From: Nitrosopumilales archaeon
GTDB lineage: Archaea > Thermoproteota > Nitrososphaeria > Nitrososphaerales > Nitrosopumilaceae
DNA: 34,976 bases
Direction of reading: 5' to 3'
Assembly: GCA_900299125.1 (NCBI GenBank)
Contig: OMIR01000043.1
Span: 1 to 34,976 of the forward strand
The number at the start of each line of letters is the position of its first letter. Within the stretch, counting starts at the first letter, position 1. Shown here piece after piece: positions 1 to 34,976 of the stretch. Below the pieces are notes generated by a model. That model searched no databases. It was not told the origin of the DNA and saw nothing but the letters and a program-made list of their open reading frames with translations. Made by a program: the position numbers and the translations under genes.

Positions 1-657
1 ATTAGTTGATTCAGAGAATTGTAAATTTGAGATAGGATCTTGGAATGCTCTTACTACCACCGGTGTCTTGCCAGATTTGCTTGATAGTGTGAATTGTTGT
101 TCTTGTGCAATGCTGATTTTGGTTTCAAAGTCAATGTCTTGTGCAGTCTGAGTTTTTGGATTTGTAGCGCCTATAATTGCTACTTTGACAGTATATTGTC
201 CTGGCTTGTCAAATACAGGGCCACGTATAATTGGGGTGCTAGTTGAAGAGGATTCTAGTGCACTGGGAACAACCGGATCCTTGTTTCCCTCGTATTTTGT
301 GCAACGCCAAATTTCTTTTTCATCACAGCCGGATTTTGGCTGAACTTTGACTGTTAGCTCACCATCTTTATCATAAAACATTTGAGATGCAAGCAAAGTT
401 GTTCCGGATAAGATTTGAACTCGATAAGTTACACGCTCAATGTTGACATTAGTCTTGGAATCAAAGAATCTAACGTTTAGCTTTGCAGTAGAGTCCTTTG
501 AAGGATTGAAATCAACAGGGTCCAAGATTGCGGAAACCGTAACGTCTCGACCGCCAAAACTCACTGGTGGAGCTGCTTGTCCACCATGATGTTGTGCATA
601 TGCTAGATTGACTGTGAAAAATGTCGCAAATAAAGCCAGGATTAAAAACTTGTACAA
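1..657 (-). CDS. Exported protein of unknown function, C-terminus cut by window edge
   Basis: The minus strand is open from a TTG at 657 to the first base of the window (219 codons), with an in-frame stop directly before the TTG. The N-terminus has a signal peptide: YKFLILALFATFFTVNLAYA, then QHHGG, so cleavage after AYA is likely. The mature part is rich in beta-type segments with a Cys pair (CDEKEIWRC) that could form a disulfide outside the cell. I do not recognise a family. The exported location is inferred from the signal peptide. The TTG start is the only one compatible with the signal peptide. Confidence 0.75.
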   Translation of the reverse strand, partial: MYKFLILALFATFFTVNLAYAQHHGGQAAPPVSFGGRDVTVSAILDPVDFNPSKDSTAKLNVRFFDSKTNVNIERVTYRVQILSGTTLLASQMFYDKDGELTVKVQPKSGCDEKEIWRCTKYEGNKDPVVPSALESSSTSTPIIRGPVFDKPGQYTVKVAIIGATNPKTQTAQDIDFETKISIAQEQQFTLSSKSGKTPVVVRAFQDPISNLQFSESTN

Positions 658-720
658 CTAATATCCAGGGATGTAATCAGATATTAAAAACTAGTTCATA
701 ATTGACGCAGCCATAATTCC

Positions 721-1584
721 ATGGCTGATAATCAGACTAGGCTTAAAACTCTAGAATTTGCCGAATCATCACATATGATTGCAGATCGTATGATACGAGA
801 TATCTTGCCAATGTCATTTACTGCAATTCCGTGCGTTAGCATACAAAGGCAGGCAAGAATTGAAGAGTCCATAGGATTATTGATTCCATACCTTGAATCC
901 ATGGCAGATTCGCTAATTGTAACAGATGATAAAAATTACCCAATAGGAGTAGTTGGCGGACGCGAGATAATAGAAAAAATTCTTGCAAATTCATCGCAGA
1001 GTGCATTTGAGGGAGAAATTGAAAAGATAATGTCCCCTACTGTAACTAAAATCACCGGTACAAGTACTATTAGAAATATAATTCAAGAGTGGCAAAAAAC
1101 TGGAAGGGCATTTTCAATACTTCCTAATTCAATTGGAGGATTTTCAGTGATATCTGCAAGAAAAATGCTAGAGGTCGGAAAAATTTCAATGACAGATATG
1201 AGAATATCAGAACTTCCAAAAAAGAAGATCCTCACATTTGGAAATAATACAACCGTTGAAAAAGTAATCAATACAATGCTTAAAAATAAGACAAGAAAAT
1301 TACTATTAGAAAATACAAACCAGTTTATCAGTGACAGAATCATAATAGAAAAAATAGCTTCTGATCTGAATTATCTGAGAAATGCTCGTAACTTTTTGGA
1401 AATGTCCATAGTTGGCTTTGGTCTCGAGTATGCAAAGGTTATCTCCAAAGACATCATGGTAAATGAGCTAGCAAGCATAATGTTTGGAATGCAACACCCG
1501 TATGCAATATTCAAGGATCAAGTCATTAGTCCTTGGGATATTTGTCTTGCACTTTTATCAGATCAGATGCAAGAATACGACTAG
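721..1584 (+). CDS. CBS-domain protein with degenerate CBS repeats
   Basis: 287 residues. CBS-like units are visible at about residues 35-90 (ending IGVVGGREIIEKIL), 100-155 and 163-215, but their sequences are worn and the usual GIITxxD signature is mostly lost. CBS pairs commonly bind adenosine nucleotides and report energy status; ligand binding here is uncertain because of the divergence. No catalytic domain is present. The start is an ATG; a TATA-like stretch (gatattaaaa) lies about 35 bases upstream. It is divergent from the exported gene on the left and convergent with the OsmC gene on the right. Confidence 0.8.
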   Translation: MADNQTRLKTLEFAESSHMIADRMIRDILPMSFTAIPCVSIQRQARIEESIGLLIPYLESMADSLIVTDDKNYPIGVVGGREIIEKILANSSQSAFEGEIEKIMSPTVTKITGTSTIRNIIQEWQKTGRAFSILPNSIGGFSVISARKMLEVGKISMTDMRISELPKKKILTFGNNTTVEKVINTMLKNKTRKLLLENTNQFISDRIIIEKIASDLNYLRNARNFLEMSIVGFGLEYAKVISKDIMVNELASIMFGMQHPYAIFKDQVISPWDICLALLSDQMQEYD

Positions 1585-1586
1585 AA

Positions 1587-2111
1587 TTATCTTATTGTAG
1601 CATTTACAGGAACATTATGAGACATACTATACATTGCTGGACAACGCTCCAGTGCCATTATCAAGATTTGGTCTAGCTTTTTCTTGTCTGCATCTGACGA
1701 AGCAACATCGAGAATGAATTCTATACCGCTAACAATTGGTTCGTCTGCAATATCAAATGTTTTTGCAAAATTCACATTGCATTTAGTGTTTACATTCAAT
1801 TTTTCCAATTTTACACCCATTGAAGCTGCTACGCCAGCAAATGTTCCAATAAAGCAAGAGGTTATACCAGATATACAATAAGCCATCGGTCCAAGACTGT
1901 TTCCACCCCCACCAAGAAACGATGGTGAATCAACTTGGATTATTTGCTTGCCTTTTTCATATGATAATTCGGTTTTGAATTGATATCCTTTGGATTGATC
2001 AAAAACCCATTCGCCTTCTAGTTTAACAGGTTTGATAAGGGATTGCCTGTCTTTTTTGCCAGATTCTATAGTCGCAGATACTTTGGCAAGATCCACATTG
2101 TTTAGTATCAT
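1587..2111 (-). CDS. OsmC/Ohr-family peroxide-reducing protein
   Basis: 174 residues. The family's Gly-rich entry (GGGGNSLGPM, about 67-76) is followed by a helix carrying Cys86 in ITSCFIGTFAGVAASMGV, and a second Cys157 occurs in ERCPAMYSMSHNVPV near the C-terminus. This pair matches the two reactive cysteines of OsmC/Ohr thiol peroxidases, which reduce organic hydroperoxides. Two further Cys (79, 111) are present. The start is an ATG with a TATA box (tttttaaataa) about 26 bases upstream, so the mRNA is probably leaderless. The reductant and the exact subfamily cannot be told from sequence alone. Confidence 0.9.
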   Translation of the reverse strand: MILNNVDLAKVSATIESGKKDRQSLIKPVKLEGEWVFDQSKGYQFKTELSYEKGKQIIQVDSPSFLGGGGNSLGPMAYCISGITSCFIGTFAGVAASMGVKLEKLNVNTKCNVNFAKTFDIADEPIVSGIEFILDVASSDADKKKLDQILIMALERCPAMYSMSHNVPVNATIR

Positions 2112-2133
2112 AAAGAAAAAACATCAAAGTTAT

Positions 2134-4671
2134 TTAAAAAGACTTTTGAGTTTTACCAGAATTGATTTTAGAGTAGAATTTTCTTTTTACAAACTCTGCA
2201 CTTGTAATATATGATAAAATTATAGCTGTAATTGAGACGTAGAAGGGCCAAGTTATTTCTACGAATCCGAAAATTCTGGCAATTGGGGTTAGCGGAAAAA
2301 CAAGTACTATACCAACAATTGAGAGTGTTGCAATAGTGAGGTATCGACTTGGTTTGCTTTTAAAAAATGGGTATTGTGTCCTAATTACTAGAACAACAAC
2401 TGCGGCAGAAATTACAGATTCAACAAACCAACCTGTTCTAAATTCTTGTTCTGTTGCTTGTAATAGTGTAAAAACTGCGAATGCAAGAAAATCAAAAAAA
2501 ACACTCAGAAATCCAAAAGTCATCATGAATTTTAGAATGAATCTGATATTCCACCTTCTTGGGTGATTAATCAGATTTTCATCGACATTATCAGTAGATA
2601 TTGTCAATTCCGGGAGATCAGTCAACAAGTTTTCAAGTAGAATTTGTTTTGGGAGTAATGGCAAAAATTTTAGAAATAGTGAGGCACCAGCCATGCTGAA
2701 CATATTTCCAAAGTTTGCACTAGTAGCCATAAAGACATACTTGAGTGTATTAACAAAAGTGACTCGGCCTAGTATCACTCCATCTGCTAGCATTTCGAGA
2801 TTTTTTTCAAGTAAGACTACGTCTGCGCTTTCTTTTGCGACATCCACAGCACTATCTACTGAAACTCCGACATCTGCAGTATGCAGAGCAATTGCATCAT
2901 TTACTCCATCTCCTAAAAATCCCACAATGTTGCCAGATTTTTTAAGAGCAATTATGATGCGCTCTTTTTGAATCGGCTCTATCTCTGCAAAAATACTTGT
3001 TTTGCCAACTAGGTTAACTAGTGCATCATCGCCAATATTATGAAGCTGTACCCCGGTGATTATTTTAGTACTTTCTAAACCGATTTGTTCACCAACGTAT
3101 TTTACAACAAATCGATTGTCTCCGCTGATAATCTTTGTAGATATTCCAAGGCCATTTAGTCTTCCAATTACATCTGATATTCCAGGTTTTATTGGATCAT
3201 AAAAGACAAGAAATCCAAGAAAAACCATGTCAGATTCATGTTCTTTGGTAATTGTTTTGTTTGCTGTTTTTTTATAAGAGATTCCTAGGATTCGAAATCC
3301 ATCATTACTTAAAATTTCAAATTGCTTTTCAATTTTATCGAAAAGAGATTTAATTTCAATGATTTTGGAATCCGCAAGTTCTACCATTGTGCATATATCT
3401 AAAACATTTTTTAGCGCACCCTTGGTTATTTGCAGATTTTCGTTTCCGCAAGATACAAGAATACTGAGACGTTTTCTGATGAAATCATACGGTATTTCGT
3501 CAAGTTTTGAAATATTTTCAATATTGAATTGATTTTGTGTGCGTATGCAATCATCAATTGGATTGGTAAATCCGGATTCAAATGATGCATTGAGGAATGC
3601 ATAATAAAGAATTTTTTGGTTTTCGGCTCCGTTAATATCAATTCCTGACTTAATTCTCATCTGGCCTATAGTCAGAGTTCCCGTTTTATCAGAACAGAGA
3701 ACATTCATGCTTCCAAGATTTTCAATTGATTCAAGCCTCTTGATTATTACTTTTTTTGATGCCATTTTTTTAGCTCCCTTTGATAGATTTACGCTTATTA
3801 CGGTTGGAAGCAATTGAGGAGTTAGTCCCACAGATAATGCTATTGAGAATAGGAATGCGTCCATTATCGGTCTTCCAAAATACGAGTTTATAGCAAAAAT
3901 TGCCAGAACTAGAAAAAGAGTTATTTGCATTAGCAAAAAACCGAATTTTTTTGTACCTCGCTGAAATTCTGTCTCAGGAGGCCTGAACTTGAGTCGTTCT
4001 GAGATTTTTCCAAATTCAGTATTAGTTGAGGTTTTTATTACAAGTGCTTTTCCAGAACCACTTATGATATGACTGCTCATAAATATTCGAGATTTTTTAT
4101 TATCAGGTCTTGACAATGGTGAATCATCAGAGTGTTTTTCAACTGGATATGTTTCTCCTGTAAGTGTAGATTCATTTATGAAAAGATCTTTGGCTTCAAT
4201 TAGTACACCATCACTTGGTACTATATCGCCTGCTCCGAGCAATACAATATCTCCCGGTACAACATTTTCCGTGGGAATTTGCACTTGTTTGTGATCTCGC
4301 AGTACTAGTGTCTTGTTCTGGATCATTGAGAGTAATTTTTTTGTAGCATCTGCAGCCCCTTTTTCTTGCCAAAACCCCAGAATGCTGCTCACAAAAATGA
4401 TCACGAGAATGATTATTCCATCAGTGGAATTATTCAGAATTAATGACAAAAATGCGGCAGAAATCAAGATGAGGATTATGGGATTTTTGAACTGATTTAC
4501 AAATAATGATAAATAATCTGTTTTCTTTTTTTGGCGGAGAATGTTCAAACCATATTTGACAAGATTCTCTCGTGCAGACTCTGATGATAAACCATGTTCA
4601 GAGGAGCCAAATTCTGAAAAGAGTGTTCCGATCGAATTAGAATCAATTATGGATTGGTCTTTCAAACCCAT
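2134..4671 (-). CDS. mgtA: P-type ATPase, Mg2+-transporting (MgtA/MgtB, P3B) type
   Basis: 845 residues, near the usual length for MgtA. In order: cytosolic N-tail, membrane pair at about 60-100, actuator motif TGET (171-174), membrane pair about 245-292 with VGLTPQLLPT, phosphorylation site DKTGTLT (Asp328), hinge GDGVND (587-592), and C-terminal membrane helices with FLPLLPKQILLENLLTDLPE and NVDE...RRW, the MgtA/MgtB hallmark. The family imports Mg2+ using ATP; the substrate is inferred from this hallmark. Its ATG lies inside the end of the upstream exported-protein gene (10-base overlap), so the two are co-transcribed and probably translationally coupled. Confidence 0.92.
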   Translation of the reverse strand: MGLKDQSIIDSNSIGTLFSEFGSSEHGLSSESARENLVKYGLNILRQKKKTDYLSLFVNQFKNPIILILISAAFLSLILNNSTDGIIILVIIFVSSILGFWQEKGAADATKKLLSMIQNKTLVLRDHKQVQIPTENVVPGDIVLLGAGDIVPSDGVLIEAKDLFINESTLTGETYPVEKHSDDSPLSRPDNKKSRIFMSSHIISGSGKALVIKTSTNTEFGKISERLKFRPPETEFQRGTKKFGFLLMQITLFLVLAIFAINSYFGRPIMDAFLFSIALSVGLTPQLLPTVISVNLSKGAKKMASKKVIIKRLESIENLGSMNVLCSDKTGTLTIGQMRIKSGIDINGAENQKILYYAFLNASFESGFTNPIDDCIRTQNQFNIENISKLDEIPYDFIRKRLSILVSCGNENLQITKGALKNVLDICTMVELADSKIIEIKSLFDKIEKQFEILSNDGFRILGISYKKTANKTITKEHESDMVFLGFLVFYDPIKPGISDVIGRLNGLGISTKIISGDNRFVVKYVGEQIGLESTKIITGVQLHNIGDDALVNLVGKTSIFAEIEPIQKERIIIALKKSGNIVGFLGDGVNDAIALHTADVGVSVDSAVDVAKESADVVLLEKNLEMLADGVILGRVTFVNTLKYVFMATSANFGNMFSMAGASLFLKFLPLLPKQILLENLLTDLPELTISTDNVDENLINHPRRWNIRFILKFMMTFGFLSVFFDFLAFAVFTLLQATEQEFRTGWFVESVISAAVVVLVIRTQYPFFKSKPSRYLTIATLSIVGIVLVFPLTPIARIFGFVEITWPFYVSITAIILSYITSAEFVKRKFYSKINSGKTQKSF

Positions 4672-5204
4672 GTTCTTCGGCTCAAAACAATTGATACAAA
4701 AATTATACTAGGCATTATGACTGTAAATATTACGAGGCTGGAAGTGAATTCCGGAATAACCCTTGTCCCGACAATTTCTATTTGCTTGGAGTTTGCAGGC
4801 AACATGAATACCATGGTGCGTTTTTCATCTTGAGTGCTAAATTCATATCTTTTTTCTTTACCATCTATTAGAAGAATTAATTGTTGTTCCGGTGCTGAAA
4901 CAAGTTTTTGTGAGAACCTAATTGACATAAGATCATCCTGATTAATTTCATCTAATGAAATTACCATTGCTTTTTTTTCCTTGTTAATTTCGATTAATCT
5001 AATTGCTGCTTTTTCATCCTCAGATGAACTTCTATCTTCTCCGCCAGTACTGAATCTGTAGAAAATTGTATAATCTATGTTTTCGACGGTCAATTGATAC
5101 TTTTTCATAATTATTTCTGAAATGTCTGAATATTGGATTTGTTGCGTTTGCGCAAATGCAATTCCAGGGACGATTGCCAATGCAATTAACAATATGAATT
5201 TCAT
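4662..5204 (-). CDS. Exported membrane-anchored protein with PEFG-like C-terminal tail
   Basis: 180 residues with a signal peptide (MKFILLIALAIVPGIAFA, cleavage before QTQQ), an extracytoplasmic beta-rich domain and a C-terminal tripartite tail: IPEF, a hydrophobic helix (about 154-175), then RR. That layout resembles the PEFG-CTERM sorting signal known from Thaumarchaeota, although the Gly is replaced by Thr. It overlaps the mgtA start by 10 bases and its own ATG overlaps the stop of a 42-codon ORF as ATGA, so it is the middle gene of a tight operon. A role as an accessory of the P-type ATPase is inference from position. Confidence 0.8.
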   Translation of the reverse strand: MKFILLIALAIVPGIAFAQTQQIQYSDISEIIMKKYQLTVENIDYTIFYRFSTGGEDRSSSEDEKAAIRLIEINKEKKAMVISLDEINQDDLMSIRFSQKLVSAPEQQLILLIDGKEKRYEFSTQDEKRTMVFMLPANSKQIEIVGTRVIPEFTSSLVIFTVIMPSIIFVSIVLSRRTWV

Positions 5205-5329
5205 TTCAGAAGCGATGTATTGCCTTCTAACAAGCCATAACCGTTATGAACTCCATCAGTTTGATTTGACATGTATTCTTTTGAATAAAATTTTGATTGA
5301 AAAAGTACACTAGTAAACAGAATTCGCAT
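5201..5329 (-). CDS. 42-residue ORF leading the exported protein/mgtA operon
   Basis: ATG at 5329, stop at 5201-5203. It starts MRILFTSVLFQ and ends GLLEGNTSLLK. The stop overlaps the start of the next gene as ATGA, a classical translational coupling arrangement. The ATG lies 46 bases after the G of a perfect TTTGATAATCA element (5367-5377) and about 26 bases after a TATA-like stretch (caaataac, 5349-5356), the same geometry as other promoters in this window. I do not recognise the peptide; it could be a leader peptide controlling the operon or a small protein. Promoter geometry and coupling are the evidence; conservation is untested. Confidence 0.5.
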   Translation of the reverse strand: MRILFTSVLFQSKFYSKEYMSNQTDGVHNGYGLLEGNTSLLK

Positions 5330-5377
5330 AAAACGACTTTGCAATTTTGTTATTTGAAAGAGCTAGCTGATTATCAA
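5330..5377 (-). promoter_or_regulatory. Promoter of the small ORF/exported protein/mgtA operon with GATAAT element
   Basis: On the minus strand the element TTTGATAATCA occupies 5367-5377, its GATAAT starting 46 bases before the ATG at 5329. A TATA-like caaataac lies at 5349-5356. The element is a near-palindrome (TGAT-A-ATCA) upstream of the BRE/TATA position, where an archaeal activator would bind. Confidence 0.6.
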
Positions 5378-5398
5378 ATCAAGTATTCAATTCCAACA

Positions 5399-5446
5399 TT
5401 GATAATTTTCTAGGTGTTTTAATTACATTCTTGTTTGATAATTTTC
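5399..5446 (+). promoter_or_regulatory. Usp promoter with duplicated GATAAT element
   Basis: The 12-mer ttgataattttc occurs identically at 5399-5410 and 5435-5446, 36 bases apart. The first copy is 46 bases before the ATG at 5447; the second ends exactly at that ATG, overlapping the expected transcription start. The TATA box (gttttaatta) at 5416-5425 lies between them. Upstream and start-site copies together suggest dual activation/repression. Confidence 0.6.
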
Positions 5447-5875
5447 ATGATGAAAAACAAGTATAGAAGAATTCTTGTTGCACTAGACGGTTCAAAGAAC
5501 TCTATTCGTGGTCTTAATGAGGCCATTTATTTAGCAAGGCAATGTCAGGCGATAATTACTGGGATTCATGTCATACCTAGACCTCCACATCCTGCATTTC
5601 GTTCACCGAGATATCCAGAAAAGCCAGGATTGAGAACCGCTCAAAACATTATGGATTTTTCAAGGAGGTATTGCGCACAAAATGGAATAATGTTTGAGCA
5701 AAAAATTGCTTTTGGCGACGCAGGATTTACAATAGTAAAGTTTGCCAAAGACAAGAATTTTGACATAATAATCATTGGTGCAAGAGGAGTTGGTGCAATA
5801 AAAGAGATATTTCTTGGAAGCGTCTCAAACTATGTTTTGCACAAAACTTCATTACCTGTGCTTGTTGTAAAATAA
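5447..5875 (+). CDS. Universal stress protein (UspA family)
   Basis: About 142 residues. It begins MMKNKYRRILVALDGS, the typical first strand with the Asp of the nucleotide pocket, and ends with the ATP-binding signature GARGVGAIKEIFLGS then NYVLHK and the dimerising last strand PVLVVK. UspA proteins with G-x2-G-x9-GS bind ATP. I chose the ATG at 5447 over an upstream TTG at 5435 because a TATA box lies about 26 bases before 5447. It is divergent from the mgtA operon. Its closest look-alikes here are the Usps at 23010 and 28818. Confidence 0.92.
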   Translation: MMKNKYRRILVALDGSKNSIRGLNEAIYLARQCQAIITGIHVIPRPPHPAFRSPRYPEKPGLRTAQNIMDFSRRYCAQNGIMFEQKIAFGDAGFTIVKFAKDKNFDIIIIGARGVGAIKEIFLGSVSNYVLHKTSLPVLVVK

Positions 5876-5888
5876 TAACATAATTGCA

Positions 5889-5904
5889 CTGCATTGCAAT
5901 GCAG
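5889..5904. promoter_or_regulatory. 16-bp perfect palindrome, candidate operator
   Basis: ctgcattgcaatgcag reads identically on both strands. It is centred about 45 bases before the ATG at 5942, directly upstream of the TATA-like acatatatc (5911-5919). It occupies the place where other promoters in this window carry the GATAAT element, so it is probably a different regulator's site, perhaps that of the adjacent winged-helix protein. Confidence 0.6.
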
Positions 5905-5941
5905 ACTGACAACATATATCAAATTTGGTTCATTATATCAT

Positions 5942-6274
5942 ATGCAAGTTCTACAACAAGGAAGTAAGAACGATGAGGACGAAAAAGGTGCAATACTAGG
6001 AATAATATCGGACAAATATTGTCGTGCAATATTTGAATCCACCATGTCTGTTCCCAAGTCGGCAATAGAGATATCAACTGAATGCAAGATTCCAATCAGC
6101 ACCGTATATCGTAGATTGCAGTTACTGCATGACAACAAGTTGCTCAGTATTTCCGGCTCCATAACAATGGAAGGAAAAAAACACTTCATGTACAAGAGCA
6201 AGGTCAAGGCCATGGTTTCGACCTTCAATGCGGGCAATTTGGAAGTACAAATCGTGCCTAATTTACCAAATTAG
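5942..6274 (+). CDS. Winged-helix DNA-binding regulator (ArsR-like)
   Basis: 110 residues. A winged helix-turn-helix covers about residues 20-90: helix IISDKYCRAIFES, helix-turn-helix SAIEISTECKIPISTVYRRLQLLHDNKLL split over 40-68, then a beta wing (ISGSITMEGKKHFMYKSK). No metal or effector domain is evident; the two Cys (about 27 and 47) could be a redox or metal sensor, which is a guess. The ATG at 5942 was preferred because acatatatc sits 26-30 bases before it. A perfect 16-bp palindrome lies just upstream, so autoregulation is plausible. Confidence 0.8.
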   Translation: MQVLQQGSKNDEDEKGAILGIISDKYCRAIFESTMSVPKSAIEISTECKIPISTVYRRLQLLHDNKLLSISGSITMEGKKHFMYKSKVKAMVSTFNAGNLEVQIVPNLPN

Positions 6275-6304
6275 GTACACATAATCAATTTTTTAGTTTC
6301 AATT

Positions 6305-6351
6305 TTGATAATCAGAATTTGTTTTAAATCGATATTTGGTTCTATATTTTT
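6305..6351 (+). promoter_or_regulatory. CBS gene promoter with GATAAT element
   Basis: TTTGATAATCA at 6304-6314 (GATAAT starting 45 bases before the ATG at 6352) is followed by a TATA box gttttaaatc at 6321-6330. The spacing implies a leaderless transcript. Together with 24399-24447 this is one of the two best-matching copies, in the same orientation relative to the gene. Confidence 0.65.
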
Positions 6352-7212
6352 ATGAATAAAGAATCATTTTCTTCTCCTGTATTTACACTAAAAGAAAGCG
6401 ATTCAATTCATGATTCATTGGTGATAATGAAGACTAATTTTGTAAAACGTGTAGTAATTATCAAAGATAAAAAACCCATAGGAATCATAACGGAACGAGA
6501 CATTAATGCTTTCTTGGAACAAGACAAAACATCTAGGACACTAGACGAGATAACGTTAAAGGAGATTATGAAAAAAAATATCATATCAATAACGGTAGGT
6601 CAACAGGATCATTTTTCACAATGTGCAATACGAATGGACGTCTTCAAGATTGGTTCAATCTTAGTAGTGGATGACAGAGGCGAACTAGTTGGAATTACCA
6701 CTGAGACAGACATTAATCGTCAGTTTGCCGAGTTATTTCCAGGAAAATACAAGGTTCGTGACTATATGACGACAAAAGTAGCCACATGCAGGGATTCAGA
6801 CACTCTTAGATTTGCACTGAGTATTATTAACAACAATAAAACATCCCGTCTTGTCGTAACAGATGACTCGGGAAATGTTAAAGGTGTTATTACTACGAAT
6901 GATTTTCTAAAAAATAGTGAATATTTCAAAATAACGATATCAAAAATTAGAGATTACTTGATGCCAAAAGGAATTTCAGAAGAAAAAAAGGTTCGTGATT
7001 TAATAAAAGACGAGATTCTAATCGTAGAACCAGATGACGATTTAGCAAGTGCGGCATACATTTTAGAAAAAAATAATGTGGGTGGAGTGCCCGTCATAAT
7101 AGAGAAAAATAACCAACTTGCAGGAATCGTCACAAAATCAGATATCGTTCGTGCATTTAGTCAAGTTGTCTCTCATTCAAAGTTGCTTGAAGAATACAGA
7201 AGATTCAGATAG
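6352..7212 (+). CDS. Four-CBS-domain protein
   Basis: 286 residues made of four CBS domains at about 5-60 (IGIITERDINAF), 72-128 (VGITTETDINRQ), 138-190 (KGVITTNDFLK) and 218-275 (AGIVTKSDIVRAF). No other domain. Tandem CBS proteins of this size usually form discs that bind AMP, ADP, ATP or SAM; the hydrophobic-Asp ribose-contact positions (T/S-x-x-D) are kept in all four. Downstream is an 11-bp inverted repeat at 7271-7308. The ATG and a TATA box 26 bases upstream define the start. What it regulates is unknown. Confidence 0.9.
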   Translation: MNKESFSSPVFTLKESDSIHDSLVIMKTNFVKRVVIIKDKKPIGIITERDINAFLEQDKTSRTLDEITLKEIMKKNIISITVGQQDHFSQCAIRMDVFKIGSILVVDDRGELVGITTETDINRQFAELFPGKYKVRDYMTTKVATCRDSDTLRFALSIINNNKTSRLVVTDDSGNVKGVITTNDFLKNSEYFKITISKIRDYLMPKGISEEKKVRDLIKDEILIVEPDDDLASAAYILEKNNVGGVPVIIEKNNQLAGIVTKSDIVRAFSQVVSHSKLLEEYRRFR

Positions 7213-7270
7213 TATTCATTCTAGTTAACTGAACTCAATGACAAGTATGTTCAACATTATAAAAGTTGTA

Positions 7271-7308
7271 AAAATTACAAAAGCTACAAAAATTTTATTT
7301 GTAATTTT
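7271..7308. repeat. Inverted repeat between CBS gene and RHH-like gene
   Basis: aaaattacaaa (7271-7281) is repeated inverted as tttgtaatttt (7298-7308), 16 bases apart, inside a run with further TACAAAA-type direct repeats (7266-7291). It could be a weak terminator of the CBS gene or an operator for the RHH-like gene starting at 7375. Confidence 0.45.
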
Positions 7309-7374
7309 CAAACGAATAATAAAATTATTACAAGAATAAATAATAACAATATATGCTTGCTATTTCAAATCTTG

Positions 7375-7962
7375 ATGTATTCAGAGTTGGTAAAAAGTCA
7401 GCATCATGTTCATAAAAAAGAAGAAACACGAAGTATCACGTATAGACTACCTACGAAAATTATTGAAGAATTGGAGTCACTCTCAACCCAAAAAAATATT
7501 TCACAAAATGTGTTAGTGAAACAAATACTTGAAAAATACATGAAATGGGATAGATATGCAGAAAAAATTGGAATCATACCAATTCCAAAAAGCATGCTTG
7601 CAGAGATTGGCAAGGAAATGTCTGGAATAGACATCAGTAGAATTGTTTCGGCTCTACTTCCAGTTATCAAAGAATCTGTTTTATTCATGAAGGGGGGTTA
7701 TGACCTAAAGCGTTCTATAGAAATATTAGAAGATTATATGATGGCATCAGGAATGAACTCGGATCATAGAATCGAGGGGGGAATTCATCATTTTATCATA
7801 CAACATGATTTGGGTATCAAGTGGTCTTTTTTCACGGAACAACTTTTCAAACAAATATTCCATGAATTTGTTCCAAATAAACCGCTCAAAGTACAAACAA
7901 CTGAAAATACAGTAATTGCATCAATAGAACTAGGCTCTGACTTTTCAGAACACGATTATTAA
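7375..7962 (+). CDS. Putative ribbon-helix-helix regulator with a C-terminal domain
   Basis: 195 residues. The N-terminal part (about 15-52) fits a ribbon-helix-helix DNA-binding fold: strand RSITYRLP, helix TKIIEELESLSTQKN, turn, helix ISQNVLVKQILEKYMKW. The remaining 140 residues are a predicted alpha/beta domain I do not recognise; it contains a His-rich patch (GIHHFIIQHD). Start chosen at the ATG (MYSELVK); an upstream TTG at 7357 is possible. It could be the regulator of a local promoter set, but nothing in the sequence proves that. Confidence 0.65.
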   Translation: MYSELVKSQHHVHKKEETRSITYRLPTKIIEELESLSTQKNISQNVLVKQILEKYMKWDRYAEKIGIIPIPKSMLAEIGKEMSGIDISRIVSALLPVIKESVLFMKGGYDLKRSIEILEDYMMASGMNSDHRIEGGIHHFIIQHDLGIKWSFFTEQLFKQIFHEFVPNKPLKVQTTENTVIASIELGSDFSEHDY

Positions 7963-7976
7963 AAAATGAGAAAAGG

Positions 7977-8453
7977 TTATTGGACTTGAATCATGCTTGA
8001 TTTTGGTTTTGGAGAAGGTGTTGATTTCGGTATGGTGATACTTAGAATCCCATCTGTCAGTTTGGCAGCGGCTTTTTCAGGCACCACTTTGTCCGGCATT
8101 GGAAGTACTCGATAGTAAGAGATCTCACTTCTTTCCTTTCGCAGATAGTTCTTTTTCTTTTCCTCTTCCTCTTCTTTGTGATGAGCGGAGATTTCTAGAG
8201 AATTGTCAAAGACATTAAGCTTCACTTCATCTTTTTTTATTCCCGGCATCTCTGCTTTGATAACATAGTTATCACCTTCATCGATAAGGTCGCATGATAG
8301 TGATGTCATCTTTGGCAGGCTTGAAAGAGATGGAAATGACGAGAATGATTTTTCAAATTCTCTCCTAAAGTTCTCGAACGATTTATCCAGGCTTTGCCAG
8401 TTGAACGGCCAAGCAGGCAATAGTTCGCTTTTTTGTTTGTCTTCTTTAGTCAT
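7977..8453 (-). CDS. hsp20: Small heat shock protein Hsp20 (alpha-crystallin family)
   Basis: 158 residues. Variable N-terminal arm with aromatic and Phe/Ser-rich residues (to about 45), alpha-crystallin domain about 50-140 (CDLIDEGDNYVIKAEMPGIKK split over its first strands; AKLTDGILSITIPK near its end, the AxxxxGIL signature), and a short tail with an I-x-V motif (SMIQVQ) used for oligomer assembly. It holds unfolding proteins in solution without ATP. The ATG at 8453 is supported by a TATA box 20-30 bases upstream and an element one base off the GATAAT motif at the standard distance. Confidence 0.93.
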   Translation of the reverse strand: MTKEDKQKSELLPAWPFNWQSLDKSFENFRREFEKSFSSFPSLSSLPKMTSLSCDLIDEGDNYVIKAEMPGIKKDEVKLNVFDNSLEISAHHKEEEEEKKKNYLRKERSEISYYRVLPMPDKVVPEKAAAKLTDGILSITIPKSTPSPKPKSSMIQVQ

Positions 8454-8503
8454 TGAGAGTTAAATGTTCAAGTTATTTATTATACAATAATATGATTCTC
8501 AAA
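8454..8503 (-). promoter_or_regulatory. hsp20 promoter with variant GAGAAT element
   Basis: On the minus strand TTTGAGAATCA lies at 8493-8503, one mismatch from TTTGATAATCA, 47 bases before the ATG. The TATA box (gtataataaata) lies at about 8473-8484. Confidence 0.5.
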
Positions 8504-8516
8504 ATTGAATTTGATA

Positions 8517-9032
8517 TTATTTTTTTTCTGTTTCTGCAGTAGAACCATTTTTTGGTGGAATAATTTGTGGTTTTTTTTCAGGTTCCTTGAGTAAATCCTT
8601 GCGTACCAATATTGGTACGCCATAAAAAGTAGCAAGTGTCACTGCATCAGATGCACGGTAATACTTTAGTAAAATTTCTTTTTTACCTGTAAAGTATAGA
8701 TTTGATCTAAAAATTCCTCCCGTCTCATAAATTTTGACCTTGACTAGAACTAGCTCATTTTCTTCACACATTTGTTCAAACATATTGTAAATAGTTGGTA
8801 CTTGTTCTCGTTTTCCATCCATGAAATTCGCTATGTATTGCGCCACCTCTGCTGAAAACGAGGTCATGTGAAATTCTTTACCTTCAATTGACTTGAGAAT
8901 CATCATACCCATGTGATCAATTAATGCAAGTCCAGATATTGTAACTGTGTCATAATCGGTATCCGGTTGTTCATCAATTTTCATCTGATTTTTTAAGATT
9001 TTCAGAGATAAAATCCGATACATGATTTTCAT
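8517..9032 (-). CDS. DUF151 / bifunctional-nuclease-like protein
   Basis: About 171 residues. The middle part fits the DUF151 (BFN) fold: LKSIEGKEFHMTSFSAEVAQ, then NELVLVKVKIYE, and the family signature YYRASDAVTLATFYGVPILV (compare RPSDAIALA...PIYV). Some family members cleave RNA and DNA; activity here is untested. The C-terminus is Pro/Lys-rich. I placed the start at the ATG at 9032 because a TATA-like aataaaat lies about 26 bases upstream; the reading frame also has a TTG at 9041 and an ATG at 9023. Confidence 0.75.
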   Translation of the reverse strand: MKIMYRILSLKILKNQMKIDEQPDTDYDTVTISGLALIDHMGMMILKSIEGKEFHMTSFSAEVAQYIANFMDGKREQVPTIYNMFEQMCEENELVLVKVKIYETGGIFRSNLYFTGKKEILLKYYRASDAVTLATFYGVPILVRKDLLKEPEKKPQIIPPKNGSTAETEKK

Positions 9033-9080
9033 TATTGACAATAATGTTATTCCTATTTTATTGAGAGTTTCTCATTGTAA

Positions 9081-9557
9081 TTGAAAAAAATGGATTATGT
9101 TACGTTGGCAGCTCTTCTGATTTCTTTTGCAGCAGCATCCGTTAGTGTTATTAAATTCAGAAAAGAAAGCAGAGTGCAAATTCAGGCTGACCTTGTAACA
9201 ACACTCACGAAAATAATTGAAATAATTCGTAATGATACTGTGAGAGAGTATAGAGAGATTTTACGAAAAAGTGAGACTTTAAACAAGCCTATTCCTGAGG
9301 CAGTTCCCGAAATTGATGATAAAACCGAAAAAATTGCTCGATATGTGGCAGTTGCCTACGATAAGCTGGGATTTATCCTAAAACACGATGAGGACTTGGA
9401 AAAAAGAGTACTAGAATGGCATGGAGAGGATATTGAGGAAATGTGGATTATGCTATCACCTCTTGTCAAAAACAAGTGGAGACAAAGAAACCCCAAGTAC
9501 GCAATGGAATTTGAACGTCTGGGTAAAAAGGCTATAGAGTCAGAAAAACAAAAATGA
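9081..9557 (+). CDS. Small membrane-anchored protein, unknown function
   Basis: 158 residues. One N-terminal membrane helix (about 5-25, YVTLAALLISFAAASVSVI) followed by a helical, charged cytosolic domain. The layout resembles DUF4760-type proteins, but I cannot assign it firmly. TTG at 9081 or ATG at 9090 are both possible; tattttatt at 9055-9063 is the TATA candidate. A 13-base inverted repeat (tgaga-gtt-tctca, 9062-9074) lies between it and the divergent DUF151 gene. It converges with another N-anchored protein at 9561. Confidence 0.65.
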   Translation: MKKMDYVTLAALLISFAAASVSVIKFRKESRVQIQADLVTTLTKIIEIIRNDTVREYREILRKSETLNKPIPEAVPEIDDKTEKIARYVAVAYDKLGFILKHDEDLEKRVLEWHGEDIEEMWIMLSPLVKNKWRQRNPKYAMEFERLGKKAIESEKQK

Positions 9558-9560
9558 TGA

Positions 9561-9983
9561 TCACTTGATCATATCAACTGATAATTCTGTGGTATTCTTA
9601 ATTTCTGATAATAATTCTATAAGGGTTTGTTCATTTCGTTGTCCCTGCTCTTTTAGTTCGGTGTTATAGTATTTCATCCAAGAATATGTATGCTCTAGAT
9701 TTTTTATCATCTCAAAAGGTAAAAGTGTCTGCTTGCCTGATATAATTACTGAATCCCATACATTTGTAAAAAATGGCTTGTAGTCTTTGTATTTTACAGA
9801 CTCGGTAATGAATCGCATTTTTCTAGTCAGGTCTTCCTTGATTAAGAGGATGATTTTTTTTCTTGCTGAACTATCCTCAGTTTTTTGTACTCTTCGATAA
9901 ATCCAGTGCTCTACAAATACTGCACCAAAAATTATCACAGATAAAATTACTGATTCGGTTATGATATCTATCAATTCCGCCAT
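9561..9983 (-). CDS. Small membrane-anchored protein co-transcribed with a Usp
   Basis: 140 residues. A membrane helix at about 10-30 (SVILSVIIFGAVFVEHWIY) is followed by a mostly helical cytosolic domain. I do not recognise a family. The gene starts four bases after the stop of the Usp gene on the same strand, so the two form an operon; a membrane partner or docking site for that Usp is a reasonable guess. In size and layout it mirrors the convergent protein at 9081-9557. Confidence 0.7.
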   Translation of the reverse strand: MAELIDIITESVILSVIIFGAVFVEHWIYRRVQKTEDSSARKKIILLIKEDLTRKMRFITESVKYKDYKPFFTNVWDSVIISGKQTLLPFEMIKNLEHTYSWMKYYNTELKEQGQRNEQTLIELLSEIKNTTELSVDMIK

Positions 9984-9987
9984 GAGA

Positions 9988-10398
9988 TCACTTTACTATT
10001 AGGACTGGAATTTTTGATTTTGAGATAACGTAATTGGCTACAGAACCCAAAAACATTTCTGAGATTGGTTCTGGACCACGTGAACCCATCACTATTAGAT
10101 CGAATTTGTTATTATTTGCATATTCTAGAATCCGTTTTCCGGGATAACCGCCAGAGATGATTTTTCCTTTGAATTGTATAGAGTGTTTTTTTGACATTAT
10201 TGATGCAATAGAAATTATCTTTGTGGCATTGAATTTAGCTTGCTTTTTTATTTTGTTGGTGAATACCATAGGTATTCTAATTACATGCATTCCTGTTATT
10301 GCAATTTTTTTATTCTTTGCCAGAAATATTGCAGTATCCAATGCTCTACTTGAACACGCAGAACCATCTATAGGAATCAGTATTTTTTTAATATTCAA
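9988..10398 (-). CDS. Universal stress protein (UspA family)
   Basis: 136 residues. N-terminal strand KKILIPIDGS, conserved signature GSRGPEPISEMFLGSVANYV and last strand PVLIVK, so the ATP-binding G-x2-G-x9-GS motif is intact. It starts at a TTG (10398) whose TATA box (ctatttaattt on the minus strand) lies about 26 bases upstream, implying a leaderless non-ATG start. It is the first gene of a two-gene operon with the membrane-anchored protein at 9561. Confidence 0.88.
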   Translation of the reverse strand: MNIKKILIPIDGSACSSRALDTAIFLAKNKKIAITGMHVIRIPMVFTNKIKKQAKFNATKIISIASIMSKKHSIQFKGKIISGGYPGKRILEYANNNKFDLIVMGSRGPEPISEMFLGSVANYVISKSKIPVLIVK

Positions 10399-10441
10399 TG
10401 CCAGAGTTTTACGATTTCCAAATTAAATAGAACTTGATAAA

Positions 10442-10496
10442 AATCAATACTGATAATTGATTTATTGAATAAAAAGAAGACCTGATGTTATAATTT
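10442..10496 (+). promoter_or_regulatory. AMP phosphorylase promoter with GATAAT element in an inverted repeat
   Basis: CTGATAATTG at 10450-10459 places GATAAT 45 bases before the GTG at 10497. It is embedded in a larger inverted repeat, aatcaat (10442-10448) and attgatt (10456-10462), shared with the divergent Usp gene. TATA candidate ttgaataaaaa at 10465-10475. Confidence 0.55.
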
Positions 10497-12035
10497 GTGG
10501 AATTAATATCAGATGTACTAGGCATAGAATCTGGTGGAAGACCAATCGTATTTCTCAACAAGGTGGATGCGGACGAAATAGGTGTTGCAGCCTCTGGCCG
10601 TGTATCACTGAGAGCGAAAAAAGAAATTACCGCGATTGTTAATATCTCAACAAAAACCGTAAAGAAAGGCCATATAGGATTGAGTGAGGATGTAAGACAG
10701 TTTTTTGGAACTGTTCCTCACAAGCTTGACGTAGAAATTTCTGCTTTTCCTAAATCATTGCACTTTATTAGAAACAAGCTTGAAGGTAAGAAGCTTCTAC
10801 GAGGAGAAATTCACGAAATTGTAAAAGGCGTAGTTGATGGTACTCTAAATGAAAGCGAGATTGCATCATTTGTGACAGCACTTCACATTAGGGGTTTGGA
10901 CCTAGACGAGGCAACAAATCTTTCCCTATCAATGGTAGAGACTGGAAAACAACTAAATCTCAGAAACAAGGTCATAGTCGACAAGCATAGTATAGGAGGA
11001 GTGCCTGGCGATAAAACAACATTACTTGTTGTTCCGATAATAGCAGCTGCAGGTCTAGTCATACCAAAGACATCTTCAAGAGCAATTACATCCGCTGCTG
11101 GAACTGCAGATAGGGCAGAATGTTTGATGCAAGTCAACCTTTCAGCTCGGGAAATGAAAGAAACTATTAAAAAAACAAATGGATGCATGGTCTGGGGAGG
11201 GGCTCTAGAGCTTGCACCTGCTGATGATATTTTTGTTAGAACGGAATATTCATTGTATATCGATCCATTGTTGTTACCATCAATAATGAGTAAAAAAAAG
11301 GCAGTCGGCGCAACTCATGTGGTTTTAGACATACCTACGGGGAGGGGTGCAAAGGTCAAGACAATAAACGAGGCTGACTATTTGGCAAAAGAGTTAATCG
11401 AGCTTGGAAGGCGATTAAAAATCCACACACATTGTGTGCTATCGTATGGTGAACAGCCAGTAGGTTATACAATTGGCCCTGCCCTTGAGGCAAGAGAGGC
11501 ATTAGAGGTATTGATGAATGAAACAAATGTGCCTGACCTAATTGATAAGGCCTGTAGAATTTCAGGCGCTATCTTTGAGATTACCGGAAGAAAAAATGGA
11601 TATGCTATGGCACAAGAAATAATTCGCTCGGGAAGAGCGGAGCAAAAGCTCAGACAAATAATTGCTTCACAGGGTGGCAATCCAAAGATCAAACCAAAAG
11701 AAATCGAGATAGGAGATCAAACAATACGGCTAAAGGCAAAAAGTGATGGAAAGTTGTTATGGATTAATAATTCAAGTATTGTTGAAATTGCAAGAATGGC
11801 CGGAGCCCCTAAGGACAAGGGTGCTGGAATTTTATTTAACAAAAAAATTGGAGATAATGTTTCACGAGATGATGTGATCTTTACAGTATATGCAGAGAAA
11901 TCTCGCAAGCTAAGCCGGGCTACAGATTTGATTGAAGAGACAAATCCAGTCGGAGTTGGAAAGAGAACAGATATGATAATTCACATGGTACGAGAAATTC
12001 CAGAACTAAAGGGAAGTTTTGTCTTAGAAAGATAA
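10497..12035 (+). CDS. deoA: AMP phosphorylase (thymidine-phosphorylase superfamily)
   Basis: 512 residues, typical for archaeal AMP phosphorylases, which carry an extra N-terminal domain (here to about 85) before the DeoA-like core. The phosphate/nucleoside signature KHSIGGVPGDKT lies at 163-174 and SSRAITSAAGTAD at 193-205. The enzyme converts a nucleoside 5'-monophosphate plus phosphate to ribose 1,5-bisphosphate plus base. It starts with GTG, supported by a TATA box about 26 bases before it. Its 3' end overlaps the convergent PRPP synthetase gene by 12 bases. No RuBisCO or R15P isomerase is in this window, so the fate of the product is not shown. Confidence 0.92.
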   Translation: MELISDVLGIESGGRPIVFLNKVDADEIGVAASGRVSLRAKKEITAIVNISTKTVKKGHIGLSEDVRQFFGTVPHKLDVEISAFPKSLHFIRNKLEGKKLLRGEIHEIVKGVVDGTLNESEIASFVTALHIRGLDLDEATNLSLSMVETGKQLNLRNKVIVDKHSIGGVPGDKTTLLVVPIIAAAGLVIPKTSSRAITSAAGTADRAECLMQVNLSAREMKETIKKTNGCMVWGGALELAPADDIFVRTEYSLYIDPLLLPSIMSKKKAVGATHVVLDIPTGRGAKVKTINEADYLAKELIELGRRLKIHTHCVLSYGEQPVGYTIGPALEAREALEVLMNETNVPDLIDKACRISGAIFEITGRKNGYAMAQEIIRSGRAEQKLRQIIASQGGNPKIKPKEIEIGDQTIRLKAKSDGKLLWINNSSIVEIARMAGAPKDKGAGILFNKKIGDNVSRDDVIFTVYAEKSRKLSRATDLIEETNPVGVGKRTDMIIHMVREIPELKGSFVLER

Positions 12036-12896
12036 AGCTGCGGATGCAAGCAAATCAGATACATCTACAATAGAATTTGTACTAGGTATTGTATTAGTAC
12101 AGATGATTTTTTCAACTCCGGCATTTTTGATTCTTCTTTTAGCATCATTAACAAGCAAGCCATGAGAGCAACAAACGTAGATTTTTCCACAGTTTTGTCT
12201 TTTTAGTAAATGTGTAGCGTTGATGATACTCATACCTGTACTTATCATATCATCAACAATTATCACGTCTCTTCCCTTCAAATCAGTCATTTTAGGTGAG
12301 ATTATGTGAAGCTTGCCCGTATTTGGATCGCGTTGTTTGTTAATTGCGATAGAATCAGTTGATAAGATATCTGCAAATTTTTTTGCATTAGCTGACCAAA
12401 AAAAATCAGCCGCTGCAACAAGCGGATTTTCAAGGTTTAATTTTTTGCAATATTGTGCAAGTTTGTTTATAGCAGAGACATTTTTTGTAGGGATTTTAAA
12501 ATAGCTTAGAGCTATTTCACTGTGAGCGTCAATTGTAATGATTTGTGAGGTGCCCACAGCGGAAAACGATTCTGCAATAACCTTACTTGTGACTACTTCG
12601 CCAGGTAAAAACGCAATATCTTGACGCAAATATCCCAGATATGGTATTATGGCGACAATGCTTGATGCAGATTTTTTTGCTTTGTCAATAATGGAGAAGG
12701 TGTGAATTAGATTAGAATCCGTAGGCGGGTAGGTGGAATTAACCACAATTACTTTTCCTCTGGGCTTGTGTGAAATTGTTATCTTTGATTCGCCGTCTGC
12801 AAAAATGTGAACATTTGCTTTGACGTATTTGACGTTTAGCCTTTTAGCAATTTTTATCGCTAAAGAGTGTGAAGCAGGTCCGCCTATTACTTCCAT
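12024..12896 (-). CDS. prs: Ribose-phosphate pyrophosphokinase (PRPP synthetase)
   Basis: 290 residues, the compact archaeal length. The ATP loop PYLGYLRQD is at 85-93 and the PRPP-binding motif VDDMISTGMS at 214-223. It makes PRPP from ribose 5-phosphate and ATP for nucleotide and histidine synthesis. The ATG at 12896 has a TATA-like ctttaag about 26-30 bases upstream. It is divergent from the small protein at 13018, with a 24-base palindrome midway between the two starts, and convergent with AMP phosphorylase. Confidence 0.93.
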   Translation of the reverse strand: MEVIGGPASHSLAIKIAKRLNVKYVKANVHIFADGESKITISHKPRGKVIVVNSTYPPTDSNLIHTFSIIDKAKKSASSIVAIIPYLGYLRQDIAFLPGEVVTSKVIAESFSAVGTSQIITIDAHSEIALSYFKIPTKNVSAINKLAQYCKKLNLENPLVAAADFFWSANAKKFADILSTDSIAINKQRDPNTGKLHIISPKMTDLKGRDVIIVDDMISTGMSIINATHLLKRQNCGKIYVCCSHGLLVNDAKRRIKNAGVEKIICTNTIPSTNSIVDVSDLLASAALSF

Positions 12897-12945
12897 ATAT
12901 GAAATTTTAGTGATTTAGTTCTTAAAGTGCTTGTTACATATTCAT

Positions 12946-12969
12946 ATTTGATATTAACAAATATCAAAT
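12946..12969. promoter_or_regulatory. 24-base palindrome centred between two divergent starts
   Basis: atttgatatt (12946-12955) and aatatcaaat (12960-12969) are exact inverted copies with a 4-base spacer. The centre is 61-62 bases from both the prs ATG (12896) and the TTG at 13018, so it can serve both promoters equally. It is not the GATAAT element, which lies beside it at 12971. Confidence 0.6.
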
Positions 12970-13017
12970 CCGATAATTAACTTTAGAATTTAATAATTTC
13001 CAATACAAAAAAAAATA
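12970..13017 (+). promoter_or_regulatory. Promoter of the 88-residue protein gene with GATAAT element
   Basis: CCGATAATTA at 12970-12979 places GATAAT 46 bases before the TTG at 13018. TATA box tttaataatt at 12989-12998. The agreement with other promoters supports the TTG start and a leaderless transcript. Confidence 0.6.
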
Positions 13018-13284
13018 TTGCAAAAGGACATTTATGAATATATGAAGAATCATTTAGAAAAATTATTGGTTCAGACAAAAACATATGAACCATTTATCAA
13101 AACAGCTTTTCCAATGATGAATATGGCTGACGCCTGCTTTAATGTAATTGCAGCTAATGCATTCACAGTATTTTTGAGTCAGTTCGCAATGAGAATGATT
13201 TCTCCAACTACGTCAGATTTTAGTGAGTTTGGAACTCTTGTTGGACAATACAAGGATAAAGTCAATGAGATATTTTCAAAATGA
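13018..13284 (+). CDS. Small conserved-looking protein of unknown function
   Basis: 88 residues, predicted helical: an acidic/basic N-terminal helix (DIYEYMKNHLEKLL) and a hydrophobic middle (FNVIAANAFTVFLSQFAMRM) that is too polar to be a clear membrane helix. I do not recognise it. The TTG start is backed by a TATA box and GATAAT element at standard distances; an ATG at 13042 is the alternative. It and the next gene form a short same-strand pair, but the 63-base gap contains a separate promoter. Confidence 0.6.
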   Translation: MQKDIYEYMKNHLEKLLVQTKTYEPFIKTAFPMMNMADACFNVIAANAFTVFLSQFAMRMISPTTSDFSEFGTLVGQYKDKVNEIFSK

Positions 13285-13307
13285 TATGATTATCGTTTTT
13301 GAAAATC
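13264..13307. repeat. Imperfect inverted repeat around the end of the 13018 gene
   Basis: attttcaaaa near 13272-13281 is mirrored by tttttgaaaat near 13296-13306, with TGATTATCG (13287-13295) in the loop. It may end transcription of the upstream gene. The right arm also contains TTTGAAAATC, 47 bases before the next ATG, a one-base variant of the GATAAT element. Confidence 0.4.
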
Positions 13308-13347
13308 TTGTGTCCAATTAAAATCGTCTCGATGCAAAACAATACTC

Positions 13348-13560
13348 ATGACAAAAATGTGTCTTGATGACAATTGCTATAACCTAACAAAGCAACTTGC
13401 CAAAAAGCTAGAATTTTTGTCTCATGCAAAGGGCTATCTTCAGGATGCATCCAAATGCGACAGTGAAGGCTCTGAGAGAATCTGGAAGACTATAATTGCA
13501 GATGAGGAAAAACATGCCGAATTGCTAAAAACCCAGCTTGCAAATGAGATGAAAAACTAG
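13348..13560 (+). CDS. Small ferritin-like (rubrerythrin-type) helical protein
   Basis: 70 residues forming a helical hairpin: LTKQLAKKLEFLSHAKGYLQDA and SERIWKTIIADEEKHAELLK. The second helix carries D-E-E-K-H-A-E, the ExxH iron-ligand pattern of rubrerythrin/ferritin-like helices, but only half of a four-helix bundle is present, so a dimer would be needed. Two Cys near the N-terminus (MCLDDNC) could bind a metal. ATG start; TATA candidate attaaaat about 27 bases upstream. A role in oxidative or metal stress is inference from the motif. Confidence 0.6.
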   Translation: MTKMCLDDNCYNLTKQLAKKLEFLSHAKGYLQDASKCDSEGSERIWKTIIADEEKHAELLKTQLANEMKN

Positions 13561-13834
13561 TTTATCTCTTTTTATTTTTTTCAAAACAATATTTTCCAAT
13601 CCATGAAATTCCACACAAATTAGTATCAAAGGTACAGATAGATCCTCGGATTTTCCAGGTGAGAATATACCATTATCTTGGCTGGAATTCTGTCTATTCT
13701 TGAGCAATCTATTACATAAAAAAAAATTTCCAAAAGTTGAGTTTTTATCAATGGCATAGAACTAGCAATCCAATTTTCAAAGTGGAGAATTGTCTGTACT
13801 TCTAATATACAATTCAGATAAACTATAGGCAGAT
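13561..13834. other. Intergenic stretch, T-rich terminator then Usp promoter
   Basis: Directly after the stop at 13560 there is a pyrimidine tract (tttatctctttttattttttt, 13561-13581) that would work as an archaeal U-tract terminator. Short minus-strand open frames here have no promoter or protein character. Near the right end a TATA-like ctaatatac (13802-13810) sits 25-30 bases before the TTG at 13835, and GAGAATTG starts 49 bases before it. Confidence 0.5.
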
Positions 13835-14308
13835 TTGAAGACATTTCCAGTTCATGTTAAAAACATCCTAGTTCCACATGCTGGCACAATTCTAGGAGAT
13901 AAGGCATTAAGTTATGCTATTAAAATTGCCAAGCCTGTAGGCGCTACAATCAACATTTTGCACGCAGTAGAACCCTTCCCCAGCCCTCCAGCTATGCTTT
14001 TTAGAAAAAAGCCGGGACAAAAAATCCGTCAGGAATTAAAAGAAACTGAAGATTCACTAGTTAATGATATCAAAGAGGAATTGTATAATCGTGTGGATTT
14101 CTGTAGAAAAAAATGCATTAATGCAAACAGTATTGTAGTCAAGGGTAGACCTGAGGATGAAATTCTAAAATATTCAAAAAATCATCATATTGATCTAATA
14201 GTAATGGCAAAAAGGCGCAAAGTTTCAGGTATCGGTGGAATACTAAAGCTTGGCAGCGTCTCAAGAAAGATTTTGGAAATTTCCGATACCCCAGTATTGA
14301 TTGTGTAG
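13835..14308 (+). CDS. Universal stress protein with degenerate ATP motif
   Basis: 157 residues, starting at a TTG (KTFPVHVKNILVPHAG) that has a TATA box at standard distance. The family Asp of the first strand is replaced (PHAG instead of PxDG), and the G-x2-G signature reads AKRRKVSGIGGILKLGSVSRK, so the first Gly residues are lost. This Usp may not bind ATP in the usual way. It has a longer middle (FRKKPGQKIRQELKETEDS) than its neighbours. rtcB follows 28 bases later on the same strand and may be co-transcribed. Confidence 0.85.
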   Translation: MKTFPVHVKNILVPHAGTILGDKALSYAIKIAKPVGATINILHAVEPFPSPPAMLFRKKPGQKIRQELKETEDSLVNDIKEELYNRVDFCRKKCINANSIVVKGRPEDEILKYSKNHHIDLIVMAKRRKVSGIGGILKLGSVSRKILEISDTPVLIV

Positions 14309-14336
14309 AAAAAATCAAAAATTGTAATCAGGATTT

Positions 14337-15791
14337 ATGAATTTGAATGAAATAACACGCAAAATAGGAGATTTTGAATACAAAATAGAACCCAAAGAAT
14401 TTTCAGGAATGAAAGTTCCTGTGAGAATTTTTGCAAATGATGATCTTCTCGCCAAAATGCTATCAGATAGGACAATAGAGCAGGCAATCAATGTTTCTAA
14501 GTTACAAGGAGTTGAGAAAAATGTAGTAGTATTGCCAGACGGCCATCAGGGTTACGGATTTCCAGTTGGAGGTGTTGCAATTATGGATGCAAAAGACGGG
14601 ATAATCAGTCCAGGAAGTGTAGGATATGATATTAACTGTGGCGTCAGACTGCTTAGAACGAATCTAACCGAAAAGCAAGTGAGGGTCAAGCTGAAATACC
14701 TTGTAGCAGATCTTTTTGCTTCAATACCGGCAGGCATGAGCAAGACTGAGGGATGCATATCACTAACAAAATCTCAGTTAGATGAAGTCCTAGTCAATGG
14801 TGTGAACTGGCTTGCAAAAAATGGTTATGCAACTAAAGAGGATCTAGAGCTATGCGAGGAAAACGGCCACATGGCAGATGCAGACCCAGAAACAGTATCC
14901 GAGCTTGCTCATAAAAGAGGTACATCACAGCTAGGAAGCATAGGTTCTGGAAATCATTTCTTGGAAATTCAGCGAGTTGAGAAAATTTATGATTATGCGG
15001 CAGCCCAAATAATGGGAATTAAGGAAGGTGATGTAACAGTTCTCATTCATTGTGGTTCACGCGGACTGGGTCATCAAATTTGCAAGGATTATTTGACAGT
15101 CTGTGAGAATTCCTATCACAAATACAAAATTGAGCTGCCAGATAGACAACTTGCTTGTGTTCCAAATTTTTCCGAAGAGGGAATATCTTACAAAAAGGCA
15201 ATGGCTTGTGCCATGAATTACGCGTGGTCCAACAGACAAGCCATTACAAACCAAGTGAGAGAGTCATTTAGAAGTGTTTTCAGTCAGACTGATGAAGATT
15301 TGGGAATAAAGCTAGTTTATGATATTGCACACAATTCTGCCAAGACAGAAGAACATCAAGTAAATGGAAATAAAAAACAGGTAGTGGTGCACAGAAAGGG
15401 AGCAACCCGTGCATTTCCTGCAGGAGATCCATCAATACCGCCAAAATACAGAGGTATTGGCCAACCCACATTCATTCCAGGCTCTATGGGTTCTGCAAGT
15501 TGGATTCTTCTTGGAAAGCCAAACTCTTTAGAGATGACATTTGGTTCAACTGTGCACGGAGCTGGAAGACTGATGTCTAGAACTGCTGCGCATAAAAACT
15601 ACAATTACAAACAAGTAGTAGAACAGCTAGAATCACAAAACATCGTACTCAAGTCACAGACAAGATATGATGTAGTTGAAGAAGCCCCTCAGGTATACAA
15701 GGACGTAGATACGATTGCTCACATTTCAGATTTTTTAGGAATTGCAACAAAGGTCGCCCGATTAGTTCCAATTGGTGTAATGAAAGGTTAG
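14337..15791 (+). CDS. rtcB: RNA-splicing ligase RtcB
   Basis: 484 residues, family length. Metal and GMP-site residues are all present: Asp98 and Cys101 in YDINCGVR, His207 in SGNHFLE, His238 in LIHCGSRG, His332 in IAHNSAK, and the guanylylated His407 in STVHGAGR. It joins 2',3'-cyclic phosphate and 5'-OH ends with GTP and Mn2+, for tRNA exon ligation and RNA repair. It lies 28 bases after a Usp gene and overlaps the convergent SAM synthetase gene by four bases. No archease gene is adjacent. Confidence 0.96.
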   Translation: MNLNEITRKIGDFEYKIEPKEFSGMKVPVRIFANDDLLAKMLSDRTIEQAINVSKLQGVEKNVVVLPDGHQGYGFPVGGVAIMDAKDGIISPGSVGYDINCGVRLLRTNLTEKQVRVKLKYLVADLFASIPAGMSKTEGCISLTKSQLDEVLVNGVNWLAKNGYATKEDLELCEENGHMADADPETVSELAHKRGTSQLGSIGSGNHFLEIQRVEKIYDYAAAQIMGIKEGDVTVLIHCGSRGLGHQICKDYLTVCENSYHKYKIELPDRQLACVPNFSEEGISYKKAMACAMNYAWSNRQAITNQVRESFRSVFSQTDEDLGIKLVYDIAHNSAKTEEHQVNGNKKQVVVHRKGATRAFPAGDPSIPPKYRGIGQPTFIPGSMGSASWILLGKPNSLEMTFGSTVHGAGRLMSRTAAHKNYNYKQVVEQLESQNIVLKSQTRYDVVEEAPQVYKDVDTIAHISDFLGIATKVARLVPIGVMKG

Positions 15792-16990
15792 GCTATTGGA
15801 ATTTTTTCAAAAACAAGATCCATACAAAACTTGTCCATATTTGCAAGATTCTCAGAGATAATTTTTTGAATGTTATTTTTATCTTCATCCGAAATGGATT
15901 GGTTTTCTTTTGTGATTGGTTCTATAACGATTGCCTGAGGGTCGTTTACTGGTCTGCCAATAATATTGTACATCCAGACAGTTACCTCATCTATTGATGA
16001 AATTTCTGAATGGATTTGGTCTGCTAGTCTAAACGACATTGCATTGTAGATTTTTCCAATATGAGATATCGGATTTTTGCCTGCAATTGCCTCTGCCCCG
16101 GCAGGTCGGCTAGGCGAAATCACTTGGTTTGCCTTGTTTCCACGTCCCACCTCGCCAGAATCAGCACTATCTGCGGATGTACCCAGAACTGTGAGATAAA
16201 TTCCATCCATTCCTTTGTTTTTATCATCAAGGCAGTTAATTTCCGAATTTATTTTCAAATCGCTATATTTTGATGCAAACTCAATAATTGCCTGATTCAT
16301 TTCCTGTTTTTTTGTAAAATAATCTTGCAATGAACTAACATATCTATCGACAAATGCTATTGCTATAGTAAGATCTACTGTTTTACCGTTTCGAAATCCC
16401 ATTACCTTGACGTCCTCTCCTGCCATAGGAAATTCTGACTTGAATTTTTCTGAATTGATGTATTGTTCTGTCTTGAGCACAAGAGACTCTGTTTGCGTAA
16501 AGGGGGCATAACCAACTAGTGCAGAGGTGTCATTTGATACAATATTAGTTGGCTTTTTGAAAATTGACTGTAATTCTGGCGATGTGGGTCCTATTTCCAG
16601 CTGAAATTCGATATTTTGGTCTTTGAGATGTCTGAGATTTTGCTCTAACCAAGATCTTGATGTCTCTATTACAAATTCACCAATTGGCAAGACTCTGCCA
16701 TTAATAGAAAATGTAGCCCTGTCCCCGAGAATTAGCTTCATAGGTTTGATTATTTGCCCGCCGCCAAACTTGTTCTGGGTTTTTCCTGCAACAAGCATTG
16801 TCTTGTCCATGTTGTGGTGCTGTATTGCGCCAGTTTCCTTGAGATATAATTTTGATAGCTCTATTGATACCTTGTTCATCAAAAGATCACAAATAGTATC
16901 GGGATGGCCTATTCCCTTTCTCTCTACAATTTCAAATTTTTTTTTAAATGTCGGAGTTGCCATTGATGATTCAACAAATACTCTATTCAA
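15788..16990 (-). CDS. mat: S-adenosylmethionine synthetase, archaeal type
   Basis: 400 residues, the archaeal MAT length, which differs from bacterial MetK. Visible landmarks: [13 protein letters not shown] (about 20-32), [10 protein letters not shown]-like region about 90-100, and the Gly/Lys-rich [20 protein letters not shown] (about 279-298) with [10 protein letters not shown] after it. It makes SAM from methionine and ATP. The frame starts with TTG at 16990 (MNRVFVESS); an ATG at 16963 is the alternative, but the extra nine residues match the usual archaeal N-terminus. Convergent with rtcB, divergent from amrS. Confidence 0.95.
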
Positions 16991-17025
16991 TCTAGAAACT
17001 GCAAGATTTCTATGCTAAATTAGGA

Positions 17026-17058
17026 CAAAATACAATTTCCAAACTTGAGAATTGTTTT
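17026..17058. repeat. Inverted repeat midway between mat and amrS starts
   Basis: acaatt (17032-17037) is mirrored by aattgt (17050-17055), and flanking caaaa/tttg extend the arms with one unpaired base. The centre (about 17043) is the midpoint of the two divergent start codons. It could be a shared operator; the arms are short and AT-rich, so chance is possible. Confidence 0.35.
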
Positions 17059-17095
17059 GCGAATTAATATCATTCATTGAAGATTTCATATCCAT

Positions 17096-18154
17096 ATGAA
17101 AAAAGAGGCAGTATTATACGAGAGATTGCCTGATGACAAGGTTCGCTGCCTTGCTTGCGCCAGATTCTGTGAGATGGGCAAAGGACAAATCGGGCTATGT
17201 GGAATTAGGGGGAATGAGGACGGCAAGTTAGTACTTTATGTTTATGGCAAAGTGTCTGCAGTGCACATTGATCCAATCGAAAAAAAGCCAGTAATGCACT
17301 ACCGCCCTGGCACCAAAATATTTTCAATAGGTACTACTGGGTGTAACTGGCTTTGCAAGTATTGTCAGAACTATGATCTGAGTCAAAGAAGGAAAATTGA
17401 GGGGGATGACTATACCCCTGAGGAACTGGTTTCAAAGGCAATTCAATACGGATGCCATGGAATAGCATACACATACAACGAACCAACAATTTTTCTAGAG
17501 TATGCCCGTGATTGCGGAGTTTTAGCAAGAAAAAAAGGATTGTTTAACATTTTTGTCTCTAACGGATACTGTACGCCTGAATCAGTTTCAATGATGAAGG
17601 AATTTTTGGATTGCATTACAGTTGATTTCAAGGGAAACGGCGAGCAAGAGTTTGTTCGAAAGTTTGTTGGAATTCCTAGCTCGCAACCAGTATTTGATAC
17701 AGTATCGGAGCTAAAAAATCTAAGCGACATTCATTTGGAAATTACAGATCTTATTGTCCCAAAGGTAGGAGACAATTTAGAGCATGCAAAAAAATTATGT
17801 AAATTCGTCTATGACGTATGCGGTCCTGAAATGCCGATTCATTTTCTTCGATTCCACCCTGACTATAAAATGATGGATTTTCCTCCAACTCCAACTAAAA
17901 CACTAGAAAATCATTATGACATAGCAAAACAAGTGGGCCTCAAATACGCATACATTGGAAATGTTCCTGGCCATCCTTACGAGAGCACGTATTGTTCAGA
18001 ATGTAAAAAAATTGTTGTTCGAAGATATGGAGTCGACATATTAGAGTGGAATTTGGATGAGCATAATCGATGCAAGTTTTGTTCAAACATGATTCCAATT
18101 TTCGGAGGACTGGACAAAGATTATCGGGAAAAACGATTTGAATTTGTCATATGA
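17096..18154 (+). CDS. amrS: AmmeMemoRadiSam-system radical SAM enzyme
   Basis: 352 residues. The 4Fe-4S motif CNWLCKYC gives Cys83, Cys87 and Cys90. An N-terminal Cys set (C18, C21, C25, C35 in CLACARFC and GLCGIRGN) and a C-terminal pair of zinc-ribbon-like motifs (YCSECK and RCKFCS) are characteristic of AmrS rather than of pyruvate formate-lyase activases, which it is often mislabelled as. The family is widely linked with AMMECR1 and Memo proteins, but neither is in this window. Its substrate is not settled. ATG start at 17096. Confidence 0.93.
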   Translation: MKKEAVLYERLPDDKVRCLACARFCEMGKGQIGLCGIRGNEDGKLVLYVYGKVSAVHIDPIEKKPVMHYRPGTKIFSIGTTGCNWLCKYCQNYDLSQRRKIEGDDYTPEELVSKAIQYGCHGIAYTYNEPTIFLEYARDCGVLARKKGLFNIFVSNGYCTPESVSMMKEFLDCITVDFKGNGEQEFVRKFVGIPSSQPVFDTVSELKNLSDIHLEITDLIVPKVGDNLEHAKKLCKFVYDVCGPEMPIHFLRFHPDYKMMDFPPTPTKTLENHYDIAKQVGLKYAYIGNVPGHPYESTYCSECKKIVVRRYGVDILEWNLDEHNRCKFCSNMIPIFGGLDKDYREKRFEFVI

Positions 18155-18351
18155 AAAATTCTACAATTACTAATTATTGTTGATTATCGATTTTGAGATT
18201 CTAGTTAATAGATTATCAAAAATTTTAACTAATGTTAATTTGCGAGAATGCCATAACAAATGTTCAGATGGCGATTCACAAATGGTTCAATGGAACGATT
18301 GATTTTTGCTGTTGATGCCTCTCAGTAATGAGTAGCACTGACATTTTCGCT
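18155..18351. other. Convergent intergenic region with paired GATTATC elements and a 22-codon ORF
   Basis: Between the ends of amrS and hsp20 are TGATTATCG (18181-18189) and AGATTATCA (18210-18218), related to the promoter element. A TATA-like attttaacta lies at 18221-18230. Downstream, an ATG at 18260 opens a 22-codon frame (MFRWRF... to VDASQ, stop 18326-18328), and small hairpins are possible (gccat/atggc, ctca/tgag). A small RNA or micropeptide is possible but not proven; element-to-TATA spacing is shorter than elsewhere. Confidence 0.35.
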
Positions 18352-18738
18352 TTATTGTATGTTAATTTTTGTACCCTTGAATAATTTTGGCATGGTTACT
18401 GTAAGAATACCTCGCAAAAATTTAGCCGTGATATTTTTTGCATCTAGATTTTTTGGAAGTTTCAGACTTTTTTTGAAATATTCGTATTCAAAGTTCTTAC
18501 CACCTTGAGAATCAACATAGGTTTCTCGAAGTTTAGCCTCAACTATAATCATTTCGTTATCATCCAGATACACATTGATGTCTTTTTTTTCTACTAGGGG
18601 AAGATCAATTTCCAAAATCCATTTTGATTCGTCTTCCTTGATATACGAGAGCGGGTGAAGGCATTTTTGCTCCTTATCATCTAACAGTCGTATGAAAGGT
18701 AATGAAGAAATCCCAATTTCAAAAGAATTGTTTAGCAT
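18352..18738 (-). CDS. Small heat shock protein Hsp20, operon-borne
   Basis: About 128 residues. The alpha-crystallin domain runs from about 35 to 120: WILEIDLPLVEKKDINVYLD, YEYFKKSLKLPKNLD, then AKFLRGILTVTMPK, the conserved GILTV step. The tail ends in KINIQ, an I-x-I motif for oligomer assembly. I placed the start at MLNNSF (18738), four bases after the stop of the PAC2 gene, instead of an upstream ATG that would overlap that gene by 56 bases. It is last in the operon CBS-HPF, PAC2, Hsp20, and has diverged from the Hsp20 at 7977. Confidence 0.88.
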   Translation of the reverse strand: MLNNSFEIGISSLPFIRLLDDKEQKCLHPLSYIKEDESKWILEIDLPLVEKKDINVYLDDNEMIIVEAKLRETYVDSQGGKNFEYEYFKKSLKLPKNLDAKNITAKFLRGILTVTMPKLFKGTKINIQ

Positions 18739-18742
18739 ATTC

Positions 18743-19489
18743 TCACCGATAGATTGGCGGTACTTTGGAAGGAAGTTGTTTTTCTGATTGGAGTGCATCT
18801 ATTGTTTCTTGCATCTTGTTTTTATGTTGTATTTTTAGATAATCAATTCTTTTTTGAATGTCGGATGTATCCACATGTAGTTTGAGAAGCTTGGATAGCG
18901 AGGTTATTGCAATCACTGATGCTTCTGGGTCTGGAAAGAAGGGATGACATGTCGTATACATCATTAAAAGTGGAATTTTGTAATTTCTAAAGGTAGTAAT
19001 GATTGCGGCATCTGTTCCAATTATAGAACCTGCGATGAACTTGGGTAGTTCATTTTCATACATGATTTTTTCAAACGACTGATCTGTTGATAGTCCATAT
19101 GTTTTGATATCTTTGCTATCAGCACTTTGTGTGTCTACTCCACTAGGAACAATAACTTTGTTAATTTTGTTTCTCCTACAAAACTCTGCAATAGATATGA
19201 CAAAATCTGATGCGATCTCTGGAAAAATTGGAATGTCGGAAATTATTGCATAGAGATTCTCTCTCCTGTAAATTCGTATTGGTCCAAGTACCTCACCATT
19301 TTCTATAAACAATGTAGGTGGTAAATCAGGATGGCTGACATCACCTACAAGCTTCATCTGTAAATGAGAAATCAAATAAGAAATCGTAAATGTTCCAATT
19401 AGGCCATTTCCAGGAAAACCCAAAAGTAAAATTTTTTCGCTAACCTTTTTGGTCTTGTTTATACGTTTTGAAATACGAATTTCGTTCAT
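18743..19489 (-). CDS. PAC2-family protein (proteasome-assembly-chaperone fold)
   Basis: 248 residues. The family start is clear: KILLLGFPGNGLIGTFTISYLI (split over about 19-40), then HPDLPPTLFIENGEVLGPIRIY, VPSGV, GSIIGTDAAIITTFRNYKIP, and a mid-to-late HPFFPDPEAS with a helical C-terminal hairpin (about 205-235). Archaeal PAC2/DUF75 proteins are related to chaperones that assist 20S proteasome assembly, though most are uncharacterised. The start overlaps the CBS-HPF stop by four bases (ATGA type). Its position between a putative ribosome-binding protein and Hsp20 fits a proteostasis operon. Confidence 0.9.
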   Translation of the reverse strand: MNEIRISKRINKTKKVSEKILLLGFPGNGLIGTFTISYLISHLQMKLVGDVSHPDLPPTLFIENGEVLGPIRIYRRENLYAIISDIPIFPEIASDFVISIAEFCRRNKINKVIVPSGVDTQSADSKDIKTYGLSTDQSFEKIMYENELPKFIAGSIIGTDAAIITTFRNYKIPLLMMYTTCHPFFPDPEASVIAITSLSKLLKLHVDTSDIQKRIDYLKIQHKNKMQETIDALQSEKQLPSKVPPIYR

Positions 19490-20628
19490 CTTGAAATTTT
19501 TCTAATACTTAGTCTATAACGTTTTTTTGCTCGTTTGGAAAGCAAACGCATTATTCTTCCAGATATCTCATCAAAGACTTTGCTCAAATCAAATCCGGTT
19601 CTTGAGAACATGAATTTTTGATGTGGGGTGATAATTGTTGCAGATACCTCATAGTTGAATCTACTACCTACTCCGTGTAGTTTTTTTACATGAACCTTGG
19701 CTTCTTGTAAATCTGGATAGACTTTTTCCAGTTTATCCAGAGTTTTTGTGAATTTTTGAGTCACGATATTGGCGTTATCATCGTTTGGCATTCCGACAAT
19801 AAAGAGAGGAATTTTGCTTTTTACTCTGGTCGTTAGAAGATTTAGTATGTCTCTGTAAGTTATGATTCCCTGCAGACTATTATGCAAAGTGACAAGACAG
19901 AATGTTGTGTCGGCATGGAGCATTGAATCTATTATTTCTCCAAGGTCTGAGTGTGGCCCACAAACAGCAAGTCTGTTTGTTCCAATATTTCCCACATTTG
20001 ATTCGCGTAATTTCTTTGAACCAAGATCCATTCTGCCAGTTCTTTCTGGTGGTAAAAGTGTTTGAAGTAGATGATATGATGTTAAAACCTGTAATACTTT
20101 ATCGCCATCAACTACGGGAAGATGATCTAACCTTTTGTTTGTCATTATTTTTTTTGCGAATGAGAGTGGGACTTTTTTATCAATAACTAGTGGATTGGGC
20201 GTAAAAATCTGATTTGCTTTTATCCATTTGTTGTCAAGCTCGGAGATTAACTTTAGAATGTCTTTCGCTCTAATAGTACCTATAACGTTTTGGCTATCAA
20301 CTACTGGAGCTTCTCTAATTCTATTATGTGTGATTATATTTACCGCATTTTTTATCAAATCACCTTTTTGCAACGTTGGTACTGCACGCAAAAATGGTCT
20401 TACATTCATGTTGAAAATATCTTTACCCGAAAGAAGATCTCGTATGTTTACGCACAAAGTCGCTTGTTTTTCCCTACAAAATGCATCAAATGAGTCACTC
20501 TGTGATAATGTGTTAATTGTATGAGAAACGGAATTTGACGGGTCTATTATGACAGGTTTAGATATCAGCGAGTCAATTTTTTTGTCCATTATTTTACTGA
20601 AATGTTCATGAATTACTTCCAAAGTCAT
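19486..20628 (-). CDS. CBS-domain protein fused to an HPF/RaiA-like ribosome-binding domain
   Basis: 380 residues. CBS-type units lie at about 15-70, 75-135 (IGTIRAKDILKL), 138-192 and 208-268 (QGIITYRDILNLL). The last 105 residues (about 273-378) follow the beta-alpha-beta-beta-beta-alpha order of HPF/RaiA: strand PLFIVGM, helix QKFTKTLDKLEKVYPDL, strand EAKVHVKKL, strands YEVSATIIT and KFMFSRTG, helix DLSKVFDEISGRIMRLLSK, then a very basic end (KRAKKRYRLSIRK). HPF proteins dock in the small subunit's mRNA/tRNA channel. I infer a nucleotide-gated ribosome hibernation factor. First gene of a three-gene operon; ATG with a TATA box (atttatttaa) 26 bases upstream. Confidence 0.85.
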   Translation of the reverse strand: MTLEVIHEHFSKIMDKKIDSLISKPVIIDPSNSVSHTINTLSQSDSFDAFCREKQATLCVNIRDLLSGKDIFNMNVRPFLRAVPTLQKGDLIKNAVNIITHNRIREAPVVDSQNVIGTIRAKDILKLISELDNKWIKANQIFTPNPLVIDKKVPLSFAKKIMTNKRLDHLPVVDGDKVLQVLTSYHLLQTLLPPERTGRMDLGSKKLRESNVGNIGTNRLAVCGPHSDLGEIIDSMLHADTTFCLVTLHNSLQGIITYRDILNLLTTRVKSKIPLFIVGMPNDDNANIVTQKFTKTLDKLEKVYPDLQEAKVHVKKLHGVGSRFNYEVSATIITPHQKFMFSRTGFDLSKVFDEISGRIMRLLSKRAKKRYRLSIRKISR

Positions 20629-20739
20629 AAACTCACTGGTTTTATTGAGCAGTTAAATAAATGGCACAATTTTCATTGTTGATATTCAGAGTTGAAATTC
20701 TTCTGGTTATATTTAAAAAAACAGAAATTGTAGATAGTT

Positions 20740-21597
20740 GTGAAATTAAAAAATTCCAGTCTTGATCAGGCAATTCGAAAATCAATTACAGTATCACAAG
20801 ACATGACGTTTCTACAAGTGCGTGAGATTTTATTAAAACATCATGTTGGACGACTTCCAGTATTAGATAATAACAATAAACCAGTCGGCATAATTACTGA
20901 GAAAGATTTTGTCCGTGCAATATACAAGCTTACCGAAAAAACTATTGATAGAATTCTAGTAAAGGATTTCATGTCAAAGAATCTCATAACAATAAAAAAA
21001 ACAGATACGATTTATGATTGTGCAAATCTTATGAGAAACAATAAGATCAGCTCAATTCTTGTTATGAATGACGATGGAGAATTAGAAGGAATTGTAACGA
21101 AGACAGATATTGCGTCCGTATTTTTGACTCAGTCTGTAGACATACTCAAAGTCAACGAGATTATGACTCCAAATATAATAACAGTAATGCCTGCTGATTC
21201 CTTGCTATTGGTTGAAAGCTTGCTGATAAAAAATCGAATATCCAGAATAGTAGTAGAGAGAAATAAACGCCCTGTAGGAATAATTACAAATAGGGATTTT
21301 TTGCCAGCAAAAATGCCACGTTGGATTAGAGAGTATGCAGATCCAAACGAGGTGGAAAAATATAGACTAGACCCACGTCCAGACGAATTTAGAATGAATC
21401 AACTTTCCTATATTCTCTCATTTAGAGCAGAGGATATTATGACACCAAAACCAATTACCGTAGAACACAATGAGGACGTATCTTCTGCAGTTCTCATCAT
21501 GATAAGAAATGGAATTAGTGGTTTACCTGTAATCAAAAAGAAATTCTTATGCGGGATTATTACAAAGTCAGATATTGTAAAGGCTGTAGCGGGCTAG
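20740..21597 (+). CDS. Four-CBS-domain protein
   Basis: 285 residues with CBS domains at about 12-62 (VGIITEKDFVRAI), 72-128 (EGIVTKTDIASVF), 138-188 (VGIITNRDFLPAK) and 228-284 (CGIITKSDIVKAV). All four keep the T-x-x-D ribose-contact pattern. It is a close paralogue of the protein at 27921: both share the start MKL, PVGIITxxDF...RI-VxDxMSKNLIT, and the insert before CBS 4 (MNQLSYILSFRAEDIM here, VNQLNYTLTFRAEDIM there). GTG start at 20740, with a strong TATA box (ttatatttaaaa) at 20706-20717. Confidence 0.9.
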   Translation: MKLKNSSLDQAIRKSITVSQDMTFLQVREILLKHHVGRLPVLDNNNKPVGIITEKDFVRAIYKLTEKTIDRILVKDFMSKNLITIKKTDTIYDCANLMRNNKISSILVMNDDGELEGIVTKTDIASVFLTQSVDILKVNEIMTPNIITVMPADSLLLVESLLIKNRISRIVVERNKRPVGIITNRDFLPAKMPRWIREYADPNEVEKYRLDPRPDEFRMNQLSYILSFRAEDIMTPKPITVEHNEDVSSAVLIMIRNGISGLPVIKKKFLCGIITKSDIVKAVAG

Positions 21598-22207
21598 TAA
21601 ACACTACTTCGACTCGCATGGATGAATGTACAAAAATAGCGATATGTTTCTTGAATTTCTAAGCAAAATGCTAACTGGTTTTTATGGCATTGCTCTAAAA
21701 GATTGAGATAACTTGCCTATCTCATCTTGGTTTTAAATGGTATTAACAATATTATCTTCATTTACTCAAACTACAGTGGTTCCACTTTTTATCTGTAATT
21801 TCAACGGAATGTAAAAGCCGATATTTCTAACTTGAGCTGTCATTTGGAAATACAATGATTACCATGTAAGATGTGGATTTAGGTTGTTTTGACTCTAGTT
21901 GATTATGTTTTTTTTTAAAGATGAGACACATTTTATTTAGAAATTTAGTATCTTTCATTTTGTTTTTGGTCACAATTGAATAATCTTTTTGACCCTCTAT
22001 CAGGTATGGTTTCTGCATGAGCAAAGTTTAGAGTCTGTATAACCATACTGATAATGCACATACAAAGAATTTCACTTGTTTAGTTTTTATTTGATGATTA
22101 TACACAGTTCAGAAAAACCCAAAAATATTATATCATAAACAGAAATATTTCTGGATTGAAATTTAAAATAGAATTTTCTCGTTACAAGTTATTTTTTCTA
22201 TACTTGA
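21598..22207. other. 610-base stretch without a convincing gene
   Basis: I see: an inverted repeat tgagata/tatctca (21704-21724) just upstream of a TATA-like ttttaaa (21730-21737); a short GC-richer palindrome agtgg-tt-ccact followed by five T (about 21775-21791), terminator-like; and a weak minus-strand frame of 63 codons (ATG 22018, stop 21827) with a TATA-like ggttatac 25 bases upstream. That frame is Lys-rich and without family character. Copies of TGATAAT/TGATTAT lie at 22049-22057, 22094-22102 and 22205-22213. The stretch may hold a small RNA, but nothing is certain. Confidence 0.4.
21774..21791 (+). terminator. Terminator-like palindrome and T-run
   Basis: agtgg and ccact flank a two-base centre and are followed by ttttt. 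It lies about 180 bases after the CBS gene at 20740 and could end its transcript or a small transcript starting near 21757. Confidence 0.35.
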
Positions 22208-22969
22208 TTATCCTTCAGATGCGGATTTTCCACCGTCTATGTTAAGGATAGTACCAGTAATCCATTTTGCCTCATCTGAGGCCAAAAATAAAGCTGCGTT
22301 AGAAACATCCTCAGGATCACCTATTCTGTGTAATGGTTGGCGCTCTTCGAGTACTTTACGGGCTTGTGGATCTTCCAAGTAAGGCTTCATCATTCCCGCA
22401 TTGATTATTCCCAGATTAAGGCAATTGCATCTAATGTTTCTTCGTGCATATTCAACTGCTATTGATTTTGTAAACATGGAAATTGCAGCTTTTGTAGCTG
22501 AATAAACTGCCAAGTGTACACGTGGAATAGCACGCTCGCTGGAAATAGAGCCGATATTAATGATAGAGCCACCTTTATTTTCGATCATTTTAGGAATTGT
22601 AGCCTTGATGACCTTGAAGACGCCCAAAACATTAGTATTTACGAGCTCTTCAATTTCAGAGTTTTTCATTTCATGAAAATGAATCGCGTCATTAATTTTT
22701 GCTGCGTTGTTTACAAGAATATCGATTTTACCATATTTTTCTACAATTTGCTCAATTACACTTAGGACTTGAGATTCGTTGTTAATATCACAAGACATGA
22801 CTACTGCGTATTGCTTGTTCTTGATTACAGAGCTGGCTTTTTCTAGAGATTTTAGATTTCTTCCAAGCATTATAACCGTAGCACCTTCATCAACGAATTT
22901 TTTTGACATATCCGCACCAATATCACTTGATGCACCGGTGATTACAGCAATTTTATTTTTAAGCCTCAC
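22208..22969 (-). CDS. Short-chain dehydrogenase/reductase (FabG-like SDR)
   Basis: 253 residues, classical SDR. Cofactor loop TGASSDIG (11-18), NNAA (87-90), active-site Ser143, Tyr156 and Lys160 (YSATK), and C-terminal GGKSASEG. After the second strand LGRN (35-38) places Arg where NADP(H)-dependent members have it. The substrate cannot be told; 3-oxoacyl-reductase and sugar or alcohol dehydrogenases share this form. GTG start at 22969, 40 bases after the stop of a Usp gene on the same strand, so they are probably an operon. Confidence 0.88.
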
Positions 22970-23009
22970 AGTAATCCTAAGTATATTTGATCTACTTGCT
23001 CTTAAGATT

Positions 23010-23444
23010 TTACTTTACTATCATGACTGGTATTGGAGATTTGTGTAAAACATAATTCGATACACTGCCTAGAAAAACCTCTTTGACAGCACTTCTTCCG
23101 CGTGAGCCAATTACAACTAGATCAATTTTGTTATTTTTTGATTTGATAAAACGAACCAAGACATATCCGGGACTGCCATAGTCTATAACCGTTCTAAAAG
23201 ATACATTATTTTTTTTGCAGATTTTTCCTGCCTTTTCAAGTATCTTTTCGGCATATTTTCTCTCCTCTATTTGGCAACGGATTGGATCCATTATCTGCAC
23301 TTCAATACTTGGAAAAATACTAACACAATACATCAAGATAATATCAGAATCAAGTTTTTTTGAGAGAAAAATTCCGGCATCTAGTGCTCGAAATGAATTA
23401 TCAGAACCATCTAGTGGCACAAGAACTGTCCTTATGTTTTGCAA
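23010..23444 (-). CDS. Universal stress protein (UspA family)
   Basis: 144 residues. It starts at a TTG ([16 protein letters not shown]) and has the intact nucleotide signature [20 protein letters not shown] and last strand PVMIVK. The TTG is supported by a TATA box (caataaaatac on the minus strand, 23459-23469) and a GATAAT element 48 bases upstream. It heads a likely operon with the SDR gene. It is divergent from the phosphoribosyltransferase at 23550. Confidence 0.9.
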
Positions 23445-23494
23445 TTAGTGTAATTTTGTATTTTATTGTAGATAAATTAAGGTCAAATTATCAT
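23445..23494 (-). promoter_or_regulatory. Usp promoter with GATAAT element
   Basis: On the minus strand ATGATAATTTG (about 23484-23494) places GATAAT 48 bases before the TTG at 23444; the TATA box is at 23459-23469. Confidence 0.55.
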
Positions 23495-23549
23495 AGATGA
23501 ATTTCAGCTAAAGGAATTAACATATACTTGATAAATTCTAAACAAATTC

Positions 23550-23957
23550 ATGCAGAAAAATGATCTCAAAGACTGGTCAGAAATTGAAAACTGTGTAAAA
23601 ATTCTAGTCGAAAAGATCCAACATACTGGTAAAGAATTCAAGGCTATTTACACAATCAGTCGAGGTGGTCTAGTTCCTGCCCGGCTAGTAGCTGATAGGT
23701 TAAACATCAGACTAGTTCTAGTCGATGAGGAAACAATTCCAGATGAAGCATTGTTTGTAGACGACATTTATGATACTGGAGAGACATTTCGAAAAATTAT
23801 GCCGAGAGTAGAAAATACCGATTCGCTAGTCTTTGCCACTCTGTTTGCACGAAGAAAACAACACTATCCTAGACAGCTGATCTATGCAAAACTGACCGAT
23901 GATTCAGAATACATTGTGTTTCCATGGGACAGATTTGAGAGAGGATTTTCTAATTAA
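23550..23957 (+). CDS. Phosphoribosyltransferase (Gpt/xanthine-type)
   Basis: 135 residues, short for the family. The PPi loop is ISRGGLVPARLVADRL (36-51) and the PRPP motif FVDDIYDTGETF (69-80). The C-terminal VFPWDRFERG resembles the VFPWE end of archaeal hypoxanthine/xanthine phosphoribosyltransferases. These transfer phosphoribose from PRPP to a base. The hood region that sets base choice is small, so the substrate is uncertain. ATG start with a TATA-like acatatac 26 bases upstream. Ends six bases before the convergent CBS gene. Confidence 0.85.
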   Translation: MQKNDLKDWSEIENCVKILVEKIQHTGKEFKAIYTISRGGLVPARLVADRLNIRLVLVDEETIPDEALFVDDIYDTGETFRKIMPRVENTDSLVFATLFARRKQHYPRQLIYAKLTDDSEYIVFPWDRFERGFSN

Positions 23958-23963
23958 GAATAG

Positions 23964-24398
23964 TTATTGCGGCTTCATTCGCAATAGTATCTGTTCCGTT
24001 ATTTTTCTCATCTCAGAGTCAGACCCAATTCCGCAAAGTCTCACAATATCCGACGAGGTAATCATTCCTACTAGTCGGTTATCCTTAACTGCAGGTAATC
24101 TGTGAATTTTTCTAGTCTTCATGAGTTGAGCTGCTTCCCAAACAGAATCATCGGGATTAATTACTACTACGGGTGAGGACATGGCTTCTTTTACACTAGT
24201 ATGCATTGGTTTTCCCTTGGCAATAATTCTCCTAGTCATGTCTCTCTCGGTGATTATTCCCATGACGATTCCTTTTTCTAGAACAACAATAGCTCCAATA
24301 GATGCATCATCCATCATTTTTGCAGCATCTTGAACCGTCATTGACGAATCAATAGAAATGACATTTTTTTTCATCAGATTTCTAACAAGCTCTGTCAT
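23964..24398 (-). CDS. Two-CBS-domain protein
   Basis: About 144 residues: a single CBS pair at about 3-62 (MGIITERDMTRRI) and 70-125 (VGMITSSDIVRL), then a short helical tail. This is a Bateman module without partner domain. Closely related to the protein at 29356 (RDIM/KNVISID opening; ERDMTRRI against DRDFAITI; W-x-AAxxM). I chose the ATG at 24398 (MTELVRNLM) over an upstream one because the TATA box (cttttaa, 24421-24427) lies about 26 bases before it. Confidence 0.9.
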   Translation of the reverse strand: MTELVRNLMKKNVISIDSSMTVQDAAKMMDDASIGAIVVLEKGIVMGIITERDMTRRIIAKGKPMHTSVKEAMSSPVVVINPDDSVWEAAQLMKTRKIHRLPAVKDNRLVGMITSSDIVRLCGIGSDSEMRKITEQILLRMKPQ

Positions 24399-24447
24399 GA
24401 TAAAAAAACTAGTTCGTTGCTTAAAAGAATAAACCATGATTATCAAA
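24399..24447 (-). promoter_or_regulatory. CBS gene promoter with perfect GATAAT element
   Basis: On the minus strand TTTGATAATCA occupies 24437-24447; GATAAT starts 46 bases before the ATG at 24398. TATA box cttttaa at 24421-24427. It matches the promoter at 6305 in element, orientation and spacing. Confidence 0.65.
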
Positions 24448-24521
24448 GCTAGGATTGTGTGAAAATCAAGATTGGAATTTTTACTCAGATATTAAATAAG
24501 AAAAATTATTTTTCTTTTCTA

Positions 24522-24893
24522 ATGACCATTTTGAACGATTTGGATGGTTACGAGTCTAAAAAAGCCAAAGAGTCATTGAATATGCTTCTAGCAGACAGAC
24601 GTAACGAGTTCAAGGAATTAGCAGACGGTATGGGAATACCTACAACTTCAAAGAATTGGGAGCAGACAATTTTGAAGTTTTGTTTAGATTTCAATGAATG
24701 TTTCTATGTAATAACAAGGCAAGAGGGGCCAAATGATCAGACAGAAGACAGTCATAACAAGATTCACCAATGCATGACTTTGATACGACAGATAGGCCGA
24801 GGAAAGAAAAGTATGACGGAACTGACACATCTTCAAAATGCTGCATATACCTTGGGTGAAGAATTCAAGACTATCTACAAACGATTAAGCTAA
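24522..24893 (+). CDS. Helical protein of unknown function
   Basis: About 123 residues, predicted mostly helical: MTILNDLDGYESKKAKESL, a LADRRNEFKELADGMG stretch, WEQTILKFCLDFNECFYVI, and a final helix HLQNAAYTLGEEFKTIYK. No family recognised and no catalytic motif seen. Start set at the ATG at 24522 because attaaataag lies 26 bases upstream; an upstream start at 24459 would precede that TATA box. Its stop overlaps the convergent zinc-finger-like gene by four bases. Confidence 0.65.
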   Translation: MTILNDLDGYESKKAKESLNMLLADRRNEFKELADGMGIPTTSKNWEQTILKFCLDFNECFYVITRQEGPNDQTEDSHNKIHQCMTLIRQIGRGKKSMTELTHLQNAAYTLGEEFKTIYKRLS

Positions 24894-25168
24894 GGAAGCA
24901 CGGTGATTTGATTTTCAATTAGGTTTCGGTACGCCCACTCTAAGAGTTCTTTTTTGGTATGCGACCATTTGATATGCCCGGAATATTCTGTTTTGTTTTG
25001 AATTAATCTTGGGTAAGCACCAAGTGGACATTTTTCAAAATTATCAACTATGTATCCAATTATTTTTTCCCGATGTCCTGCAAGATGAATCATCCATTGC
25101 TTTTTTTCTGCATAAATCAGTCTAGGTTTATCACAGAAAACACAATACGCGTTATTGTGCATACTCAT
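24890..25168 (-). CDS. Small C2H2 zinc-finger-like protein
   Basis: 92 residues. The N-terminal part has C9-x2-C12-x15-H28-x3-H32 (YCVFCDKPR... and IHLAGHRE), a C2H2-like finger with a long loop. A second Cys/His group follows (CPLG about 47; HIKWSH 64-69). It could bind DNA, RNA or a protein. It starts four bases after the PNPOx-like gene on the same strand, so the two share the promoter at 25653. Confidence 0.65.
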   Translation of the reverse strand: MSMHNNAYCVFCDKPRLIYAEKKQWMIHLAGHREKIIGYIVDNFEKCPLGAYPRLIQNKTEYSGHIKWSHTKKELLEWAYRNLIENQITVLP

Positions 25169-25172
25169 TGTC

Positions 25173-25652
25173 TTACCATTGAGTATGATTTGTCTTCAGT
25201 AGTTCTTTGTTAGAGTTAACCAAAACCGGTGAATCAGAAAGCTCGTTTGGGTTCATAGAAAAGATCAGTTTGGTAGAAAATTTTACAATGTTTGGACGTA
25301 GGCTTTTTGCACTTTGGAGAATTTTTTTACTATGAAGTCTGTTCAGCCTGTCGACTATAGTCATCATTATTTGGGATTTTATTTTTGTATCAACTACAAA
25401 TGATGCTTTACCCTTTAGCTGAAAGCCAACTAGATTTTTCTTGTCAAATACCAACACACTGGACCAGGAATTTTTTGAAATATTTCTAAAAGTTTTGTGA
25501 CGAAAAATTTCAAGCCAGTAAATCACTCCATTTGAATCAATGTGAAAAGCTGTCCTAGGTGAGACATTTGCAATTCCACGATACGAAGTACCAATAATGA
25601 GTATTTTTTCTTTAGATATGAGCTTCTTTACTTTATCAGGAATTACAGACAC
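25173..25652 (-). CDS. Pyridoxamine-5'-phosphate-oxidase-like split-barrel flavin protein
   Basis: 159 residues. Split-barrel pattern: LISKEKILIIGTSYRGIANVSPR, FHIDSNGVIYWLEIFRHKTFRNI, SVLVFDKKNLVGFQLKGKASFV, then helices. The order matches PNPOx-related FMN- or F420-binding proteins; a flavin cofactor is inferred. The GTG start at 25652 is supported by a TATA box (ttttataata, 25671-25680) and by a perfect element at 25692. First of a two-gene operon with the zinc-finger-like protein. Confidence 0.78.
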   Translation of the reverse strand: MSVIPDKVKKLISKEKILIIGTSYRGIANVSPRTAFHIDSNGVIYWLEIFRHKTFRNISKNSWSSVLVFDKKNLVGFQLKGKASFVVDTKIKSQIMMTIVDRLNRLHSKKILQSAKSLRPNIVKFSTKLIFSMNPNELSDSPVLVNSNKELLKTNHTQW

Positions 25653-25701
25653 GGATTATAAAATGAATTTTTTTATAATAAAATCAGAACCTGATTATCA
25701 T
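25653..25701 (-). promoter_or_regulatory. PNPOx-like/zinc-finger operon promoter with GATAAT element
   Basis: On the minus strand TGATAATCA lies at 25692-25700; GATAAT starts 47 bases before the GTG at 25652. TATA box at 25671-25680. Confidence 0.62.
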
Positions 25702-25710
25702 ATTTGATAT

Positions 25711-26133
25711 CTATTTTATGATTAGAACCGAACAAAGCGCATGATTAGCAATTTTTGATGAGATAGAACCTAAAAGAAACTTGATTACTGCTCCTAATCC
25801 TTTGCTTCCAACTATAATTAGATCTATATTGTGTTGCTTTGAATATTTGACAATCTCATCTGCGATATTTCCCTCCTTTGTAATAATTCTGGACTTGATG
25901 CCCTCTTGATCAGTTATTTTTTGTGCTTTTTGCATGACATCCTTTGCGTATTTGCGAAGAATTTTAGTGTATTCTGAGCCTGCCAATATGTTGGATTTAG
26001 TTGTCTTTTCGATAACGTGGATGAGGGTTAACTCGGAACCATATGATTTTGCCATATCACAAGCAATTCTAATTGCCTTCTCAGAGTATTTTGAACCGTC
26101 ACAGCAGACAAGTATTTGGGAAAATATTCTCAT
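25711..26133 (-). CDS. Universal stress protein (UspA family)
   Basis: 140 residues from the ATG at 26133: MRIFSQILVCCDGSKYSEKA, with the nucleotide signature GSKGLGAVIKFLLGSISSKI and last strand CSVLIIK. Two adjacent Cys (CCDG) sit at the end of the first strand, beside the nucleotide pocket, and could be redox-sensitive (speculation). No GATAAT element sits at its own -46. A TATA-like gttaaatg (about 26167-26174) gives a short leader, but a structured RNA on the same strand ends 70 bases upstream, so the RNA could instead be its 5' leader. Confidence 0.9.
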   Translation of the reverse strand: MRIFSQILVCCDGSKYSEKAIRIACDMAKSYGSELTLIHVIEKTTKSNILAGSEYTKILRKYAKDVMQKAQKITDQEGIKSRIITKEGNIADEIVKYSKQHNIDLIIVGSKGLGAVIKFLLGSISSKIANHALCSVLIIK

Positions 26134-26202
26134 CAATTTTGATCTATCTAGTAAAGATGAAAAAAGCATTTAACAATTTATTTGATTTTTAAAATTGGAA
26201 AA

Positions 26203-26293
26203 GGACGAAAATGCATAAAAAGTCATACTATCGTACGCTCAACTAGGTTATTACACCTTACATTTCCGTCCGTGCGCAAGACGAATCTTGCAC
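26203..26293 (-). ncRNA. Structured small RNA or structured 5' leader, previously unrecognised
   Basis: Reading the minus strand from 26293: hairpin 1 pairs GUGCAAGA with UCUUGC..CAC (26272-26293) around a UUCG loop, with a 2-base bulge. Then GGACGGAAAUG (26271-26261) pairs with CAUUUUCGUCC (26213-26203), 11 bp, extendable to 13. Inside are AGGU-GUAAUA-ACCU (26258-26245) and CGUAC-GAUA-GUAUG (26237-26224). A U-run follows at 26202. Two pairs are G-U on this strand and would be A-C on the plus strand, so the RNA is the minus strand. A TATA box (26315-26322) and GATAAT element (46 bases upstream) point to 26293 as +1. It could act alone or as the leader of the Usp at 25711. Confidence 0.65.
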
Positions 26294-26341
26294 AAATCGT
26301 ATACGTTAAGAAAATAGATAAACTATATGCACGATTATCAA
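26294..26341 (-). promoter_or_regulatory. Promoter of the structured RNA with GATAAT element
   Basis: On the minus strand TTGATAATCG region at 26332-26341 places GATAAT 46 bases before 26293. TATA box tttatcta at 26315-26322. No open reading frame longer than 11 codons starts here. Confidence 0.6.
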
Positions 26342-26367
26342 AAACTGAGAATCGTTACTTACTATCA

Positions 26368-26414
26368 TTGATAATCTAAAAAAGATTTTAAATTAAAAGA
26401 GCAAATCAGATTGC
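26368..26414 (+). promoter_or_regulatory. Usp-Usp operon promoter with GATAAT element
   Basis: TTGATAATCT at 26368-26377 (GATAAT 45 bases before the ATG at 26415), TATA box gattttaaat at 26384-26393. It lies back to back with the RNA promoter, the two elements being 37 bases apart in opposite orientation. Confidence 0.65.
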
Positions 26415-26840
26415 ATGGAAAATAAAATTAAAAGAATTATTGTGCCAATGGACGGGTCAAAGACATCATTTAGAGCCCTTGCAGAGGCAATAGAGGTCGC
26501 CAGAGCATGTCATGCAACAATTCTAGGTATACATTCGATCCCATTCTTGCCAGCTGATTTTATGCCTTCGGTGGTACCATACAAAATCTATCAGAAAAAA
26601 GAGGCTGGCAAGTTTTTTGAAGATGCAAAAAACAGGTCCGCAAAACTGGGAATATTGTTCTCTTATGCAATTACATACGGGAGTCCAGTTGAGCAAATTC
26701 TTGCAATTGCCAAAAAGAAAAAGGCAGATCTCATAGTAATGGGTGCAAGAGGAAAAGGCAGAGTTTCTGAGCTTTTCCTTGGAAGTGTCTCAAATGCAGT
26801 ACTTCACAAGTCATCGGTTCCAGTTCTATTAGTAAAGTGA
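26415..26840 (+). CDS. Universal stress protein (UspA family)
   Basis: 141 residues: NKIKRIIVPMDGSKTSFRAL at the start, intact ATP signature GARGKGRVSELFLGSVSNAV, last strand PVLLVK. First gene of a two-Usp operon; its stop TGA overlaps the GTG of the second Usp (GTGA). The two differ clearly in sequence (this one belongs with the NYV/NAV-type Usps at 5447, 9988, 23010, 28818; the second with the SRKI-type), so a heterodimer is possible. Confidence 0.92.
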   Translation: MENKIKRIIVPMDGSKTSFRALAEAIEVARACHATILGIHSIPFLPADFMPSVVPYKIYQKKEAGKFFEDAKNRSAKLGILFSYAITYGSPVEQILAIAKKKKADLIVMGARGKGRVSELFLGSVSNAVLHKSSVPVLLVK

Positions 26841-27304
26841 GAATGTATCAGAGAATCCTTGTGCCATTTGATGGTTCAATGCACTCTAAAAAATCACTCA
26901 ATCATGCAATAGAGATTGCCAAGGCATCTAATGGGATAATCTATCTGTGTACGATTATATCCATAAATCCAATAGTTCCTCCAGGCTCACTTTTTGGACT
27001 AGTCAAGAGTGCATCAAGAGCCCAACTCCAAAAAAAATTACTCACTTCTGCAAAAAAAGATGCAAAATTAATGGAACAGGAACAAATCGCATATTGTAAA
27101 GCAAGGGGAGTAACTGCTCATTACAAAACTATTATCGATGGAAATGTTGTAGAGGAAATACTTGGGTTTGCAAAAAACAAGTCTATTGATCTAATTGTAA
27201 TAGGCAGTCAAGGTTTGCAGAAAATAAACAAGATCAGGATTTTGGGTAGTGTTAGCAGAAAAATATCAGAGCTGGCTAGCTGTCCTGTTTTAATCATAAG
27301 ATAA
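26837..27304 (+). CDS. Universal stress protein, second of a coupled pair
   Basis: 155 residues: MYQRILVPFDGSMHSKKSL, signature GSQGLQKINKIRILGSVSRKIS, last strand CPVLIIR. Start is the GTG overlapping the previous stop, or an ATG six bases later. The spacing between the Gly pair and the GS is one residue longer than in the paired Usp. It resembles the Usps at 13835 and 25711, which also end the signature with SRKI or SSKI. It ends one base before the convergent phosphoribosyltransferase gene. Confidence 0.9.
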   Translation: MRMYQRILVPFDGSMHSKKSLNHAIEIAKASNGIIYLCTIISINPIVPPGSLFGLVKSASRAQLQKKLLTSAKKDAKLMEQEQIAYCKARGVTAHYKTIIDGNVVEEILGFAKNKSIDLIVIGSQGLQKINKIRILGSVSRKISELASCPVLIIR

Positions 27305-27940
27305 TCACTTTCTATGTTTTGCTAAGATGTTAAGCACTATTTGATCCGGTATTTGATCAAACTTGCGATAAAACTGACCCACTGAGGAAAATGTCATTGG
27401 TATTTCTAAGGATACTATTTTGATTCCAAATCTTTTGATTATCTCATGAGTTGTAAATGGAATGACAGGAGTAGCCAAGATAACACTCTCTGGATTTTTT
27501 TTCTCAAGCCATTTTAAAATTACAGATACTGTTGCCCCAGTAGCTATTCCATCATCCACTAACAGTATGGTCTTGCCTTGGAGTGCATAGTTAGTGTGTC
27601 CTCGGTATGCTTGGATTTGTCTAGTGACTTCGGCCTTTTTTTTGTCAACTTCCTCTTGGAATCTAGAGTCCTCAGAGTACTTGCTCCAATTTTGCCCATA
27701 AAATAAGACACCATCAAATGTAACAGAGCCAATAGCATATTCAGGATAATCTGGAGGAGTAATTTTTTTGGCAATAACTACATCCAAAGGCAATCCAAGA
27801 TTTCTTGCAATTTCATCTCCAACAATCACTCCACCCCTAGGAATTGCCAAGATGAGGCAATCCTTTCCTTGTATAAGCGGTTCAAGTTTTTCTGCAAGGA
27901 GTTTTCCAGCATGATGTCTGTCATGAATGCTGACTGTCAA
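27305..27940 (-). CDS. Phosphoribosyltransferase-family protein
   Basis: 211 residues. It opens with HDRHHAGKLLAEKL, the start typical of a large stand-alone phosphoribosyltransferase family, with the PPi loop IPRGGVIVGDEIA (33-45) and PRPP motif LLVDDGIATGATV (126-138). A long insert (about 80-118) lies between them. Members of this family are often annotated without a known substrate. The TTG start lies 20 bases inside the CBS gene and no later start would keep the conserved N-terminus, so it is translated from the Usp-CBS mRNA. Confidence 0.85.
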   Translation of the reverse strand: MTVSIHDRHHAGKLLAEKLEPLIQGKDCLILAIPRGGVIVGDEIARNLGLPLDVVIAKKITPPDYPEYAIGSVTFDGVLFYGQNWSKYSEDSRFQEEVDKKKAEVTRQIQAYRGHTNYALQGKTILLVDDGIATGATVSVILKWLEKKNPESVILATPVIPFTTHEIIKRFGIKIVSLEIPMTFSSVGQFYRKFDQIPDQIVLNILAKHRK

Positions 27941-28808
27941 AATTAGCCTCTTTTGCTAATGCAGAGACAATATCAGATTTTGTAACAAGTCCAACGAGTT
28001 TGCCGGATTTGAGAACAGGTATACCACTAATTCCGTATCTATACATGATTAAAGCGGCAAGTGAAACATCATCAGTTGGCTCTACTGTCACAGGGTTTTT
28101 GCTCATAATGTCTTCGGCTCTGAATGTGAGAGTATAGTTTAGCTGGTTTACATTGAATTGGCTTGGAATATTGCTATACCAAACATCGCGTAGCTCACTA
28201 GTATCAGTAAATGCACCAAGACGGTTTGGAATCCTAGCTGGGATAAAATCACGATATGTGATTATTCCAACCAGATTTTGGTTTCTCATTACTGGGACAC
28301 GTGAGATTTTATTATTGATCAAAATACTCTCGACAATAAACAGCGAGTCTCCTGTAGACACTGTTATTACTTTGTCCGTCATGATCTGTGAAATTTTGTA
28401 CTTCTCAGATTGCTGAATTAGAAAATTAAAAACCAAGTCAGTCTTGGTTACAATTCCCTCCATAGATTTATCGTCTCGCAATATTACAAGTGAACTGATA
28501 TTGTTCTGCTTCATTATTTGGGCACAATTATAGATAGAATCACTTTTTTGTGCAGTTATCAGATTTTTTGACATCAAGTCTTGTACGCGAAGAGAGCCCA
28601 GTGTTTTGTTATTTAATGGCCACAGTGAACGCATGATGTCTTTATCTGTAATAATTGCAATTGGGGAAAAAGTTCTATCGATTACAACAAGGCGTCCGAT
28701 TCTGTATTTTTGAATCACCTCTATGGCATCTAGAATGCTTATTTGTGGGGTAATTGTGATTGCTTTTTTGATCAAAGCGCTTCGGAGACCGGGATTGGGC
28801 AGCTTCAT
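27921..28808 (-). CDS. Four-CBS-domain protein in a Usp-CBS-phosphoribosyltransferase operon
   Basis: 295 residues. CBS domains at about 12-64, 73-130 (EGIVTKTDLVFNF), 140-190 (VGIITYRDFIPAR) and 228-288 (VGLVTKSDIVSAL). In the first domain the GIIT Gly is replaced (IAIITDKDIM). Paralogue of the protein at 20740 along its whole length. Its ATG comes nine bases after the Usp stop and its end overlaps the phosphoribosyltransferase start by 20 bases. An adenylate-sensing switch for one of these neighbours is inference. Confidence 0.9.
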   Translation of the reverse strand: MKLPNPGLRSALIKKAITITPQISILDAIEVIQKYRIGRLVVIDRTFSPIAIITDKDIMRSLWPLNNKTLGSLRVQDLMSKNLITAQKSDSIYNCAQIMKQNNISSLVILRDDKSMEGIVTKTDLVFNFLIQQSEKYKISQIMTDKVITVSTGDSLFIVESILINNKISRVPVMRNQNLVGIITYRDFIPARIPNRLGAFTDTSELRDVWYSNIPSQFNVNQLNYTLTFRAEDIMSKNPVTVEPTDDVSLAALIMYRYGISGIPVLKSGKLVGLVTKSDIVSALAKEANFDSQHS

Positions 28809-28817
28809 TATGTTTCG

Positions 28818-29240
28818 TTATTTTACAACTAAGACTGGGATTGGAGATTTGTGTACAACATAATGAGATACGCTGCCTAGAATGAATTCCTTGACATTGC
28901 TTTGTCCACGAGAACCCATTACTATTAGGTCAGCTTTTTTATTTTTTGCAAAAGAAACTAGCTTAAAGCCTTCGTTTCCGCAAAGAATTTTCTCGTAAAA
29001 TAGAACGCCGTTTTTTGCGCATCGTAGCTTTGCGTTTTGAAGGATTTTTTTTCCGGTAATGGTAAATGCTCGTCCCAATTTTGATTTTGGCTTTGCGACA
29101 TTTACTGAAAAAAGCGGAATCACAAATACTCCTATGATAGCTCCCTGGCTTTGTCTTGCAAGATTGATTGCTTGGTCTAAAGCCTTAGATGAGGAATTTG
29201 AACCGTCAAGTGCGACCATAATTTTTTTTATTTCTGTCAA
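28818..29240 (-). CDS. Universal stress protein (UspA family)
   Basis: 140 residues starting at a TTG (TEIKKIMVALDGSNSS) with intact signature GSRGQSNVKEFILGSVSHYV and last strand PVLVVK. First gene of the operon with the CBS protein and phosphoribosyltransferase. The TATA box (tttttaattt on the minus strand, 29264-29273) is about 25-30 bases before the TTG; an ATG at 29219 is the alternative but would remove the first strand. Confidence 0.9.
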   Translation of the reverse strand: MTEIKKIMVALDGSNSSSKALDQAINLARQSQGAIIGVFVIPLFSVNVAKPKSKLGRAFTITGKKILQNAKLRCAKNGVLFYEKILCGNEGFKLVSFAKNKKADLIVMGSRGQSNVKEFILGSVSHYVVHKSPIPVLVVK

Positions 29241-29290
29241 GTTGTGAAATCTAGACTTTCATGCAAATTAAAAAGGCACGTCGATTATCC
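29241..29290 (-). promoter_or_regulatory. Usp-CBS-PRTase operon promoter with GATAAT element
   Basis: On the minus strand GGATAATCG at 29282-29290; GATAAT starts 49 bases before the TTG at 29240, the longest spacing seen. TATA box at 29264-29273. Confidence 0.5.
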
Positions 29291-29306
29291 ATTATGATTT
29301 TCAAGC

Positions 29307-29355
29307 TTGATAATTCGCTTTTCATCTATTATAGTTGAGTCTCATCTTGGGTGTA
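29307..29355 (+). promoter_or_regulatory. CBS gene promoter with GATAAT element
   Basis: TTGATAATTC at 29307-29316 places GATAAT 47 bases before the ATG at 29356. TATA box ctattatag at 29326-29334. It forms an inverted pair with the element of the divergent Usp operon (29282-29290). Confidence 0.6.
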
Positions 29356-29820
29356 ATGGCACAGACTCAGCAAAACATACTTGTCAGAGATATTATGACT
29401 AGATCACTGATTACAGTAGATGCATCAGCTACTATCAACGAGGCTGCAAAATTGATGGAAAAAGCCAAAGTAGGCTCGGTTGTAGTTACTGAAAATAAAA
29501 TTCCCATAGGAATAATGACAGATAGAGATTTTGCAATAACCATAGCTGCTCATGCATATCCAATTCAAACCAAGGTAAAGCAGGTCATGTCAGCTCCACT
29601 AGTTCACATTAGATCAGATGATGAGGTCTGGACAGCTGCGGATATCATGTATTCAAGAAAAATCAGGAGATTGCCAGTATTAGATGAGGATGAATTACTA
29701 GGAATTGTTAGTGCGACGGATTTTGTAAAGCTGTATACTGTATGTAACAGAGAAGATATGAGAAAGATGTACTTTCATGCACTAACTAAAATTTTTGATG
29801 ATAATAACGAACCTATCTAA
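29356..29820 (+). CDS. Two-CBS-domain protein
   Basis: About 154 residues: CBS pair at about 10-68 (IGIMTDRDFAITI) and 76-130 (LGIVSATDFVKL), then a helical tail (REDMRKMYFHALTKIF). No partner domain. Paralogue of the protein at 23964. Start set at the ATG (MAQTQQNILVRDIM), which lies 26 bases after the TATA box; the TTG at 29335 would lie inside the promoter. The 3' end overlaps the convergent VIT-family gene by eight bases. Confidence 0.9.
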   Translation: MAQTQQNILVRDIMTRSLITVDASATINEAAKLMEKAKVGSVVVTENKIPIGIMTDRDFAITIAAHAYPIQTKVKQVMSAPLVHIRSDDEVWTAADIMYSRKIRRLPVLDEDELLGIVSATDFVKLYTVCNREDMRKMYFHALTKIFDDNNEPI

Positions 29821-30499
29821 TCAAATGTGCAAGAAGGTTTCCAACTAAATATGCGACACTAGCTGTAATTGAACCCACAAGCAATGTCACCATACCTGAT
29901 CTTAGTAGTGATTTTTTTACAATTTTTCCCTTGATTATTCCAATGAGAAAAAATCCAATACTTGTTGAAATGACAGAATAGATAAAGCTCTCAGAATTGA
30001 GATGAATTCCGGTAAAATAGATAAACAAGAACGGAATTAGCGGTATAATTCCTATTGATACAAATCCATACATTGTACTAGTGGCAGTATCAAGAGGTTT
30101 TCTACCATCTTCGATTAGTCCCAGTTCCTCTTTCATCATGGTGTCAACCCAAACTTTTTTTCTTGCTGTTATGACTTTGACAATTTCATCTAACAGTTCC
30201 GCAGTAAATCCCTTTTTTGCATAGATTTCACGAATTTCTTGACGCTCAGATTCCTCCATGTTTTCAATTTCCCATTCTTCTCTGGCGCGCTCTTTTTGGA
30301 TGTATTCTATTCTGGCCCTTGATGCCTGATAGTTTCCTACGGCCATTGAAAATCCATCAGCAAACAAGTTGGCAAAACCCAGAATTACTACTATCATTGG
30401 GGATAATGATGCACCAATAGCGCCTGCAACCACAGCAAATGTTGTAACCGAGCCGTCAAAAGCTCCGTAAATGAAATCCTCAAAGTGCCACTTCATCAT
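29813..30499 (-). CDS. VIT1/CCC1-family iron/manganese transporter
   Basis: 228 residues. Five membrane helices are expected: DFIYGAFDGSVTTFAVVAGAIGA (8-30) and ILGFANLFADGFSMAVGNY (39-57) with the family's conserved Asp/Gly residues; a cytosolic Glu-rich metal-binding segment (EEWEIENMEESERQEI, about 73-88, and MMKEELG); then three helices to the C-terminus. The family moves Fe2+ or Mn2+ out of the cytosol. ATG at 30499 (or 30496), TATA-like gttattaac about 25 bases upstream. The Met-rich metal-binding-like protein is next on the same strand, upstream. Confidence 0.9.
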   Translation of the reverse strand: MMKWHFEDFIYGAFDGSVTTFAVVAGAIGASLSPMIVVILGFANLFADGFSMAVGNYQASRARIEYIQKERAREEWEIENMEESERQEIREIYAKKGFTAELLDEIVKVITARKKVWVDTMMKEELGLIEDGRKPLDTATSTMYGFVSIGIIPLIPFLFIYFTGIHLNSESFIYSVISTSIGFFLIGIIKGKIVKKSLLRSGMVTLLVGSITASVAYLVGNLLAHLIR

Positions 30500-30594
30500 A
30501 CATTTGAATCAAAATCAAGTTAATAACAAATAGAAAAAAATCAATGATGATAATTAGAAATTTTTCATATATCCATGTCTGATTTTAGACAAAT

Positions 30595-30984
30595 TTATTG
30601 TTCGATATTTGCTTTTTGTAAATTGCCATGTGAAGTCATGTTCATCATACCCATCATTTGATGCATGTGTTGTGGATCACGAAACATCATTTGATGCATA
30701 TGATTTACTAAATTAGGATCCATCATCATTTGTCCCATCATTTGATTCATGTGTTCTGGATTTTTCATCATCACGTTATGCATTTTTTGAATGGCTTGAG
30801 GATTAGCCATTATTTTATTCATCCATTCATTCATTGTCTCTGGGTCTGACATCATTTGTGTCATCATTTGTTGACGTGTCATGAAGATGTTACCAGGCAC
30901 ATATGAAAAAATGACAAATCCCAATCCAAATCCCATAGAGAAAGCTACAATTGCAATTACAATCCATGTTGATTGTTTAACCAT
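30595..30984 (-). CDS. Membrane-anchored Met/His-rich repeat protein, putative copper-binding
   Basis: 129 residues. An N-terminal membrane helix (about 6-28, TWIVIAIVAFSMGFGLGFVI) anchors an outward-facing tail with 26 Met between residues 35 and 116, in about five imperfect repeats of 13-16 residues built on M-x-D/N-P-x-x-M/x-x-x-M-M (SDPETMNEWM, ANPQAIQKM, KNPEHMNQMM, MDPNLVNHM, RDPQHMHQMM), with His in the later repeats. Such Met/His clusters bind Cu(I) in known proteins; here metal binding is inferred. ATG start, TATA box tgtatatact at 31004-31013. Confidence 0.8.
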   Translation of the reverse strand: MVKQSTWIVIAIVAFSMGFGLGFVIFSYVPGNIFMTRQQMMTQMMSDPETMNEWMNKIMANPQAIQKMHNVMMKNPEHMNQMMGQMMMDPNLVNHMHQMMFRDPQHMHQMMGMMNMTSHGNLQKANIEQ

Positions 30985-31034
30985 ATTTAGAAGAACTGAT
31001 TTTTGTATATACTATGTGCATATAATTTTCATTT

Positions 31035-31057
31035 CTGATAATTCACGAAATTATCAG
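31035..31057. promoter_or_regulatory. 23-base palindrome with two inverted GATAAT elements, centred between divergent starts
   Basis: ctgataatt (31035-31043) and aattatcag (31049-31057) are exact inverted copies with a 5-base spacer. The centre, 31046, is 62 bases from both the Met-rich gene ATG (30984) and the thermosome ATG (31108). Each gene thus sees a GATAAT copy at -71, further out than the single elements elsewhere. Confidence 0.65.
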
Positions 31058-31107
31058 CTTTGAGATTTGTCATTATTCCATAAATACGATTTTTTTTTAT
31101 TTCTTGT

Positions 31108-32745
31108 ATGTCTTCTATTCAGACAACCTCTGAGGGAATACCGGTTATTGTCCTAAAGGAGGGATCCAAACAGTCCCGTGGAAAAGACGCTCAAAAAAAC
31201 AACATTAATGCTGCCAAGATAATTGCAGAGATAATCTCATCCAGTCTAGGCCCACGTGGAATGGACAAGATGCTGGTAGATTCTATTGGTGATATTACTA
31301 TCACAAATGACGGAGCAACAATTCTAAAAGAAATAGACGTTCAGCATCCTGCTGCAAAAATGATGGTAGAGGTTGCCAAGGCAACTGACTCTGAGGTCGG
31401 AGACGGTACAACCCCAGCAGTAGTAATTGCTGGAGCATTGTTGGAAAAGGCTGAGGGTTTAATTGATAATGATATTCATCCAGTAATAATAGCTGACGGT
31501 TACAAAAAGGCCGCAAAAAAAGCAATCATATTTTTGGAGGAAATTGCAAAAAAGGTAGATATTTCAGATAAGCAGACATTTGAGAAAGTAGCTCGCACAT
31601 CAATGCTCACAAAATTAGTAGCAATAGAGGCTGCTGACCTTGCAAAGATAGTAGTTGATGCAGTTATTTCTGTAATGGAAGAAAAGGATGGAGGATACAA
31701 GGTAAATATCGGAAACGTCAAAGTTGAGAAAAAAACCGGTGGCTCTATTTCTGATAGTCAGCTAATCAACGGAATAGTTCTGGATAAGGAAGTTGTTAAC
31801 AATAACATGCCAAAAAAAATACAAAATGCCAAGATCGCACTAATATCTGCTCCACTTGAAATAGAAAAGACGGAATTTGAAGCAAAGATCAACATCTCAA
31901 CTCCTAACCAAATCAAATCATTCATGGAAGAGGAGAATCTTATTCTCAAAGAAATGGTTGAGAAAATAAAAAAAATTGGTGCTAATGTTGTGTTATGCCA
32001 GAAGGGAATTGACGACATAGTTCAACATTATTTGGCAAAGGCAGGAATTCTAGGAGTTCGACGTATCAAGGAATCTGATATGACAAAGCTTTCAAAAGCA
32101 ACTAGCGGTAGGATTGTCGGCAATATTGATGATCTAACAGAAAAAGACCTTGGGCAAGCACAAAACGTGGAGGAAAAACAGATTGAGGATGACAATTGGA
32201 CGTATGTTGAAGGATGTAAAAATCCAAAGGCTGTAACGTTTTTGGTTCGTGGGGGTTCTCAAAGAGTTGTTGACGAAGTGGAACGGGCAATTCATGATGC
32301 ATTAATGGTTGTCAAGGATGTAATTGAGAGACCATTTTTCGTTGCTGGTGGAGGATCACCTGAAGCATTTTTAGCAACAAAGCTTCGAGTTTGGGCCCAG
32401 TCACTTTCAGGCCGCGAACAATTAGCAGTAGAAAAATTTGCCGAGGCTTTAGAATCAATACCTATTTCGCTAGCTAGAAACTCTGGTATGAATCCAATTG
32501 ACGCAATAACGCAGCTAAGGGCAAAGCAAAGTGCTGGGGAAAAATATACGGGTGTTGATGCAGTAAATGGAATAATTGGAGATATAGAAAAAATAGATGT
32601 CTTAGAACCAATCAAAGTAAAGGAGCAAGTCATCAAATCTGCAACAGAAACTGCAAACATGATTTTACGGATTGATAATGTAGTGGCTGTATCAAAGTCC
32701 TCAGCATCAGCACAGATGCCAAACCAGCCTCCTGGAATGTACTAG
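31108..32745 (+). CDS. ths: Thermosome subunit (group II chaperonin)
   Basis: 545 residues, full length. Landmarks: [10 protein letters not shown] (47-56), NDGATILKE (67-75), [12 protein letters not shown] (98-109), and a late [10 protein letters not shown] and [10 protein letters not shown]. The C-terminus ends NQPPGMY without the GGM-repeat tail common in other thermosomes. It folds proteins in an ATP-driven eight- or nine-fold double ring in the cytosol. The ATG follows a TATA-like cataaatac (31079-31087) by about 26 bases, so the mRNA is leaderless. The next gene starts directly at the following base. Confidence 0.97.
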
Positions 32746-33561
32746 TTGAGAAAAATAATAATCACAAAGGCAAACGGACAAAAGGCGGCCTTTGATCCTA
32801 ACAAAGTAATTACAACTTGCATCAGAGCTGGTGCTGATCCTGTAATTTCAAAACGAATTGCAAGACAGGTTCACTCCAAAGTTCGGTACGGAATGACTAC
32901 AAAAGAAATTTACAAAATCGTCCTTCAGTTATTATCAGATAATGCGACTCCTGCAATAAAACAGAGATACAAGCTAAAAGAGTCCATAATGAAGCTAGGT
33001 CCAGCTGGATTTTCTTTCGAGTATTATGTTGGACAAATATTGCGTCATTATGGATATAAGATTCTCGGTATTGGAATAAAAATCCAAGGAAGATGTGTAA
33101 TACATGAATCAGACTTGTCTTTAGAATCTAACGATGAGAAAAAATGGCTTGTAGAGTGCAAATATCATAATTTCCCAGGCAGGTATACAGGTCTTAAGGA
33201 ATCATTGTACACACATGCAAGATTTTTGGACCTATCTGACAAGTTCGACAACGAAATGCTAGTATGCAATACCAAGGTATCACCTGATGCAATAACTTAT
33301 GCAACATGCATAGGTCAGAAGATTCTTTCATGGCGGTTTCCTCCTCATATGGGATTAGAAAAAATGATAGAGGAGAAAAAGCTCTATCCAGTTACCATTT
33401 TAGGCCCAAGCAAAAGAGAGTTGGAAATATTGTCACAAAATAAGATGATGATAGCAAAGGATTTGCTCGATATTGACATTTACGAATTTGCTCAGAAAAC
33501 AAAGATTTCAATTAAGAGGCTAGTTAACATGCAAAGACTCACTAACCAGATAATTAGCTAA
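32746..33561 (+). CDS. ATP-cone domain fused to a PD-(D/E)xK nuclease-fold domain
   Basis: 271 residues. Residues 1-85 form an ATP-cone (IITKANGQKAAFDPNKV; then TTKEIYKIVLQLL, RYKLKESIMKLGP), the nucleotide-binding domain of ribonucleotide reductases and NrdR. From about 88, FEYYVGQILRHYGY starts a restriction-endonuclease-like domain with the catalytic pattern: HESD (Asp123) and VECKYHN (Glu137, Lys139). A helical C-terminus follows. An ATP/dATP-gated nuclease is the natural reading, unproven. TTG start directly abuts the thermosome stop, so it is in the thermosome mRNA. Confidence 0.8.
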   Translation: MRKIIITKANGQKAAFDPNKVITTCIRAGADPVISKRIARQVHSKVRYGMTTKEIYKIVLQLLSDNATPAIKQRYKLKESIMKLGPAGFSFEYYVGQILRHYGYKILGIGIKIQGRCVIHESDLSLESNDEKKWLVECKYHNFPGRYTGLKESLYTHARFLDLSDKFDNEMLVCNTKVSPDAITYATCIGQKILSWRFPPHMGLEKMIEEKKLYPVTILGPSKRELEILSQNKMMIAKDLLDIDIYEFAQKTKISIKRLVNMQRLTNQIIS

Positions 33562-34465
33562 GAAGTTTTTCTGCCTGAGTGATATTATTTTTTATAATAT
33601 TAGCTGATTTGCAAAGTTGATCTTTTTCATTTTGTGTGATTGGTATTTGATGTATTTTTACAATCCCATGTTTGTTAACTGTGATAGGAACGCCCATGCA
33701 TAAATTTTCAAATCCGTATTCTCCCTTAAGAAGTACAGATGCAGGTGTCTCTAGTGATTTATTATTGATTATGGCTTTGGCAATATCAAAAGTATTTTTT
33801 GCAATGCCATAGACAGAACTTCCTTTTGTTGAACGCAAATCTTTCCAATAAAATCTTACTTTGGATGTAATTGTGTCAATTTGATTTTGATCAAGTAGTT
33901 CAGTAACATTTGTGCCACCAAATTTTGCATGAGAGAAAATTGGAACCATTGAATCATCGTGTTCGCCCATCACTAGTGCATCTGTGATATGTGATTGGTC
34001 AGTACCAAATTGGTGCGCCAATAAAAATCGAAATCTTGACGAGTCAAGACTGGATGCGACACCTATCGTATTTTTTTGTATAACGTATTTTGATGCCAAA
34101 AATGTTAGAACATCGACAGGATTGGTAACAATCAATATTTTGGATTCAGGAGCAAATTTTGCAATATCTTGCATGATTTTTTTAATCATCAAAGTATTTT
34201 CTGACATCATATCAGTTCTTGCAGCAGAATGTTCTCCAATGCTTGCTGCAATAATAATTACATCAGAATTTGCAATCTTGGAATAATTTCCAGTTCCCAT
34301 TACAGAAATTGATGAATTAGATGGAATTGTATTTGCCAAATCTAGTGCCTCACCTATTGCCTTTTTCTCTGTTCTATTGACAAGTAATACATCATCCAAG
34401 CCAGACGAGGTACACAAAAATGCGATTGCTGAACCTACTCTGCCAGTACCAATTATTGATATCAA
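33554..34465 (-). CDS. mdh: Malate/lactate-dehydrogenase-family enzyme with atypical substrate loop
   Basis: 303 residues. Rossmann loop IGTGRVGSA (5-13); NRT after the second strand (30-32) in place of the NAD-binding Asp, suggesting NADP(H) use. TNPVDVLT (114-121), SSRFRFL (142-148) and catalytic His169 in MGEHDDSMVP are present. The substrate loop reads SIGEHSAARTDM, where malate dehydrogenases have a form like PRKPGMSRxD: the second Arg (83) is kept, the first, substrate-choosing Arg appears lost. Malate oxidation is therefore likely but not certain. TTG start, one base after the cupredoxin-like gene stop; overlaps the previous convergent gene by eight bases. Confidence 0.85.
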   Translation of the reverse strand: MISIIGTGRVGSAIAFLCTSSGLDDVLLVNRTEKKAIGEALDLANTIPSNSSISVMGTGNYSKIANSDVIIIAASIGEHSAARTDMMSENTLMIKKIMQDIAKFAPESKILIVTNPVDVLTFLASKYVIQKNTIGVASSLDSSRFRFLLAHQFGTDQSHITDALVMGEHDDSMVPIFSHAKFGGTNVTELLDQNQIDTITSKVRFYWKDLRSTKGSSVYGIAKNTFDIAKAIINNKSLETPASVLLKGEYGFENLCMGVPITVNKHGIVKIHQIPITQNEKDQLCKSANIIKNNITQAEKLLS

Positions 34466-34466
34466 C

Positions 34467-34907
34467 TCAATCTGTTAGCCCTACTCGCTTTATCTGAATT
34501 GTGCCCAAAAGTTGTTTGGTATCAGCAATATCATAGTACTGCAAGACTACTTCCTCTTCACTTATTATCACAATAGTGTCCTCTTGTCCTGGCTCGAGGA
34601 GTTTTGTCTTTAAACCAATTGTGTCCACGTAGAACAAATGAGGTGATGTATCGGCGTTTTTTACAGTTAGTATGTAAGCAAAGCCTGTTCTAGATATCAA
34701 ATCTGGATTTGTACCCGAGTTTCCTATGATTCCGACAATTGCTGCTTTGCCATCTATTTTTCTAAATTCTACTGTTTGTTTGATTTGTTCTGGGAATAAA
34801 ATGTTAACATGTCGAACGTTTCCTAGTCCTGCAAAAATCACAATACCACCAAATGCTGCAATTGCAATTATCAAAGCTAAAACTACAAATTTTTTTTCGC
34901 TATTCAC
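34467..34907 (-). CDS. Membrane-anchored cupredoxin-like protein, unknown function
   Basis: 146 residues. N-terminal membrane helix (about 7-28), then a beta-rich extracytoplasmic domain whose strands (TGFAYILTVKNADTSPHLFYVDTIGLKTKLLEPGQEDTIVI, about 73-113) resemble a cupredoxin barrel: N in VKNAD, H in SPHLF. The usual C-x-H-x-M copper loop is not visible, so copper binding is doubtful. It starts at a GTG (34907) and is followed one base later by the dehydrogenase gene, so the two are an operon. On the minus strand GAAAATTA begins 47 bases upstream, a variant of the GATAAT element. Confidence 0.65.
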   Translation of the reverse strand: MNSEKKFVVLALIIAIAAFGGIVIFAGLGNVRHVNILFPEQIKQTVEFRKIDGKAAIVGIIGNSGTNPDLISRTGFAYILTVKNADTSPHLFYVDTIGLKTKLLEPGQEDTIVIISEEEVVLQYYDIADTKQLLGTIQIKRVGLTD

Positions 34908-34976
34908 ATGATAAAATCATAAATTATTCTATATTTAATGAAAAGATAATTTTCAGAAATGAAATTCTCAGAGAAA

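Follow-up and report, generated by a model that had tools for sequence, protein, structure and literature searches.

The locus and its genomic surroundings

Of the nine Usp genes in a 1.56-Mb archaeal assembly, eight lie in the 34,976 nucleotides analysed here (the window), as do most of the CBS genes of the assembly, and the 91-nt minus-strand element described below (26293-26203) therefore sits in the stress island of this genome. The island (5435-29240) also encodes RtcB, a thermosome subunit and a VIT-family transporter. The element lies between a divergent Usp gene and a Usp gene on its own strand, the most likely start of the latter being at 26133, which leaves a gap of about 70 bases (Table 1). 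No reading frame survives within the element itself, as in the window an ATG-TAA frame falls inside the closing stem and many members of the family described below have no ATG. A 65-codon plus-strand frame (26182-26379) that crosses it looks spurious, being on the opposite strand of a covarying RNA.

Table 1. Features of the RNA locus and gene starts preceded by the same promoter-like element (window coordinates)
Feature	Position	Strand	Basis
5' hairpin, 8-bp stem, UUCG loop	26274..26293	-	fold and pair table of 30 members
Three-way-junction core, the conserved domain of the family	26203..26271	-	models R1 and R2; 46 members
Closing stem P1, 5' strand, conserved ACGGRAAYG	26259..26271	-	fold, covariation
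Closing stem P1, 3' strand, conserved CRUUYYCGU	26203..26215	-	fold, covariation
Hairpin P2, GGGU/loop/ACCC type; in the window AGGU-GUAAUA-ACCU	26245..26258	-	pairing in 46 members
Hairpin P3: covarying outer P3a, internal loop, inner P3b; C-NNNG-G tetraloop in most members	26220..26240	-	fold, covariation
Short U-run (UUUU) after the closing stem, probable 3' end or termination region	26199..26202	-	sequence
GATAATC promoter element, common to Usp, CBS and PNPOx genes of the island	26333..26339	-	motif spacing
TATA-like box TTTAT of the putative RNA promoter, predicted +1 at 26293	26318..26322	-	motif spacing
GATAATC-TATA before the divergent Usp gene (start 26415)	26370..26390	+	motif spacing
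GTTAAAT in the spacer between the RNA and the downstream Usp gene, candidate promoter box of the latter	26168..26174	-	conserved in genus, inference
Downstream Usp gene, context only	25711..26133	-	PF00582, E 1e-32
CBS gene starts with GATAATC-TATA 38-42 nt upstream (two genes)	6352; ~24405 (-)
Usp gene starts with GATAATC-TATA 38-42 nt upstream (two genes)	26415; 29240 (-)
PNPOx gene start with GATAATC-TATA 38-42 nt upstream (one gene)	25652	-

A structured RNA under selection

Read on the minus strand, the element has a minimum folding energy of -36.8 kcal/mol versus -18.8 +/- 3.4 for shuffled sequences (z -5.36; none of 200 shuffles folded as well), and the plus strand reaches only -19.9 kcal/mol. 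This energy is also below that of all 4652 stretches of 91 nt sampled from the window (both strands, in steps of 15 bases), the lowest of which was -30.7. The G+C content is 0.43, with 0.19 and 0.25 in the flanks. Nearly all bases of the predicted structure are paired: a closing stem of 13 bp (P1) encloses two hairpins (P2 and P3), and the longest unpaired run is 6 nt.

A nucleotide search returned two relatives within the genus, and these share 30 pairs with the window sequence, none of which is broken and three of which are changed on both sides. A covariance model made from the three sequences (R1) matched in 33 of 200 Nitrosopumilaceae genomes (9 of 22 genera), and a second model (R2), for which the core regions of 30 sequences were used, matched in 43 of 400 genomes of the order, with E-values down to 1e-16. 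In the alignment of the 46 distinct members (A5), 93.4% of the core cells were paired, compared to 84.9% in shuffles; both sides had changed in 15 of the 25 pairs (8.9 in shuffles) and 102 cells were doubly changed (33 in shuffles), values that were not reached in any of 500 shuffles. When the partner was slid by 1-3 columns as a control, pairing fell to 31-47%. A5 was fitted to the covariance model and is consequently biased towards the structure; an unfitted MAFFT alignment of 30 sequences (A4) agrees, with 93.7% paired, 10 pairs doubly changed and 58 such cells versus 22 in shuffles. This comparative evidence supports an RNA structure under selection. The family alignment contains 130 G-U cells versus 24 A-C cells, which cannot be explained from the plus strand, and the RNA strand is therefore the minus strand.

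P1 has 12-13 pairs across the family. P2 takes the form GGGU-RNUR-ACCC, its loop being six bases long in some Nitrosotenuis members, the window among them, and 99.5% of its cells are paired in the 46 members. The junction strands, the P3 loop and the other unpaired sequence vary between genera, whereas the stem sequence (ACGGRAA/UUYYCGU) and the loop types are conserved. A separate, optional module, the 5' hairpin, occurs in 30 of the 46 members; its four inner pairs are intact in all 30, with several pair types at each position, and most of these members have a UUCG, UUUG or GNRA-like loop. A T-rich stretch follows the closing stem in most members of the family, and a scan for bacterial-type terminators at the 3' end of the RNA found nothing.

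Much of this had been proposed in an earlier reading of the window made from sequence alone (the sequence-only reading). Its fold, coordinates and minus-strand assignment held upon folding, shuffling and comparison, as did the three-way fold with a closing stem and two inner hairpins, the higher G+C content than in the flanking intergenic DNA, the strand argument from wobble pairs that are G-U on the minus strand and A-C on the plus strand, and the statement that this is not a tRNA (ARAGORN found no cloverleaf). A minor correction applies to the second inner hairpin, to which a weaker outer section (P3a) and an internal loop in the family have to be added, and the claimed terminal U-run held only in part, as it is short. 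The same reading had asked for a covariance search for compensatory changes in the closing stem and had named homologues that break this stem as a refutation; with the search now run, the opposite was seen, namely compensatory changes throughout the stem in the 46 members.

Occurrence in the Nitrosopumilaceae and the associated promoter element

The members found with R2 in the order belong to 10 genera, all of them Nitrosopumilaceae; genera with the RNA include Nitrosotenuis, Nitrosotalea, Nitrosarchaeum and Nitrosopumilus. Searching samples of the class and the phylum with R2 gave no members outside this family, although the prefilter used for the large samples scored few candidates per genome and absence outside the family is therefore not proven. 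Twelve of the 17 genomes of the window's genus carry the RNA, 14 of 37 in Nitrosotalea (one of them weak) and 9 of 95 in Nitrosopumilus. It occupies a single locus per genome; second matches within a genome proved to be the opposite strand of the same place, and the viral contigs that were searched held no copies. Bacterial matches from a pattern scan (Dolichospermum, Paenibacillus and others) were dismissed as chance, scoring at most 17 bits versus 37-79 bits for true members in the same search. In two genomes of the window's genus (G003 and G014) the RNA has clearly been lost and the neighbouring Usp gene retained, and two others carry shortened forms, a truncated copy (G001) and a 58-nt version (G008). 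The patchy distribution, the loss beside a retained Usp gene and the truncated copy indicate that the RNA is dispensable. Apparent stages of decay were seen in the same Usp intergenic place at loci L107 (~1400-1450; P1 and one hairpin) and L108 (1190-1247; the 58-nt form), and at both of these loci GATAATC or a close variant precedes the GTTAAAT box.

In other genera the RNA occupies different genomic sites, which once more have Usp, CBS, Hsp20 or thermosome genes close by. Of the 46 members, 30 have genes of these types no further than 1.5 kb from the RNA, in several independent contexts. It should be noted that the site is common to the members of a genus, which makes the independent contexts fewer than this count, that no formal background rate is available, and that many Nitrosopumilus and some Nitrosotalea contexts have no stress gene within 1.5 kb. 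The gene that follows the RNA is of no constant type between genera and is often on the opposite strand.

The GATAATC element lies 40 nt before position 26293, which is also its distance to start codons in the window. Together with a TATA box it precedes five start codons in the window by 38-42 nt (Table 1), where 0.08 would be expected by chance (P about 3e-8). Among the 30 family members that have the 5' hairpin, 28 carry the element (mismatches allowed) with its end 35-40 nt upstream of the first hairpin base, and in six hairpin-less members (L032, L110, L111, L112, L141 and L142) it is found ~38-39 nt before P1 instead (counted by eye for four of the six). The promoter thus tracks the 5' end of the RNA with or without the hairpin, which we regard as strong indirect evidence for a transcription start at that place. 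The sequence-only reading had predicted a +1 on the first base of the hairpin (26293), and the family-wide spacing supports this, indirectly and without transcript data; its claim that the RNA and the genes have a promoter element in common held as well, the element-to-start distance being the same. Second RNAs behind the gene-less GATAATC sites at 5369 and 13288 were considered and rejected, as their folds are no better than those of shuffles.

Part of Nitrosotalea has TTTTAAATA and no GATAATC, ~30 nt before P1, and co-regulation with the GATAATC regulon is therefore not universal. In one Nitrosotalea branch (L022, L025, L027, L029, L031 and L033) GATAATC upstream of the RNA is replaced by a conserved GGATCAGTTTTAAATAATTT and variants thereof, which possibly reflects a switch of regulator.

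Possible modes of action of the RNA

Rfam 15 gave no match in the window at gathering thresholds, and at relaxed thresholds the best scores of three divergent members were 7-21 bits, all below the gathering scores. Inspection of 26203-26293 revealed no C/D boxes (RUGAUGA, CUGA) and no ACA box near the 3' end. The RtcB gene of the island raised the idea of a Y RNA, which was rejected after the genome gave no match to PF05731 (Ro/TROVE). Of the criteria for an archaeal intergenic sRNA (itsRNA), that of an intergenic position with an own promoter is satisfied insofar as the promoter can be inferred from a conserved element whose activity has not been shown; the criterion for a riboswitch or leader, a constant class of downstream gene on the same strand, is not.

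Several known RNAs resemble it in part. The archaeal intergenic sRNAs sRNA154 and sRNA162 of Methanosarcina mazei, which act by base pairing to mRNAs (PMC5867862, PMC3510493), are likewise intergenic, have their own promoter, measure 50-500 nt, are conserved within an archaeal family and are linked to a response regulon, but their mRNA targets are known, whereas the new RNA is almost wholly paired, shows no sequence relation that we could find and has an unknown target. Bacterial and eukaryotic Y RNAs are also small and stress-linked, with a long stem formed by their own 5' and 3' ends; the present genome, however, lacks Ro/TROVE, and no Rfam Y RNA matched. Riboswitches with a three-way junction (e.g. 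the purine class) combine a P1 with two hairpins and conserved loops, but the new RNA has neither a constant downstream gene nor an expression platform, nor an Rfam match. Tan1 of the Thalassoarchaea (PMC5069720) is another archaeal ncRNA of unknown function that was defined by its homologues and structure; it measures 229 nt and belongs to marine Euryarchaeota, and no relation is implied.

We consider it very likely that the locus encodes a real, undescribed and independently transcribed structured RNA, on comparative evidence only, since no transcript has been seen. With its transcription inferred, it would represent a new non-coding RNA family of the Nitrosopumilaceae, ranging from ~70 nt (the core) to 91 nt (with the 5' hairpin). 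The comparison supports the fold and its strand, a single copy per genome, a conserved promoter geometry and independence of any one downstream gene. The claim of the sequence-only reading that this is an undescribed minus-strand RNA with its own promoter is thus supported by the covariation, the lack of an Rfam match and the promoter spacing, transcription again being inferred.

A DNA-level palindrome (an operator, integration or replication site) could mimic an RNA, P1 being a long inverted repeat in intergenic DNA, but this is all but excluded by the excess of G-U over A-C on one strand, the covariation of three helices rather than one, the constant distance between promoter and fold, the lack of viral copies and the single copy per genome. 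Hardly more attractive is the idea that a known housekeeping or guide RNA (SRP, RNase P, C/D, H/ACA or Y RNA) has diverged beyond recognition: the size and long closing stem do recall Y RNA and some guide RNAs, but the three divergent members had no useful Rfam score, boxes and Ro/TROVE gene are missing as described above, and searches of many complete genomes from these genera yielded no copy, which is incompatible with a housekeeping role.

A cis leader was one of two options in the sequence-only reading, which placed the RNA 70 bases before the Usp gene; the distance held, and in nearly all RNA-bearing Nitrosotenuis the RNA indeed precedes a same-strand Usp gene by ~70 nt. We nevertheless find a leader or attenuator acting in cis on this gene unlikely, as elsewhere the next gene encodes PCMT, Hsp20, a nuclease or PNPOx or lies on the opposite strand (L017, L021, L022, L025, L027, L110, L111 and L117), a promoter-like box of the Usp gene itself lies between RNA and gene, and G003 and G014 have lost the RNA but not Usp. 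With neighbours and orientation varying in this way, the other option, a trans-acting stress RNA, is favoured. Such an RNA could be antisense, its loops or junction strands pairing with stress-regulon or metabolic mRNAs. This remains possible: the archaeal intergenic sRNAs of known function act by pairing (PMC5867862, PMC3510493), and an own promoter and a regulon link are compatible with it. Against it stands the absence of a conserved seed: no unpaired run in the window RNA exceeds 6 nt, and both the junction strands and the P3 loop differ from genus to genus.

The mechanism that we prefer is a trans-acting, protein-binding one. A factor that reads GATAATC would switch the RNA on together with the Usp/CBS stress regulon, transcription would start at 26293 and end in the U-run, and the RNA would act in trans by specifically binding a protein, which may be a regulator, an RNase or a ribosome-associated factor. 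Protein binding is favoured over antisense pairing because the unpaired runs are short and genus-variable and the stem sequence and loop types are conserved; the preference is modest, as it rests solely on the absence of conserved sequence in the unpaired parts, without binding data. Taken as a whole (stress-regulon RNA, action in trans, protein binding), with transcription and target inferred, the mechanism has the balance of probability slightly on its side. A bolder reading, by analogy, is that of a founding class of protein-binding regulatory RNA for the general stress regulon of ammonia-oxidizing archaea, which would be controlled through GATAATC and would tune a regulator, RNase or ribosome factor under stress in the manner of the bacterial 6S or Csr-type RNAs; we lean slightly against it. 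To our knowledge no archaeal counterpart of a 6S or Csr-type protein-tuning RNA has been described.

The ammonia-oxidizing archaea belong to the most abundant microbes on Earth. The open literature searched (subscription papers excluded) gave no relevant papers on their RNAs and no regulatory RNA of these organisms. The present family comes with a defined structure, a 5' end that can be predicted, a named promoter element and a regulon. Archaeal intergenic sRNAs are already known; what is new is an RNA family within them that has an unusual, almost fully paired design and no Rfam family.

The analysis also brings to light a candidate stress-regulon promoter (GATAATC-N8..11-TATA) of ammonia-oxidizing archaea, inferred purely from the DNA and with its reader protein unidentified. 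Occurrences of this pattern at 6307, 24444, 25699, 26339, 26370 and 29289 have a fixed spacing to (leaderless) start codons. Outside the window, one further gene start was seen in the genome at such spacing from the strict pattern, that of what we take to be a PII/GlnB-like gene on reading its sequence, without a family search. This gene (L121; G000:C29:4693-4715, minus strand) adjoins a CBS-domain gene, which suggests a link between nitrogen signalling and the regulon.
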